Source of the DNA: Enterococcus crotali
GTDB lineage: Bacteria; Bacillota; Bacilli; Lactobacillales; Enterococcaceae
NCBI RefSeq assembly: GCF_000633635.1
Contig: NZ_AYPQ01000002.1
Location: forward strand, 609,643 to 673,642
DNA: 64,000 nucleotides
Direction of reading: 5' to 3'
Positions 1-64,000 of this stretch are shown one piece after another. Under the pieces are notes generated by a model, which saw only the letters and a program-made list of their open reading frames with translations, searched no databases and was not told where the DNA came from. Position numbers and translations under genes: made by a program. Positions within the stretch are counted from its first letter, which is position 1. The number at the start of each line of letters is the position of its first letter.

Positions 1-7
1 GTATATA

Positions 8-49
8 AAAAAGAACAAGAACAGCTGAGAGGCTGTTCTTGTTCTTTTT
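8..49 (-). terminator. Rho-independent terminator
   Basis: An 18-bp perfect inverted repeat (8-25 against 32-49) encloses a 6-base loop, with A-rich and T-rich flanks on the two sides. It follows the last minus-strand coding fragment directly, and its symmetry would let it work in both directions. Confidence 0.8.
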
Positions 50-50
50 G

Positions 51-266
51 TTATTTATTGTTGTTGTAATACCATTGAGCGAATTCTAGGATTTCTTTAT
101 CGGAATAATCTAGGCTTTTCTCTCTAGTAAAATACACATAGTTTCTTGATGTTATTTCTACACCTTGTTCTCCTAAATCTTCTTCCATTTTTTGATCTTC
201 ATTGTTAACTATCTCTACTGCATTTTTTATTATTCTATTGATTTTTGTTATAGTACCATTGTGCAA
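51..266 (-). pseudogene. Truncated tandem duplicate of the adjacent lipoprotein
   Basis: This 71-codon open frame resembles the two ends of the neighbouring lipoprotein joined together. From about residue 26 it has KMEEDLGEQGVEI, then YFTREKSLDYSDKEILEFAQWYYN. The upstream gene has EMEEDLEEKGVEI and YFTREKGIDY, and later SDKEILEFAQWYY. The central 80 or so residues of the upstream protein are missing, and there is no signal peptide and no clear ribosome-binding site. The first residues are only the out-of-frame read of the upstream gene's 3' end. I read it as a decayed partial duplication. A translated short protein is possible but not supported by start signals. Confidence 0.6.
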
Positions 267-722
267 ACTCTAAGATTTCTTTGTCAGAATGGTCTAGACT
301 TTTGAGAACTTTAGCCATGTCATTTATACTAGTGTTATCTACCGATGACTCAACTATCCTTCCTTTACTCACTTCATAATATAGAGTGTCTTTATCTTTC
401 CCACTAATATTTCCCTTTAATCTGAGCATAATATTACGAATTTCATCTGGGTCATGCAACACATCAAACGTCATATCAAAATAATCATAGTCTATTCCTT
501 TTTCTCTAGTAAAATATAAACTGTCATCTATACTATTGATATTAATTTCTACGCCTTTTTCCTCTAAGTCCTCTTCCATTTCTTTCATTTTCTTATCTTT
601 TTTGTAGAAGAATCTTCTGTGCTTACGGCTGTTTCTTTTTTTGAATTTTTCCCTGTAGAACCACATGCGCTTAGTCCTAGAAGTGCTATTAATGTTAATA
701 CAAATACTATTGTTTTTTTCAT
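235..722 (-). pseudogene. Small lipoprotein, frameshifted in an A-run
   Basis: Translation from the ATG at 722, behind a GGAGGAG site, gives a lipoprotein signal peptide with lipobox LSAC and Cys20. The frame ends early (TKKIRK-stop). The remainder continues one frame over as KKDKKMKEMEEDLEEKG to the stop at 235. The two frames meet at six A residues (plus strand 598-603); one extra A would give a single 162-residue protein. The mature part is charged, with no family I recognise. It may be a real frameshift, slipped-strand phase variation or a consensus error. Eight other genes in this window have similar one-base losses, so error is the leading explanation. Confidence 0.7.
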
Positions 723-830
723 TTTCTCCTCCTGTAACGTAAAAATAACTATTTGTATTTTAACATATATTACTATAGAAAGAAACTCATTTTATGGTTA
801 ATATCTAGTATCAGTTTACGCCTTAGATAC

Positions 831-3800
831 TTATCTTAAATATCGACTCGCACGTTTCATCATATAATCAGCATTTCCGCTAACGACATTTTGCGTTACT
901 TTATTTGAATTGTTAGTTGTATGAGTAATGTTGTTAATAACTGTCGAAACATCGGGGATCCGCATTGACTGAGTATTAAATCTACCTGTCAATGCACTGA
1001 ATGCTCCACGAACATCAAGATTGTTTACTTTATTCATAAAATCAAGCCCAAATGTATGAACTGCAGCTTTGCGCTGTACGAATTCGCCAGGTGTTAACAT
1101 CGCTGGTACAGTATCTGTACCTTTCTTCTTAAAAATACCCGCTAACCCACCAGAAGCATGAAACTCGACTTCGCCACCTTGTGATTTAGTTGTTGCTGCT
1201 TTAACATTACTAAGCTCTTCGTTAATTGCTGTAGCCATTCCTCTGATTCCTTCTTTGAAACCATCAATTAAAGATGTTCCTAGTGTATTTCCTAGTGTGT
1301 TAAGAGGTACAGAAAATTGTGCTCTAGATTCTTCTGTTGTAATCTTGTTAATTGCATCTGTTAGTGATGAAATCATACTTGCTACGCCCTCTGCAAAACC
1401 TGTTTTTAGGTTTTCACCGTAGGTTCTACCAATTCCTGTAAATTCCTCATATTTCAATTTGAGATCTGAAATAAGTGTGTTAACTTTTTCCATAATTGCT
1501 CCTGTTGGATTAATCTCATTGAATTTATTTAACAGACTATTAGCGTAACTAGTTCCAACCACTTCAAAATCTCCTTTTAGCGTTGCTAGTTGCTCGACCA
1601 TATTACTAAAAGCTGTTATACTATTTTGAATGGATTCCACATTACCTATGTCCTTAGTATCAATAATAAATTGTCTGATTTGATTTAAACACTTAGTCAG
1701 AGCTAATAGTTTTTGATTGAGTAATTCTGGATCAATCGAAGAATTTGTTATTTTATCAATTTCTGTCATTAATTTTGTTATTTGTTCTATTTTTGCTTTT
1801 GTAGTTCTGGCAGTTTCTGTAAAGTTTTTATCATTGGATTTAGAATTACCACTTGTGGTACCTTCCTGTAGTGGTCCAATAAATTCAAAATTAAACTGCG
1901 TAAGACTCTGAACTGCACTTTTAAGATGTCCGAGTGTTTTCTTAAACTCCTCTATTTTTTCTTCATTGAATGTAAATCCTAATGCCGTTTCAAGTTGTTT
2001 ACCCAAATTATTCAATTCTGTTATTTTGGCAACTGCATCTGTAACTGTTTTTTGCATTTTTTCCCATTCGGTAAATTTTAATGCTTCGCCATTCTCGTCA
2101 ACTAAAAGTTCTTTTGTTAACACTTCGCGCAATGCAGTTGAAATGTTATTCATTGTATCTCTAAAAGTCTCCAGTTTTCCAGTATCGAATCCAAAGCTTA
2201 GTGCTGTCTTCAACTGTTCTCCCAAAACGTTAAGTCTCCCCAACTTATCAATGGCTTGCTGAACATCTACTTCCATTTTTTCCCAACTAGGAATTTTACT
2301 TGCTTTACCTTTCTCATCTTTAGGAATTAAATCTGCTGTCAATATTTCTTGAATTGCTAATGAAATATTAGCCATGGTCGTCTTGAAATTATCCAGAGCT
2401 GCTGTATCAAAAGTAAAGGTTAGAGCTTTTTCAAGATGAGTAATTAATTGATTGATAAGCCCGGCTTTTTCTACTGTGTCATTTAACGCAGTAGAATCTA
2501 GATTCATATCCAGATCTATTTGTTCAAAATCTTTTATTATATCCTGAATATCATCGAGTTTAGTTTTAATATCACTAAAATTCAAATCTACTTCTTGTAT
2601 TTTATATAGTTCATTTGCAATATTGGCTAGATTGGCTACATATTTTTTGGCCTTTTCTGTAATTTCAGTATCAATATTCCCGCCATCAAAAGCTCGTTTT
2701 ACATCATCAAACCAACCTTTTGTTTGAGTAAAATATTCAAAGGTCTTCTGAATAGATTCGATCTTTGTTTTTAACCTTGCTGGATCTGTTATCTCAGTTT
2801 TTTCAAGTTGTTCAATTGCTTTGGCTACAGAAACTAAATTTCCCACCGCTTCTGCCGCATCTTTTCCAATATTAGTATCCGTTTTTCCTCCATTGAAAAA
2901 TTGGTCGAATTCTTTAAGGAACCCTACTCCTTTTTTCAAGTATTCAAAGACACTTTGAATTTCATTGATTTTCGTTTCAATATTCGCAGGAATCGTAATA
3001 TCCTCAAACTTTTGTAATTCTGTTCCTACTTTCGCTAGCTTGATAACACCTTCTGCTACAACTGCTGTATTCAAAGCGCCAACGGCATTCTTGAATAGAT
3101 CTACAACATTTCCTAGGTTAGCTGCAGTGAAATAACCGATGGCTGTCGCAACTGATTCTATTTTTCCTTTGATGCTTGAGGTATCATCTGGGACTTTTTG
3201 ATCCAACTGATTTAGGGCTTCTGAAACATGCATCAATTCTTCTGCTACTAGAAAGACTGTTGCTAAACCTGCCCCAGCGACCAATGCGCCAATACCCGAA
3301 GAAACCAAGGCACCGACAACTCCGACTAGAACGCTCATGCCTCCGATCGCTATTCCGATATTAGCTAATTTGGCTGCAACATTGGCAATATCATCTGGAA
3401 CTTTTTCATCAATTTGTTTCATTGCTTCGGCTGATTTTGTCAGGAGATTGATCATCTCACCTATTGAAGCAAGACCTGCCAGTGCTGCAAGAGGATTTTT
3501 TTCAGCTAGTTTACCGACTATCCCTACCAGAAGTCCCATTCCACCTAAGGCCACACCCATAGCTAATAATTTGCCAGCAAAACTACCAAAATCACCCGGT
3601 ATTTTTGCCACTATTTGATTCATTGCTTCAGCTGTTTCACCTAATAAACCACTAAGGTCACGGATCATTTTAAAACCAGCTTTAGCGTCTTTAGGGTGGT
3701 CTTTTGCTAATTTACCAGCGATTGCTACTAATACACCCATTCCACCGATTGCAAGACCCATACTCCCTAAACGCGAACCCATTTCTCCTAAATTGGATGG

Positions 3801-5243
3801 AACCTTTGCAGCAATTTGACTCATGGTTTCAGCCGCTTCTTCTAGTAATTTGCCGATTTCTCGGATCATCTGGAACCCTTTTTTCGCTTCTTTGGGATTG
3901 TCTTTAGCCAATTTACCAGCTATAGCTATTAACACACCCATTCCACCAATTGCGATGCCCATACTTCCTAAGCGGGAGCCCATTTCTCCCAAATCGGATG
4001 GCACTTTTGCAGCGATTTGGCTCATCGTTTCAGCTGCTTCTTCTAATAATTTACCGATTTCTCGGATTATTTGGAATCCTTTTTTCGCTTCTTTAGGATT
4101 ATCTTGAGCTAATTTTCCAGCGATTCCTACTAATACGCCCATTCCGGTTATCGCAATGCCCATGCTTCCTAAACGAGAGCCCATTTCTCCTAAATCGGAT
4201 GGCACTTTTGCAGCGATTTGACTCATCGTTTCAGCTGCTTCTTCTAATAATTTACCGATTTCTCGGATTATTTGGAACCCTTTTTTCGCTTCTTTGGGAT
4301 TGTCTTGAGCTAATTGTCCGGCGATTCCTACCAGTACACCCATTCCTACGATAGCAATGCCCATGCTTCCTAAGCGAGAGCCCATTTCTCCTAAATCGGA
4401 TGGCACTTTTGCAGCAATTTGACTCATCGTTTCGGCCGCTTCTTCTAGTAATTTGCCGATTTCTCGAATTATTTGGAATCCTTTTTTTGCTTCTTTGGGA
4501 TTATCTTGGGCTAATTTCCCGGCGATTCCTACCAGTACACCCATTCCTACGATAGCGATCCCCATATTTCCTAAGCGAGCGCCCATTGACCCTAAATCGG
4601 ATGGTACTTTTGTGGCGATTTGGCTCATCGTTTCGGCTGCTTCTTCTAATAGTTTGCCAATATCTCGAATCGTTTTAAATCCTGTTTTTGCTACTTTTGC
4701 ATCGCTACTTGCTAACTTTCCAGCTATCGCTACTAATGCACCCATTCCTACGATAGCGATGCCCATATTTCCTAAACGAGCGCCCATTGACCCTAAATCG
4801 GATGGCACTTTTGTGGCGATTTGGCTCATTGTTTCGGCTGCTTCTTCTAATTGTTTGCCAATATCTCGAATCGTTTTAAAACCCGTTTGGGCTTTTTTTC
4901 CATCGCCACTTGCTAATGCACCAGCTATAACCGCTAAGGTCCCCATTCCTACTATAGCGATCCCCATATTTCCTAATTTCGGCCCAATTTTGCTTAAATC
5001 TGATGGCACTTTATCGTTGACTTCTTTGAGCGCTGTTGCCCCTGATTCTATGGATTTAGCTGCATCTTCTATAAAACGGAATCCTTTAAATTCACTTAGG
5101 CTTTTTTCAAGTTTTTTAACACTTGATTGGACTTTACTTTTCTCTATTTTTAATTGTTTGATTTTACTGTCTATTTTAGAAAGCTGTTTTGCGATTTCTT
5201 CAGAGTTGGATTTCATATCTATTGATATTTTTTCTATTGCCAC
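831..5243 (-). CDS. Tape-measure-like tail protein with 67-residue repeats
   Basis: This 1470-residue protein starts at GTG 5243 behind a strong AGGAGG. Residues 1-60 are a charged coiled coil. From residue 78 there are eight 67-residue repeats (consensus features PSDLG.MG.RLG.MGIAI and LLEEAAETMSQIA, each with a Gly-rich hydrophobic stretch), followed by two degenerate units. Residues 750-1200 are long helical segments with a second, weaker repeat (LTFTFDTAALDNF, LSFGFDTGKLETF, LGFTFNEEKIEEF). The C-terminus has GTDTVPAMLTPGEFVQRKAA, a hallmark of phage tape measures. In the family, length sets tail length and hydrophobic segments support DNA passage. Its place downstream of a tail-chaperone pair agrees, though a plus-strand lipoprotein gene lies between. 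No baseplate (Dit/Tal) gene follows inside the window. Confidence 0.85.
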   Translation of the reverse strand: MAIEKISIDMKSNSEEIAKQLSKIDSKIKQLKIEKSKVQSSVKKLEKSLSEFKGFRFIEDAAKSIESGATALKEVNDKVPSDLSKIGPKLGNMGIAIVGMGTLAVIAGALASGDGKKAQTGFKTIRDIGKQLEEAAETMSQIATKVPSDLGSMGARLGNMGIAIVGMGALVAIAGKLASSDAKVAKTGFKTIRDIGKLLEEAAETMSQIATKVPSDLGSMGARLGNMGIAIVGMGVLVGIAGKLAQDNPKEAKKGFQIIREIGKLLEEAAETMSQIAAKVPSDLGEMGSRLGSMGIAIVGMGVLVGIAGQLAQDNPKEAKKGFQIIREIGKLLEEAAETMSQIAAKVPSDLGEMGSRLGSMGIAITGMGVLVGIAGKLAQDNPKEAKKGFQIIREIGKLLEEAAETMSQIAAKVPSDLGEMGSRLGSMGIAIGGMGVLIAIAGKLAKDNPKEAKKGFQMIREIGKLLEEAAETMSQIAAKVPSNLGEMGSRLGSMGLAIGGMGVLVAIAGKLAKDHPKDAKAGFKMIRDLSGLLGETAEAMNQIVAKIPGDFGSFAGKLLAMGVALGGMGLLVGIVGKLAEKNPLAALAGLASIGEMINLLTKSAEAMKQIDEKVPDDIANVAAKLANIGIAIGGMSVLVGVVGALVSSGIGALVAGAGLATVFLVAEELMHVSEALNQLDQKVPDDTSSIKGKIESVATAIGYFTAANLGNVVDLFKNAVGALNTAVVAEGVIKLAKVGTELQKFEDITIPANIETKINEIQSVFEYLKKGVGFLKEFDQFFNGGKTDTNIGKDAAEAVGNLVSVAKAIEQLEKTEITDPARLKTKIESIQKTFEYFTQTKGWFDDVKRAFDGGNIDTEITEKAKKYVANLANIANELYKIQEVDLNFSDIKTKLDDIQDIIKDFEQIDLDMNLDSTALNDTVEKAGLINQLITHLEKALTFTFDTAALDNFKTTMANISLAIQEILTADLIPKDEKGKASKIPSWEKMEVDVQQAIDKLGRLNVLGEQLKTALSFGFDTGKLETFRDTMNNISTALREVLTKELLVDENGEALKFTEWEKMQKTVTDAVAKITELNNLGKQLETALGFTFNEEKIEEFKKTLGHLKSAVQSLTQFNFEFIGPLQEGTTSGNSKSNDKNFTETARTTKAKIEQITKLMTEIDKITNSSIDPELLNQKLLALTKCLNQIRQFIIDTKDIGNVESIQNSITAFSNMVEQLATLKGDFEVVGTSYANSLLNKFNEINPTGAIMEKVNTLISDLKLKYEEFTGIGRTYGENLKTGFAEGVASMISSLTDAINKITTEESRAQFSVPLNTLGNTLGTSLIDGFKEGIRGMATAINEELSNVKAATTKSQGGEVEFHASGGLAGIFKKKGTDTVPAMLTPGEFVQRKAAVHTFGLDFMNKVNNLDVRGAFSALTGRFNTQSMRIPDVSTVINNITHTTNNSNKVTQNVVSGNADYMMKRASRYLR
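3405..5012 (-). repeat. Tandem 201-bp coding repeats in the tape-measure gene
   Basis: Eight in-frame units of exactly 67 codons (201 bp). The middle units (3 to 6, about 3.8-4.6 kb) are nearly identical in DNA, and identity falls towards both ends. That gradient is expected when unequal recombination homogenises the centre of an array. Confidence 0.85.
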
Positions 5244-5294
5244 TCTGCCGCCTCCTTTCTTATTTTGTTATATGGATCTTTTTCTGATGCTAAA

Positions 5295-5325
5295 CAAAAA
5301 GCATAGCAACAAGCTCATGCTTTTT
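5295..5325. terminator. Symmetrical hairpin upstream of the tape-measure gene
   Basis: AAAAAGCAT and ATGCTTTTT pair around a 12-base loop, with U-rich tracts on either strand. It lies 50-80 bases upstream of the GTG start, so it could be a leader attenuator or an intergenic terminator. From 5326 to 5773 I see no gene, only AT-rich sequence that must contain the promoter of the divergent lipoprotein. Confidence 0.45.
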
Positions 5326-5773
5326 CTAACTATTATATTTTTTATCTTTCTAGTATTCACTTATCACTTCTTTCACAGAATATTTTCTCTAAACTAAGAC
5401 TAAAGACTGGATATATCTACGTCTTTACTCACAATGGAAAAATAGAGAAGTCACATTATTAAAGACAAAAATAACACGTCTTTTAAACCAATAAAAAATG
5501 CTGATAGATCTTTTACTATCAACAGATATTATAACTATTTACTGATAATACTATTCTATAGCAGAATTCAGATCTGAAAGTTCGGAAATTGTTCAAAATA
5601 TACTTCTTTATAGATTATGTGTACGCTTATCCGAACATGACTAGATTCATCATTAGTTTTTGTTATTTATTTACTGATATTATACTCAAAACGTGCTATT
5701 ATTATATCTATGAGTAATTTTATTAATTTTTAGTTCCTGCAATATACATGTTTTACAGAAATGAGGATTTAAC

Positions 5774-6484
5774 ATGAAAAAATTGAACATTATAGGGTTC
5801 TTTTTGTTAGGTAGTTTAATATTAACTGCCTGTGAAAACTCTAGTAATACTTCTTCTCCCAACAAATCTGTTGAAAAAACTACTCAAACTAAACAAACAA
5901 CTAGTGAACATTCTGTTGATGAAATAAGTAGTTTAGAAAATCTAGATATAGCTATGGAAAAACTCAAAACCGGAGACATCACCGAAATTTCCGGCAGTGA
6001 CTTTATTGTTGGAGAAGATATTGAGCCTGGACGTTATATTATCAAACCGGCTGATGGAGAAACAGTACAGTTTAAAATTCATAACAAAAACGGAAATTTT
6101 GAACTGTACAATCTCGGTATAACAATCCCGATGCTTAAATCTTTTAAATTAGAAAAAGGCGATCGAATTGAATTAACTGTTAAAAAAAATAGAATAGAGG
6201 CTGAACTTTTAGAGGATAATCTTTCCAACCTCTCTAAGGGGGAAACTGCCTATATTTCAGGTGGTGAAACTATAGTAGGAGAAGATCTTCCAGCTGGACA
6301 GTACACATTTAAACCAATGGAAGATAAAGGAACACAATTCAAAATCTATCATAGTAATGGTGAATCTCAAGTATATAATCTGGGTATAACTATTAACGAA
6401 CTCAAAGCATTTAAATTAGTCGATGGAGAGCGAATTGATTTAACCACTAAAAGAAATATATTAGAAGTGACACGAACTAAATAA
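5774..6484 (+). CDS. Lipoprotein with two tandem beta-rich domains
   Basis: This 236-residue protein has a lipoprotein signal (MKKLNIIGFFLLGSLILTAC, lipobox LTAC, Cys20), a Ser/Thr/Lys linker to about residue 55, and two homologous domains of about 70 residues. Domain 1 (about 74-145) and domain 2 (about 156-232) share the pattern ISG...IVGED..PG.Y..KP, then FKI...NG...YNLGIT, then LK.FKL..G.RI.LT. The spacing suggests a small beta-sandwich duplicated internally. It would be anchored outside the cell membrane. It lies on the opposite strand between the tail chaperones and the tape-measure gene, which is unusual for a tail operon. No known function is recognised; by position it could be a surface-exclusion or immunity factor, but that is speculation. 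Confidence 0.7.
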   Translation: MKKLNIIGFFLLGSLILTACENSSNTSSPNKSVEKTTQTKQTTSEHSVDEISSLENLDIAMEKLKTGDITEISGSDFIVGEDIEPGRYIIKPADGETVQFKIHNKNGNFELYNLGITIPMLKSFKLEKGDRIELTVKKNRIEAELLEDNLSNLSKGETAYISGGETIVGEDLPAGQYTFKPMEDKGTQFKIYHSNGESQVYNLGITINELKAFKLVDGERIDLTTKRNILEVTRTK

Positions 6485-6508
6485 AATTAAATACGTTTAA
6501 AAACAAAT

Positions 6509-6558
6509 AAAACTCTCTCATCCTTCCAATTCTATACCTCAAGGGATAAGAGAGTTTT
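6509..6558. terminator. Bidirectional terminator
   Basis: AAAACTCTCT (6509-6518) pairs with AGAGAGTTTT (6549-6558), with further inner pairing CATCC/GGGAT. It separates the convergent lipoprotein (plus) and tail-chaperone (minus) genes. Confidence 0.75.
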
Positions 6559-6591
6559 CTATATTTAAATTAGCATTACCACACAATGCAA

Positions 6592-6903
6592 CTAATCCGC
6601 CAAATCATCATTCGTATAAAACAAGACTGCATACTCTTTCGGCTTCTTAACTTTACGCTTCGTTTCATTTCCAAGCGATTTCCATTCAAGAAAATTACTG
6701 TAACTTTCTTCATTCGCATACTGCCCATATGCCACTAATAATTCAGCAACGCCCCAATCGTCTAAAATAAGATTCGGACGCTGCTTTAAGATTTTCGCGA
6801 CATAATGAGCCATATACGTATAAATATTCAAATTAGCAAAGAATGTTTCCGATTCTTTTTCTACTGAAGTCTCATTTTCACAAGCTTGTCTGTAGATTAA
6901 CCG
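6592..6903 (-). CDS. Tail assembly chaperone, GT-type extension made by -1 frameshift
   Basis: The frame -1 to the preceding chaperone gene is open from the slippery site at 6903-6909 to the stop at 6592. Read through, it adds RLIYRQACENET..., then a helical domain with LILDDWGVAELLVAYGQYANEESYSNFLEW. This resembles the T domain of siphophage gpGT proteins in size, position and its YG.YANE motif. A separate start would need the TTG at 6831, which has no good ribosome-binding site, so expression as a G-T fusion of about 287 residues is favoured. In lambda-like phages gpGT recruits the tail-tube subunit to the tape measure. Gene order here (tube, G, GT, tape measure) fits that role. Confidence 0.72.
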   Translation of the reverse strand, partial: RLIYRQACENETSVEKESETFFANLNIYTYMAHYVAKILKQRPNLILDDWGVAELLVAYGQYANEESYSNFLEWKSLGNETKRKVKKPKEYAVLFYTNDDLAD

Positions 6904-7454
6904 AAAAAAACATCTGCTTCGTTGAAGACTTCTGGATGATTTTCCATAATTTTGTTTAGGTTTTCGATCACAGAGAATGGCAGCATATACTCGCCCATCT
7001 GATCATCGATCCCTAAGAATGTTGCCACCAAATTGTAGATAGCTAGATGAATTTCATCACCTGCGCCTACAAAAACAGATAGTAATTCTTCTTTGCTAAA
7101 TTCTTCCATGTCCCCATTTTCCTTCAACTTATTGAAAAACGGGATAATTTTCATGATCGCATCAACAATTCTTAAATCGGAACGTGGTGTGATCGTTACA
7201 TCTCCAAATTCAACGCTGAACACATAATAAGATCCAACCTCTTTAGCACCTTCTGGCTTTTGCTCAAAATGCGTTTGAGGGACACGGAATTTCACACTAT
7301 AGTCAGCTTTTTTCACTCCGGTTTTATTTGCATCACCGACCACTGATACCTCTTGATCTTTTACCACTGCAAAAGGAGTATCATTTTCATTCGTTTTTTT
7401 CAAATTATTGCTGATCGCTAAAAAGTCAGCGGCTTTCATGCCTTTTTCTGTCAT
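6897..7454 (-). CDS. Tail assembly chaperone, G-type
   Basis: This is a 185-residue protein. The start is ATG 7454 (MTEKGMKAADFLA) behind AGGAGG; the open frame extends further upstream, but only through a non-coding repeat element. It is acidic at the C-terminus and ends ...EADVFFG just past a slippery heptamer. Its order after the probable major tail protein and before the tape measure, with a -1 frameshift at its 3' end, is the classic arrangement of siphophage tail chaperones. No catalytic motif is expected. The assignment rests mainly on context and the frameshift rather than on sequence similarity I can name. Confidence 0.7.
   Translation of the reverse strand: MTEKGMKAADFLAISNNLKKTNENDTPFAVVKDQEVSVVGDANKTGVKKADYSVKFRVPQTHFEQKPEGAKEVGSYYVFSVEFGDVTITPRSDLRIVDAIMKIIPFFNKLKENGDMEEFSKEELLSVFVGAGDEIHLAIYNLVATFLGIDDQMGEYMLPFSVIENLNKIMENHPEVFNEADVFFG
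6903..6909 (-). other. Programmed -1 ribosomal frameshift site (T TTT TTC)
   Basis: In the minus-strand message the last codons of the G-type gene are GTT TTT TTC GGT TAA. The heptamer T-TTT-TTC matches X-XXY-YYZ with correct phasing. The -1 frame downstream has no stop before 6592. Confidence 0.75.
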
Positions 7455-7469
7455 CACTGTTCCTCCTAA

Positions 7470-7940
7470 TTTTAAAAGCGTAATGAGCTGTTTAGTTTCG
7501 ATGAAAAATAGGAAAAAATAGGGATGGCGCTTTTTGCCATAATTATTTTTTATCTTTTTTCCGAGAAACTGGCTCATGTAGCTAGATAAGTTTTAAAAGC
7601 TGAAAGAGCTCGTTCAGCCTTGACTGGAAAATATGAGGGTGACGCTTTTAGTCACAATCATATTTTATCTTTTTCCCGAAAGGCTAGCTCTTGAAGCTAG
7701 ATAAGTTTAAAAGCTGAAAGAGCTCGTTCAGCCTTGACTGGAAAATATGAGGGTGACGCTTTTGGTCACAATCATATTTTATCTTTTTCCCGAAAGGCTA
7801 GCTCTTAAAGCTAGATAATTTTTAAAAGTGTAGCAGGCTTGTTCAGCTCCGACAGAACATATGAAAAATTAACTGAGGTGCTTTTTACCTCATTCAATTT
7901 TATCTTTTTTCCGAGGAGCTAGCCCGCCAAGCTAAATGAT
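7470..7940 (-). repeat. Four tandem copies of repeat family 1 (about 115-120 bp)
   Basis: Copies lie at about 7470-7590, 7591-7705, 7706-7818 and 7819-7940. On the plus strand each begins TTTTAAAAGC and ends near GCTAGATAA. In the transcript (minus) each can form three hairpins: CTAGCT...AGCTAG, an AT-rich stem AAAATATGA...TCATATTTT with inner GTGAC/GTCAC, and GGCTGAA...TTCAGC. Stem arms vary with compensation, so structure appears conserved. The last copy ends directly at the AGGAGG of the chaperone gene. The unit recurs at 9.4, 31.7 and 44.4 kb. Confidence 0.85.
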
Positions 7941-7945
7941 TTTTA

Positions 7946-9268
7946 TTACTCTGCTACACGGTACATTTCAAAGAAGTTGCCGTTTTTATCGCGTTGTACT
8001 GAAATCGTAAACTCAAAAGTCGTTTCTTCGTTATTCACTGTTCCAGGGAATGAAGTGATCAAGACATTGTTATACACATAGTTTTGTTTCACACCATCTG
8101 TTTGTTCTTGTGTAAATGACATACGTACACGACGTGTATCCAATACATCTTCATTTCCAACAAAGTGCTCAACATCCACTTTTTTCGGATAGCTGATTAC
8201 AAGCTCTTTCCCTACTAATGATTTATGGAATAAGATTTTTCCATCTGCTAAAACGATAAATTGTTTTTCGTTGATTTCAACAACTGCTGGTGTATTCACA
8301 CGGTTCAATAGCGCTTCTGTAACATTACAGCTATCAGCGATCGCAGCCGTTGTAAAGGCACATTCATCCATATTCATGTCAGCTAATTGAACATAACCAT
8401 AGTCCACGCCATCAATTGTTGTCGCAGCAACTGCTTTTTCAGCTGTTTGAATCAACCAACCGCTTGTTTGTGTACCTTTAGACATTAGTGGATTTAATTT
8501 CCAATAGTTTGCCGAAGCGCTCTTACCAGTCAAGGTTCTTTCGATGGCAATACTTGTTGCATCATAGCCTGCACCAAAACAACTTGCTTCAACCGGATCA
8601 ACCGTTAATTCACCTGCAAACTCATCAATACAGCCGATTTTAACAACATCATTGATTTCAAAATCTTCAATGCTGTTATATACATAGATAGAAGAGAAAC
8701 CAATCGTAGAAATAGTTCCGCTTTCTGGTGTCACATACATATGGAGGATAATACCACTCTCACTCGCTGACCAACCTGTACCACTACTCGCTTCAGGAAG
8801 TTTAGATAAGTCAATAACAACTGGTTGGAACCCTGCTTCTTGTACCACAATTTGTTTTTGATAAATATCTGAATCTGATTGATTTTGATCTGCAATATCA
8901 GAAATAGTCGTTTCTACATTATAAACTCCAGCTGCTGGGAAATGAACGTAATACGTGATCACACCCGCTACAAATTCTGTTGCATCTGCATTAACTGCAA
9001 AAGACGCACCAGAAGCCGAACCAGCGCTATTCATAACGGTCAATGTTCCTGAGTTTTTACACCCTTCTGCTAAACAATTGAACATGTCTTCCGGTGTATT
9101 GTATACATTATAAGCAGCACTTATTCCGTTAAATTCCATATAATTTTTTGTGTTTACTTTGACACAGCTGTCAATATCCGTTAATACGGCAAAGTCAACT
9201 TCCATTAATTTATTTAATGATTTCATCCCAATTTTAGAAATCAATGTATCATTGCTACATCTTGTCAT
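7946..9268 (-). CDS. Probable phage major tail (tube) protein
   Basis: This 440-residue protein starts at ATG 9268 behind a GGGGGA site. It is rich in Ser, Thr, Val and Asp, has no signal peptide or membrane segment, and looks all-beta. It has a middle section with alternating polar and hydrophobic strands (about 75-200) and a C-terminal strand-rich part ending NNVLITSFPGTVNNEETTFEFTISVQ. The assignment to a tail tube or structural protein comes from its place before the tail chaperones and tape measure. I cannot name a close family. It is longer than a simple tube subunit, so it may carry an added surface domain. Confidence 0.6.
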   Translation of the reverse strand: MTRCSNDTLISKIGMKSLNKLMEVDFAVLTDIDSCVKVNTKNYMEFNGISAAYNVYNTPEDMFNCLAEGCKNSGTLTVMNSAGSASGASFAVNADATEFVAGVITYYVHFPAAGVYNVETTISDIADQNQSDSDIYQKQIVVQEAGFQPVVIDLSKLPEASSGTGWSASESGIILHMYVTPESGTISTIGFSSIYVYNSIEDFEINDVVKIGCIDEFAGELTVDPVEASCFGAGYDATSIAIERTLTGKSASANYWKLNPLMSKGTQTSGWLIQTAEKAVAATTIDGVDYGYVQLADMNMDECAFTTAAIADSCNVTEALLNRVNTPAVVEINEKQFIVLADGKILFHKSLVGKELVISYPKKVDVEHFVGNEDVLDTRRVRMSFTQEQTDGVKQNYVYNNVLITSFPGTVNNEETTFEFTISVQRDKNGNFFEMYRVAE

Positions 9269-9283
9269 TTATAATTCCCCCTA

Positions 9284-9433
9284 TTATTGATTATTTTGAA
9301 CGACACGTGTTGCATCGCGCTCATATCTTCCACCATTTTTTTGGTTTAACATTTGCAATTTTCTTTGAATGAATACTTGTGCATCGACAGTATCCTTCTT
9401 AATAACTTCTTTTGTTTTCTTCTCTTTAGCCAT
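9284..9433 (-). CDS. Small basic protein of the tail module
   Basis: A 49-residue protein (MAKEKKTKEVIKKDTVDA...) starting at ATG 9433 behind AGGAGG. An upstream in-frame extension runs into repeat family 1 and is not used. It is Lys-rich at the N-terminus and Gln/Asn-rich at the C-terminus. It lies 15 bases from the major tail gene and is presumably co-translated with it. The function is unknown. Confidence 0.6.
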   Translation of the reverse strand: MAKEKKTKEVIKKDTVDAQVFIQRKLQMLNQKNGGRYERDATRVVQNNQ

Positions 9434-9448
9434 TTTCTTTCCTCCTAA

Positions 9449-9690
9449 TTTTAAAAGCTGAAAGAGCTTGGTCAGCCTTGACTGGAAAATAGAAAAAAAT
9501 GACTGAGGCGCATTCTGCCTCATTTATTTTTTTCTTTTTCCCGAAAGGCTAGCTCTTGAAGCTAGATAGTTTTAAAAGCTGAACGGGCTCGTCAGGCTCG
9601 AATGAAAAATAGGAAAATATGATTGTGACGCTTTTGGTCACAGGCAGATTTTATCTTTTTTCCGAGAGACTAGCCCTTGAAGCTAGATGA
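9449..9690 (-). repeat. Two tandem copies of repeat family 1
   Basis: Copies lie at about 9449-9569 and 9570-9690. They have the same ends and hairpins as the 7.5-7.9 kb array. Again the transcript-proximal end abuts the AGGAGG of the next gene (start 9433). Confidence 0.85.
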
Positions 9691-9712
9691 TTTTAACTCC
9701 CAGCAGTTTTGT

Positions 9713-9955
9713 TCATCCTTCTTTAAACATTTTTATAGCTTGTCCATCCAAACTATATGTCTGCTCTAACAAGAAATCGCCATCCCGTTCCATAACTTCA
9801 TACATTTCACCTGCATAAAACATTTTTGTTTGTCCGCTTGGTAAAACCATACGTGCTTCACGTTGGAACGTGTGTTTTGACCGTTGTCTGCTGCCACAAG
9901 ATGAACAGCCCGATTTTTTTACTTGATTTTTGATCCCTAAAAATTGGATTTTCAT
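9713..9955 (-). CDS. Small CxxC protein of the tail module
   Basis: An 80-residue protein (MKIQFLGIKNQVKKSG...) starting at ATG 9955 after GGAGGC. It has a single CSSC pair near residue 18, followed by a basic stretch (RQRSKHTFQREAR) and a beta-rich C-terminus. The Cys pair could bind a metal with a partner. The neighbouring 101-residue protein also has one CxxC, so the two may complete a four-Cys site together; that is inference. The function is unknown. Confidence 0.6.
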   Translation of the reverse strand: MKIQFLGIKNQVKKSGCSSCGSRQRSKHTFQREARMVLPSGQTKMFYAGEMYEVMERDGDFLLEQTYSLDGQAIKMFKEG

Positions 9956-9999
9956 TACACAGCCTCCAGTGATTGCCTGATTCTTAGTAAAACTAAGGT

Positions 10000-10305
10000 T
10001 CATTCATCAATAATTTCTACAACTGAGTAGGAGATTTTTTTGATGCGGCCACCACAAGATTTACAAGAACTTTCTGTATACTCGATTCCTAAAGACCTCA
10101 ATTCGTTCGCTAGCGGTTGTGAATAGGGTCTTTCAACCTGAATCTGCTGCAGTGATCGACTAAATACTTTATCATCGCCTAGTTCATATTTCTCACCAGG
10201 CTTTAAACGAACATGACTATAAATTATTACGCCATCTTTTTGACTAGCAACATTTAGTGTCGTTATCGTGTCGATTGCATTAATCAATTTGAAGTACTTA
10301 CTCAT
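10000..10305 (-). CDS. Small CxxC protein of the tail module
   Basis: A 101-residue protein starting at ATG 10305 behind GAGGAA. The first half is beta-rich (GVIIYSHVRLKPGEKYELGDDKVFSR) and the C-terminal third carries SSCKSCGG. The next gene starts 44 bases downstream. Two consecutive small proteins with single CxxC pairs ahead of a major tail gene is an uncommon arrangement. Head-tail connector or regulatory roles are possible. Nothing in the sequence decides between them. Confidence 0.6.
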   Translation of the reverse strand: MSKYFKLINAIDTITTLNVASQKDGVIIYSHVRLKPGEKYELGDDKVFSRSLQQIQVERPYSQPLANELRSLGIEYTESSCKSCGGRIKKISYSVVEIIDE

Positions 10306-10805
10306 TGGTATTCCTCACATTCTTCTCTTACTTGTAATAGCTTTTACTGATCTGAATACTACGAACCTCAATTAAGTGTTTTATACAAATCCTTTCCAAA
10401 TGTGCGATCGTCACATCTTGATTTATATAAACGTAGATAAATTTTTTATCAGATTTGTCACTTTTCTGATACTTTTCAAAAATCTATCTGCCGGAATTGT
10501 GGTAAGTTTCCTAACACGATGTCTTTGGTTATTAAAACATGTTTGACTGGAAGTACGTTTATTTTTATTATTTTGGGCTTCCGTCAGCCAATGCTTTAAT
10601 AACTAGTTTTCGATAAGATCATCTTATACTGGATGTTGCTTTTGAAAATCCGCATATCGTCCATAGATTCCATTTCAATCGAACGATGGGTTTTCTTCTA
10701 TCAAAAAATAGGTAGGTTTAACTACTTAAGCTACCACGACTATTTTTTTGATACTATCATCTTACCGTGGAATTTTATTTCAAAAATCCGACTATCGTTC
10801 GTAGA
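10306..10805. other. 500-base gap with a direct repeat and a terminator hairpin
   Basis: No gene was found. A hairpin at about 10700-10754 (ATCAAAAAATAG against CTATTTTTTTGAT, inner GTAG/CTAC) probably terminates the regulator gene. An imperfect direct repeat of about 50 bases (10622-10671 and 10757-10808) shares ATCATCTTA, AAAATCCG and GTAGATT. Its second copy runs into the 3' end of the regulator gene. Confidence 0.5.
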
Positions 10806-11225
10806 TTAGATGGTCAAATTTAAATCTTTTGCTACCTGTAAAAAGAACCAATCCCGTAATTCAAAGGCCTTTGTTCGGCCAACAAAAATCAACCCATTAG
10901 TAATCAACCCTTGAATTGTGTATTTAGGCATACGCCGCATATAGAGTTCTTGGATAATTATTTTAGTATCTTCACAGCATTCCTCTAATATATTGGACAC
11001 AACGCGCTTATTTCGTTCTAACGCCGCCAATCTTTGATCTTGTTCGATTGTGATCATTAAGTTATCTTGTGTATTATAATTGCTTCTATTTCCTTTAATA
11101 CCTGAGTTTAAATCATTCTCACGATATGGATACCTAAGCTCTTCTTCACGTTGTTTGATGTACTCTTCGATTCTTGGGTAATCTGTTAAAATATCTTTGA
11201 CATAGTTAAATGTTGATTTTCTCAT
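10806..11225 (-). CDS. ArpU/RinA-type phage transcriptional regulator
   Basis: A 139-residue protein starting at ATG 11225 (MRKSTFNYVKDILTDYPRIEEYIKQREEEL) behind GGGAGGA. The opening YP.I.EYI.QREEELRYPY, a central acidic segment and a C-terminal sigma-like helical part (RTKAFELRDWFFLQVAKDLNL) fit the ArpU/RinA family. These proteins activate late (structural) genes in Gram-positive phages. It is the first gene of the tail block, so it probably controls that block. The hairpin downstream implies its own transcript. Confidence 0.75.
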   Translation of the reverse strand: MRKSTFNYVKDILTDYPRIEEYIKQREEELRYPYRENDLNSGIKGNRSNYNTQDNLMITIEQDQRLAALERNKRVVSNILEECCEDTKIIIQELYMRRMPKYTIQGLITNGLIFVGRTKAFELRDWFFLQVAKDLNLTI

Positions 11226-11448
11226 TTGATTTCCTCCCTTTAATTTCATAATTTTCGCTAGTGCAACCAACATAGCGACTCCTTTTTGTCCAACATTCTC
11301 TTAAGAACCTGTATTACTTATAACTAAGTGTCCTTAATTCAAATTCTTTTGTTCGATAAATACATCTTACTGTAGATCACCTCTTTTTTACTTTCAAAAT
11401 ACTGTCAATAGTCTCCCCCAATTTAGCTATATCGCTTCGATTGAACTC

Positions 11449-11520
11449 AAAAAAAGACATTAGCCAAGTGATTTTTAAAAGTTGAACTTTCAAAAATACT
11501 TTAGACTAATGTCTTTTTTT
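11449..11520 (-). terminator. Terminator of the DegV gene
   Basis: AAAAAAAGACATTAG and CTAATGTCTTTTTTT form a long stem with a further paired segment inside. It lies just past the DegV stop codon. Confidence 0.8.
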
Positions 11521-11531
11521 ATAAAATAAGA

Positions 11532-12407
11532 TTATTTTGTTTCTCGTTTCTTTCCTCTAGAAAATACTGCTATACAGCCATTTCCTGTATGGCTAGTGAT
11601 CGTTGGTCCGAGTGGATGCAAGCGGATTTCTTTGACTTGAACTTTCTCTTCGATCAATGCTTTGACTTTCTCTGCGCTCTCTAAATCACCAGCATACGCA
11701 ATAAATACTGTTTGTTTTAGCGGTTCGATCATTCCTTGAACAGTTTCATCAGCTAGTTTCTTCAATGCTTTAGTGCGACCACGAACTTTGCCGATATTTT
11801 GTAGTTTTCCTAGTTCATCTACTACAATGATCGGCTTAACATTCATCAACCCACCGATTGCAGCTGCCGCTTTAGAGATTCTACCACCACGCTCTAGATG
11901 TTTTAAATCGTCCACTGTGACCCATGAATGAACGGTCATTTTATTTTCAGATAACCACAATAAGATATCTTCTAAAGAATGGCCAGCTTCTTTCAGCTGA
12001 ATAACTTCACTGACTAGCAAACCTTCGCCTAAACTTGCCGCTTTTGTATCGATCACATAAATTTGCGCATCATTATATTCTTCTTTCAATATATCAACAG
12101 CCTGCATCGCACTTTGGTAAGAACCACTTAAACCAGAAGAAAAAGCTAAGTACAATATCGGCAGCTTCTTTTCTACAAATGGTCTAAAAAATTCAATATA
12201 TCGTCCCACATTTACCTGAGAAGTTGTTGGCATTCCGCCCGTTTTTATTTCTTGTAAAAACCAATCATAATCAAATGTTTTCCCTAAATCGTCGACTAAT
12301 TCTTTCCCATTTAATTGAATGGTCATACTGATAAAATCAACATCGTTTGCTTCTAAATATGTATATGGTAAATCACAACATGAATCTGTCATTAATTTAA
12401 ATGTCAT
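11532..12407 (-). CDS. DegV family fatty-acid-binding protein
   Basis: A 291-residue protein with the DegV opening (KLMTDSCCDLP), the TSQV motif near residue 62, the FSSGLSGSYQSA segment near 99 and GGRISKAAAAIGGLMNVKPI near 181. The family binds fatty acids and works with the FakA kinase to phosphorylate exogenous fatty acids. Length is typical. It is a single gene between purA and the tail block, with its own terminator. Confidence 0.92.
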   Translation of the reverse strand: MTFKLMTDSCCDLPYTYLEANDVDFISMTIQLNGKELVDDLGKTFDYDWFLQEIKTGGMPTTSQVNVGRYIEFFRPFVEKKLPILYLAFSSGLSGSYQSAMQAVDILKEEYNDAQIYVIDTKAASLGEGLLVSEVIQLKEAGHSLEDILLWLSENKMTVHSWVTVDDLKHLERGGRISKAAAAIGGLMNVKPIIVVDELGKLQNIGKVRGRTKALKKLADETVQGMIEPLKQTVFIAYAGDLESAEKVKALIEEKVQVKEIRLHPLGPTITSHTGNGCIAVFSRGKKRETK

Positions 12408-12520
12408 TTTTAATCCTCCCTAGCTGCTTTCTATTTTAACATATAATCAATAGTTACTCATGCTTTATTAGAGACATAAATAATCAAAAAAAGCTACTAT
12501 TTGGAGAAAAATGAAAAAAA

Positions 12521-12551
12521 GCGAGAAACAACTTTTTTCTTTGTCTCTCGC
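12521..12551 (-). terminator. Terminator of purA
   Basis: GCGAGAAACAA pairs with TTGTCTCTCGC (one mismatch), followed on the minus strand by a run of T. It directly follows the purA stop. Confidence 0.75.
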
Positions 12552-12563
12552 CTGATTTAAGTT

Positions 12564-13856
12564 TTAAATTTGTGCCCAAACGCTTTCTAATACATTTGTT
12601 TGATTACGGTCTGGACCTACTGAGAATGTCGAAATACGTACGCCAACTAATTCAGAAATGCGGTGTACATAGTTTCTTGCATTTGCTGGTAGATCTGCTA
12701 ATGTCTTACATCCTGTGATGTCTTCTGACCAACCTGGCAGCTCTTCGTAGACTGGCTTACAGCGGCTCAACTCTTTCAAGCTAGCTGGATAATGGTAGAT
12801 CAATTCGCCATCTAATTCATAAGCTGTACAGATTTTTACTGTGTCTAAACCACTTAGCACATCAATCGAATTCAATGATAGATTCGTGATTCCTGAAACA
12901 CGTTTAGAATGACGCATCACAACGGTATCAAACCAACCCACACGGCGTGGACGACCTGTTGTTGTTCCATATTCTTTCCCAACTTTACGAATCGTTTCTC
13001 CTGTTTCGTCAAACAATTCTGTAGGGAATGGACCATCGCCAACACGTGATGTATAAGCTTTACATACCCCAACGACTTTATTGATCTTAGAAGGACCAAC
13101 ACCGCTTCCGATCGTAACGCCTCCAGCAACTGGATTTGATGATGTTACAAATGGATAGGTTCCTTGGTCGATATCCAGCATAACACCTTGTGCACCTTCA
13201 AACAGAACACGTTTACCAGCATCTAATGCATCATTTAAGATAACAGAAGTGTCTGTGACGTATTGTTTGATTTGTTGACCATATTCATAATATTCTTCAA
13301 AAATATCTTCAAAAGCAATTGGTTCGCTGTCGAACATTTTGACGAATTGACGATTTTTTTCTTCTAGATTGATTTTTAGACGTTCTTCAAAGATTTCCTT
13401 ATCTAGTAGATCTGCTACACGAATTCCTACACGAGCTGCTTTATCCATGTATGCTGGACCGATCCCTTTGATTGTTGTACCGATTTTATTTTCGCCCTTA
13501 GCATCTTCTTGTAATTGATCCAATTGGATGTGGTACGGTAAAATGACATGCGCACGGTCAGAAATACGTAAGTTATCTGTCGTTACATTATTTTCTTTTA
13601 AATAAGCCAGTTCTTTTACTAGAGATTTTGGATTAACTACAACACCATTTCCAATTACGCTAATCTTGTCTTTGTAAAAGATACCTGAAGGAATCAAGTG
13701 TAGTTTATAAGTAATACCATCAAATTTAATGGTATGACCTGCATTATCTCCGCCTTGATAACGTGCGATGACCTCAGCATTCTCACTTAAAAAATCTGTG
13801 ATCTTTCCTTTTCCTTCATCGCCCCACTGCGTTCCAACTACTACAACTGATGACAT
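12564..13856 (-). CDS. purA: Adenylosuccinate synthetase
   Basis: A 430-residue enzyme that makes adenylosuccinate from IMP, aspartate and GTP in AMP biosynthesis. The start is ATG 13856 ([18 protein letters not shown]), behind GAGGTG, rather than a longer frame. The GDEGKGK phosphate loop is at residues 12-18. [19 protein letters not shown] and the C-terminal [10 protein letters not shown] segment are present. Length matches bacterial PurA. It is on the leading strand of the left arm. Confidence 0.97.
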
Positions 13857-13994
13857 TCGAACACCTCGTTCTAAATTATTTTGTCCTGATTCATTGTACC
13901 AATAAAACACAACGCTTTCAAGGAAAAATCGAATATTATCATTTTATATAAATATATATATATAGCAAAACACGAACATTATTTTTTGAAAGAA

Positions 13995-14025
13995 AAGCAA
14001 TTGAGTAAAAAAGCGAAAATTGCTT
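13995..14025 (-). terminator. Probable terminator of the Rep_3 gene
   Basis: AAGCAATT and AATTGCTT pair immediately after the stop codon of the Rep_3 gene, followed on the minus strand by an A/T-rich tract. Confidence 0.55.
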
Positions 14026-14028
14026 AAA

Positions 14029-14784
14029 CTATTCATAAATTTTTTCAGGAGTAAAATAAAAATTATACCCCATTACTTTATTTCCTTGCGTTCTGGCATA
14101 AACCTTTTTGATTGTAAGGTTTTTAAAAATTGGACTCAATTCTTCTTTTAAATGCCTGATTATTTTTTGATCAATCTGACCAATTTGATAACTTTTCGGA
14201 ATATTTAATATGTAACGCAATTCATTGATAGAAAATGTGCGAAAACCAGTAGTACGAAACTGTTTCAATAATCGAAACATATCCTTTGTGTACTTGCTCT
14301 TCAAATTAGTAAATTCTACTAAAGAGAATCTTGTAAAACCGCTGACCATCTGATTTAACAAACAAGCAAACTGTGGGTTAACAGAAATATCAATGTACCC
14401 TTTTTTTAAGGTCATTGTAGCATCCCTTTTCAGTTCTTCACCTAAACTATCATAAACAACGGCGTTTTCTCCGCAGAAATCAAAATGTGTAAACAATTTA
14501 AATTCTTCAACAGTCATTTGATCGTTTTTAGAGTATGTATGAGGATAAACAAGCTTTAACATTTTTGTATACGTTTGTTTGAGATCTTCAATGAATCTAG
14601 AGGTTGATGTTGCTTTATATTGTGCTAGTGTTTTTATTTCATTTAAAGAAAATCTGATGATTCGATCTTCTTTATTTTTGATCCGTGAAACAATAGAAAA
14701 AAATAGGTTCATTTCATTTGAGGTAAAGCCATTTAACGCCACACGGTTTAATTCATTCTTATACTTTACAGTTTCAATTGCCAT
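14029..14784 (-). CDS. Plasmid-type replication initiator (Rep_3 family)
   Basis: A 251-residue protein starting at ATG 14784 behind GGAGGA. It begins MAIETVKYKNELNRVALNGF, followed by TSNEMNLFFSIVSRIKNK, the N-terminal winged helix of Rep_3 initiators. A second winged helix covers about 125-235 (FTRFSLVEFTNLKSKYTKDMFRLLKQF). Such proteins bind iterons to start plasmid replication. I see no clear iterons upstream, only a separated inverted pair (AATTAGTACT at about 14874 and AGTACTAATT at about 14937), and no partition or mobilisation genes. It may be a relic of an integrated plasmid or a co-opted DNA-binding protein. Its place between purA and core replication genes is odd. Confidence 0.8.
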   Translation of the reverse strand: MAIETVKYKNELNRVALNGFTSNEMNLFFSIVSRIKNKEDRIIRFSLNEIKTLAQYKATSTSRFIEDLKQTYTKMLKLVYPHTYSKNDQMTVEEFKLFTHFDFCGENAVVYDSLGEELKRDATMTLKKGYIDISVNPQFACLLNQMVSGFTRFSLVEFTNLKSKYTKDMFRLLKQFRTTGFRTFSINELRYILNIPKSYQIGQIDQKIIRHLKEELSPIFKNLTIKKVYARTQGNKVMGYNFYFTPEKIYE

Positions 14785-15114
14785 CACGATCCTCCTTATC
14801 TTTTGTGCAGCCTCATTATAAATAAACCTTGAGAGAGAAAGCAAGAAAAAATGACTAATAAACAAATTAGTACTGATAACAACACCGATTCTCAATCTAT
14901 TTTCCAAGAAAATAAGGACCTTAAAACAGACAAAATAGTACTAATTAAGATAATAATCCTTAGAGGGACATTGCTTCTCTGCTTATTAAAAAGAAAAAAA
15001 TACAACATGAACTATCCTTTTTTTTTCCTTTAATTTAGAGTGACATTTTTTTATTTCGAGCCTATTCTAATGATGCTATAGCAAATAAATAGTTATGAAG
15101 GAGAGGAAACCATT

Positions 15115-15837
15115 TTGAAAAAATCAATTATTATTGTTGGTGCTGGGCAAGGAGTCGGCCTGGAGACCGCACGAAAATTCGGGAAAGAAGGATATAAAGT
15201 CGGGTTGATCCGTCGAGGACAAGAAAATTTGACAGCTATGAGTACTGAATTGGCAAATGAAGGAGTCGAGACCTTTTCTGAAACTGCTGATGCTAACCGC
15301 CCTGAAGATATTGCAACAGCTGTTCAGAAGTTAGGTGAACGAATGTCAGGTATTGATGTTCTATTTTATAACGTTCCTGGTCCTTTAGGAAAGGCTTATA
15401 TGCCTGCGACACAAATCACAACTAAATTATTATCCGAATTTCTTACAATGAGAGTCTTAAGCGCATTGAGCTCTGCCCAAGCGGCAATTCCATTTTTAAA
15501 GTCAAGTAAAGGGTCGTTATTATTTACTAGTGGGCAATCAGATAGATCACCCTTCCCATATACAGCGGCAATCGGAGCACCACAAGCCGCATTAAGGTTG
15601 CTTGCTGAGCATTTAAGTGAAGAACTTAAGTCTGATGACATTTTTGTTGGATATCTTCCATTAGATAATCCTCCGCTTTATTCAGATCCTGAAAAAGAGC
15701 TAGAACGAGAAGATTTACCTGAAGGTTTTTCACTTAAAGAACGGGTTGTTGCTAAAGATGTCGCAGATGTTATTTATGATTTAAATCAAAAACGTGATGT
15801 TTTTGAACGCCCTGTCAAAGCTTCAAAATCAGAATAA
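15115..15837 (+). CDS. Short-chain dehydrogenase/reductase family protein
   Basis: A 240-residue protein starting at TTG 15115 behind GAAGGAG. The Rossmann motif is GAGQGVG (residues 8-14), with LIRRG after strand 2 suggesting NADPH. The catalytic region is atypical: FTSGQSDRSPFPYTAAIGAPQAAL has no clear YxxxK, so oxidoreductase activity is uncertain. A second reductase gene follows 36 bases downstream on the same strand, so the pair is probably one transcript. Their substrates are unknown. Confidence 0.8.
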   Translation: MKKSIIIVGAGQGVGLETARKFGKEGYKVGLIRRGQENLTAMSTELANEGVETFSETADANRPEDIATAVQKLGERMSGIDVLFYNVPGPLGKAYMPATQITTKLLSEFLTMRVLSALSSAQAAIPFLKSSKGSLLFTSGQSDRSPFPYTAAIGAPQAALRLLAEHLSEELKSDDIFVGYLPLDNPPLYSDPEKELEREDLPEGFSLKERVVAKDVADVIYDLNQKRDVFERPVKASKSE

Positions 15838-15873
15838 TTACCATGATTTTAAAATGAAAAGGAGAGAATTAAC

Positions 15874-16629
15874 ATGAAAAAAGTCGCATTAATTGCCGGC
15901 GCAACAACAGGAATTGGGAAAGCTTCCGCTCTTCAACTAGCGAAAGACGGTTTTTCTCTTGTTTTAGCTGCTCGAGGTGAAGAAAAAGGTCTGTCACTTG
16001 TTCAAGAAATTCAGGAACTCGGTGGTGAAGCTGATTTTATCAAAACAGATATGAGTATTGAACAAGATGTTCAACGACTGGTTGATTTTGTCGTTAAAAA
16101 ATACAATAAAATTGATTACTATTTAGGAAATCAAGGTGTTATTTATGAGCCCAAAATGTTTGATGAAACGCCTGAATCGGATGTTGATAAAGTGTTGAAT
16201 GTAAATGTTAAAGGAACTTTTTTTGGTATGAAGCACGTAATCAAGCAACTTTTGAACCAAGAAAGCGGAAATATAACCATTATTGCTTCTTCATCAGGTA
16301 TTCGCTCTGAAACAGGATTTGGCGTTTACTCTGCTTCAAAAAGAGCTGTCCTTGGATTAGTGCAAGACGCAGCTATTGAGTATGGCGCAAATAATATTCG
16401 GATTAACGCAATATGTCCCGGTGGAATTGTTACACCGCTTACGGATTCTACAATTGCATCTATGACTAAAAGTAAATTCCAACAACCTCGTCCTTCTGTC
16501 GCTTTATTAAACAATGGAGAACTTGGTGAACCAGAAGATATTTCTTCTTTAGTTTCTTATCTTGCCTCAGATCATTCGAAATATATGACTGGTGCTGTCA
16601 TCAGCGTTGATGGTGGAATTACATTGTAA
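15874..16629 (+). CDS. Short-chain dehydrogenase (classical SDR)
   Basis: A 251-residue protein with a full SDR set: GATTGIG cofactor loop (residues 8-14), NVNVKGTFFGMKH, serine in IIASSSG, catalytic YSASK near 151-155, PGG, and the C-terminal GAVISVDGG. It would oxidise or reduce a hydroxyl or carbonyl group with NAD(P). It probably shares a transcript with the preceding atypical SDR. Substrate is not predictable. Confidence 0.88.
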   Translation: MKKVALIAGATTGIGKASALQLAKDGFSLVLAARGEEKGLSLVQEIQELGGEADFIKTDMSIEQDVQRLVDFVVKKYNKIDYYLGNQGVIYEPKMFDETPESDVDKVLNVNVKGTFFGMKHVIKQLLNQESGNITIIASSSGIRSETGFGVYSASKRAVLGLVQDAAIEYGANNIRINAICPGGIVTPLTDSTIASMTKSKFQQPRPSVALLNNGELGEPEDISSLVSYLASDHSKYMTGAVISVDGGITL

Positions 16630-16698
16630 AACGCAAAAAAGAAGCATCGTTTTAGCTTCAATCATCAATTCTCCACTATTAAAAGGATAAAAATAAAT

Positions 16699-16749
16699 AG
16701 AATGTGCCCCCTAAAATTAGTGAATAACTAACTTAGGGAGGCACATTCT
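16699..16749. terminator. Bidirectional terminator between the SDR and dnaB genes
   Basis: AGAATGTGCCCCCTAA and TTAGGGAGGCACATTCT pair almost fully. The convergent genes on each side end within 70 bases. Confidence 0.75.
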
Positions 16750-16765
16750 GTTGTTTCACCCTTTT

Positions 16766-18136
16766 TTAGAACTCTTCTCTCGGTGATAACGAAGCGAACT
16801 TGTTGAACTCTTTAATAAATAACAATTCTACCGTTCCTCTGGCACCACTTCTGTTTTTTTCAATAATAACTTCTATAACATTGTCGATCTCAGGCTCTTC
16901 ACGAGCACCATCTTCGCCTTCCTCACCACGATCATAATAATCATCACGATAAAGAAAAGCTACGATATCCGCATCTTGCTCAATAGATCCAGACTCTCGG
17001 ATATCACTCAGCACAGGACGTTTATCCTGACGTTGCTCTACTCCACGGGATAACTGAGACAAGGCAATAACAGGAACTTTTAATTCCTTTGCTAATTTTT
17101 TCAGTTGACGGGAAATTTCAGATACTTCCTGCTGACGACTTTCACGACCGGTTCCTTCAATCAATTGTAGGTAATCGATCAAGATCAAGCCAAGATTGCC
17201 GCGCTCTTGCGCTAGTTTACGGCATTTTGCTCGAATTTCTGTAATTTTTATACCAGGCGTATCATCAATATAGATTTGCGCTCTAGATAAACTACCCATT
17301 GCAATAATAAGGTTTTGCCATTCTTCTTCTGATAACTGACCTGTCCGCAAATGCCCCGCTTCAATTGAACCTTCCGCACAAAGCATCCGATTTACAAGCG
17401 ATTCAGCCCCCATTTCCAGACTGAAAATAGCAACAGAACGATCTGTTTTAGTCCCGATATTTTGGGCAATATTTAAGGCAAAGGCTGTTTTCCCTACGGC
17501 AGGACGAGCTGCCAGGATAATTAATTCCTCAGCCTGCAGTCCAGCTGTCATTTTATCTAAGGCTGGATATCCCGTGGGTAAACCCGTGATTTCCTCGTCG
17601 TTTTGATAAAGCTGATCAATATTAGCGATCGACGTATTCAATACATCGGCGATCGATAAAAAGCCGCTTCGATTTCTTTTTTCTGAAACCTCTAATATAC
17701 TGCGCTCTGCATCATCTAAGATGGTTTCAACGTCTTCTCCTTGTTCAAACCCTTTAGTAACAATCTCTGTAGCGGTTTGAATCAAGTTACGGAGCAATGA
17801 TTTTTGTTCGACGATCTTCGCATAGTAAACAATATTAGCAGCAGTTGGCACAGCTAAAGCTAAATCTGATAGGTAGCTTAAACCGCCAACATCTTCTAAT
17901 AGATTTTCCTGCTCCAAACGATCTTTGATCGTGATCACATCAATCGCTTCATTTCGATCATTCAAGGTAAGCATAGTCTGAAAAATCAATTGATGATTAC
18001 GGCGATAAAAATCTTTTGGTTCTATGTATTCTAAAGCATCGATAATAACCTCAGCATCTAAAAAAACCGACCCTAAAACGGCCTGTTCTGCTTCCATACT
18101 TTGGGGCGGTACTCGATCTTGCCATACTTCATTCAT
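16766..18136 (-). CDS. dnaB: Replicative DNA helicase DnaB
   Basis: A 456-residue hexameric helicase that unwinds DNA at the fork. The N-terminal DnaB domain begins RVPPQSMEAEQAVLGS. The RecA-like core has the Walker A motif ARPAVGKTAF, the acidic LILIDYLQLI (Walker B) and LSQLSRGVEQR. Length is typical. It follows rplI, as in most Firmicutes, 140 bases downstream and probably on the same transcript. Confidence 0.97.
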   Translation of the reverse strand: MNEVWQDRVPPQSMEAEQAVLGSVFLDAEVIIDALEYIEPKDFYRRNHQLIFQTMLTLNDRNEAIDVITIKDRLEQENLLEDVGGLSYLSDLALAVPTAANIVYYAKIVEQKSLLRNLIQTATEIVTKGFEQGEDVETILDDAERSILEVSEKRNRSGFLSIADVLNTSIANIDQLYQNDEEITGLPTGYPALDKMTAGLQAEELIILAARPAVGKTAFALNIAQNIGTKTDRSVAIFSLEMGAESLVNRMLCAEGSIEAGHLRTGQLSEEEWQNLIIAMGSLSRAQIYIDDTPGIKITEIRAKCRKLAQERGNLGLILIDYLQLIEGTGRESRQQEVSEISRQLKKLAKELKVPVIALSQLSRGVEQRQDKRPVLSDIRESGSIEQDADIVAFLYRDDYYDRGEEGEDGAREEPEIDNVIEVIIEKNRSGARGTVELLFIKEFNKFASLSPREEF

Positions 18137-18276
18137 TTTTTTCTCTCCTATAGCTCAAATTACGCTTTTCAGTCTTTCTATTTTAACAAGAAAAAAGCAA
18201 AATGTACAATGACATTATCGTATCATTTCAGCTTAATGATAAGCAAAAAACAGAGGAAATCCCCTGCTTTTGCAAA

Positions 18277-18728
18277 TTATTCTTCTACTACGTGAACTTT
18301 GATCGTTGCCGTTACTTCATGATGTAATTTCACTGGAACTTTTGTAAAACCTAAAGCACGAATCGGCTGTGATAATTCTAATTTACGTTTGTCTAATTTG
18401 ACCTTATATTGCTTGTTTAAGGCTTCCGCAATTTGCTTTGAAGGAATAGACCCAAAGAGACGTCCATCTTCACCAGCCTTCGCTTTAAGCTCTACAACAG
18501 TCTCTTCTTTTTCTAAGAACTCTTGCATTTTTTTCGCTTCTGCTAAAATTTCAGCTTCATGTTTGTCTTGCGCTTTCTTTTGTCCGGCAAGAGCACTGAT
18601 ACTGCCTTTATTGGCTTCTTGAGCATAGCCGTTTTTGATTAGGAAGTTTTGTGCGTAACCTGCAGGTACTTCCTTAATTTCCCCTTTTTTCCCTTTACCT
18701 TTTACATCTTGTAAAAAATGACTTTCAT
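18277..18728 (-). pseudogene. rplI: 50S ribosomal protein L9, frameshift near the start
   Basis: From ATG 18728, behind GGAGGA, the reading is MKVIFYKM-stop. With one more T in the run of six (plus-strand A-run 18713-18718) it becomes [17 protein letters not shown]... and continues to the stop at 18277, giving a normal 150-residue L9. The intact C-terminal part includes [14 protein letters not shown]9 binds 23S rRNA near L1 and supports fidelity; loss is tolerated in model bacteria. A homopolymer consensus error is more likely than a real null, given eight comparable one-base losses nearby. Confidence 0.85.
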
Positions 18729-18919
18729 ACGATTATTCCTCCTCATACTAATTAATGATCAATCGTTTCTTTGAAACACTCGTACTTTTCAGCATATTTG
18801 TCGATGTACTGAAAAGTAAAAACGAGATCAGCTCAATAACTCCAACTGAAAATAAGAAATAACAGCTATAGTACTTTTTCCGATAAAACCATTTGATCTT
18901 TTTTCATTCAAAGCGAAAG

Positions 18920-20895
18920 CTACGGAACTTGATCATACATTACATCTATATTTTGCTGAATCACTTTCAGCAGCTGCTCTTTTACCTCAGCTACTGTTAC
19001 ATTAGTTAATTGTACCGCAGCGTTAGTGAAATGACCACCTCCGCCTAAATTTTCCATGATCAGCTGGACATTTATCGACCCGTTACTACGTGCGCTGATG
19101 CCGATTTGTTTATCTGTGCGTTTTGTTATTACAAATGCTGCATTGATTCCCACCATTGATAATAGCGTGTCTGCTGTTTTGGCCGCAGTTACACTATCAT
19201 ATTCCTTCTCTTCGCTACCAGTAACAATGACGGTATCTGGTGTGACATACTCACTTTTGGCAATCAAACTATTCATTTCCAAATAACTACTTAAATCTGA
19301 GCTTAATAAATATTGTACTAAAGATGCATCAGCTCCACAAGTTCTTAAATAACTCGCTACGTCAAATGTCCGCGCTGTTGTGCGCACACTGAAACTTTTC
19401 GTATCAACGACGATTCCAGCTAATAATAAGGTCGCTTCAAGCTTATCCAACTGTTTTTGTGTATTACTTTGATACTCAATCAATTCTGTCACTAACTCTG
19501 ATGCTGATGACGCAGACGATTCGATATAAGCAAGCAAAGGTTTAGCCGGAAATTCATCCCCTCGGCGATGATGATCAATAATCACAACTTTAGCAAATTG
19601 TTCATATAGCTCCTGTGAAATTGAAAGTGACGGTTTATGGTAATCAACCATGATCAATAAACTGCTGTCAGTTTTTCTTTTCATTGCTTCTTTTGGCGCA
19701 ATGATCTGTTTCGCCAATTCAGGATAATTCTCTAGCTCAACCATCACTCTTTCAACGTCAGGAATGCTTTCACTCTTATCTAATACGACCCACGCTTCTT
19801 TACCATGGAATTTTGCTAAACGTGCCATGCCGAAGGCCGAACCAATTGCATCCATATCTGGAAAACGATGTCCCATGATATACACATCCGAAGATTCAGA
19901 TAATATTCCTTGAATTGCGGTACTCATCGCACGAGACCGAACACGCGTTCTTTTAGCGACAGATGCTGTTCTGCCTCCATAAAAAATCGGTTTGGCATTA
20001 TCTTTGGCTTCTTTAACGACGACTTGGTCGCCACCTCTCACTAATGCTGTATCTAAATTAGTTTGAGCGGTGTTACCTGTCTGACTTAATGTTTCCCCAC
20101 CATAAGAAATTCCCATACTTAATGTAATCGCTATCTCTCTAGTACTGGATTCTCTTCTGATTTTATCCAAGATTTGAAATTTTGAATCCATCATCTTTTT
20201 TATATCTTCCAACTGGGCAATGAAAAAGTAACGCTCTGCATTTAGTCTTTTATAAAAAACATGATATTCGTCCATCCAATCAGAAACCATGGTGGTAATA
20301 AAACTATTTAAGTAAGATATTTCTTTCTCATCCATATTATCCGTAATGTCATCATAATTATCAACTGAAACAATTCCAATTGCCGTTTGCATATCTAATT
20401 TCTCATGATATAAATTACTTTCTTCTGTAATATCTTTAAAAGTGATCGTATGCTGATCCGTATCAACATTAAACCGAAAAACATCATCACCGACTTTAAA
20501 AATATCTTTTCCTTTTTCAGCTAGCAGTACGTAGTTATTTATTAGTTCTGGACTAATGAGGGTTTGTCCATCTTTACGAAAAATAGCTTCTGCAAAAGGA
20601 TTTAGCCATTTTGGTTCTTTTGTATCAGAATCGTAGTTTATAATCCCGACTGATACTTCATTAAAAGCATAATCTAATGATTTTTCTGCAATAGTGCTTG
20701 CTTCTCTAATTTTTTCTGCATTCGATATCTCAATTTTTTGATTAGATAAAAGATCCGATTAATCAAAATAAGATTGAGTATTAGTAATCCAGCAATATAC
20801 ATATATTGATTAGATATGAAGAAAAATAGTACTATTTCCAATAAAAAGAGAACGAATACAGAACCCAAAATCCGTTTCATTCTAATCTTTTTCAT
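18920..20895 (-). pseudogene. gdpP: Cyclic-di-AMP phosphodiesterase GdpP, frameshifted
   Basis: The gene starts at ATG 20895 (MKKIRMKRILGSVF) behind GGAGGAG. Two membrane segments (about residues 9-52) run in one frame to LIKKL, then the frame breaks at six T (plus 20734-20739). One added base continues as IEISNAEKIREAST into the PAS-like region, a degenerate GGDEF domain and a DHH/DHHA1 phosphodiesterase with DMDAIGSAFG, VIIDHHRRGDEF and GGGGHFTNAA. The restored protein is about 658 residues, the usual length. It hydrolyses c-di-AMP. Real gdpP loss is known to raise c-di-AMP and beta-lactam tolerance in Firmicutes, so the break should be verified. Confidence 0.88.
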
Positions 20896-20968
20896 TATTA
20901 AGACTCCTCCATTATTCTACAGATAAGGTTATTTTATCATAAAAATACAATTTCTGCGAACAGCCAAA

Positions 20969-20984
20969 TGTTTCACGTGAAACA
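20969..20984. promoter_or_regulatory. parS site
   Basis: TGTTTCACGTGAAACA is a perfect 16-base palindrome and the canonical ParB (Spo0J) binding sequence. It lies in the gap between gdpP and rpsR, about 23 kb from oriC. The rest of the gap (20985-21137) holds no gene. Confidence 0.92.
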
Positions 20985-21137
20985 TTTAAAATTGATTATG
21001 TCAGCTGCAGTAACTAGTATTAAGATAGCACTGATTGACTATAGTATCTTATTTACCGCCTATATGTAGTTACCTACATCTCTTATCAATTTATTATATA
21101 ATAATTACTCATTCAAGGTATAAAAATATTATAAAAA

Positions 21138-21166
21138 AGAGATCAAAGAATTAATCCTTTAATCTC
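21138..21166 (-). terminator. Terminator of the rpsF-ssb-rpsR operon
   Basis: AGAGATCAAAG pairs with CTTTAATCTCT, followed on the minus strand by a T tract. It lies 15 bases past the rpsR stop. Confidence 0.7.
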
Positions 21167-21180
21167 TAATATATTCTATA

Positions 21181-21420
21181 TTATTGCTCTTCACCAACAA
21201 ATGGTAATAAGCCCATGATACGTGCACGTTTAATCGCAATTGTTAATTTGCGTTGGTTCTTAGCGCCAGTACCTGTTACACGACGTGGTAAAATTTTTCC
21301 ACGTTCAGAAATGAATTTTTTTAGTAATTCGATATCTTTATAATCAATATATTCAATATGGTTAGCAGCGATATAATCGACTTTACGACGTTTACGCCCG
21401 CCTCTTCTTTGTTGTGCCAT
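21181..21420 (-). CDS. rpsR: 30S ribosomal protein S18
   Basis: A 79-residue basic protein ([16 protein letters not shown], then [24 protein letters not shown]). It binds S6 on the small-subunit platform. It is the last gene of rpsF-ssb-rpsR and ends before a hairpin. Confidence 0.97.
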
Positions 21421-21445
21421 TCTTATTCCCTCCTATCAAATTCGT

Positions 21446-21997
21446 TTAGAATGGTAAATCATCATCTGAAATGTCAATAGTCGAACCTGAACCACTAAAT
21501 GGATCAGAATCTCTATCAAAATCAGGCATACCGTTATTGCTAGACTGAGAGGATGATTGATTAAAATTGTTTTGTCCTGAAAAATTATTGTTCTGTGGTT
21601 GTTGGAAACTTCCACCACCAGCATTATAAGTTGGTGTTGAATCTGATCCATCTGTTGTTTGTCTTTGTTCTGAAGCAGAACGAGACTCTAACAACTGGAA
21701 ATTCTCGCAAACAACTTCGGTCACGTATACACGTTGACCTTGTTGATTCTCGTAATTTCTAGTTTGAATACGACCAGTTACGCCTAATAATGTACCTTTA
21801 CGCGCATAGTTTGCCATTGTTTCAGCAGGTTTACGCCAAATCACACAGTTAATAAAATCGGCTTCACGATTTCCATTTGCATTCGTAAAGTTACGGTTTA
21901 CCGCTAAAGTAAACGTCGCAACCGCCGAACCACTAGATGTATATCGTAAATCGGGATCTTTTGTTAGTCTTCCAACTAATACAACGTTGTTAATCAT
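21446..21997 (-). CDS. ssb: Single-stranded DNA-binding protein
   Basis: A 183-residue protein with an N-terminal OB fold ([23 protein letters not shown], then [21 protein letters not shown]), a Gln/Asn/Ser-rich linker (about 110-170) and the acidic tip DISDDDLPF that recruits replication and repair partners. The start follows AAGGAGATG. It is the middle gene of the operon, with a parS site just upstream. Confidence 0.97.
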
Positions 21998-22024
21998 TTA
22001 AACATCTCCTTTCGTCAATTCCGA

Positions 22025-22040
22025 TGTTTCACGTGAAACA
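22025..22040. promoter_or_regulatory. parS site between rpsF and ssb
   Basis: An exact TGTTTCACGTGAAACA, identical to the site 1056 bases away. It is placed in the short gap between rpsF and ssb inside an operon. Confidence 0.93.
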
Positions 22041-22046
22041 TTTGGA

Positions 22047-22349
22047 TTATACTTCTTCCTTGATAATCATGTGACGGATAATACTGTCATTGATTTTAGC
22101 AAGACGATCAAATTCATTGATTGCTCCTGCAGTTGATGGAGAAGATACTTTAACGATATGATAGATGCCTTCACGGAACCCGTTCATTTCATATGCTAAG
22201 CGGCGTTTTTCCCAATCTTTTGATTCGATAACTTCTGCTCCGTTATCTTTCAAAATTGTGTCGAAACGTTCCACTAAAGCAGTTTTTGCTTCTTCATCAA
22301 TGTTCGGACTAATAATGTACATAATTTCGTAATTCGTAGCTTGACTCAT
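22047..22349 (-). CDS. rpsF: 30S ribosomal protein S6
   Basis: A 100-residue protein ([24 protein letters not shown], with [20 protein letters not shown]). It pairs with S18 on the ribosome. It is the first gene of the operon, with a promoter at 22439-22467 and a structured leader. Confidence 0.97.
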
Positions 22350-22358
22350 TGATTTTCA

Positions 22359-22404
22359 CCTCCCTATGGACTTTAGGCTCTTAGATTGCTAAGAGCAAGG
22401 AGAG
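22359..22404 (-). promoter_or_regulatory. rpsF leader hairpin that can mask the ribosome-binding site
   Basis: In the transcript an 8-bp stem (GCTCTTAG/CTAAGAGC, 22377-22396) is enclosed by TCTCC (22399-22403), which can pair with the GGAGG Shine-Dalgarno at 22359-22363. S6:S18 autoregulation through rpsF leaders is known in Firmicutes, and this layout fits such a device. I have not verified the diagnostic bulge of that motif. Confidence 0.5.
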
Positions 22405-22438
22405 TTATCTAAAATATATAGACTACTCACAATTTTTT

Positions 22439-22467
22439 ATTATACATCTAAAAGCTGATAAAATCAA
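22439..22467 (-). promoter_or_regulatory. Promoter of rpsF-ssb-rpsR
   Basis: On the minus strand, TTGATT (22462-22467), a 17-base spacer and TATAAT (22439-22444). It lies about 90 bases upstream of the rpsF start. Confidence 0.75.
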
Positions 22468-22655
22468 GCATTCTCTGCAATCTTTGATTTTTTTTTTATC
22501 AAGTCAATTCTCTCTCATGTCTTACTTTAATATACGCCTAAATCGATTTTTTTCATTTTTTTATTTATAATTTAGGTTATTTATTTTTCATGGTATACTA
22601 TCCTTGTTCGAAATTGCACAAATAATTTGAAGTAGTTTGAAAGGATGCTGTTACA

Positions 22656-24182
22656 TTGAATAAATTGTTAGATTACCAACCGCTCAACTTGTACACGAAT
22701 TATCTTGAGGCCGCACTTAAGGCCCCTGAAACTGCTATTATTCATGACGAATCTTTACCAGCTTTTCCTGAACTTGGAACCAATTATACCTATAAATTAA
22801 GCCACGAAACGATTTTAAATCGTGCTTATCAACTGGCTAGCCTAGGTGTCAAAGCTGAAGATAAAATCATTATTTTTAAAAGCTCAAAATTCGATACGTA
22901 TTTATTAGCAGTTGCAGCATCGTACTTAGGTGCTATTCCAGCAATGATTTCTTATCATTTTCCAGCTGAAACGATTGAAGTTTTTGTCGATCGTTTGGAA
23001 AATCCGTTTATTTTATTCGATGATGAAACGGCAGAAAAAATTGCTAAAGTAAAAAATAGTTCACCAGAAAAGCAAATTTCACTTACAAGACTTTTACAAG
23101 CACCTACTAATGAGGTGCCTCAAGTGGAATTACCTACAGATATGATTGCTTATATGACACATACCTCTGGAACAACTGGGATTCCTAAATTAATTTGTCA
23201 CTCCGCTAATTCTATGGGGTGGCGGACAAAATGGCAAAAAACGATTTTTACAAAAATTGCTGAGAAAAAACTTGTTGGCTTTCATATTTCACCGGTTCAT
23301 TCTCGTTTTAACATTGGAATTTCTTCTTTGATGGCAATGGGTTTTCCGATGATGCCTTTATCGATCTCAAACAGCGATTCAGTTTCAAAAATGCTCACAG
23401 AACATCAACCGATAGCTGTCGAAACTCATCCAAATAATTTTGTTCAATGGACAGCATTGGCGAAAAGACAGCCCGAAGTGTTCGCAAGCGTTCGTTACTA
23501 CCATTCTACTTTTGATGCTATCAACAATGCTACAATGGCTAGTTTCTTAAAAGCTTCAGAAAAAAATGAGCCGATTTTCCTTCAAGTTTATGGACAAAGC
23601 GAATGCGGGCCGATGATCTTAAAAGCTCATACGTTAGAATCGCTTAAAACATCTGATGCACGTGATATGGGAGTTGGTTTAGAAGGTTTGACTGAAGCAC
23701 GTATCGCAGATAAGGATGGAAATGTTCTACCTGTCATGACGGATGGACACATCCAATTTTTATCTAAGGGACGTGCACTAACCTACTATAAAGAAGATGA
23801 CCGCTTCCAAGCAACTGTTTTTGGCCCTTGGTGGGATAGTGGTGATTACGGCTTTATGGATGAAAACGGTCATTTATTCCTTAAAGATCGTCAAGTAGAC
23901 TTGATTGATAAAATCGATAGCAATCTGGCAATTGAGGATCATTTATTGGATGCTCTTGATTTTCTTCAAGAAGTGATCATTGTTAGAGCCAAAGATAATT
24001 CTCCTCAACCGATTTTAGCAGTTGATCCAAAACAAGGAATGGATTGGGATGCTTGGTGGGAACAAGTTACTGATTTACCTCATTTAAATAAACCGATCAT
24101 TATGGATTGGGACGAGATTCCTCGTACAGCTACAATGAAAGTCCAACGACTACAGATTGAAAAGTCACTGAAAGAAAATTAA
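22656..24182 (+). CDS. AMP-dependent acyl-CoA synthetase/ligase family enzyme
   Basis: A 508-residue protein starting at TTG 22656 with GAAAGGA upstream. It has the adenylation core: YMTHTSGTTGIPKL (about 167-180), YGQSECGP (about 315), WWDSGDYGF (about 394) and LKDRQVDLIDKI. Such enzymes activate a carboxylic acid with ATP and pass it to CoA or a carrier. It is more divergent than MenE and stands alone, convergent to the men operon, so it is probably not part of menaquinone synthesis. The substrate is unknown. Confidence 0.85.
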   Translation: MNKLLDYQPLNLYTNYLEAALKAPETAIIHDESLPAFPELGTNYTYKLSHETILNRAYQLASLGVKAEDKIIIFKSSKFDTYLLAVAASYLGAIPAMISYHFPAETIEVFVDRLENPFILFDDETAEKIAKVKNSSPEKQISLTRLLQAPTNEVPQVELPTDMIAYMTHTSGTTGIPKLICHSANSMGWRTKWQKTIFTKIAEKKLVGFHISPVHSRFNIGISSLMAMGFPMMPLSISNSDSVSKMLTEHQPIAVETHPNNFVQWTALAKRQPEVFASVRYYHSTFDAINNATMASFLKASEKNEPIFLQVYGQSECGPMILKAHTLESLKTSDARDMGVGLEGLTEARIADKDGNVLPVMTDGHIQFLSKGRALTYYKEDDRFQATVFGPWWDSGDYGFMDENGHLFLKDRQVDLIDKIDSNLAIEDHLLDALDFLQEVIIVRAKDNSPQPILAVDPKQGMDWDAWWEQVTDLPHLNKPIIMDWDEIPRTATMKVQRLQIEKSLKEN

Positions 24183-24191
24183 TCCTCTAGA

Positions 24192-24346
24192 CTAAAAAAA
24201 GAAGTGAGCGGGGCATGACTCGAAGAGTCATGTCCCGTTCACACATAATCCGGATAAACGGTGAGAGCAAAAGCTCTCCCTTCAAAAATAAGCTAAAATT
24301 CACGAAAAATGTTCTTCAACTTTTTGTGAATCTTAGCTTATTTTTC
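24192..24346 (-). repeat. Repeat family 2, two-stem element (inverted orientation)
   Basis: One stem is GGGCATGACTC/GAGTCATGTCCC near 24207-24236. A long stem AAAAATAAGCTAA...TTAGCTTATTTTT covers about 24280-24343. It shares CCGGATAAACGG and the long stem with copies at 33.3 and 49.9 kb, in reverse orientation. It lies between convergent genes and probably acts as a terminator in both directions. Size and two-hairpin form recall the EFAR repeats described in Enterococcus faecalis; identity to them was not tested. Confidence 0.75.
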
Positions 24347-24350
24347 GGGA

Positions 24351-25483
24351 TTAAACACTTGTCCCATCTTCATTTATCAATAAAGTGTCATACGTACCAT
24401 ATTTCAATAACGTTTCTTGAGATAAAGAAACACCAATTCCCAATCCGTCAGGTACATTAAGTTCGCCATTTTGAATTTCAAAAGGTTCTGTAATAATGTC
24501 CTCGTAGTAATAACGGTCAGAAGCTGAAATATCTCCTGGAAAAGTAAAAATTTTTTGAGAAGCAAACTGTACATTTAAAGCTCTTCCCACACCAGATTCA
24601 AACATTCCGCCTAACCAGACCAGTAATCCCTTTTCTTTGCAGAAATCGACTATCTTCATGGCTTCTGTGATGCCACCTACTCTAGGAATTTTTAAATTGA
24701 TACTCCGACAGCTTCCCAAAGAAAAGGCCAGCTCACAATCTTTAAGCGTCCGAATATTTTCATCTAGACAAATATCTGTTTGCAATTCTTTTTGTAATTG
24801 TGCGTGATCTAGAAAGTCATTCGCTGCAAAAGGTTGTTCAATCATGGCTAAATCATACCCATCTAATTGGAGTAAATGAGGGATATCCTTAATGGTATAT
24901 GCCGAGTTAGCATCCACCATCAGAGGTATATCGGGAAACTTATTTCGGATTACATCAATTGGTTTGAGATCATAACCTGGCCGAATTTTTAATTTAATGC
25001 GTTGGTATCCTGCTGTTACATACTCTGTAATTTGATCCAATAATTTAGCTAGATCAGTCTGGATACCCACACTAACTCCAACAGGAATTTGTGCTCTCGT
25101 TTTGTTAAAATAAGTTTTTAAGCTCTTTCCATTACGTTTAGCATATAAGTCCCAGATTGCCGTCTCAAGCTAGATTTCGCCATTTGATTGCCTTTTACTT
25201 CATCAAAGAGAAACGAGACTTCTTTAGGATGTTGAATTTTTGCATTTTTTAGTAAAGGAATCAAGTGGTTTTCAATGATTATCCGAGCTGTATCAATTGT
25301 CTCTTCTATATAATCCGGCTGTTCAAAGGGAACTAGTTCACCTATACCTTGATTTCCCAATTCATCACTCACTAATAAAAGATCAAAGGCCTTCTCTGTC
25401 AAACGACCGTAACTAGTTTCAAATGGAATCCTTAGAGGCAGTCGAACACGATAACGGTCAATGCGATCAATTTTCAACGACAT
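24351..25483 (-). pseudogene. menC: o-Succinylbenzoate synthase, frameshifted
   Basis: The N-terminal part (MSLKIDRIDRYRVRLPLRIPF, from ATG 25483) is in one frame to MAKSSL. It then goes out of frame at plus 25166, where one extra C/G base restores ETAIWDLYAKRNGKSL and the enolase-superfamily barrel. That part has KLKIRPG (catalytic Lys), VDANSAYT, IEQPF and CLDEN. The restored length is about 377 residues, normal for MenC. The enzyme dehydrates SHCHC to o-succinylbenzoate. It is last in the men operon. The single-base loss suggests consensus error or genuine decay of the pathway. Confidence 0.85.
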
Positions 25484-25498
25484 TTCCTCCTTAAGATT

Positions 25499-26328
25499 TT
25501 ATCTTTTTTCAAAGCCACTAGACACAAATGCCATAACGAGCTTCTCAAATGTCTCCGGCTTTTCTAAATGAATACAATGCCCTGTATCACTGACTAATTC
25601 AATAGAAAAATCTGGTTGCTTTTCTTGCATTTTTTTAGCAATTTGTTGAAACTTAGGATCTAATTCCCCAACTATCAGCAGTGTGGCAGCTTTTACCTTA
25701 CCTAGTTCTTTCCAAAAATCTGGTTGAACACCTGTCCCCATGAACCATAAACTACATGCCAAACCAAAGCCTTGTTGTGATAGTCGTTCATTTCGAAGAG
25801 CCTGCTGAACTTTAGGCGCCAGCCTTTTTTGACTCTCGAAAAGAGGTAGTTTTTCCCATTTTTCAACAAATATTTCAATAGGATGACTCATAATAAAACC
25901 AGCTAGATGTTCATCAGAATGTTTACGCAACCTTCTCTCTGTCTGCTTCTCTAAGCCAGGAGAACCGCTCTCTAAGATCAGTTGATGAACCTTTTGAGGA
26001 AATAGGCATGCGAAGCCTAAAGCTACTCTAGCACCCATTGAATAGCCTAATAAGGAAAACTCAACTATCCCTAGTTGTTCGATCAGCAAAGCAATATCCT
26101 GACATAAACAAGTCATTTGATAGCGGTAAGGATGAACATAACAATCCGTTCGACCATGACCGATTAAATCAATCGCTAAAATATTTATAGCACTAGTTTT
26201 TCGAAAAACTGGCGCAAATGTTTGACTTGTTCCTGTGAACCCATGAAACAAACTAAAGTTGGTTGATTTTCCTTGTAATCAGACAGCCATTCATAATAAT
26301 AAGTTACACCATTTATGTTATGATTCAT
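25499..26328 (-). pseudogene. menH: SHCHC synthase (alpha/beta hydrolase), frameshifted
   Basis: The start is ATG 26328 (MNHNINGVTYYYEWLSDY), overlapping the menD stop as ATGA. The frame breaks near 26246-26255, where one T added to a short run gives ...LVLFHGFTGTSQTF and the intact remainder. It then shows the lid-type hydrolase pattern: IDLIGHGRTD, nucleophile elbow LLGYSMGARVALGF, and the C-terminal Asp (VGELDPKF) and His (DTGHCIHLEKPE). The restored length is about 276 residues. MenH removes pyruvate from SEPHCHC in menaquinone synthesis. Confidence 0.83.
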
Positions 26329-28048
26329 TTATTTTTCCCTAGCTCTTTTTTCAAACCAGCAATAATCTTCTCATACAAAAGTACATTTTCCTGACGATCA
26401 CCGATGACTTCTATTATTTGGAACTTCGGTTGTTTCTGTGTTATTGCCAGTAGTTGTTCTAACTGCTCTAAACTCTCTGCTTTTACATACTCAGCATCGT
26501 ATAATTGAGCAACTAAAGAAAAATCTAAATCGATCGGTGTTCCAAAAATTGGTTCAAAATCCTCTTCTTCCAATTGACGCTGTGAAAGAAAAGAAAAAAT
26601 ACCGCCGCCATTATTGTTCAGTAAAACAATCGTCAATGGTAAATTGTATCGTTTGGCCAATAATAAACCGTTCATATCGTGATACATCGCTAAATCGCCG
26701 ATCAATAAAACATTCTGACGATCTGGATTTGTCGCACACATTCCTAAAGCTGTTGAAACAATCCCGTCTATTCCGTTGATCCCTCGATTGCCGAATAACT
26801 GATAATGATTATTTTCAGGTGTTGAAAAACGATCTAAAAAACGAATCGCATTGCTATTTGATACAAACAACTGACCATTTTTTGCCATTTTTTTGTGAAC
26901 CAAGATACTGGCCGAAGTTTCATTTAGAGTCTTCATCTCTCTAAGATCGGTTAATTGTTTTTCCGTTGTTTTCTGCCAGCCGATCCATTGCTGACTCCAC
27001 GAATTTGAGGTTTCTGTCTTAACGCGCTCTATCAATTTCTGAATGAACAGTTGTTCATCTGCTTGGATGGCAATTTGAGTCTGCTTTAATTGATCCTGCC
27101 ATTCACCTGTTTCATCAACGAAGTAGATCTTCGTCCTATTGCTAAGTGATTGCAGCCAAAACATCGTATTTTTTGAGATTGGAAGCATGCCAAACCGAAC
27201 CACTACTTCTGGATATTGGTTCATATCGACTTCTTGAATAAATAAGTCCGCATAACTCATAATCAACGAGCTTTCTTTAGGACAAGCAGTAATATTTGCC
27301 AAAGGATCACTAAGAATCGGCCATTTCAGTGTTTCTGCTAACGCAATAAACACTTCAGCTTCTTCTGGTGTATGGCTTCCGCTACAACTAAAACCCCTCT
27401 TTTTCCTTGCCATGCATCAACAAATTTCATTAATTGTTCTTCTGATAATTGCTTTTTGCCTGCTATAATTTCAGTTTTTCTATCAACAAGCAACCGTCGA
27501 TTTAAATCAGGCAGTAATGGTTCTCTCAACGGAAAATTTAAATGAACCGGGCCTTTTGGTATTTGACAAGCAGTATCTGTAGCGCGCATACCTTGCCAAT
27601 ACGCATAATCGAGCATTCCCTTAGTTCCTTCTGGAATCGCCATTTCTATAAATTCTTTCACATGGCTTTGAAATAAATGGAATTGATCCATTGCTTGCGG
27701 TGCACCCACTTGACGCAATTCATGCGGTCGATCTGTTGTTAGAATGATCAATGGAATATGACTAGCATTTGCTTCACAAATCGCTGGATAATAATTTGCG
27801 GCTGCCGTCCCAGATGTACACAGTAAAACAACAGGTTTGAGGCTTGTTTTACTTAATCCTAAGGCAAAAAATGCTGCAGAACGTTCATCGACTTCAATAA
27901 AAGTTTCGATTTTTTCTTGTCGATGCAGCAATAACGCTAGTGGTGTAGAACGAGAACCAGGACTTATTACAGCCTGCTCTACTCCACTGCTGATTATTCC
28001 TTCAACAAAAGTTTGTAAATAGCTTGTCATATCACTTTGATTTGTCAC
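26325..28048 (-). pseudogene. menD: SEPHCHC synthase MenD, frameshifted
   Basis: A thiamine-diphosphate enzyme joining 2-oxoglutarate-derived succinic semialdehyde to isochorismate. The N-terminal part has ISPGSRSTPLALLL, then VDERSAAFFALGLSK. The frame breaks at plus 27379-27380, where GG should read GGG, giving VLVVAGSHTPEEAEVF. The C-terminal part has the ThDP signature LIGDLAMYHDMNGLLL...LNNNGGGIFSF. The restored length is about 574 residues. I prefer GTG 28048, 6 bases past GGTGGGG; ATG 28030 is an alternative. The start overlaps the menF stop. Confidence 0.85.
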
Positions 28049-29417
28049 GATCATCCCCACCTATTCCTCTTAACATCGGTTGAAATTTGATTTGTGTCTC
28101 TATTCGCTCTTGCTCTGCTATTGAGTCTTTAACGATACCACAACCGGCATATAAGTAGCCGCTATCTCCAGAAAACACTGCTGAACGTATCCCAACCGCA
28201 AATTCTCCTACATCCTCTTTGATAGCGACCCAGCCGATCGGCGCACCATATAACCCTCTATCTAAAGGTTCGTGCTCCTTTAGCCACTTCAAAGCTAATT
28301 CCTTCGGCTCTCCACCTAAGGCTGGTGTTGGATGTAATTGCTGGATTCCTTTCAAAAAACGATAATCATTTTTCCGCTGTCCTTCAATCGGTAAATGTAA
28401 GTGCTGAATATCACGATTTTTTAATAATTGTGGTGGTTGTGCCTGAATCACAGCACCTGTCATTGATTCCAACTCTTTAATGATTCTGTCTACAACAATT
28501 TTATGTTCTTGTCGATTTTTCATATCGTTCAATAAGTAATTTCCCAACTCTAGATCTTCTGTTTCCGTTGTTCCACGTGAAACAGAGCCAGCAATACTTG
28601 CCGTTGAAAAGGTCGTTGTAGAAGCTTTCAACAAGCGTTCTGGTGTTGCACCAATGAATACATGCTCGTCTGATTCCAACAAAAAAAAGTATGTATTCGT
28701 TTGCTGTTGCTGAAGATTTTTCAAGATGGCATCGGCCTCGAATGGACTATTGCTTTTTACCTTCATTTGTCTAGCTAAAACAACCTTTTCTAAAGGTCCT
28801 GCTTCTTTTAACTTCTTGACCGTTTCATCAACAACACTCATCCATTGCGATACCGCAACTTCTTCTGCTGTTATCTGCCCAGTAGTCTCTTCGTTTTCTT
28901 TTACTTGAGTATTCATGATTTCAGTGAATTGTGTCGTAAGATATAGCCACTTTTTCTGTAATACCTCTTCCGTTGCCGCGCTAAAATTGATGGTAATATA
29001 GCGATGCTCCTCGACCTGAGTCAGCAAAAAAGTTGGTAGATAAAACAAGCCTTGTTCCATCGGTCCCCATTCATTTTGTTCTACAAGTTTATCATCAAAA
29101 GGAAACGCACCAAATAATATCGCTCCGGCTCCTGAAATAAAGCGATTTTGATAGATTTTTGCTTTTTCGCCTAATATAAATGTCTCTACTTGTTCAAATG
29201 ATGCGTGGTCATAGGTCAGTTCTTCTTCTTTACCAAACCCGACTAACATAATATCTTTTTCTGGTGTTTGCCAATAAAACCGCTCACCTTTAAAGGCTTT
29301 TTGCCCCTTCATAAAATAAGTACGCAAAGAATCTTCAGATTCATTTAATTCTTTGATCCAGCTAAATTGACGATAGCCTTGTTCATACGCTTGCTCTAGT
29401 TCTTTAGGAATGCTCAT
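28032..29417 (-). CDS. menF: Isochorismate synthase
   Basis: A 461-residue chorismate-binding enzyme that opens the menaquinone pathway. The C-terminal catalytic domain has LEKVVLARQMKVKS (about 208), FLLESDEHVFIGATPERLL (about 248), HKIVVDRIIKEL, HLHLPIEGQ, LHPTPALGGEPKELA and GCGIVKDS. Length is usual. It overlaps menE by 4 bases and menD by a few, so translation is probably coupled. A parS site lies within its coding sequence. Confidence 0.94.
   Translation of the reverse strand: MSIPKELEQAYEQGYRQFSWIKELNESEDSLRTYFMKGQKAFKGERFYWQTPEKDIMLVGFGKEEELTYDHASFEQVETFILGEKAKIYQNRFISGAGAILFGAFPFDDKLVEQNEWGPMEQGLFYLPTFLLTQVEEHRYITINFSAATEEVLQKKWLYLTTQFTEIMNTQVKENEETTGQITAEEVAVSQWMSVVDETVKKLKEAGPLEKVVLARQMKVKSNSPFEADAILKNLQQQQTNTYFFLLESDEHVFIGATPERLLKASTTTFSTASIAGSVSRGTTETEDLELGNYLLNDMKNRQEHKIVVDRIIKELESMTGAVIQAQPPQLLKNRDIQHLHLPIEGQRKNDYRFLKGIQQLHPTPALGGEPKELALKWLKEHEPLDRGLYGAPIGWVAIKEDVGEFAVGIRSAVFSGDSGYLYAGCGIVKDSIAEQERIETQIKFQPMLRGIGGDDRDKSK
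28569..28584. promoter_or_regulatory. parS site inside menF
   Basis: TGTTCCACGTGAAACA fits the degenerate parS consensus TGTTNCACGTGAAACA. It encodes part of SVSRGT in MenF, so it is constrained by both protein and site. Confidence 0.8.
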
Positions 29418-30892
29418 TTGCTTAAAAAAGCCTCCCTTTCTATTGTTGTTAAGCGGTGTTTCGCTAATTTTCCACTTGCTGTTTTAGGCAGCGAATGACA
29501 CAAATAAATTCGTTTAGGCAGTTTAAATTTTGCTAAATATGTTTTAGCAAAGGTATTTATTTTTTCCACCGTAATCATTGGATCTCCAACGATATATGCA
29601 ACTGGAACAGCTCCCCATTTATCATCTATTTCACCAACTACAGCAACTTCTTTTACACCGGGAAACTCTTGTAATACATGTTCAATTTCCGTTGGATAAA
29701 TATTTTCGCCGCCTGAAATGATCAATTCACTTAATCGACTGACTAAATACAGATATCCTTCTTCATCCAGATAACCCATATCACCTGTTTTAAACCAACC
29801 ATCTGTTGTCCATTTCACTGTTTGCCACTTCTCACCATGTAAATAGTGTGAAACAACATTTTTTCCTTTTAATAGAATTTCTCCGACTTCATTTTCTTTC
29901 AACTGTATTTGATATGCATCAACAATTTTGATATGCATGCCTACTAAAGGTTTCCCCGCAGAGCCGATTTTTAGTGCAGCGTCTTCAAAGCGCAAGGCAA
30001 CGACTTGAGAGCAAGTTTCAGTCATTCCATATGATTGGATCACAGGAATTCCATAACGCTCGCATTTTTCTAATGCTTTGGGTGAAATAGGACCGCCACC
30101 AAGCAACATTGCCTTGAAATTTGAACTATAGCCTTTCTTCGGATAGTTTTCTAGTAATTCCTTCAACATGATTGCAACAACAGAAATTACTGTTCCGCAT
30201 CCTTCAGCTAAGTCTTTTGTTACTACTGTTGCATCAAACTTACTATATAAACGCAGGCTACATCCCAAGACTAACTGCCGAACTATGATGGACAAACCAC
30301 TGATATGAAATAATGGTACTGGACAAAGCCAACAATCATCAGGTGAAATACTCATATTTTCTTGTGTTGCTAGAGCGCTGGCAAGATGATTGCTAAATTG
30401 CTGTATCACCCCTTTAGGATTACCTGTTGTACCTGAGGTATACATGATTGAAGCTGTTGCCTCCAGTTGATAGAGCGAAGGTGACTCCATCAATGATTCT
30501 TCTGTACTCGTTGATTTCGACATTTCAATACTCATGATTTGAGTCAATTCTGAAAGAAAAGGTAACCTTTCAGTAGAAACCACCACCAAATTCACCTCAG
30601 CATCGGTCAATTGGTAGTGGAGTTCTTGTAAACTTAAATGTGTATTTAGCAAAACGAGCTCTTTGCCTAACTCCCACAAAGCTAAAATCGAAAAATACAT
30701 TTCTTTTGAATTTCGGCTGAATAGAGCCACTCTTTTCTCCTCATATGGAATCTTTGAAGAAAATTCTACTGCCCACTGTCTAACTTCCCGTCCAATGTCA
30801 GCAAAAGACCAGACTTCATCTTGCCAGTAAAAAGCAGGATGATTTGGTCTTTCATTTACTTGTTTTTGTAGCCAACTACTCATGTTTGTCAC
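29414..30892 (-). CDS. menE: o-Succinylbenzoate--CoA ligase
   Basis: A 492-residue adenylating enzyme with ASIMYTSGTTGNPKGV (about 158-173), QSYGMTETCSQV (about 296), WFKTGDMGYLDEEGYLYLVSR and the C-terminal catalytic Lys in LPKTASGKLAKH. It activates o-succinylbenzoate with CoA. It is second in the operon, 3 bases from menB and overlapping menF. Confidence 0.93.
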   Translation of the reverse strand: MTNMSSWLQKQVNERPNHPAFYWQDEVWSFADIGREVRQWAVEFSSKIPYEEKRVALFSRNSKEMYFSILALWELGKELVLLNTHLSLQELHYQLTDAEVNLVVVSTERLPFLSELTQIMSIEMSKSTSTEESLMESPSLYQLEATASIMYTSGTTGNPKGVIQQFSNHLASALATQENMSISPDDCWLCPVPLFHISGLSIIVRQLVLGCSLRLYSKFDATVVTKDLAEGCGTVISVVAIMLKELLENYPKKGYSSNFKAMLLGGGPISPKALEKCERYGIPVIQSYGMTETCSQVVALRFEDAALKIGSAGKPLVGMHIKIVDAYQIQLKENEVGEILLKGKNVVSHYLHGEKWQTVKWTTDGWFKTGDMGYLDEEGYLYLVSRLSELIISGGENIYPTEIEHVLQEFPGVKEVAVVGEIDDKWGAVPVAYIVGDPMITVEKINTFAKTYLAKFKLPKRIYLCHSLPKTASGKLAKHRLTTIEREAFLSK

Positions 30893-30895
30893 CCT

Positions 30896-31711
30896 TTATG
30901 GAAATTTAGGAAATTGGTCGAAATCTGGATCACGTTTTTCTTTGAATGAATCGCGTCCTTCTTTTGCTTCATCCATCGTGTAATAAAGTAGTGTTGCGTC
31001 TCCCGCTAATTGCTGAATTCCAGCTAATCCATCTGTATCAGCATTTAAAGAAGCTTTGATCATACGTAATGCAAGCGGGCTTTTCTTCAACATTTCTTCT
31101 GCCCATTCCATCGTGACATCTTCTACTTCGGCTAAAGGTACGACTGTATTGATCCATCCCATATCCAACGCTTCTTCCGCTGTATATTGTTTGCATAAGA
31201 ACCAAACTTCTTTGGCTTTTTTATGACCAACCACACGTGCTAAATAACCTGAGCCGTAGCCGCCATCGAAACTTCCAACATTGGGCCCAGTTTGACCAAA
31301 TTTAGCGTTGTCTGCTGCAATCGTCAAATCACAAACAAGCTGAAGGACATTTCCTCCACCGATCGAATATCCTTTGACCATTGCAATGACTGGTTTTGGA
31401 ATCACACGAATCAAGCGTTGTAAATCTAAAACATTCAAACGAGGAACACTATCTTCCCCAACATAACCACCATGTCCACGAACTTTCTGATCACCACCAG
31501 AACAAAAAGCGTTGTCTCCTGCACCAGTTAAAATAATTACGCCGACATCTTGTTTATCACGGCTGATGTTGAATGCATCAATCATTTCCATAACTGTTTT
31601 TGGTGTAAAAGCATTGTGCACTTGAGGGCGATTGATCGTAATTTTCGCCACTTTACCTTCTTGTTCAAATAAAATTTCATCGTATTCTTTGATCGTTGTC
31701 CAGTTTCTCAT
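30896..31711 (-). CDS. menB: 1,4-Dihydroxy-2-naphthoyl-CoA synthase
   Basis: A 271-residue crotonase-fold enzyme ([16 protein letters not shown], oxyanion segment [42 protein letters not shown]). It closes the naphthoquinone ring from o-succinylbenzoyl-CoA. It is first in the men operon, and its AGGAGG lies directly after two repeat-family-1 units, so those units form its leader. Confidence 0.96.
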
Positions 31712-31729
31712 GAGGAAACCTCCTTATAA

Positions 31730-31915
31730 TTTTAAAAGCGAAACAAATCGGGTAATCCTGTAGAAAATTAGGAAATTGACATTGAAACGCTTTTAGTTTC
31801 ACTGACAATTTATCTATTTTCCTAAGGATTGATTTGTGCAGCTAGATAGTTTAAAAGCGGAACAAGCTGCTTAGCTCTGACAGAAAAATAGGAAATGATG
31901 ACTAAGGTGCTTTTT
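31730..31915 (-). repeat. Repeat family 1 copies in the menB leader
   Basis: A full unit (about 31730-31849) and a truncated one (about 31850-31915). Ends and hairpins match the tail-module copies (TTTTAAAAGCG at the SD side, GCTAGATAG at the far side). The remainder up to 32134 shows no convincing gene. Confidence 0.8.
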
Positions 31916-32134
31916 TCCTAGACACTAACCTGTATAACCAAATTAGTTTTCAATGCTTCTATTATACACAAATATAGAAATTTTAGAATGATAGGCGATT
32001 TAGAGAATAGTGAAAGATTCTATGAAGTAGGACCAGGAAATACGCATTATTGCATCTTTTGCTTTAGAAGAAATCAATAAAATACTGCCGCCAAAGCTAA
32101 ATAAGTAAGAGAATTGGTCAAAGAAATAGGTACG

Positions 32135-32181
32135 CAAAAATAAAAGTAGCTAAACCATTATCCAGCTCAACTACTCTTATT
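32135..32181 (-). terminator. Terminator of the YccF-family gene
   Basis: AAATAAAAGTAG pairs with CTACTCTTATTTTT (one bulge), immediately past the stop codon. Confidence 0.65.
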
Positions 32182-32183
32182 TT

Positions 32184-32567
32184 TTATTCCATATACGTAC
32201 TATTTGTAGGTACTACTTGTGCGCCAAATGGCATCAATGCTAACTTGGCTAGTTTAAATGACTGCATTCCAAATGGAATACCGATGATTGTCACACATAA
32301 AATAACTCCGCTGACACAGTGGCCTACTGCTAACCAAAAACCACTGAAAACCAACCAAAGGATATTTACTAAAAATGAGGTCGTACTCGTACTATAAACC
32401 ACTCTTTTTCCAAATGGCCAAAAACTTAACCCTGCAAGCTTGAAACATTGCAAACCAATCGGAATTCCAACAATCGTAATACACCAAATAATTCCCGCTA
32501 AAAGCCATGTCAAACCTCCAAAAAAGCCTCCAAAAATAAACCAAATAATATTACCTAGACAACCCAT
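32184..32567 (-). CDS. YccF domain inner-membrane protein
   Basis: A 127-residue protein with two copies of the YccF module. The first runs NIIWFIFGGFFGGLTWLLAGI then TIVGIPIGLQCFKLA.L.FWPFG; the second runs NILWLVFSGFWLAVGH then TIIGIPFGMQSFKLAKLALMPFG. About four membrane segments are present. The family's function is not established. Confidence 0.88.
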   Translation of the reverse strand: MGCLGNIIWFIFGGFFGGLTWLLAGIIWCITIVGIPIGLQCFKLAGLSFWPFGKRVVYSTSTTSFLVNILWLVFSGFWLAVGHCVSGVILCVTIIGIPFGMQSFKLAKLALMPFGAQVVPTNSTYME

Positions 32568-32812
32568 TCTTAATTCCTACTTTCTGCTTAATTCATTATA
32601 AAAATAAATTATACTATAAAAATAGAATTTAAACCCTCACTTTATGCATAAGATTATCTGTTGCTTTTTTTGAAATATTCTCTTACAAAATCTTGGTGAT
32701 GGAATACATTTATAATAATTGCTATGCTCAACAGTCAAATGACTGGTTTATGTATGCCTTAACTCGCCTATGGTATACTTAAGTGATAAAGATAAGGAAA
32801 GGATCGATCTTA

Positions 32813-33184
32813 GTGCATTTACTAGACTATCTAAAAATCGAAACAACTGAGTTATCTAAAGAAAAAGTTGTCTTAACGATGAAAATAGGCGATTATCACA
32901 AACAACCTTATGGTATTTTACATGGAGGAATGAATGGCATTTTGATTGAAACTGCCTGTAGTCTAGGTGCTAATGAACAACTAGATCAGGATTCCTATGC
33001 AGCTGGTATCGATCTTCAGGTCAACCATCTAAAAAGTGTTGCAGATGGCACTTTGACTGTCGTTGCTACAGCTGATCGTGTCGGACAAACGATCCAAGTT
33101 TGGGAAGGTAAAGTCTTTACTGACTCTGGGGCATTGATTGCTGTTGGACGGTGCACATTGATGAGTCGAAAATTAAAGAAGTGA
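32813..33184 (+). CDS. Hot-dog fold thioesterase (possible DHNA-CoA hydrolase)
   Basis: A 123-residue PaaI/YdiI-type thioesterase. The start is GTG 32813 behind GGAAAGGA; a longer in-frame start at 32783 would lie almost on the -10 box (TATACT at 32774). It has YGILHGGMNGILIETACSLGA (the HGG loop with catalytic Glu) and GIDLQVNHLKSV. The men operon next door lacks a DHNA-CoA hydrolase, and this family includes MenI. That role is inferred from proximity only. Confidence 0.82.
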   Translation: MHLLDYLKIETTELSKEKVVLTMKIGDYHKQPYGILHGGMNGILIETACSLGANEQLDQDSYAAGIDLQVNHLKSVADGTLTVVATADRVGQTIQVWEGKVFTDSGALIAVGRCTLMSRKLKK

Positions 33185-33264
33185 TGACAACAAGGTTGGA
33201 ACAAAAACTTATTTCTAACGCAGCTGTCTTTTTACCACCATTTATGTGAATTTTAAAGGAGGTT

Positions 33265-33432
33265 GGGTCAGAAGTGTTTAACCCCGAGAAATAAGAAGAG
33301 ATTCACGAAAATTGCTCTTCAAATTTTTGTGAATCTCAGCTTATTTCCGAAGGGGTTGCTTCTGATTCCACCGTTTATTCGGATTTAGAGTCCGAAACAA
33401 AACTGATTTTTAGTTTTGTCCCGGACTCTTCT
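33265..33432 (+). repeat. Repeat family 2, two-stem element
   Basis: Stem 1 is long (TCAGAAG...CTTCTGA outside, GAAATAAG...CTTATTTC, then ATTCACGAAAA...TTTTTGTGAAT). Stem 2 is AGAGTCCG...ACAAAACT against AGTTTTGT...GGACTCT (about 33386-33429). It lies between a plus-strand gene and a minus-strand gene that converge. Confidence 0.8.
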
Positions 33433-33441
33433 TTTTGCCTC

Positions 33442-33609
33442 TTAAAAAATCGTTCTTGCTAATCCAATCAGCATTCCCATCACTGGTACTAATACCCAGA
33501 TCCATGAATTCCAATTATTTTTATTGTCTTCTTTCATCGTCGCTAAACGTAATCTCAAGTTCTCGTTTTCTAATTTTAATACTTCGATTTTTTCATTTTG
33601 GTTTGTCAT
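33442..33609 (-). CDS. Small coiled-coil membrane protein (55 residues)
   Basis: It starts at ATG 33609 (MTNQNEKIEVLKLENENLRL) behind AGGAGCGG. The N-terminal half is a Leu/Glu-rich coiled coil; the C-terminal half is a membrane segment (SWIWVLVPVMGMLIGLARTIF). A paralog of identical restored length lies at 48125-48291 and shares IE.L.LENENLRL and SWIWVLVPV.GM. Promoter sequences are also shared. It is probably a tail-anchored protein induced by a stress regulator. The function is unknown. Confidence 0.8.
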   Translation of the reverse strand: MTNQNEKIEVLKLENENLRLRLATMKEDNKNNWNSWIWVLVPVMGMLIGLARTIF

Positions 33610-33674
33610 ATTTATCCGCTCCTAATTAGTTGATAAGCTTATTATGACGGATTCCGCATCAGAAAAATAGAAGC

Positions 33675-33705
33675 TTTTGTCAGGAATCAACATGACAAAT
33701 GTCAT
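33675..33705 (-). promoter_or_regulatory. Candidate operator pair upstream of the 55-residue protein
   Basis: Reading the minus strand: ATGACATTTGTCAT (33692-33705), 9 bases, then TGACAAAA (33675-33682). The same two elements with the same 9-base gap precede the paralog at 48.1 kb. Downstream, CATAATAAG and TTATCAACTA are also shared. Confidence 0.65.
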
Positions 33706-33726
33706 CCTCTTTTTCAAGTCTTATTA

Positions 33727-34158
33727 CTAGATTATTTCCCCTGTAATAACTTTTAAATTCATTAACAAAGAGGTCATTATCTCTAATTCTCTTTGATCCA
33801 CCTCTGAATATTTTTTATTCATGATTTTTTCTCTTTCTTTTTTGACAAGTAAATACATTACATTTAATTCTTCTGAAGTTAGATTTGATAAGTAAACATG
33901 GTTTGGTTCTGAATAGGCGAAAGCTTCTATCTCAAATGTTTCTGGATTTCTTTTCAAACTCGTCCTGATCTGAAAACCATTTGAAAAAGTAATCATCTCA
34001 ACATAAAGATACTCTGAAAAGGTAATTGGTCTACGTTCATAAACAGTTGTTTTCCCCCCGAATATGTCCAATATATTTTCAAGAAAGTTTGATAATGCTG
34101 TTCCAATATTTAATTGCTTTGAAAAAGTTTTAGATAGTAATAATTTCTCCTGTGTCAT
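33727..34158 (-). CDS. Hypothetical protein (143 residues)
   Basis: A soluble, charged protein from ATG 34158 behind AGGTAAAAATT. It has no signal peptide or membrane segment. A central beta-rich stretch (YERRPITFSEYLYVEMITF, FQIRTSLKRNPETFEIEAF) is followed by a helical C-terminus (SSEVDQRELEIMTSLLMN-like). No family was recognised. It is a single gene downstream of gyrA. Confidence 0.65.
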   Translation of the reverse strand: MTQEKLLLSKTFSKQLNIGTALSNFLENILDIFGGKTTVYERRPITFSEYLYVEMITFSNGFQIRTSLKRNPETFEIEAFAYSEPNHVYLSNLTSEELNVMYLLVKKEREKIMNKKYSEVDQRELEIMTSLLMNLKVITGEII

Positions 34159-34318
34159 AATTTTTACCTCTCACTTCTTATTACCCTTTATTATAATCAT
34201 ACTTTTTTCCAAAACAAAGCGAAACGATATTTCATTTTTTTAAATTTAAATTTTACTCTTAAAATTCAGTAATTTTGTTTCTCCTCATATCCTTTGATGA
34301 TTCAGTTTCTTTAGACTA

Positions 34319-34369
34319 AAAAGAGTGGGCAATAGTCAGAAAAAAATCTGATTATTGTCCCACTCTTCT
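34319..34369 (-). terminator. Terminator of gyrA
   Basis: AAGAGTGGGCAATAGTCAGA pairs with TCTGATTATTGTCCCACTCTT around a short A-rich loop. Confidence 0.85.
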
Positions 34370-34386
34370 ATTCATATGCTTATTTT

Positions 34387-36906
34387 TTATTCTTCTGTCG
34401 TTGTATCTGTATCTGGTGTTTCAGTTTCAATAACTGTTGTTTCCACACCTTCAACTTCTTCAACAATTTCATCTGGCTCTGGTTCAACAACGGCCATCGT
34501 TACAACTTTTGCATCATCTTCCATTCTCATCAAGCGAACACCTAACGTAGCACGTCCTGTTTGAGAAACTGAATCAACATTGAAACGAATAATAACACCT
34601 TTATTGGTGATCACTAGAATATCTTCATCACCACGAACGGTAGTAAGTCCTGCTAGTGGTCCGTTTTTCGCTGTAATGTTAGCTGTTTTGATTCCTTTAC
34701 CGCCACGGCCCTTCACAGGGTACTCAGAGGCTTTCGTACGCTTACCGTAACCATTTTCCGTCAACACTAGAACTTCCGTGTCAGCGTCCAGTAAAGAGGC
34801 TCCTACGACGTAATCATCTTCTCTTAGACGAATACCGCGTACACCCGATGCTGTACGGCCCATATCACGAACTGCAGTTTCAGCAAATGTCACAGAATAA
34901 CCATTGTGTGTGCCGATGATCATGTTTTGTTCACCATTTGTTAAGACAACATTGACTAGCTCATCATCTTCTTTTAGACCAATTGCGATCAAACCATTAC
35001 TTCTAATGTTAGAGAATGCTTTAACAGCTGTACGTTTAACAGTCCCTTTACGGGTCGTGAAGAATAGATAGTGTCCTTCTTCTGCTTGTCCTTCAACCGC
35101 GATGATTGCTTGGATTTTCTCACTAGAATCGATCCCTAACATGTTGATCACGGGAATTCCTTTAGCTGTTCTTCCGTATTCAGGAATTTCATAGCCTTTA
35201 GCACGGTAAACTTTCCCATTATTCGTAAAGAATAGTAATGTATCATGGGTTGAACAAGAAACAAGGTTTTTCACGAAGTCATCATCGTGAACGCCCATTC
35301 CTTGCACACCACGTCCACCACGACGCTGCGCTCTAAATTCACTGTTTGCTACTCGTTTGATATAGCCATTATTCGTCAAAGTAATAACGACTTCAGCTTC
35401 TTCGATCAAGTCTTCATCTTCTAAACTTAGGACTTCACCGACTAATAATTCTGTACGACGAGCGTCACCATATTTATCATGAATTTCACCAAGTTCTGTT
35501 TTAATGATTTCAACAACACGTTCAGGACGAGCTAAAATATCATTCAAGTCAGCGATGAATTTCAATAATTCTTGGTATTCATTTTCAATCTTGTCACGTT
35601 CCAAACCTGTTAAACGGCGTAGACGCATGTCTAAAATCGCTTGAGCTTGACGATCTGAAAATTCAAAACGTTCGATCAAAGAGGCTTTCGCTTCATCATC
35701 TGCTTTTGAATTTCGAATAATTGCGATGATCTCATCAATATGATCTAAAGCAATTCGCAAACCTTCTAAGATATGAGCACGCGCTTCAGCTTTTTTCTTA
35801 TCAAATTCAGTACGACGTGTAATAACTTCTTTTTGGTGCTCGATATAATTTTCAAGAATTTCTTTCAAGCTTAAAATCTTAGGAATTCCTTTTTCAATTG
35901 CCAGCATATTAAAACCAAAAGAGGTTTGTAATGCGGTCATTTTATAAAGGTTATTCAAGATAACAGAGGCACTGACATCGCGACGAACATCAATGACGAT
36001 GCGCATCCCCTCACGAGAAGATTCATCACGTAAATCAGTGATTCCTTCGATTCTTTTTTCACGATGTAATTCTGAAATTCGTTCGATCAAACGGGCTTTG
36101 TTGACCATATACGGCAACTCAGATACTAAGATACGTTCTTTACCGTTCGGCATATCAACGATCTCAACTTTAGCACGAATCGTAATCGATCCTCGACCTG
36201 TTTCATAGGCGCGACGAATTCCTGATTTACCCATAACTAATCCACCTGTAGGGAAATCTGGACCAGGCAATACTTCCATCAACTCATTCGTTGTTGCTTC
36301 TGGATTTTCCATCAGCAAGCTTGCAGCTTCGATAACTTCAGCTAAATTATGAGGCGGAATATTTGTTGCCATCCCAACAGCGATCCCTGTTGTTCCATTT
36401 ACTAAAAGGTTAGGAAAACGTGCTGGCAGTACATCTGGTTCTTGTTCTGAATCATCGTAGTTTCCATGAAAATCAACTGTATTTTTATTGATATCACGAA
36501 GCATTTCCAACGCAATTTTGCTCATTCTAGCCTCGGTATAACGCATGGCAGCGGCACCGTCACCATCGACAGAACCGAAGTTTCCGTGTCCATCAACGAG
36601 CATACTGCGGTAACTAAAAGGTTGAGCCATCCGTACCATTGCTTCATAAATCGATGAATCTCCATGTGGATGGTACTTACCCATAACATCCCCAACGATA
36701 CGAGCTGATTTTTTATGTGGTTTATCAGGTGTTACACCTAACTCATTCATTCCGTATAAAATACGGCGGTGAACTGGTTTTAACCCATCACGAACATCTG
36801 GCAACGCACGAGCCACAATAACGCTCATCGCATAATCAATGAAGGATTCTTTCATTTCACTGGTCAGATTGACGTCTTGAATGTTCTCTTTGATTTCTTC
36901 ACTCAT
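34387..36906 (-). CDS. gyrA: DNA gyrase subunit A
   Basis: An 839-residue subunit that cuts and rejoins DNA. The catalytic Tyr is Y123 in [11 protein letters not shown]. The quinolone-determining stretch reads [10 protein letters not shown], with Ser84 and Glu88 in the positions where resistance changes occur, so it looks wild type. The C-terminal beta-pinwheel carries QRRGGRG (GyrA box). The acidic Thr/Glu-rich tail (about 805-839) is typical of enterococci. It follows gyrB after a 143-base gap that holds a repeat-family-3 copy. Confidence 0.98.
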
Positions 36907-36935
36907 GAATCTGTCTCCTTTAAATTTATTGGTCC

Positions 36936-37035
36936 GACCTTCAAAACTAAGTACTTTTAGTACTTAGTTTTGGATGTGATCGAAGCATAAGCGTAGTATC
37001 CGCTACCTCTAATTCGCTTTGCTCATAGAATAGAG
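36936..37035 (-). repeat. Divergent copy of repeat family 3 between gyrB and gyrA
   Basis: It contains ACTAAGTACTTTTAGTACTTAGT, written here as the inverted arms ACTAAGTAC and GTACTTAGT, followed by GATCGAAGC. This matches the reverse complement of the 137-bp units at 45.2-45.5 kb in order and spacing, though more weakly after the first 60 bases. Confidence 0.55.
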
Positions 37036-37049
37036 GTTCTCCTTCTTCA

Positions 37050-40109
<3,060 letters not shown>

Positions 40110-40123
<14 letters not shown>

Positions 40124-40352
40124 CGACTGCCTCGCCTTTTTTGACCATAAAAAAAGTACCTTCTTCAGGTATCTCGAGCATCATACCGGCATATAGTTTT
40201 CTGCCGCGGCGATTCTCTAATTCCCCATCCACGAAAACACTATTCTCAGCTAAATACCATTTGGCAGCTCCGCCACTGCTGATAACGTCGGCTTCTTTTA
40301 AGACTTGACCAAGTGTCATGTAATCTGTTTCTAAAACAATCGTCTTTTTCAA
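40110..40352 (-). CDS. yaaA: S4 domain protein YaaA
   Basis: An 80-residue S4-like RNA-binding protein (TLGQVLKEADVISSGGAAKWYL, then VFVDGELENRRGRKL). It sits between dnaN and recF in Firmicutes, as here, although a PadR-DUF2812 pair separates it from dnaN in this genome. Confidence 0.92.
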
Positions 40353-40600
40353 AATGCATCCCTCTTTTTTGTTTTCACTTTTACTCTTATATTATACTCT
40401 TTTTTACGTCAAAAAACAAATTTATCCGTCTAATTTTGTTTCTAAGCAATTTTGAATGCAATCGACAAAAAATATTCTAACGATTAAAAAAGGCTTAAAA
40501 TGCATTTTAAGAAGAAATTTGCATGTTGAGGCTCTTGAAATTTTTTTCAGTATTTTTCATTTTGACGGAAGAAAAAAACAAAATCTCTTATTTTTAGTAA

Positions 40601-40638
40601 TTGACATATACAGTCTGACGATATACAATCAAATTGTA
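40601..40638 (+). promoter_or_regulatory. padR promoter with overlapping operator
   Basis: TTGACA (40601-40606), a 17-base spacer and TACAAT (40624-40629). A palindrome ATACAAT-CAA-ATTGTAT (40622-40638) covers the -10 box, and a further GTATAGTTGAACTGTATA follows. Palindromes of this kind are typical PadR targets, so autorepression is likely. Confidence 0.7.
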
Positions 40639-40683
40639 TAGTTGAACTGTATAATTGAATACAACAAATAAAGGTGTGTATAA

Positions 40684-40991
40684 ATGAATAACCGTAAAGT
40701 ATTACCGCTAACAGAAACAACCTTTTATATTATGATTTCACTAATTGAACCCTCACATGGCTATGCATCATGCAAAAAGTTGAAGAATTAAGTAATGGTC
40801 GAGTACGCATAGCCGCTGGAACCATGTATGGAGCAACTGAGAATTTATTGAAGCAAAAGTTGATACGTGAAGTACCTGGTGAAGACAAACGTCGCCGCAT
40901 CTATACTTTGACGGATACTGGAAAAGATGTTTTGAAATTAGAAGTGGCACGGTTGAAACAATTGGTATTGCTTGCTGATAATTTATTGTAG
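40684..40991 (+). pseudogene. PadR family transcriptional regulator, frameshifted
   Basis: From ATG 40684 the reading is MNNRKVLPLTETTFYIMISLIEPSHGYA, then a break near 40767. One extra A restores IMQKVEELSNGRVRIAAGTMYGATENLLKQKLIREV. Together this is the PadR winged helix (HGY.I, then G.VR...GT.Y). The restored length is 102 residues. Such regulators often repress a neighbouring DUF2812 gene; here one follows 9 bases downstream. The single-base loss is probably a consensus error. Confidence 0.8.
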
Positions 40992-41000
40992 GAGGAGAAA

Positions 41001-41603
41001 ATGAAAAAGTTAAGGATTTTCATCGATATCAAAAAAGAAGAAAAATATCTAAACAAAATGGCTGAAAAAGGTTGGCGTTTAAGTAACTACAGTTTATTTA
41101 GTGTTTATACGTTTGAACAGACGACGCCTAGCTCATTAAATTATAGGATCGATTATCAAACATTTAGAAAGAAAACGGACTACCTTGCTTACTTAACGTT
41201 ATTTGAGGATAGCGGTTGGCAACATATTAGTGGTACTCGCTGGAGCGGTTTTCAATTTTTTGTGCCAACAAACGTTAAAAACCAAGCGTTTGATATATTT
41301 TCAGATGTTAGTTCAAGTAATGATCGTTATAAGCGATTGTATAATCATGCAATTATGTGGGGATTATTAATGCTTATCTACTTCTTTATGTTGCAACCTT
41401 CTTTTGAAAATATATCCTCATGGTACTTGACTTCAAGTCTTTGGGCGTACAGTGGTCTTCAATTGGTTGGAATGATTATTATGGAAACCTTCTTTTTGCT
41501 TATCCAGATTATGCCAATGATGTTTTTTCTATTTAGCACTATCTATTTTATAATTACGGGGACAAAAACAAAAAAACATATAAAAAAATATGAGACTGGA
41601 TAA
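41001..41603 (+). CDS. DUF2812 membrane protein
   Basis: A 200-residue protein starting behind AGGAGGAG. The N-terminal soluble domain (KKEEKYLNKMAEKGWRLSNYSLF...YRIDYQT...YLTLFEDSGWQHI...GFQFFVPT) is DUF2812. Three to four membrane segments occupy about 110-190, and a Lys-rich tail follows. The DUF2812 and PadR pairing is widespread in Firmicutes. The function is unknown. Confidence 0.85.
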   Translation: MKKLRIFIDIKKEEKYLNKMAEKGWRLSNYSLFSVYTFEQTTPSSLNYRIDYQTFRKKTDYLAYLTLFEDSGWQHISGTRWSGFQFFVPTNVKNQAFDIFSDVSSSNDRYKRLYNHAIMWGLLMLIYFFMLQPSFENISSWYLTSSLWAYSGLQLVGMIIMETFFLLIQIMPMMFFLFSTIYFIITGTKTKKHIKKYETG

Positions 41604-41630
41604 ATCTTGTTCTCAGCTGTAATAATCATG

Positions 41631-41681
41631 AAAAAAAGTGTGTGTGAAAAACTGAAATCAGTTTTTCACACACACTTTTTT
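41631..41681. terminator. Strong bidirectional terminator
   Basis: AAAAAAGTGTGTGTG... and its exact complement form a stem of about 24 bp with a 2-base loop, flanked by A and T runs. It separates the convergent DUF2812 gene and dnaN. Confidence 0.9.
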
Positions 41682-41690
41682 CTAAATTTT

Positions 41691-42821
41691 TTAATTTGTA
41701 CGAACTGGTGTGATCAATTGAATAAAGTCTAAATCTGTTTCTGTCGGCTCTAACGTAAACGGACGAATCGCAGAAATAAATTTAACCGTAATACTCATAT
41801 CTCCAAATGCACGTAAAGCATCTTTCATATAATCTGGGTTGAAAGAAATTTCCAGTGGATCACCGGTTACTTTTTCGTAGTTTAATGGCTCTTCGACTTT
41901 ACCGATTTCTGGAGAGTTACCATATAGAGTAACTGAATCAGAAGCAATCGCTAAACGAACGATATTATTACGGCCTTCATGTGACAATAACGAAGCACGA
42001 TCGATAGCCGATAATAATTCTGGTACATAAAAATCAATTTCTGTATTAAAACTTGTAGGAATCAAACGATTCGTATCAGGATAATTTCCTTCTAACAAAC
42101 GAGAATAGAAATACATATTCTGTGTTTTGAACAATACTTGATTTTCCATGATACTGATTTCAACCATTTCTTCTTCGTTCGTGAATGAACGAGAAAGTTC
42201 AGTTAAACTTTTTCCAGGTATAACGATGTTAAAATCTTCAGCTGCTTGTTCGATCGGAATGATTCGTTGGCTTAAACGATGAGAATCTGTCGCAACAGCC
42301 AATAATTTTTGGTTTTCCAAAATGAAATGAACCCCGGTTAAAATTGGGCGACTTTCATGAAGAGAAACAGCGAATCCTGTTTCATTGATGATTTTTGTCA
42401 ACAGATGAACAGGTAATTGAATTTGATTTTTGGCATCAATGACAGGAAGATGTGGATAATTATCTGCATCCAATCCATTAACTGTAAAATCGGCTTTCCC
42501 TGAAGTAATTGCTACTTGATTATTATCAAGTACTTCTAATGTAAACATATCTTCAGGTAATTTACGGATGATTTCTCCAAAGAAACGTGCTTGTAAAACG
42601 ATGCTACCTGTTGATTCAATCGTCATTTGAGCTTTTTCATCATCTTTTGTTAGAAAGCTTTCAATAGAAATGTCGGCATTACTACCTGTTAATGTTAGTC
42701 CTTCATCATTTAGAACAATTTTAACACCTGTTAAAATAGGGATCGTTGTTTTTGAAGAGATAGCTCTTTGAACCGTTTGTAATTCTTGTAAGAAGATACT
42801 TCTTTTTACAGTTAATTTCAT
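41691..42821 (-). CDS. dnaN: DNA polymerase III subunit beta (sliding clamp)
   Basis: A 376-residue clamp (MKLTVKRSIFLQELQTVQRAISSKTTIPILTGV...RPFTLEP). Three repeated clamp domains fit the length. It is immediately downstream of dnaA across a DnaA-box cluster. Confidence 0.97.
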   Translation of the reverse strand: MKLTVKRSIFLQELQTVQRAISSKTTIPILTGVKIVLNDEGLTLTGSNADISIESFLTKDDEKAQMTIESTGSIVLQARFFGEIIRKLPEDMFTLEVLDNNQVAITSGKADFTVNGLDADNYPHLPVIDAKNQIQLPVHLLTKIINETGFAVSLHESRPILTGVHFILENQKLLAVATDSHRLSQRIIPIEQAAEDFNIVIPGKSLTELSRSFTNEEEMVEISIMENQVLFKTQNMYFYSRLLEGNYPDTNRLIPTSFNTEIDFYVPELLSAIDRASLLSHEGRNNIVRLAIASDSVTLYGNSPEIGKVEEPLNYEKVTGDPLEISFNPDYMKDALRAFGDMSITVKFISAIRPFTLEPTETDLDFIQLITPVRTN

Positions 42822-42874
42822 AATGATTGAACTCCTTTTTAATTGAATTTTAAACGCATGAATTTTGCGCAGAC

Positions 42875-43019
42875 AGCTTTGTATTTATATATAAATAAAT
42901 AATAAAAGTAGTAGGTCCTGTTAATTCTGTGGAAAAGTCTAGAAACGAAATGAAATAGGAGTTTTCCACCTGTGTATAACTTGTGGAAAACTTTTTATTT
43001 TTTTGCTTTTTTATCCACA
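42875..43019. other. oriC, dnaA-dnaN part (DnaA boxes and AT-rich stretch)
   Basis: An exact box TTATCCACA lies at 43011-43019. Near-boxes are TTTTCCACC (42962), TGTGTATAA (42971) and TGTGGAAAA (42982). The AT-rich run at about 42881-42910, ending GTAGTAG, is a candidate unwinding element with DnaA-trio-like triplets. Confidence 0.7.
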
Positions 43020-43021
43020 GC

Positions 43022-44365
43022 TTACGAATTAAGCAAGTTTTTGATTTCCCCAACCTCTTTTTGAATCGTTGGATCTTTTTCCATTAATTGTTGGATTTTT
43101 TCATGAGCATGAATAACGGTTGTATGATCTTTTCCGCCGAATTCTGCTCCGATCTTTGGTAGAGAGTTTTCTGTCATCTCTCTAGAAAGATACATTGAAA
43201 TTTGCCTAGGAACAACGATGGATTTTACACGTTTTTTGCCTTTTAAATCTTTTAATTGGATATGGTAATACTTTGCCACTTCTTCTTGGATTTGTAAAAT
43301 AGATAGGTGATTTTGACTGCCAACGGATTTTAAAGACTTCAAGGCATCAGCGGCTAGACTAGTAGTAATATCTTCACCATTGATTGTCGCAAAAGCTTGC
43401 ACGCGGACTAAAGCTCCTTCTAGTTCTCGAATATTAGAATCGATTTGGCCTGCGATATAACTAAGCGTATCGTCTGGAATCTCCAGTCGTTCGGCATCAG
43501 CTTTTTTCCGTAAAATGGCAATTCGTGTCTCTAAATCTGGTGGTGTGATGTCGACAGATAGACCCCAAGCAAAACGAGAAACCAAGCGTTCAGGAAGTTT
43601 TGGAATATCGTTAGGCGGTCGATCACTTGTTAGTACAATTTGTTTGTTTTCATTATACAAATCATTGAAGGTATGGAAAAATTCTTCTAACGTTGCTTCT
43701 TTTTCAGCCAAAAACTGAATATCATCAACCAACAGCAAATCAACATTTCGATATTCTTTTCTAAACTGTTCTGAATTTTTCGTTTGGATCGAATTGATGA
43801 ATTCATTGGTGAATGTTTCACTACTGACGTATTTTACCTTTGCATCGGGGCGATTTTGCAGCATTTGATGACCAATAGCATGCATCAAATGGGTTTTCCC
43901 CAAACCAACACCACCATAAAAGAATAGTGGATTGTAAATAGAACCAGGATCTTCTGCTACAACTAACGCTGCAGCATGTGCCATTTGATTTCCTTTTCCG
44001 ATAACGAATGTGTCAAAAGAATACTTTGGATTCAATAAAGCCTTTTTCCCATGTTCAGCAATTTTTTCTTGCGTGACAGGGGCTTTTTTTTCTTCCTGAA
44101 CAGGCATTGTTTCTTTTTCACCAGTAACAACAAAATGAGGCATGACTTCAGCACCAGTCAATTTAAAGCCGGTTTCGACGATTTTTGCGGCTAAATTCTT
44201 TTCCCAATAGTCTTTATGAACAGCAGAAGGAACTTCTAACCATAATTGGTTATTTTCCAACTTTAGCGGTTGCGTTGTTTTTATCCAAGCATCAAAACTT
44301 GGCGCAGACAAAACAGATTGGTAAGTATCTTCTAGATCTTTCCAGAAACTTTCCATATCGGGCAT
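43022..44365 (-). CDS. dnaA: Chromosomal replication initiator DnaA
   Basis: A 447-residue initiator. The N-terminal domain is MPDMESFWKDLEDTYQSVLS. The AAA+ domain has Walker A GGVGLGKTH (151-159) and Walker B LLLVDDIQFLA. The C-terminal box-binding helix is FGGKDHTTVIHAHEKI. The start follows AAGGAGG, which in turn follows a repeat-family-1 unit. DnaA boxes lie on both sides of the gene. Confidence 0.98.
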   Translation of the reverse strand: MPDMESFWKDLEDTYQSVLSAPSFDAWIKTTQPLKLENNQLWLEVPSAVHKDYWEKNLAAKIVETGFKLTGAEVMPHFVVTGEKETMPVQEEKKAPVTQEKIAEHGKKALLNPKYSFDTFVIGKGNQMAHAAALVVAEDPGSIYNPLFFYGGVGLGKTHLMHAIGHQMLQNRPDAKVKYVSSETFTNEFINSIQTKNSEQFRKEYRNVDLLLVDDIQFLAEKEATLEEFFHTFNDLYNENKQIVLTSDRPPNDIPKLPERLVSRFAWGLSVDITPPDLETRIAILRKKADAERLEIPDDTLSYIAGQIDSNIRELEGALVRVQAFATINGEDITTSLAADALKSLKSVGSQNHLSILQIQEEVAKYYHIQLKDLKGKKRVKSIVVPRQISMYLSREMTENSLPKIGAEFGGKDHTTVIHAHEKIQQLMEKDPTIQKEVGEIKNLLNS

Positions 44366-44381
44366 ATGGTGACCTCCTTAG

Positions 44382-44500
44382 TTTAAAAGCGGAACAAACC
44401 GCATAATTCTGACAGAAAAATAGGAAAAAATGAGAGTGGCATTTTTTGCCGTAATCAAATTTTGGTCTTTTTTCTGAGAAATAAGCTCGCACAACTAAAT
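44382..44500 (-). repeat. Repeat family 1 copy in the dnaA leader
   Basis: GTTTAAAAGCGGAAC at the ribosome-binding-site side, the AT-rich middle stem (AAAAAATGA...GTGGCATTTTTTGCC), and a degenerate AACTAAAT end. It places the element between oriC and the dnaA ribosome-binding site. Confidence 0.7.
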
Positions 44501-44576
44501 ACAAATTTTTCTATATAAAAAAGCAGAGCAAATATAAATTGATAAGCAAATAGAATTTTAGCATTTTTTTCAAACT

Positions 44577-44878
44577 TTTTCCACAGGCAAATTGTTAATT
44601 GTGGAAAAAAATTCACAGAGGGTGATAAACTTATCCACAGAGAGGGAATAAACTGTGGATTTATCTTAACGATTTTATTTATCCACAGCATATTATGTAA
44701 AACAAAACCAGCTATTAATGGATTTTAAAGAAGTTATGCACAGTAAAAAAACAATATGTGCATAACTTTTTCACACCCTGTTTTTTTGTGCAAAAGTGTG
44801 AAGAAAATTAAAAATGAACTAGGAGGACTAAAAAAACTATCCACAAGTTATCCCTAAGTTTTTCTCATTTGTGGATAA
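44577..44878. other. oriC, dnaA-rpmH part (DnaA-box cluster)
   Basis: Exact boxes TTATCCACA at 44631 and 44679 and TGTGGATAA at 44870. Variants TTTTCCACA (44577), TGTGGAAAA (44600), TGTGGATTT (44654), TTATGCACA (44734), TGTGCATAA (44757) and CTATCCACA (44837). There is no gene between 44501 and 45005. Confidence 0.9.
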
Positions 44879-44918
44879 CTTATTTAGCGAGGTGGAAAAA
44901 TTATTTCCTGAAAATTTA

Positions 44919-44948
44919 TTGACAAATCTACCCAATACTAGTTATACT
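44919..44948 (+). promoter_or_regulatory. Promoter of rpmH
   Basis: TTGACA (44919-44924), an 18-base spacer and TATACT (44943-44948), 57 bases before the rpmH start. Confidence 0.8.
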
Positions 44949-45005
44949 ATCAAAGTATGTCTATGTATTGATGGATAGTTACAATTTCAGGAGGTGGAAC
45001 AAGAG

Positions 45006-45140
45006 ATGAAAAGAACGTATCAACCAAACAAACGCAAACGTCAAAAAGTTCACGGTTTCCGTAAACGCATGAGCACAAAAAATGGTCGCAACGTATTAGC
45101 GAGCAGACGTCGTAAAGGCAGAAAAGTTATTTCAGCATAA
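45006..45140 (+). CDS. rpmH: 50S ribosomal protein L34
   Basis: A 44-residue, very basic protein, [20 protein letters not shown]..., recognisable throughout and starting behind AGGAGGTGG. It is the first gene to the right of oriC. A terminator follows, so it forms its own transcript here. Confidence 0.98.
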
Positions 45141-45178
45141 TCTATGTTGACTTTAAATAACGAATCAAGTGTAAACTA

Positions 45179-45233
45179 AGAACCCTTTATTATCTTCACA
45201 AAGTATGTGTGGAAATAATAAAGGGTTCTTTTG
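45179..45233 (+). terminator. Terminator of rpmH
   Basis: AGAACCCTTTATTAT (45179-45193) pairs with ATAATAAAGGGTTCT (45215-45229), followed by TTTT. Confidence 0.85.
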
Positions 45234-45242
45234 TTGTGAATC

Positions 45243-45530
45243 ACTACGACTGGCTTGCCCAGAGTAGATGATGAACAATACTTGGCGAACGTAGTGAGAG
45301 AAGTTACCATACTAGTGAATCACTCCACGTCGCTTCGATCTCATCAAACTCTAAGTGCTAAAGCACTAAGAATTGAAGGACTACGACTGGCTTGCCCAGA
45401 GTAGTTGATGAACAATACAAGGCGTGCGTAGTGAGAGAAGTTACCATACTAGTGAATCACTCCACATCGCTTCGATTGCATCAATTTCTAAGTACCAAAG
45501 TATTAAGAATTGAAGGACTAGTAAATCACC
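45243..45530 (+). repeat. Two tandem 137-bp units (repeat family 3)
   Basis: Units start at about 45243 and 45380 with ACTACGACTGGCTTGCCCAG. They share GTAGTGAGAGAAGTTACCAT, ACTAGTGAATCACTCCAC and a variable hairpin (CTAAGTGCTAAAGCACTAAG in unit 1). A partial third start follows. No gene lies between rpmH and rnpA; the rest (45531-45822) is AT-rich and must hold the rnpA promoter. Confidence 0.85.
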
Positions 45531-45828
45531 AAATACCTAACACTAAAAAAGTAGTAAGCTAAGAATGAAAAGCAAAATAATAATTTAGGGAAAGAAACAT
45601 TCATGTCCTAAATTATGCCCATTTTATTTCAACATCACCAACCTCAAAAATCTCTCATGCCATAAAATAAAGTGAAAAAAAACCAAAAAAATGATAATAT
45701 ATGAAATTAGAGTCATTATCACTAAAATCTCCGGTTATTTTCCATGAAATTTGGAAAAAATAGTCTGAGATATGCTATTATTGTAGAGTGAGCAAAAAAG
45801 AAAGATAGAAAGAAACAAAGGGATGAAA

Positions 45829-46167
45829 ATGAAGAAATCCTATAGAGTAAAAAAAGAGAAAGAATTTCAAGCAGTATTTGAACACAAGCAGTCTTGTGCG
45901 AATCGCAGATTTGTTGTCTATGTATTGGAAAAACCAGAACAAAAGCATTTTCGAGTTGGAATTTCCGTAGGGAAAAAAATTGGGAATGCAGTGGTTAGAA
46001 ATGCCGTTAAGCGTAAGCTCCGTACGTCGATTTACCAATTAAAAGAGTTGATTGATCCAACATGTGATTTTATTATCATCGCAAGACCAGGTGTTGACAA
46101 GTTAACATCTGAAGAAATTCACACTAATGTGATGCATGTTTTAAAGCTTGCAAAAATTTTGAAATAA
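45829..46167 (+). CDS. rnpA: Ribonuclease P protein component
   Basis: A basic protein of about 112 residues (MKKSYRVKKEKEFQAVFEHKQSCANRRFVVY). The RNase P motif is VGNAVVRNAVKRKLR-like: GNAVVRNAVKRKLRTSI. It assists the catalytic RNA in tRNA 5' maturation. The ATG at 45823 is an alternative start two codons upstream. It precedes yidC by 15 bases. Confidence 0.96.
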   Translation: MKKSYRVKKEKEFQAVFEHKQSCANRRFVVYVLEKPEQKHFRVGISVGKKIGNAVVRNAVKRKLRTSIYQLKELIDPTCDFIIIARPGVDKLTSEEIHTNVMHVLKLAKILK

Positions 46168-46182
46168 GAGAGGAACAGTTTT

Positions 46183-47010
46183 GTGAAGAAGTATAAACGC
46201 CTATTATTGATGGCAGGTCTAGTGACACTTGTTTTTGTGTTGTCTGCCTGTGGAACCGCCCCGATTAATGAGAACAGTACAGGAATTTGGGACCGCTACA
46301 TTGTCTATTATTTTGCGGAAGCAATTAAATTCCTATCCATTTCAGCAAATACTGGTATTGGGATCATCTTATTTACATTAGTAATTAGAATTATTTTATT
46401 ACCATTGATGCATTTCCAAACGAAAAGTATGCGCAAAACCCAAGAGTTACAACCAAAATTAAAAGCGCTGCAAAAACAATATTCATCAAAAGATCCGGAA
46501 ACGCAACGTCTATTCCGTGAAGAACAGCAAAAATTATACGCTGAAAACAATGTAAATCCATATGCAGGTTGTTTACCGCTATTGATCCAAATGCCGATCA
46601 TGATGGCTCTTTATCAATCTATTTCTCGTGTACCTGAATTGAAACAGGGAAGTTTTATGTGGCTTAACTTGGGTCAACCCGATCCATACCTGATTTTACC
46701 GATTTTAGCGGCAGTCTTTACATTTGCCAGCAGCTATTTGACTAGTATGAGTCAAATCGAATCAAATGCTTCATTAAAAATCATGAACTTCGTAATGCCA
46801 GTTATGATCTTTGTCATGGGGATGAGCTTAGCCAGCGGATTATCACTTTACTGGGTAGTTTCAAATGCTTTCCAAGTGGGTCAAACGTTATTGATCAACA
46901 ATCCATTCAAAATCCGCAAAGAACGTGCAGAGGCTGAAAGACAAGTAAAAGAACGCGAACGTGCATTGAAGAAAGCAATGAATCCTAAGAAAAAAAATAA
47001 GAAAAAATAA
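46183..47010 (+). CDS. yidC: Membrane protein insertase YidC (SpoIIIJ type)
   Basis: A 275-residue insertase starting at GTG 46183 behind AGAGGAAC. It has a lipoprotein signal with lipobox LSAC and Cys23, then five membrane segments. The conserved Arg lies in the first one (LVIRIILLPL), and NPYAGCLPLLIQMPIMMALYQ follows. It ends in a Lys-rich tail that binds ribosomes. It lies upstream of jag, as in other Firmicutes. Confidence 0.96.
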   Translation: MKKYKRLLLMAGLVTLVFVLSACGTAPINENSTGIWDRYIVYYFAEAIKFLSISANTGIGIILFTLVIRIILLPLMHFQTKSMRKTQELQPKLKALQKQYSSKDPETQRLFREEQQKLYAENNVNPYAGCLPLLIQMPIMMALYQSISRVPELKQGSFMWLNLGQPDPYLILPILAAVFTFASSYLTSMSQIESNASLKIMNFVMPVMIFVMGMSLASGLSLYWVVSNAFQVGQTLLINNPFKIRKERAEAERQVKERERALKKAMNPKKKNKKK

Positions 47011-47025
47011 AAGGAGGTTTTCCAG

Positions 47026-47793
47026 ATGCCGGTTTATGAGGGAAACACAATTGAAGAAGCAACAACTAAAGGGTTGAGTGCACTGAATTTGTCAAAAGAA
47101 GAGGTAGAGATCAAGGTGATCGCAGACGCTAAAAAAGGTTTCTTGGGTTTTGGTAAGAAGCTAGCTCAAGTATCGATCGAACCTACTGTCAGCGAACAAA
47201 TTGCAGAAGCAGTTACAGAGACAGTCGAAGATATCATTGTGACAGATGAGGAAGTCAAAGTAGAGACAGCTGTTGAAGAGTTGTTAGCTACTGAATCTAA
47301 TTCTTCTGAACCAAAAGTCTTGGAAAACCTTGAAGATGAAGAAGCAATCACTGAGTTGGCCTTGTATTTAACAACCATTTCAAAAGAACTAAATGCACCT
47401 GCTCTAGTCCGTTTGGAACGTAAAGATGGCTTGTTGGTTTTCCATCTAGATACGGATAAACAAGGAATTTTGATTGGAAAGCACGGTAAAGTTTTAAATG
47501 CGATGCAGTATTTAGCACAAGTATTTGTTCATCGTGTTGCAGAAAATAAATTATCAGTGGTAGTAAATGTTGGGGATTATCGTGAAAAACGTCAAGCAAT
47601 CTTACAACGTTTAGCAGAAAGAACAGCAGAAAAAGTGAAGCAAACTGGTCGTCCAGTTTTTCTAGAACCAATGCCTGCATTTGAAAGAAAACAAATCCAC
47701 TTTACCTTGAGTAAAGATGATCACATCAAAACACACTCAGAAGGCGATGAACCTTACCGCTATCTAGTTGTTGAACCAGTAAAAAAATATTAA
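47026..47793 (+). CDS. jag: RNA-binding protein Jag (KhpB)
   Basis: A 255-residue protein with an N-terminal Jag domain (YEGNTIEEATTKGLSALNL...GFLGFGKKLAQV), an acidic linker (about 55-110), a KH domain (LIGKHGKVLNAMQYLAQ) and an R3H domain (RLAERTAEKVKQTGRPVFLEPM...HFTLSKDDHIKTHSEGDEPYR). It binds RNA and affects cell elongation in related bacteria. It ends before a terminator. Confidence 0.95.
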   Translation: MPVYEGNTIEEATTKGLSALNLSKEEVEIKVIADAKKGFLGFGKKLAQVSIEPTVSEQIAEAVTETVEDIIVTDEEVKVETAVEELLATESNSSEPKVLENLEDEEAITELALYLTTISKELNAPALVRLERKDGLLVFHLDTDKQGILIGKHGKVLNAMQYLAQVFVHRVAENKLSVVVNVGDYREKRQAILQRLAERTAEKVKQTGRPVFLEPMPAFERKQIHFTLSKDDHIKTHSEGDEPYRYLVVEPVKKY

Positions 47794-47801
47794 TGAACGT
47801 A

Positions 47802-47842
47802 AAAATGTCCCTTTAAAAAGTTATTTTTTTAAAGGGACATTT
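47802..47842 (+). terminator. Terminator of rnpA-yidC-jag
   Basis: AAATGTCCCTTTAAAAA pairs with TTTTTAAAGGGACATTT. Confidence 0.88.
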
Positions 47843-47878
47843 ATTGTTTAAATCAATTCATTCATGTGAAAAAACAGA

Positions 47879-47907
47879 TTGACAAATGCTGTTAAACAAA
47901 GTATATT
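47879..47907 (+). promoter_or_regulatory. Promoter of a small RNA
   Basis: TTGACA (47879-47884), a 17-base spacer and TATATT (47902-47907), close to the housekeeping consensus. The nearest downstream coding start is over 200 bases away, past a terminator. Confidence 0.75.
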
Positions 47908-47913
47908 TTAAGA

Positions 47914-48010
47914 CGAAATCATTCTTATCAACGTACAAAATACGGTGATAAAGTAGTTGAAGCATTCGTGCTTCTTCCAGCCTGGTTCTTTTAGAATCAG
48001 GTTTTTTATT
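47914..48010 (+). ncRNA. Candidate small RNA (about 97 nt)
   Basis: It follows a consensus promoter and has no reading frame of note. Three hairpins are visible: TTATCA-ACGT/ACGG-TGATAA (47925-47951), GAAGC/GCTTC (47959-47974) and a terminator CCTGGTTC/GAATCAGG (47981-48001) followed by TTTTTT. The short unpaired segments between stems could be pairing regions. It is not a known RNA that I recognise. Confidence 0.65.
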
Positions 48011-48029
48011 TTGTCTCTAGCTAAGGAGT

Positions 48030-48060
48030 ATGACAAAAGTCACATGAGATGATGACAAAA
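48030..48060 (+). promoter_or_regulatory. Candidate operator pair upstream of the 55-residue paralog
   Basis: ATGACAAAAGTCAC (48030-48043), 9 bases, then TGACAAAA (48053-48060). The order and spacing equal those at 33.7 kb. Downstream CATAATAAG serves as a plausible -10 region. Confidence 0.65.
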
Positions 48061-48124
48061 TAATCTAACAAAAGTGCTGAGTATCCTGCATAATAAGTTT
48101 ATCAACTATTAAGGAGAAAACATT

Positions 48125-48291
48125 ATGAATGATCAAGCAAATAGAATCGAAGCATTAGAATTGGAAAATGAAACTTACGTTTAAAATTAGTAGCAACCAA
48201 AGAAGAGAATAAAGGGGCTTGGGCAAGTTGGATTTGGGTACTTGTTCCTGTTGTAGGAATGATAGTAGGCGCATTTCATACGATAGTTTAG
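48125..48291 (+). pseudogene. Small coiled-coil membrane protein, frameshifted paralog
   Basis: ATG 48125 behind AAGGAG reads MNDQANRIEALELENETYV-stop. One added A near 48171 gives ...LELENENLRLKLVATKEEN, then GAWASWIWVLVPVVGMIVGAFHTIV, 55 residues, matching the protein at 33442-33609. The restored length is exactly equal to its paralog, which argues for a missing base rather than a different gene. Confidence 0.75.
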
Positions 48292-48322
48292 TCAAAAAAA
48301 AGAGGCCGAGACAAACACCCAT

Positions 48323-48545
48323 GAGGGCTATCGCCCTCACCAAACAGAATGAAAACGAAAGTGATCGACCTACAGGCTTTTTCCTGTCATACTTAGAGAT
48401 GACAGGAGTGGCTTGTAGGTCGATCACTTATTGAGGTTCTTCTCCAAGTGACCTTGAGGGACAAACTAGATCATTCTACTTATTTGCACCAATCATTAGG
48501 TCTTAGAACCTGCGTATAAAAATAAATTGTTTCTATAAGTAGAAT
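48323..48545 (+). ncRNA. Structured left end of the IS110 element (possible bridge RNA)
   Basis: GAGGGC/GCCCTC (48323-48338), a 15-bp stem AGTGATCGACCTACA/TGTAGGTCGATCACT (48360-48428) with an inner CCTGTCAT/ATGACAGG, then an 11-bp inverted pair ATTCTACTTAT/ATAAGTAGAAT (48473-48483, 48535-48545). IS110 elements are known to encode a bridge RNA in the non-coding end upstream of the transposase. The structure fits, but the loops were not matched to target or donor. Confidence 0.45.
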
Positions 48546-48575
48546 AGCCCCTTCTGTACTTTTTTTCAAGGAGGA

Positions 48576-49741
48576 ATGTTGAAAATGGAAGATGTACTTC
48601 GGTCTTGTTGTGCTGGATTAGACATCCATCAAAAAGTGATTGTTGCTTGTATTATTCGTTCTACCGAAGGGAAAAAACGGCCAGAAAAATTCTTTGGTAG
48701 TTTTGACACGACAACTCGTGGTCTTTTTGACTTGTCTGATTGGTTGACTTCTTACGAAGTCACACACATAAGCATGGAAAGCACGGGCGTTTATTGGAAA
48801 TGCGTCTGGCGAATTTTACAGAATCACTTTGAGCTGCAGTTAGCGAACCCTCGTCATATCAAAAATATTCCAGGGAAAAAAACGGATATGAAAGATGCAG
48901 AGTGGATTGCGCGACTCACTCGATTAGGCGTCGTCCCTACAAGTTTTGTTCCACCAGAACCCATTCAGGAACTGAGAGATTTAACTCGCTACCGCAAACA
49001 TTTAGTGGAAGATTTGAATCGAGAAAAAAATCGCGGGCACATGGTGTTACAGAATGCTGGAATCAAATTAGCTTCAGTAATTAAAGATATCTATGGAAAA
49101 TCTGGTAGAGGGTTACTTTATGCTTTAATTAAAAATGAACAAATCACAGAAACACTCATCCTCAAATGTGTGTATACAACATTACGCAGAAAAGTTCCTC
49201 AATTGCTCGAATCTTTAGAAGGATTTATGACGCCTCATTATCGTAAAATGTTATCTCTTCATCTCACTCAGATTGAGTGCTTAGAAAAACAATTAGTAGA
49301 AGTCGAAGAAACCATAAATGACTCTCTCGTTCCTTATGAAGAATACGTAGAACGTTTAGAGGAAATTCCGGGAATCAATCGAAGAACCGCGGCAGTTGTA
49401 CTCGCAGAAGTAGGAATAGATATGTCTGTTTTCCCCTCAGCTGGACATCTTGCATCATGGGCAGGAGTGAGTCCAGGAAATAATCAAAGTGCTGGAAAGA
49501 CACGAAGTAAACGTGTAGGAAAAGGAAATTCCTATCTAAAAAAAGTTTTAGCACAAGGGGCACTGGCGGTTTCCCAAGGAAACCTAATCGAATTCAAGCA
49601 TTTTTCTTTCGGGTAAGAAGAAATGCTGGACACAAAAAATCGGTTGTTGCGACCGTTCATTTATTCTTACGTATTATTTATCGGATGTTTTCCGATCAGT
49701 CCCGCTATAATGAACTTGGAGAAAGTTATTTACAAAAATAG
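48576..49741 (+). pseudogene. IS110 family transposase, frameshifted near the C-terminus
   Basis: An N-terminal DEDD domain (CCAGLDIHQK, MESTGVYWK, KKTDMKDAEW) and a C-terminal Tnp domain (EIPGINRRTAAVVLAEVG...AGVSPGNNQSAGKTRSKRVGKGN, with the conserved Ser). The frame stops at 49616. One T added to the run at 49601-49605 continues as FFFRVRRNAGHKKSVVATVHLFLRI to the stop at 49741, giving about 388 residues. It starts at 48576 behind AAGGAGG; ATG 48585 is possible. No flanking target duplication is expected for this family. Confidence 0.85.
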
Positions 49742-49743
49742 AA

Positions 49744-49827
49744 AGAACAGTTTAAGATGTAACTGCTAAACTGTTCTAGACCAATTAGAGCTAACTACGC
49801 ATTAAGTAGGAGGTAGCCTTTTTTTGT
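49744..49827 (+). terminator. Hairpins downstream of the transposase gene
   Basis: AGAACAGTTTA/TAAACTGTTCT (49744-49777) abuts the stop codon. A second, imperfect stem GCTAACTAC/GTAGGAGGTAGC (49789-49817) is followed by a T run. Confidence 0.6.
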
Positions 49828-49854
49828 TTTTTTAGGGTTTAGTTTTCGTATAAA

Positions 49855-50014
49855 AAGTGTTTAGCTCCGAGAAATAAGCTGGAATTTACGAAAATTGCTC
49901 TTCAAATTTTTGTGAATTCCAGCTTATTTCCGAAGGAGCTGCTTTTTTCTCGCCGTTTATTCGGTTTTAGAGTGCACACCAAAACTGATTTTTAGTTTTG
50001 TCCCACATTCTTTT
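49855..50014 (+). repeat. Repeat family 2, two-stem element
   Basis: Stem 1 is AGCTCC...GGAGCT outside with GAAATAAGCTGGAATT against AATTCCAGCTTATTTC. Stem 2 is AGAGTG...CCAAAACT against AGTTTTGT...CATTCT. It shares the middle CCGTTTATTCGG with the 33.3-kb copy and is between convergent genes. Confidence 0.8.
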
Positions 50015-50020
50015 TTTGAC

Positions 50021-50365
50021 TTAGCCTATATTCGTTTGAGTAAATTGAACTACAGTTCCATAAGCAAAAATTTCTACGACCCATTTCCCTTGATACTCCA
50101 CATACTTTTCTTCAAAGTGACAATTGATCACAGCATCGGCTTCATATTCAAACGCAATGACTTTCAACTGACGATAAACACCACTGAAAATATCATTTGG
50201 ATTGACATCTGGTGAAAATAAGTCTGTCTCGATTCGATCTGTTGCAAAAACAATATCCCGAACGATATATTTTTTACTGACATTCCCTGTAGATAATGTG
50301 ATTCCACTTAAACGATTTTCTAATTCTTGTTCACTGAATTCATCTTTTTTTGTTCGTTTCATCAT
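50021..50365 (-). CDS. YbjQ-like protein (heavy-metal-binding domain family)
   Basis: A 114-residue protein starting MMKRTKKDEFSEQELE behind AAGGAGG. LSTGNVSKKYIVRDIVFA at the start of the domain, then EYEADAVINCHFEEKYVE (compare the GADAV..V.F of YbjQ) and a final beta strand. The family forms pentamers, and its metal role is inferred rather than proven. It is divergent from mnmE. Confidence 0.65.
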   Translation of the reverse strand: MMKRTKKDEFSEQELENRLSGITLSTGNVSKKYIVRDIVFATDRIETDLFSPDVNPNDIFSGVYRQLKVIAFEYEADAVINCHFEEKYVEYQGKWVVEIFAYGTVVQFTQTNIG

Positions 50366-50453
50366 AGGAACCTCCTTGCCTTATATAAGGTTATTTTAAA
50401 GATAAAACAGAAGAAATGCAAAGTTAACGAATGATTTTAATAAATAAACAATC

Positions 50454-50482
50454 TTGCGAAAAATATGAAAATATGCTATCCT
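50454..50482 (+). promoter_or_regulatory. Promoter of mnmE
   Basis: TTGCGA (50454-50459), a 17-base spacer and TATCCT (50477-50482). The leader has a nested hairpin, GAGTTGT (50603-50609)/ACAACTC (50639-50645) with inner GTAGT/ACTAC, 27 bases before the start codon. It has no T-run, so it is probably not a terminator. Confidence 0.6.
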
Positions 50483-50671
50483 ATGTCAAGAAATTAATAG
50501 GAATTGATGCAGTGAAAGTGCTAGATCCAACCTGAAAAAATAGGGGTGGAGTGGGCGCTTTTTTGTAGCCAAAAATTGAATTATACATAGTTAAAAAAAG
50601 AAGAGTTGTTCAGCTTTGTAGTACTTACTACGCAAAAGACAACTCAATCTATGAACGAAAGGAAGTCAATC

Positions 50672-52069
50672 ATGCAACAAATAACACTAGAATTTGATAC
50701 GATCGCCGCAATTTCAACCCCACCTGGCGAAGGAGCAATCAGTATTGTCCGTTTAAGCGGTGATGAAGCAATTACTATTGCAGATAGAGTCTATCGCTCT
50801 GGTAGTAAGCAATTACTGGACGTTCCCACGCACACCATTCACTATGGTCATATCCTTGATCCTAAAGACGAGAGTTTATTAGATGAAGTGATGGTTTCTG
50901 TCATGCGGGCACCGAAAACATTTACTAGAGAAGATGTCGTTGAAATCAACTGCCACGGCGGAATCGTAGTCGTTAATCAGTTGTTACAGTTATTATTAAG
51001 AGAAGGCGCACGCTTAGCTGAGCCTGGTGAATTCACCAAAAGAGCCTTTTTAAATGGTCGAATGGACTTATCTCAAGCAGAAGCTGTGATGGATTTGATT
51101 CGAGCAAAAACAGATCGAGCGATGTATGTTGCTTTGGATCAATTAGATGGGAATCTATCCTCTTTGATTCGCTCATTAAGACAAGAAATTTTAGAAACAT
51201 TAGCGCAGGTCGAAGTAAATATCGATTATCCTGAATACGATGATGTAGAAGAATTAACGACAAAGCTATTGCTTGAAAAAGCTGGATTTGTCAAAGCTCA
51301 GATCGAAGGATTATTGACAACAGCGAAGCAAGGAAAAATCTTGCGTGAAGGCTTGAGTACAGCGATCATTGGTCGTCCAAACGTTGGGAAATCAAGTTTA
51401 TTGAACCACTTATTACGTGAAGAAAAAGCGATCGTAACAGATATCGCAGGAACTACAAGAGATGTCATCGAAGAATATGTCAACGTTCGTGGTGTGCCAT
51501 TGAAATTGATCGATACAGCTGGTATCAGAGAAACAGAAGATATCGTGGAACGGATCGGTGTTGAACGTAGCCGCAAAGCATTAGCTGAATCCGATTTGAT
51601 TTTACTCGTTTTGAATCAAAATGAGCCGCTCACAGAAGAAGATCGTCAATTATTAATAGCGACAGACGGATTAAAACGAGTGATCCTACTAAATAAAATG
51701 GATTTGCCGTCTCAATTAGATCGAGAAGAATTAACACAGCTCGTTAATGATGAAGAAATATTACCCGTATCGGTTTTATCCAATACAGGAATGGAGCAAC
51801 TAGAATTAAAAATCGCAGACTTATTTTTCGGTGGTCAAACAGGGGAAAAAGATGCAACTTACGTATCCAATACCCGTCATATCGCTTTACTAGATCAGGC
51901 AGCGATAGCGCTAGATGAAGTGATTCGAGGAATCGAAGCCGGAATGCCAGTCGATCTCGTTCAAATGGATATGACACGCTGCTGGGACTTTTTAGGTGAA
52001 ATCGTCGGTGACAGTGTCCAAGATGAACTGATCACCCAATTATTCAGTCAATTTTGTTTAGGAAAATAG
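50672..52069 (+). CDS. mnmE: tRNA modification GTPase MnmE
   Basis: A 465-residue GTPase that, with MnmG, adds carboxymethylaminomethyl to U34 of tRNAs. The start is ATG 50672 ([30 protein letters not shown]) behind AAAGGAAG. The G domain has [28 protein letters not shown] and NKMD. The C-terminal CLGK is intact. It precedes mnmG by 13 bases. Confidence 0.97.
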
Positions 52070-52082
52070 AAAGGAAGAGTCG

Positions 52083-53981
52083 ATGAATCAATTTAAAGCA
52101 GAATCTTATGATGTAATCGTAGTTGGAGCAGGACATGCGGGCTCAGAAGCAGCCTTAGCCTCTGCTCGGATGGGCAGCAAAACCTTACTTTTAACAATCA
52201 ATTTAGATATGGTGGCCTTTATGCCATGCAACCCCTCTGTAGGAGGTCCAGCCAAAGGAGTCGTGGTGCGAGAAATCGATGCCTTAGGCGGCGAAATGGG
52301 TCATAATATAGACAAAACATACATCCAAATGCGGATGCTAAACACAGGAAAAGGTCCGGCCGTTCGCGCCTTGCGCGCCCAAGCGGACAAGCACGCTTAT
52401 GCTACTGAAATGAAGCACACGATCGAACGCACAGACAACTTATCATTACGCCAAGGAATCGTTGAGCGCTTGATCGTGGAAGATGGTATTTGCAAAGGAG
52501 TTGTCACAACAACAGGTGCACAATACCAAAGTAAAGCGGTGATCATTACAGCTGGAACAGCACTTCGCGGTGAAATCATCATCGGGGAACTAAAATATTC
52601 TTCAGGCCCCAATAATTCATTGCCATCGATTGGTTTAGCTGATCACTTGAAAGAATTAGGCTTAGAAATGGATCGTTTCAAAACTGGGACACCTCCTCGT
52701 GTAAAGGCTAGCACGATCGATTATTCTGTCACAGAAGAACAACCTGGCGATGAACAACCAAATCATTTTAGTTTCAGTACGCCAGATAGTGCTTATAATT
52801 TGGATCAACGTTCTTGTTGGTTGACGTATACGAATGAAGGAACCCATGAAATCATTCAAGACAATCTACACCGCGCACCAATGTTTACAGGAATCGTAGA
52901 AGGTGTAGGCGCACGTTACTGCCCTTCGATCGAAGATAAAATCGTTCGTTTTTCTGACAAACCTCGTCATCAATTATTTTTAGAGCCAGAAGGATTGAAT
53001 ACAGAAGAGGTTTACGTTCAAGGACTTTCCACTTCCTTACCAGAAGATGTTCAAACAGATATTCTACATTCAATTGAAGGATTGGAAAAAGCTGAAATGA
53101 TGCGTACAGGTTATGCGATCGAATATGATGTTGTTGTGCCGCACCAATTGCGTCCAACACTTGAAACGAAAGTGATCGATGGCTTATTTACAGCGGGTCA
53201 AACCAACGGTACCAGTGGCTATGAAGAAGCAGCAGGGCAAGGATTGATTGCTGGAATCAACGCTGCACTTAAAGTACAAGGGAAAGAACCGTTTGTCATG
53301 AAACGCAGTGATGGCTATATCGGTGTGATGATCGATGACTTAGTAACCAAAGGAACAAATGAACCTTATCGTTTGCTAACGTCAAGAGCGGAATATCGTT
53401 TGATTTTACGTCATGATAATGCAGATTTACGTTTAACAGAGCAAGGATATGAGATTGGTTTAGTCAAAGAGGACCAATATACAGCGTATCTTGAAAAGAA
53501 AAAAGCAGTCGAAGCAGAGATTGCACGATTGAACTCAGTCAGAGTGAAGCCTACAGCGGACGTACAAGCGTTTTTAGAGGCGAAAGGTTCTGTTCCGTTG
53601 AAAGATGGGGTCTTAGCTGGAGACTTCTTAAAACGCCCAGAAATGAGCTATCATGAAGTGACACAATTTATCCCAGCTTCTGAAGTAGAACTGGATGATA
53701 AAGTCATTGAGCAAGTTGAAATTCAACTGAAATATGAAGGGTATATCAAAAAAGCGTTAGAAAAAGTTGATAAACTAAAACGTATGGAAGCCAAACGAAT
53801 TCCAGAAAATATTGATTATGCTGCAATCAACGGGTTGGCAACAGAAGCCAAACAAAAATTGCAAAAAATCCAACCAGAAACGATTGCACAAGCAAGCCGA
53901 ATCAGTGGGGTGAATCCAGCTGATGTATCGATTTTGATGGTGTATATCGAGCAAGGAAAGATAGCGAAAGTACAACCATAA
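52083..53981 (+). CDS. mnmG: tRNA uridine modification enzyme MnmG (GidA)
   Basis: A 632-residue FAD protein, partner of Mnm[15 protein letters not shown] (FAD site), [37 protein letters not shown]-like [19 protein letters not shown] and the C-terminal helical domain are present. Confidence 0.98.
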
Positions 53982-54108
53982 AATAGTGATGCAACAAGAT
54001 TACAAACTGTTCTATGAATCAAAAAAGCTATGGATTCAGAAAAAATTTTAAACAATTCATTATCAGTATAAGAATTATATAAATACTAATCATTATTTGC
54101 TAATACAA

Positions 54109-54175
54109 AAACCACATTCCCATGAAATGTTGATCTCGAATACCGAGTGTCAAATTTCATGAGGATGTGGTTTTT
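54109..54175 (+). terminator. Terminator of mnmE-mnmG
   Basis: AACCACATTCCCATGAAAT pairs with ATTTCATGAGGATGTGGTT, followed by TTTTTT. No gene lies in 53982-54262. Confidence 0.85.
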
Positions 54176-54262
54176 TATTCTTGAAGTTAAAATAGCTATC
54201 TAAAAACTACCAGTAACCAAAAACAGTCAATCATGCTTTTATGATACACAAGATGGAGCTAC

Positions 54263-55126
54263 CTACGTAGTACTAATATTATAGCGAATCTTCTTCAAAG
54301 AATCGGCATTTTGATCAAAATTATGATACATAATATTGGTGTATAGGATATCCATGACGGTTAAATAACTAATCCGAGAAGCTAATGATTCAGCACGAAA
54401 TAGTCCTTCTTCCGTTACAACGATAATGGCTTCGTCCGATAATCCTGCTAATTCTGAACCGCTGTTACCGGTCAAAGTGATCAGCTTTGCTTCGGTATTT
54501 TTTACCTGACGAGCTAGATTAATCGATTCTTTTGTTTTGCCAGAGTGAGAAAAAATAAACACACAATCTTCGCTGGTCAGTTTAGTGACAAAGCTTAGCT
54601 GCATATGATAGTCAAAAACATAATTACACCGATATTTGGTGCGAATAAACTTATGAAAACTGTCAAAAGCAACAATCGAAGAGCCACCTTGTCCAAAAAA
54701 ATGTAAGGTTTTTGCAGAATACATTAGTGTCAAAACATTATCCAATAACTCTTTCGTTAAAAATTGTGTGGCATTACTTAAGGAATAAATATTGGCTTGT
54801 AAGACCTTTTTGGCAATATCGATACTGTTATCATCTGGTAAAATATCATCTGCACCGTTGACGGAATTGATGTTCTGAAAGGTCGGTTGATAATTGGAAT
54901 TTCGGGCAATATCAATCTTAAATTCCTGAAAACCAGAATAGCCAATTTTTTTAACGAATTGATAAACTGAAGATTGAGAAACACCGATTTCATTCGCTAG
55001 ATTTTCTAATGTCATTTGAGCCAATAGTGCTTCTGATTGAACAAGATAATCTGAAATTTTTTCTTCTGTAATACTTAAACTTGGTCGTTTTATTCGAATT
55101 CGCTGGTCAAGGTAATGATTTTTCAT
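54263..55126 (-). CDS. RpiR family regulator (HTH plus SIS domains)
   Basis: A 287-residue protein. The start is ATG 55126 (MKNHYLDQRIRIKRPS), 8 bases after GGAGGAACT; a start 24 bases upstream lacks a site. The N-terminal helix-turn-helix is LENLANEIGVSQSSVYQFVKKIGYSGFQEFK. The SIS domain (about 110-250) has FFGQGGSSIVA, FIFSHSGKTKESI and TGNSGSELAGLSD. SIS domains bind phosphosugars, which fits control of the divergent PTS operon. Confidence 0.9.
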   Translation of the reverse strand: MKNHYLDQRIRIKRPSLSITEEKISDYLVQSEALLAQMTLENLANEIGVSQSSVYQFVKKIGYSGFQEFKIDIARNSNYQPTFQNINSVNGADDILPDDNSIDIAKKVLQANIYSLSNATQFLTKELLDNVLTLMYSAKTLHFFGQGGSSIVAFDSFHKFIRTKYRCNYVFDYHMQLSFVTKLTSEDCVFIFSHSGKTKESINLARQVKNTEAKLITLTGNSGSELAGLSDEAIIVVTEEGLFRAESLASRISYLTVMDILYTNIMYHNFDQNADSLKKIRYNISTT

Positions 55127-55476
55127 AAGGAAGTTCCTCCAATCTTTCAACCTTTTTTACAAAATGAATGCCTTTTTATTATTAGTATAGACTTATTATA
55201 GAGAAAAAAAATTAGAATTACAATTTCTCCTATCGGTCTGAAAAAATAAAACCTTAAAAAAGGGTCAAAAAAAATAAACAATCTTTTTTCTGAAAAGTTT
55301 ATAAAGCCTTGAAAAAATCTTGAAGAGAGAAAATGAAAATAGGTCAGAATGTTCGAGCTAATCATCATTGTTTCCTTTCTTTTACATGAAAACAGAAAAA
55401 AAACTAGGACTATTTTTCCCCTGTTATGAGTGGATTTTCCTTAGGTAATAAAAAATATTTTTATTTAATGTATTCA

Positions 55477-55505
55477 TTTACATTTTTTTTTTTATCTATT
55501 ATGAT
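55477..55505 (+). promoter_or_regulatory. Promoter of the PTS/dehydrogenase operon
   Basis: TTTACA (55477-55482), a 17-base T-rich spacer and TATGAT (55500-55505), 30 bases before the first gene. The rest of the divergent gap (55151-55476) is AT-rich with no gene and no convincing cre site. Confidence 0.55.
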
Positions 55506-55535
55506 GGGTGTATCAAAAAGGCAGGTGAGGAAAAA

Positions 55536-56435
55536 ATGATTATTGGATTTATTGGTCTTGGGAAGATGGGGTTGAACATGGCATTGAATGTTCAAGCGCA
55601 AGGTTGGGAAATAATTGGCTACGATGTAAACAACGAGGCAAGAGAAACAGCTAAGCAAAAAGGTCTTTCGGTAGTGGATTCTTTAGATAATTTATTGAAA
55701 GCGCTTAATAAAAAGAAGGTGATAATTTTAAGCACGCCAGCGGGCACGATCACTAATCGATTGGTAGCAGAACTTACAGAAGTCATGAAGTCAGAAGACA
55801 TCATCGTAGATAGCGGTAATTCAAATTTTCATGATAGTGTATCGAATGCAGAAAAAGCCAAAGTAAAAGGCATTTATTTCATTGATTGCGGTACTTCTGG
55901 TGGTTTAAAAGGGGCTCGTGATGGAGCTTGTTTAATGGTTGGTGGCGAAAAAGAAGCGGTGTCTGTGTTGGAACCCTTTTTTAAAGATTTAGCTTGTGAG
56001 AATGGCTATCTTTATGCAGGAACATCAGGAGCAGGGCACTATTTAAAAATGGTTCACAATGGCATCGAATACGCGATGATGCAGGCGATGGGGGAAGGGT
56101 TTAACTTGTTAGAAGCTTCGGATTATTCATTTGCACTGGATGAGGTGGCAAGTGTTTGGAACCATGGCTCAATTATCGAAGCACGTTTAATGGGGTTAGC
56201 AGCTGATATCTTTTCAGAAGATCCCGCATTAGCCAGCTTAGAAGGAAAAGTTGCTTCAAATGGGGAAGCGAAATGGATGATCGAAGAAGCACTACGATTA
56301 GAAATACCCGTTCCAACAACGGCATTGTCGTTATTTGCTCGTAATGAAAGCATGTTAACGAATCATTTTTCTAACAAGGTAGTTGCCTCTTTGCGTCAAG
56401 GCTTTGGTGGTCACGCAGTTGTAAAAAGTCAGTAA
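55536..56435 (+). CDS. 6-Phosphogluconate dehydrogenase-like protein (short form)
   Basis: A 299-residue protein with Rossmann loop GFIGLGKMG at residue 4, DSGNSN (about 92), DCGTSGG (about 116) and the active-site KMVHNGIEY (about 176). The short (GntZ/YqeC-like) form is known to oxidise 6-phosphogluconate to ribulose 5-phosphate, often with NAD. It is first in an operon for a sugar acid. It may act on 6-phosphogluconate or a related phosphorylated acid. Confidence 0.88.
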   Translation: MIIGFIGLGKMGLNMALNVQAQGWEIIGYDVNNEARETAKQKGLSVVDSLDNLLKALNKKKVIILSTPAGTITNRLVAELTEVMKSEDIIVDSGNSNFHDSVSNAEKAKVKGIYFIDCGTSGGLKGARDGACLMVGGEKEAVSVLEPFFKDLACENGYLYAGTSGAGHYLKMVHNGIEYAMMQAMGEGFNLLEASDYSFALDEVASVWNHGSIIEARLMGLAADIFSEDPALASLEGKVASNGEAKWMIEEALRLEIPVPTTALSLFARNESMLTNHFSNKVVASLRQGFGGHAVVKSQ

Positions 56436-56447
56436 AGGAGTTTGATC

Positions 56448-57449
56448 ATGTCAAAAGAACAGAAGATCGCAATAGTGAATTCAAGTAGTTTTGGCGAAAT
56501 TTTTCCAGAACATCTGGCTCGATTAGAAAAACTTGGAGTCGTTGAACATTTTATAGTAGATAGTGAAATTGGTGGTAAAGAGTTGGCTGAATTGTTACAC
56601 GGATACACGATGATCATCGCCAGTGTTACCCCATTTTTTACAGCAGAATTTTTCCAATACAAAGATGAACTGCTATTAATTTCTCGTCATGGCATTGGCT
56701 ACAATAACATCGATTTAGAAGCGGCGAAAAAACACAATACGATTGTTTCTATCATTCCAGCATTGGTTGAACGAGATGCTGTCGCTGAGAATAATATCAC
56801 GAATTTATTAGCTGTTTTACGACGGACAGTCGCAGCAGATTTAAGTGTTAAAGCAGACCAATGGGAGAAACGTGCCCACTTTGTTGGTCGAACATTGTTT
56901 AATAAAACCGTAGGCGTTATTGGGGTTGGTAATACAGGGAGTTGCGTGGTTGAAGCATTGAGAAATGGGTTTCGTTGTGAGGTGTTAGCCTATGATCCTT
57001 ATAAATCACAAACGTATTTACAAAGTTATGGGGCGAAAAAAGTTGATTTAGACACGTTATTAACCTCTGCAGATATTATCTGTTTATGTGCCAATTTAAC
57101 AGACGAAAGTTACCATATAATCGGTGAAACAGAAATTGCAAAAATGAAAGATGGGGTCTATCTCTCAAACAGTGCACGTGGCGCATTAATTGATGAAAAA
57201 GCAATGATTCTAGGCTTGCGTTCAGGGAAAATCGCTGGGTTTGGTACCGATGTTTTAGAAGAAGAACCTGGTCGAAAAAACCATCCTTATCTCTCTTTTG
57301 AAAACGTAGTAATGACGCCACATACATCTGCTTATACGATGGAATGTTTGCAAGCAATGGGGGAAAAATGTGTTCGAGATGTGGAAGATGTTGCAGATGG
57401 TATTTTACCGCAACGAGCCGTTCAAGCAGTTAGTCGTTATGTCAGCTAA
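56448..57449 (+). CDS. D-isomer 2-hydroxyacid dehydrogenase
   Basis: A 333-residue protein starting at ATG 56448 behind AAAGGAG. The NAD site is VGVIGVGNTGS (about 155). Catalytic residues are Arg in NSARGALID, Glu in DVLEEEPG and His in MTPHTSAYT. It would interconvert a 2-hydroxy and a 2-oxo acid. Inside this operon a sugar acid is the likely substrate. Confidence 0.88.
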   Translation: MSKEQKIAIVNSSSFGEIFPEHLARLEKLGVVEHFIVDSEIGGKELAELLHGYTMIIASVTPFFTAEFFQYKDELLLISRHGIGYNNIDLEAAKKHNTIVSIIPALVERDAVAENNITNLLAVLRRTVAADLSVKADQWEKRAHFVGRTLFNKTVGVIGVGNTGSCVVEALRNGFRCEVLAYDPYKSQTYLQSYGAKKVDLDTLLTSADIICLCANLTDESYHIIGETEIAKMKDGVYLSNSARGALIDEKAMILGLRSGKIAGFGTDVLEEEPGRKNHPYLSFENVVMTPHTSAYTMECLQAMGEKCVRDVEDVADGILPQRAVQAVSRYVS

Positions 57450-57464
57450 AAGAGGAGGATGAAG

Positions 57465-58571
57465 ATGTTAACAGATTTAAAAGTCAAAGTGGGGCCGCAA
57501 TTTTATCGTTATCATGAAGGAGCGTTAGATACTGTCCCGCAATTATTGGAAGAATATCATGCTAAAAGAATTTTAGTGGTCCATGGTTCACTATCTTTTG
57601 AAAAAGCTCAGCCTTTTTTAACTTTTTTGTCAGATGAACGTTATCAATTTTTTTATCATTCTTATACAGGTGAATGTAGCTATTATGGGGCAGAGTTGAT
57701 TACAGATCAGATCAAAAGCCATGAGATCGACTTTATGATTGGTGTCGGTGGTGGTAAATTAGCCGATTTGGTCGGTTATGCAGCACATCTTAATGATTTG
57801 AATTTTGGTGTTATCCCGACTTTAGCGAGTAATTGTGCTCCTTGGACACCTTTAGCAGTGATGTATAAAGAAAATGGTGCAGCCGAAGGAAAAACAGAAC
57901 ATTTCTTTCGACAAGCGGCATTTTTAATCACAGATCCACGATTGGTCATCGATGCTCCTAGAGATTATTTTATTGCAGGATTAGCTGATACATTGGCGAA
58001 GTGGTATGAATCAGAAAGTATTTTACGACAAGAAAAATTACAAGACGAACCGTTTTTAGAATTGGCTGGTGCAACGGCTAAGCTTTGTCAGGAAGCGATT
58101 ATGCGTGATTCGGTCGCTGCTTTGAACGCAATGGATAATAGAAAAGTAACGCCAGAATTTGTTCACCTTTCAGAAATTATTTTTGCGGTTTCAGGATTAG
58201 TTGGTGGGTTAGGTGATAAATATGCTCGGAATGCTGCGGCACACGCGATGCATGATGCAATGAGTAAGTTTTTATCAAACAGTCACGATTTCTTGCATGG
58301 TGAAAAAGTCGCCTATGGTATTTTTTATCAATTAGCATTAGAACAAAAGTGGTCGGTAATTGATGATTTAATCCCTTTTTATCAAGACATGCACTTGCCT
58401 ATGTCGTTGGAACAAATGGGGTTATATCCAGAAGATACAGATGTTTTGCAAGCAATGGTTCAATTTATTGATTCAAAAGAAAAGGTTCATTTAATTCCGA
58501 TCACTATTTCTGAAAAAACATTGCAACAAGGAATTGAAGACCTAGAAAAATATATCCGAGAACAAGGATAA
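57465..58571 (+). CDS. Iron-containing alcohol dehydrogenase family (GldA-like)
   Basis: A 368-residue protein starting at ATG 57465, 7-8 bases from AGGAGG; an ATG at 57459 is too close to that site. The NAD-binding segment is GVGGGKLADLVGYAA (about 95). Metal ligands lie in IAGLADTLAKWYE (Asp), AAAHAMHDAM (His) and FLHGEKVAYG (His). The family oxidises polyols and hydroxyacids, among them glycerol and hydroxycarboxylates. The substrate is presumably an operon intermediate. Confidence 0.87.
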   Translation: MLTDLKVKVGPQFYRYHEGALDTVPQLLEEYHAKRILVVHGSLSFEKAQPFLTFLSDERYQFFYHSYTGECSYYGAELITDQIKSHEIDFMIGVGGGKLADLVGYAAHLNDLNFGVIPTLASNCAPWTPLAVMYKENGAAEGKTEHFFRQAAFLITDPRLVIDAPRDYFIAGLADTLAKWYESESILRQEKLQDEPFLELAGATAKLCQEAIMRDSVAALNAMDNRKVTPEFVHLSEIIFAVSGLVGGLGDKYARNAAAHAMHDAMSKFLSNSHDFLHGEKVAYGIFYQLALEQKWSVIDDLIPFYQDMHLPMSLEQMGLYPEDTDVLQAMVQFIDSKEKVHLIPITISEKTLQQGIEDLEKYIREQG

Positions 58572-58583
58572 GGAGGAGGAACT

Positions 58584-59423
58584 ATGGAAACTTTAAGTGT
58601 TTTACAAAGTTTGATAATGGCGCTTTGGGTAGCGGCAATTATGTCAAGATGGCTTGGAGGAGGTGCAACATTAACGTTACGTTTTTCACCTTTAATGACC
58701 GGATTAGTTGCTGGTTTAGTGATGGGGGATGTGCCAAAAGCAATGATTGTCACAGCGGCCCTGCAAATGATCTATATGGGTGTGTTTTCTCCTGGCGGCT
58801 CGATGCCGGCGGAACCATCGATTGCGGCAGCGATCGCCGTTCCAGTTGCTTTATTAGGAAATTTAAAACCAGAAGCAGCAATTGCTGTAGCGGTACCTGT
58901 GGGACTTTTAGGAAGTTATTTATATCAATTCCGTTTCTTTATTAATACATTTTTAGGGAAATACACTGACCGAGCAGTTGCAGAGTTAAACTCGAAAAAA
59001 ATTGCGCGTTCGATCATCTGGTACCCAACGATTGCATCATTTATTTTATTCGTTCCGTTAGTGTTTTTTGCTCTTTATTTAGGTGCACCAGTGATTGCAG
59101 ATATTATCAAGGCATTAGAAGGAACAGTGGTTATTCATGTATTAGAAGTAGTCGGCGGCGGGCTAGCGGCGATCGGGATTGCGACAACGGTTTATGTTAT
59201 TGGACGTAAAGACTTCTTGGTCTTCTTCTTCCTAGCTTATTTCATGAGTATTGTCTTTAAATCATTAGAAATCACGATGGTGACTTATGCAATCTTCGGT
59301 GTTATTATCGCGTTAATTTTTGTTCAAGTTCAAAAAGGCAAATCTGTTGTGACAGAAAGTGCTGTTTCCAACCATTCATCTGCCGATTTTGATGATGACG
59401 ACGATTACGATGACGGATTTTAG
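58584..59423 (+). CDS. PTS mannose-family transporter, EIIC component
   Basis: A 279-residue membrane permease with GLVAGLVMGDVPKAMIVTAALQMIYMGVFSPGGSMPAEPSIAAAI (the EIIC-Man signature) and six or more membrane segments. The acidic C-terminal tail (FDDDDDYDDGF) is unusual. It is the first of four PTS genes. Confidence 0.93.
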   Translation: METLSVLQSLIMALWVAAIMSRWLGGGATLTLRFSPLMTGLVAGLVMGDVPKAMIVTAALQMIYMGVFSPGGSMPAEPSIAAAIAVPVALLGNLKPEAAIAVAVPVGLLGSYLYQFRFFINTFLGKYTDRAVAELNSKKIARSIIWYPTIASFILFVPLVFFALYLGAPVIADIIKALEGTVVIHVLEVVGGGLAAIGIATTVYVIGRKDFLVFFFLAYFMSIVFKSLEITMVTYAIFGVIIALIFVQVQKGKSVVTESAVSNHSSADFDDDDDYDDGF

Positions 59424-59443
59424 GAAAAAAGGAGGAACTAAAA

Positions 59444-60316
59444 ATGACGGAAACAACAGAAAAAATGGTCCCGAAAACAACGGCTTTGGCACCAGAAGAA
59501 ATTACAAATAAAGATGTAACAAAAGCTTATCTTCGTTGGCATTTTGCCAATGAAATTCCACATTCATTTGAACGTTATCTGGCACCATCATTGCTTTACG
59601 CAATGATGCCACTTTTGAAAAAGTTATACAAAGATGATGAACAATTAAAAGCAGCTTACATGCGTCAGTTACTTTTCTTCAATACGCAGTTAAGTTGGGG
59701 CGGCGGTGTCATTACTGGGTTGATGGCGTCAATGGAACAAGAGCGCGCCAAAGAAGAATATGAAAAACGCGAGATCATGATGCAAGATGATTTAATGTAT
59801 AACACAAAAGCTGGGTTGATGGGGGCCTTGGCAGGCATTGGTGATGCGATCGACTCTGGAACTGTGCAATATATTTTTATTGCCATTGCGGTTCCGTGGG
59901 CACAACAAGGAAGTGCATTAGGGGCGATCTTTCCATTTATCGCATTTGCTTTATATCAAGTGTTATTAGGCGTTTTCTTTGCCAGATCATCCTTTAAAAT
60001 GGGACGAAATGCAACGGGGTTAATGCAAAGTGCGGGGATTCAAAAGGCGATTGAAATGTTATCTGTTCTCGGCCTGTTTATGATGGGGATTTTAGCTGGA
60101 AACTATGTCAAAGTTTCTTCAACATTACAATTTAAGCTTTCTGGGCGTGAATTCGTTGTTCAAGATATTTTGGATCAAATTGTACCGGGACTATTACCAT
60201 TAGCAGTTGTGATGGGTGTGTATTGGTTCTATACGAAAAAAGGTCTAAAAGTAACACAAGCATTATTGTGGCTCACAGGTATTTTAATTGTTTTGGCCGC
60301 AGTTGGTATTTTATAA
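59444..60316 (+). CDS. PTS mannose-family transporter, EIID component
   Basis: A 290-residue membrane component that pairs with EIIC. TKAYLRWHFANEIPHSFERYLAPSLLYAMMPLLKKLY and LSWGGGVITGLMASME, AGLMGALAGIGDAID are the conserved EIID segments, and about three membrane helices follow. It starts behind AAGGAGGA. Confidence 0.93.
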   Translation: MTETTEKMVPKTTALAPEEITNKDVTKAYLRWHFANEIPHSFERYLAPSLLYAMMPLLKKLYKDDEQLKAAYMRQLLFFNTQLSWGGGVITGLMASMEQERAKEEYEKREIMMQDDLMYNTKAGLMGALAGIGDAIDSGTVQYIFIAIAVPWAQQGSALGAIFPFIAFALYQVLLGVFFARSSFKMGRNATGLMQSAGIQKAIEMLSVLGLFMMGILAGNYVKVSSTLQFKLSGREFVVQDILDQIVPGLLPLAVVMGVYWFYTKKGLKVTQALLWLTGILIVLAAVGIL

Positions 60317-60337
60317 AAAGAAGAGGACGTGAAAAAA

Positions 60338-60844
60338 ATGGGTGTAGTAAATTTAGCACGTGTGGATGAGCGTTTGATCCATGGACAAGTAATGATGACA
60401 TTATCACAAAAAAGTGGTGTCAATTCAATTTTCGTAGTGGATGAGATTGTGGCAAAAGATAAATTTATGCGGGATTTATACAAAAGTGCGGGTAGCCGCA
60501 CCGGGCAAAAAACAATTGTCGTTACACCAGAAAAAGCCAAATTTTATTGGGATGAATACAATTTCAAAGAGTATAACTGTATTTTAATTGCTAAAACAGT
60601 TGGAGTTATTTATGACTTGGTAAAACATGGAGTACCGATGAAAGAGTTAAATATTGGTGGAATTGCACAAAAAAATCCAGAAAAAGATTTATTCGTTACA
60701 AAATCAGTCTATTTAAACAAAGAAGATGCTGAAAAATTAAAAGATATGCACGATAACTATGGGGTAGAAGATATTTATTTCCAAGCAACACCCTCTGCAG
60801 CAAAAACAAGTTTAAAAGACGTATTAGGAAATTTTGATTTGTAA
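60338..60844 (+). CDS. PTS mannose-family transporter, EIIB component
   Basis: A 168-residue cytosolic protein starting at ATG 60338 behind AGAGGACG; a GTG at 60329 overlaps that site. The phosphoacceptor is His15 in ARVDERLIHGQV. VVDEIVAKDKFMRDLYKSA and LNIGGIAQK follow the family. It transfers phosphate to the incoming sugar. Confidence 0.93.
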   Translation: MGVVNLARVDERLIHGQVMMTLSQKSGVNSIFVVDEIVAKDKFMRDLYKSAGSRTGQKTIVVTPEKAKFYWDEYNFKEYNCILIAKTVGVIYDLVKHGVPMKELNIGGIAQKNPEKDLFVTKSVYLNKEDAEKLKDMHDNYGVEDIYFQATPSAAKTSLKDVLGNFDL

Positions 60845-60913
60845 AACAAAGGTAAAAATAGGCCATTTTAAGGTCAGTTAAATAACCTCAATAAAATCAA
60901 AGGAGGAACAATT

Positions 60914-61363
60914 ATGCTGGGAATTGTGATTGCAACACATGGTGCATTAAGTGATGGAGCAAAAGATGCTGCTACCGTTATCATGGGAGCAACAGAAAAC
61001 ATTGAAACAGTAAATTTAAATAGTGGAGATGACGTACAAGCATTAGGTGGGCAAATCAAAAAAGCAATTGAAACAGTGAATCAAGAGGATGGTGTGTTGG
61101 TTTTAGTTGATTTACTAAGTGCGAGTCCATACAATCAAGCTGTTTTAGTGATCAATGAATTGGAGCCAACTGTCCAAAAAGCTATTTATGTTGTTAGTGG
61201 CACGAATTTACCAATGATTTTAGAAGCCATTAATCATCAATTATTAGGTACACCTATCGCAGAAGCAGCTCAAGCTGTTGTGGCACAAGGCAAAGAGAGC
61301 GTACAAACGTGGGATATTTCCATGGTAACAACGGCAGTTGATGACGATGAGGATGATTTTTAA
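60914..61363 (+). CDS. PTS mannose-family transporter, EIIA component
   Basis: A 149-residue protein with phosphoacceptor His9 in [17 protein letters not shown] and [14 protein letters not shown]. The acidic tail DDDEDDF resembles the tail on the EIIC. A stand-alone EIIA after IIC-IID-IIB is unusual in order but complete. Confidence 0.92.
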
Positions 61364-61378
61364 TGGAGGAAGCAAAGG

Positions 61379-62461
61379 ATGAGCGCAATGAAATGGGGAT
61401 TTAGATGGTATGGCACTGAAGGAGATGCCATTCCATTAAAACATATCCGACAAATTCCAGGAATTACTGGAATCGTTGGAACATTATTAAATAAACTACC
61501 TGGAGATGTTTGGTCTGTAGAAGAAATCCAAGCATTAAAACAATCCGTTGAAAAAGAAGGGTTGGAATTACTAGGAATCGAAAGCGTAGCTATTCATGAT
61601 GCTATTAAAGCTGGTACGCCAGAGCGGGATTTGTATATCGATCATTATATTCAAACATTACGTAATTTAGGGAAATGCGGTATTTCTTTAGTTTGCTACA
61701 GTTTTAAACCAATTTTTGGTTGGGCCAAAACGGATTTGGCTTATGAAAATGAAGACGGCAGTTTATCCTTGCTTTTTGACCAAGCTATTGTGGAAAATAT
61801 GCAGCCGGAAGATATGTATCAATTGATTCATAGTCAATCAAAAGGCTTTCGATTACCTGGTTGGGAAGAAGAACGGTTGCACCAATTTCAAGAATTAAAA
61901 GCAATGTATGAAGGAGTAACCGAAGAAGATTTAGTTGAAAATCTACGCTATTTCTTAGAGAGAGTCATTCCAGTTTGTGAAGAAGAAGATATCAAAATGG
62001 GTATCCATCCCGACGATCCACCTTGGGAAATCTTTGGTTTGCCAAGAATTACAAAGAACTTAGCAGATTTGAAACGAATTTTATCTCTAGTCGATTCATC
62101 AGCAAACGGCATCACTTTTTGTACAGGATCTCTTGGTGCAGATCCAACCAATGATTTGCCTACCATGATTCGTGAAATAGGTGCCAGAATTAATTTTGTT
62201 CATTTCCGGAATGTAAAGTTTTTAGGAGATCATCGATTTGAAGAAACAGCTCATCCAAGTGTTGCAGGTTCTTTAGATATGTCTGCTCTGATGCAAGCTT
62301 TAGTCGACGTTGGATACGAAGGAGTGATTCGTCCAGACCACGGTCGCGCAATCTGGGATGAGAATGCGATGCCTGGCTATGGCTTATATGACCGAGCAAT
62401 GGGTTTAACGTATATTCAAGGACTTTATGAAGCAACCAAAGCAAATGAAAATAGGAAGTGA
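61379..62461 (+). CDS. uxuA: Mannonate dehydratase
   Basis: A 360-residue metal enzyme of the TIM-barrel type (MKWGFRWYGTEGDAIPL, QIPGITGIVGTL, IKMGIHPDDPPW, GITFCTGSLG, NFVHFRNVKF, RPDHGR). UxuA turns D-mannonate into 2-keto-3-deoxygluconate. Here it is next to a PTS and an aldolase with no KDG kinase, so a phosphorylated substrate is conceivable. It starts at ATG 61379 behind GGAGG. Confidence 0.93.
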   Translation: MSAMKWGFRWYGTEGDAIPLKHIRQIPGITGIVGTLLNKLPGDVWSVEEIQALKQSVEKEGLELLGIESVAIHDAIKAGTPERDLYIDHYIQTLRNLGKCGISLVCYSFKPIFGWAKTDLAYENEDGSLSLLFDQAIVENMQPEDMYQLIHSQSKGFRLPGWEEERLHQFQELKAMYEGVTEEDLVENLRYFLERVIPVCEEEDIKMGIHPDDPPWEIFGLPRITKNLADLKRILSLVDSSANGITFCTGSLGADPTNDLPTMIREIGARINFVHFRNVKFLGDHRFEETAHPSVAGSLDMSALMQALVDVGYEGVIRPDHGRAIWDENAMPGYGLYDRAMGLTYIQGLYEATKANENRK

Positions 62462-62467
62462 CAAAGA

Positions 62468-63118
62468 ATGATGATAGAGGTGGAAAAAAAAGCGCTAATA
62501 TACCAACAGTTAGCCGACTGCAAACTGTTGCCGCTTTACACAGCAACAGATTTAAGCTATTTACCGCAAGTAGAAGAAGTGTTATTAAGTAATGAGCTAC
62601 CGTTCATTGAAGTCACGTTTCGAAGCGACTTAGCATTGGAAGCCATCAAACAATTAGCCGCTTCTGGGAAATTAATTGTTGGAGCAGGTACCGTTCGTAC
62701 ATTACAAGAAGCCAAAGACGCTTTTAGTAATGGCGCACAATTTATTGTGTCACCAGCTATTGTTCCAGAAGTCATTGAATTTTGTTTAGAAAAGAATATT
62801 CCTGTTTTTCCTGGAACGGCTACACCAGGGGATATTCAACAAGCATTAACTTATGGCCTACATGTGGTGAAATTTTTCCCAGCAGATATATATGGTGGGT
62901 TAAAAGCGATCAAAAGTTTAAGTGGTCCTTTTTATGATGTGAAATTTTTACCAACTGGGGGGATCAATGAAAAGAACTTTCTAGAGTACGTAGAAGCAGA
63001 GGAAATCATAGCTGTAGGTGGCTCCTTTATTTTATCAGAGGAAATGATTCGTGCAGATGTGGCGTCTGCAAACGAACATCTGCAGCAGTTAATGCAGTCA
63101 CTAAAAAGCGCAAAATAA
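62468..63118 (+). CDS. eda: 2-Dehydro-3-deoxy-phosphogluconate aldolase
   Basis: A 216-residue class I aldolase. PFIEVTFRS, VGAGTVRTLQEAKDAFSNGAQFIVSPAI, FPGTATPGDIQQAL, the Schiff-base Lys in LHVVKFFPAD and LPTGGINEKN are all present. It cleaves KDPG to pyruvate and glyceraldehyde 3-phosphate. It is the last gene of the operon. Confidence 0.94.
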   Translation: MMIEVEKKALIYQQLADCKLLPLYTATDLSYLPQVEEVLLSNELPFIEVTFRSDLALEAIKQLAASGKLIVGAGTVRTLQEAKDAFSNGAQFIVSPAIVPEVIEFCLEKNIPVFPGTATPGDIQQALTYGLHVVKFFPADIYGGLKAIKSLSGPFYDVKFLPTGGINEKNFLEYVEAEEIIAVGGSFILSEEMIRADVASANEHLQQLMQSLKSAK

Positions 63119-63186
63119 TCAAGTGCTCTTTATGCGTTTGATTAGTAAAAGCAGTGTGGTAAAGTTTTTAAAGCAATGATAGGAAG

Positions 63187-63224
63187 TTGGGATGTGACTC
63201 GTAGAGTTGTGTCCCAGCTTTTTT
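63187..63224 (+). terminator. Terminator of the PTS operon
   Basis: TGGGATGTGACTC pairs with GAGTTGTGTCCCA around GTA, followed by a T run. The sequence resembles the first stem of the 24.2-kb repeat. Confidence 0.85.
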
Positions 63225-63239
63225 GTTTCATGTGAAACA
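63224..63239. promoter_or_regulatory. parS-like site with one change
   Basis: TGTTTCATGTGAAACA differs from parS by one central base (CACG to CATG). It is a weaker candidate for ParB binding, on the opposite arm from the three exact sites. Confidence 0.4.
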
Positions 63240-63366
63240 TTTTGTGTTTCTCAGGCTCCAATTATCCTTTTTTGGGAGACTTTTAACAGTAAATCAACAG
63301 TCAATAAGGATAAATACAGAGTAAGATCGAAGTATAAATAAAAAACAGCACAAAGGAGTGAACCCC

Positions 63367-63711
63367 ATGCGAACAATAAAAACGATCACCGATTTCTGGG
63401 AAGTAGTCGATGAGATAAGAATAAAAAAAGAACTAAACTGGTCAGATTTAGTTGGTGGAAAAGCGAAATTAGCGTCCAGCTACCAATGGAATCCACCATT
63501 AACGTATATTCTTCAAATACAAAAGAAATTGGACATTGATATCATGAATACGTTGGTTTATGAGTTATCTGAACTGGAACAAGCGGTCAATAAAGATCCA
63601 GAAACACCAAATAAAATGAAGTTGATCCATAATTGGATTCAATCCGATAAGTGGATGGAAGATGAAGAAATCGTAAAAAACGTTCAAGAAATAGCCAGTA
63701 CGATTCTATGA
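63367..63711 (+). CDS. Hypothetical helical protein (114 residues)
   Basis: It starts at ATG 63367 (MRTIKTITDFWEVVDEIRIKK) behind AAAGGAG. It is a soluble, helical, acidic protein; NWSDLVGGKAKLASSYQ may form a helix-turn-helix. No family was recognised. A shorter relative follows 18 bases downstream, so it may belong to a small family in tandem. Confidence 0.55.
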   Translation: MRTIKTITDFWEVVDEIRIKKELNWSDLVGGKAKLASSYQWNPPLTYILQIQKKLDIDIMNTLVYELSELEQAVNKDPETPNKMKLIHNWIQSDKWMEDEEIVKNVQEIASTIL

Positions 63712-63729
63712 CAAAAACAAACTAAAGGA

Positions 63730-63855
63730 GTGTATGTTACAAACTGGTCATTTGCAGATTTAATTGTTGACTTGAAAAGTCATGGAGTGAAAGCAGAAAC
63801 GTTAGTTTATGAAGTCTCAGGAATACTTGACGGTTCTTTTCAATGTCCGACATAA
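63730..63855 (+). CDS. Short protein (41 residues), related to the preceding gene
   Basis: From GTG 63730, which overlaps AAAGGAG, the frame reads NWSFADLIVDLKSHGVKAETLVYEVSGIL. It parallels NWSDLVGGKAK and TLVYELSEL in the preceding gene with the middle missing. It is probably a shortened relic or a mini-paralog. The start is uncertain. From 63856 to 64000 I see no gene. Confidence 0.35.
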   Translation: MYVTNWSFADLIVDLKSHGVKAETLVYEVSGILDGSFQCPT

Positions 63856-64000
63856 TAATTACTAAGGGCAGCAAGTAGTCGATAAAACCAACCAAAGATT
63901 ATAGAAATCTAAAAGAAATTCAGATTTTCAACGAATAAACGTAATAAATAAACCGATTTTTCAACACAAAATAGTCACAAATTCAGGTTATTATATATTC

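Follow-up and report, generated by a model that had tools for sequence, protein, structure and literature searches.

Small hairpin repeats are common. The pneumococcal families BOX, RUP and SPRITE are found in excess where two genes converge (PMC3049150), a place where they would do the least harm. For BOX, the same source gives counts of 70 upstream of coding sequences and 16 between convergent genes (P 0.0017; PMC3049150). In enterococci, the available part of one report names the EFAR elements as MITEs (PMC3733652), and the available part of another describes Efa-1 of E. faecalis as an intergenic element of 163 bp, formed by a pair of adjacent stem-loops and present in 65 copies (PMC2267715). 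Hairpin MITEs enter transcripts and can alter the fate of the mRNA via RNase III or RNase E, according to the accessible part of a further source (PMC10969869).

In this work, we describe a family of hairpin units located at a fixed distance before ribosome-binding sites and in a single orientation, whose occupied and empty leaders over 22 species amount to a natural experiment. It makes testable the conversion of repeats into parts of 5' leaders, the targeting of Shine-Dalgarno (SD) sequences and the co-regulation of unrelated genes by shared leader hairpins, and provides a clean case for separating RNA-level from DNA-level maintenance of palindromes. No description of repeats docked at SDs was found by title in the open-access literature.

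Repeat Units in the Window

The window, i.e., the whole stretch of 64,000 nucleotides of Enterococcus crotali analyzed here, contained nine copies of the unit, all on the minus strand and distributed over four leaders: four before a gene for a 186-aa protein, two before a 49-residue gene, two before a gene labelled 'menB' and one before dnaA. A sequence-only reading of this DNA had reported nine copies of about 115-120 bp in these leaders; all of them were found, with aligned lengths of about 118-126 nt in the window copies (about 120 nt being typical), and all nine had the same orientation relative to their gene, as that reading had held. Six copies, belonging to two of the leaders, lay inside the span 7470..9690. 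The last unit of each of the four leaders terminated in CTTTTAAA followed by the SD (coordinates checked), in agreement with the earlier statement that the conserved end abuts this sequence. A covariance model (R1) was built from eight of the nine window copies, the degenerate one being excluded. An array was considered docked when its final TTTT was followed, not more than 30 nt further on, by an SD-like motif plus a start codon that opens a frame of 40 codons. The features identified were the following:

7473..7594, minus strand: unit 1, docked at the SD of the 186-aa gene (R1 match of 135.2 bits, aligned)
7592..7709, minus strand: unit 2 of the 186-aa gene array (repeat reading, alignment, R1 match)
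7706..7823, minus strand: unit 3 of the 186-aa gene array (repeat reading, alignment, R1 match)
7821..7944, minus strand: unit 4, upstream end of the 186-aa gene array (alignment, R1 match)
7462..7467, minus strand: SD AGGAGG of the 186-aa gene (sequence reading)
6897 to the start codon at 7454 or 7457, minus strand: 186-aa gene (sequence reading)
9451..9573, minus strand: unit before the 49-residue gene (9284-9433), docked at its SD (alignment, R1 match)
9571..9696, minus strand: second, upstream unit in the leader of the 49-residue gene (alignment, R1 match)
9441..9446, minus strand: SD AGGAGG of the 49-residue gene (sequence reading)
31731..31853, minus strand: unit docked at the SD of the 'menB' gene, 30896-31711 (alignment, R1 match)
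31850..31950, minus strand: degenerate upstream unit of the 'menB' leader (R1 match of 53.1 bits)
31719..31725, minus strand: SD AAGGAGG of the 'menB' gene (sequence reading)
31961..31966, minus strand: -10-like box TATAAT just 5' of the 'menB' array, a candidate promoter element (sequence)
44380..44505, minus strand: unit docked at the SD of dnaA, 43022-44365, with a diverged 5' arm (R1 match of 98.9 bits, alignment)
44373..44379, minus strand: SD AAGGAGG of dnaA (sequence reading)

Unit 4 started just past the stop codon (7946-7948) of a 440-aa gene (7946-9268). The degenerate unit of the 'menB' leader lacked the full hairpin fold, and the TATAAT box next to it was also present in the unit-free orthologous leader of species G012. 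The Pfam scan confirmed DnaA domains in the product of 43022-44365 and assigned that of 30896-31711 to the enoyl-CoA hydratase/isomerase family ECH_1, 'menB' being a label of the sequence-only reading alone. The name 'chaperone gene' given in the same reading to the 186-aa gene was not borne out: its product gave no Pfam match and matched one PHROG of unknown function, its neighbour being a virion structural protein. This gene was present in 9 of 22 Enterococcus species.

Positions 6897-10305 of the window formed a small cluster with the 440-aa virion structural protein and the 186-aa protein of the PHROG of unknown function. Other repeats were also seen. A frame of 1470 aa (831-5243) contained seven copies of a 300-nt stretch with a 201-bp spacing; it matched a PHROG of unknown function and gave a weak match to a tail protein. 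Three copies of a second hairpin-like family of 90 nt were located at 24269-24358, 33272-33361 and 49855-49944, and behind two of them stood a 65-nt repeat with a T run at its end (33371-33435 and 49953-50017). Two tandem copies (88% alike) of another repeat, of 137 bp, occupied 45237-45510, downstream of a small gene (45006-45140), and pieces resembling it appeared fused to some hairpin units elsewhere in the genome (e.g., C2:94373 and C5:281599).

Copies and Docking across the Genome

The sequence-only reading had proposed a genome-wide covariance-model search and an analysis of position relative to start codons. The search gave at least 141 R1 matches at E up to 0.01 in the genome of the window, this number being a minimum, as scoring covered 150 of 2123 first-look candidates; R1 leans toward copies resembling those of the window and, having been built from docked copies, may under-count undocked ones. 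One reverse-strand match of a palindromic copy was dropped, and the 140 matches kept constituted 93 arrays (61 of one unit, 21 of two, nine of three and one each of four and six). By the called genes the arrays were intergenic, except where a small frame was called inside. The unit is thus short, multi-copy and placed between genes, as MITEs are; its extreme ends (TTATCTAGC and GCTTTTAAA) were only partly complementary, though the whole unit is an inverted repeat. The unit had no Rfam match at gathering scores and no match in the phage collection. The one plasmid match, in E. faecalis, was considered as a relative of the unit and discarded, since it falls in a gene near a tape measure gene, outside the unit.

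Seventy-two of the 93 arrays, containing 114 of the 140 units, were docked, their 3' end (GCTTTTAAA) leading directly into an SD and a start codon, whereas none of the 93 was docked in the antisense control, in which the 5' end was read outward. Random intergenic points appeared docked in 884 of 18,360 cases (4.8%) and random points in 352 of 18,600. The copies were therefore not found equally in 3' regions or in both orientations, the outcome that would have spoken against the earlier reading. When the count was restricted to arrays matching at 60 bits or above, 65 of 81 were docked. The position relative to the start of the downstream gene was fixed, as for a cis-regulatory RNA: 50 of the 72 docked arrays had the first base of the SD 5 or 6 nt past TTTT, and 36 had it exactly 6 nt past. 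According to a simple custom gene caller, the next gene was codirectional in 87 of the 93 arrays; three arrays (C2:248283, C5:283445 and C7:26036) were antisense to both neighbours by these calls and two were called convergent, one of them (C4:105465) wrongly, because an SD and a start come after the array. Among the 21 undocked arrays, some continued into another unit-like stretch, three (C1:639744, C2:49748 and C6:31951) had an SD-like sequence outside the definition used, and others were clearly elsewhere, often with a CTTTTC or CTTTTG end and not CTTTTAAA.

The SDs next to units were strong. A full AGGAGG was present in 59 of 79 genes with a unit vs. 71 of 440 other genes over the same stretches, and a TTTAAA-like sequence preceded the SD in 43 of 67 genes with a unit vs. 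8 of 179 others, this second comparison being restricted to strong-SD genes. Conservation faded just past the SD. Twenty-four of the 72 docked arrays began 60 nt or less from a codirectional stop codon. A promoter at a fixed distance upstream of the arrays was not detected, the scores being about equal to those of shuffled sequence, with single cases that look real.

NCBIfam scans covered 40 of the 72 docked genes. Those named comprised mannitol PTS, PotA- and ProV-like ATPases, NadE, ClpB, EF-Ts (tsf), thioredoxin, HslV, CodY, aspartate carbamoyltransferase, PstC, Lgt, a glycerol-3-phosphate dehydrogenase fragment, deoxyribonuclease IV, TrpB, RecG, citrate synthase, aconitase, biotin carrier protein, thiol peroxidase, allantoinase, ureidoglycolate dehydrogenase, FabD and Mfd, and several obtained no NCBIfam name. 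By inspection, no common functional theme was seen among the 40 scanned genes, which is in line with the earlier description of the targets as unrelated.

Orthologous Leaders and Related Genomes

The DnaA proteins of the window and of E. ureasiticus DSM 23328 were 100% identical, and those of several other species were so when rounded; the DNA of the window shared about 84-93% identity with E. ureasiticus DSM 23328, and its dnaA leader matched that of species G019. The dnaA leader of E. ureasiticus DSM 23328 also contains a unit. R1 matches were present in all 22 Enterococcus genomes (from 3 to at least 150 each). Across the family, 50 of 105 genomes, from 7 of 17 genera, had matches with E no higher than 1e-5, those outside Enterococcus being weaker; in eight genomes outside the core species the matches included tandem hairpin units with similar ends. 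The top loci were docked in 22 of 22 cases in 15 other core species, in 2 of 12 in three outgroup Enterococcus species and in 2 of 18 in other genera (with one antisense case among the latter), fractions that are not unbiased since the loci are top scorers of a model built from docked copies.

Leaders were fetched for dnaA (22 species), 'menB' (18), the 186-aa gene (9), tsf, codY, nadE and fabD (22 each), 137 in total, and a profile search was run over 900 nt upstream of each orthologous gene. These leaders contained 136 units in sense and none in antisense, with 0 to 7 units per leader; that of 'menB' had seven in G001 and none in G008. Docked leaders amounted to 69 of 101 in 16 core species vs. 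1 of 36 in the other six (G017, G012, G015, G002, G005 and G016), a split drawn after the result was known; almost all outgroup leaders were empty. In the core, docking occurred in 15/16 leaders for both tsf and 'menB', 11/16 for dnaA, 4/5 for the 186-aa gene, 9/16 for codY, 8/16 for fabD and 7/16 for nadE. G017 is as near as the core species by DnaA (98% identity), so that the missing units there may reflect loss; its tsf and 'menB' leaders resemble unit remnants. Similar tandem hairpin units exist in related genera, where docking was seen at few of the sampled loci, so that docking looks derived.

Before tsf, preceded by what is presumably rpsB from its position, one to four units stood in core species between a terminator-like hairpin region and the SD. 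In the six species without full units, the same gap (L279 and L282-L286) consisted of a terminator-like hairpin, a spacer and the SD. The 186-aa gene leaders of G002, G015, G005 and G016 (L261-L264) were unit-free and seemed by eye to have other inverted repeats in the same gap before the same SD. Some orthologous dnaA leaders (e.g., L217, L218, L225 and L228) were mosaics in which units alternated with a further repeat module, several of these leaders having GAGTTGATGTTGAA and CGTTGTTACC in that module.

In the unit-free orthologous leaders that were read, the SD was already present, e.g., in dnaA of G012 and G017 and in tsf of G012, G015, G002, G005 and G016. The nadE leaders of 12 species had TGGAGG in six unit-free cases and AGGAGG in all those with a unit; G016 and G004, unit-free by the profile search, also had AGGAGG, and G004 retained a unit-like tail. 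From this pattern, units either settle at existing SDs, adding the last A, or bring AAATTA along.

Tandem growth was evident in the genome of the window: comparing 115 near-full-length units of the 140, 48 of 63 tandem units had their nearest relative in the same array, with a mean identity of 0.946. For the 186-aa gene, the counts of relatives in other leaders are unreliable, some of its leaders having entered the comparison twice. The earlier proposal of a mobile or duplicated element stood as regards duplication and dispersal. Mobility may be inferred from the occupied and empty leaders together with the turnover of copy number; eight-base windows at 27 arrays did not match at their own locus clearly more often than in permuted pairs (best z 1.9), giving no clear sign of a target-site duplication.

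Fold and Pairing

The eight window copies folded by RNAalifold into one long hairpin of 30 pairs, 21 of them with compensatory change on both sides, which upheld the claim that the stem arms vary while pairing is kept. Over 38 consensus pairs in 124 units of the genome, 4100 of 4634 cells were Watson-Crick vs. 3222 expected with independent arms. In the sense strand of these units, G-U (106 cells) was less frequent than A-C (180 cells), which on the antisense strand would make G-U the more frequent wobble. Over 141 nearest pairs, single changes led to A-C in 174 cases, to G-U in 111 and to other mismatches in 148, and both-side changes were 2, 20, 77 and 62 by class, from closest to farthest. 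Because G-U was rarer than A-C, the preserved pairing does not alone constitute evidence of a function as RNA; the alignment rows not being independent, the wobble data are read only as lack of support for selection on the sense RNA.

In pairs more than 95% identical, 43 of 2559 paired and 51 of 1308 unpaired columns had changed. Within conserved columns, pairing went with fewer changes: compared with unpaired sites, paired ones had C-to-U and G-to-A each about four times more rarely, A-to-G about six times and U-to-C about two and a half times more rarely. The internal sequence TCGGAAAAAAGATAAA / TTTTCCTATTTTTC was strongly kept across units. The substitution pattern agrees with upkeep of the palindrome in the DNA no less well than with selection acting on the sense RNA, and the evidence that sequences provide for RNA-level selection is weaker than at first sight.

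The predicted probability of the SD being unpaired (mean of 70 leaders) was 0.33 in the native leaders, 0.28 with the array shuffled and 0.53 with the array left out. With the array, predicted access was lower than with the array left out in 53 of the 70 leaders and higher in 17, and it was slightly higher than with the shuffled array in 48; being lower in the one comparison and slightly higher in the other, these values indicate no clear mechanism. Sequestration or opening of the SD by the unit was rejected, as no consistent pairing partner of the SD was found in 62 leaders; alternative small hairpins in the 5' and 3' modules were also rejected, their pairing being no better than predicted by column make-up. 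The loop AAAAGC is complementary to the tail GCTTTT, so that a pseudoknot is conceivable.

Discussion

The repeat pointed out by the sequence-only reading is confirmed as real and is stronger than had been stated, whereas its interpretation as a whole is partly supported. The data probably, though by no means securely, reflect the clade-specific expansion of a BOX/MITE-like non-coding hairpin repeat that duplicates in tandem, with arrays of 1-6 units in the genome of the window and up to 7 in a related species, and settles in sense just upstream of strong SDs. New copies would settle right upstream of such SDs, leaving or completing them, so that even genes generally held to be essential, tsf among them, would tolerate units. 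Each downstream gene's transcript would then carry long hairpins just before its ribosome-binding site. These hairpins would be read through and may alter the processing or decay of the downstream mRNA, long stems being typical substrates of RNase III; the pairing may be maintained at the DNA level, palindromes being repaired by template switching, and not by selection on the RNA. Several data fit this expansion less well: no target-site duplication in the 27 testable arrays; docking so exact and one-way as to be unexpected for a plain parasite; the lower rate of change of paired columns (43/2559 vs. 51/1308), which could be selection on structure; docking of tsf, and separately of 'menB', in 15 of 16 core species, which may point to a function that is maintained; and the three arrays antisense to both neighbours and the two called convergent, one of them wrongly.

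A regulatory role of the unit, in translation or mRNA stability, is possible on these data. In its fullest form, a selected leader hairpin would control the translation or stability of about 70-80 mRNAs as a cis-regulatory RNA regulon, possibly via a binding protein or an RNase, a reading we find rather doubtful. The exact sense docking, the docking in 15 of 16 core species at tsf and likewise at 'menB', the strongly kept internal sequence with compensatory changes, the roughly fourfold rarity of C-to-U and G-to-A at paired sites of conserved columns and the lower predicted SD access with the array (53 of 70 leaders) argue for it, but the sense strand shows no wobble preference (G-U 106 vs. 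A-C 180 cells; single changes 111 vs. 174), the 40 of 72 target genes scanned share no functional theme, copy number varies from 0 to 7 at one leader with absence in some species, and the SD has no consistent pairing partner, nor the unit an Rfam match at gathering scores. It seems improbable that the unit is a 5' stabilizer or processing element, in which RNase III or RNase Y would cleave the stem or its vicinity, leaving a 3' hairpin that would protect the following cistron and, in operons, make it independent of the preceding one. The 24 of 72 docked arrays close to a codirectional stop codon, the units in the gap before tsf and the predicted stems (38 consensus pairs, a length sufficient for RNase III) agree with such processing; the alternative small 3' hairpin, however, is not kept beyond column make-up, and the lack of wobble preference in the sense strand weighs here too. 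Less probable still, units could act as transcription terminators or attenuators, as might be suggested by their strong stems followed by CTTTT and by the few copies that lie away from starts or 5' of promoter-like sequence and have CTTTTC or CTTTTG as their tail. Docked units depart from the layout of an intrinsic terminator (GC stem and long T run): the T run has four bases, usually followed by AAA, docked copies pass from CTTTTAAA into the SD, tsf lies downstream of one to four units, and termination would not need docking. That docking arises by chance or as an artefact of the alignment or the gene caller is scarcely credible: the caller was a custom one and miscalled some starts, but none of the 93 arrays docked in antisense, the null was 4.8% and the top loci of 15 other core species were docked in 22 of 22 cases.

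Beyond the expansion of a non-coding hairpin repeat favoured above, we offer tentatively, as a bolder possibility, that the unit is a mobile leader cassette homing to SDs. Its end would recognize or build the SD (AAATTAGGAGG), and its one-way insertion before dozens of unrelated genes (tsf, dnaA, codY and fabD among them) would impose a shared post-transcriptional influence on them, an ordinary intergenic repeat having been turned to this use in one Enterococcus clade.

Comparison with Known Systems

Like the cis-regulatory leader RNAs (riboswitch-like, Rfam), the unit occupies a leader position beside the SD and has a covarying stem; it differs from them in having no Rfam match and no wobble preference and in its tandem multiplication and turnover. 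NEMIS/Correia and ERIC resemble it as hairpin MITEs present in transcripts (PMC10969869); by description they belong to other bacteria, and the available part of that source mentions no exact one-way docking at SDs (PMC10969869). EFAR and Efa-1 are, as in the parts of the reports cited above, enterococcal folding repeats like this one, and a relation to them is possible; by description, and not by sequence, Efa-1 (163 bp, two stem-loops) is set apart from the unit (about 120 nt, one long hairpin). As to BOX of Streptococcus pneumoniae, the available text presents it as equally short, strongly folding, multi-copy, intergenic and modular, and able to sit in leaders and be transcribed (PMC3049150). 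There, boxB is repeated inside one element (boxA - variable boxB - boxC), whereas here the whole unit of about 120 nt is repeated, a distinction of layout and not of sequence. In contrast with the enrichment of BOX between convergent genes given in that text, the opposite arrangement was found here, with 72 of the 93 arrays docked, the next gene codirectional in 87 of the 93 and two called convergent.
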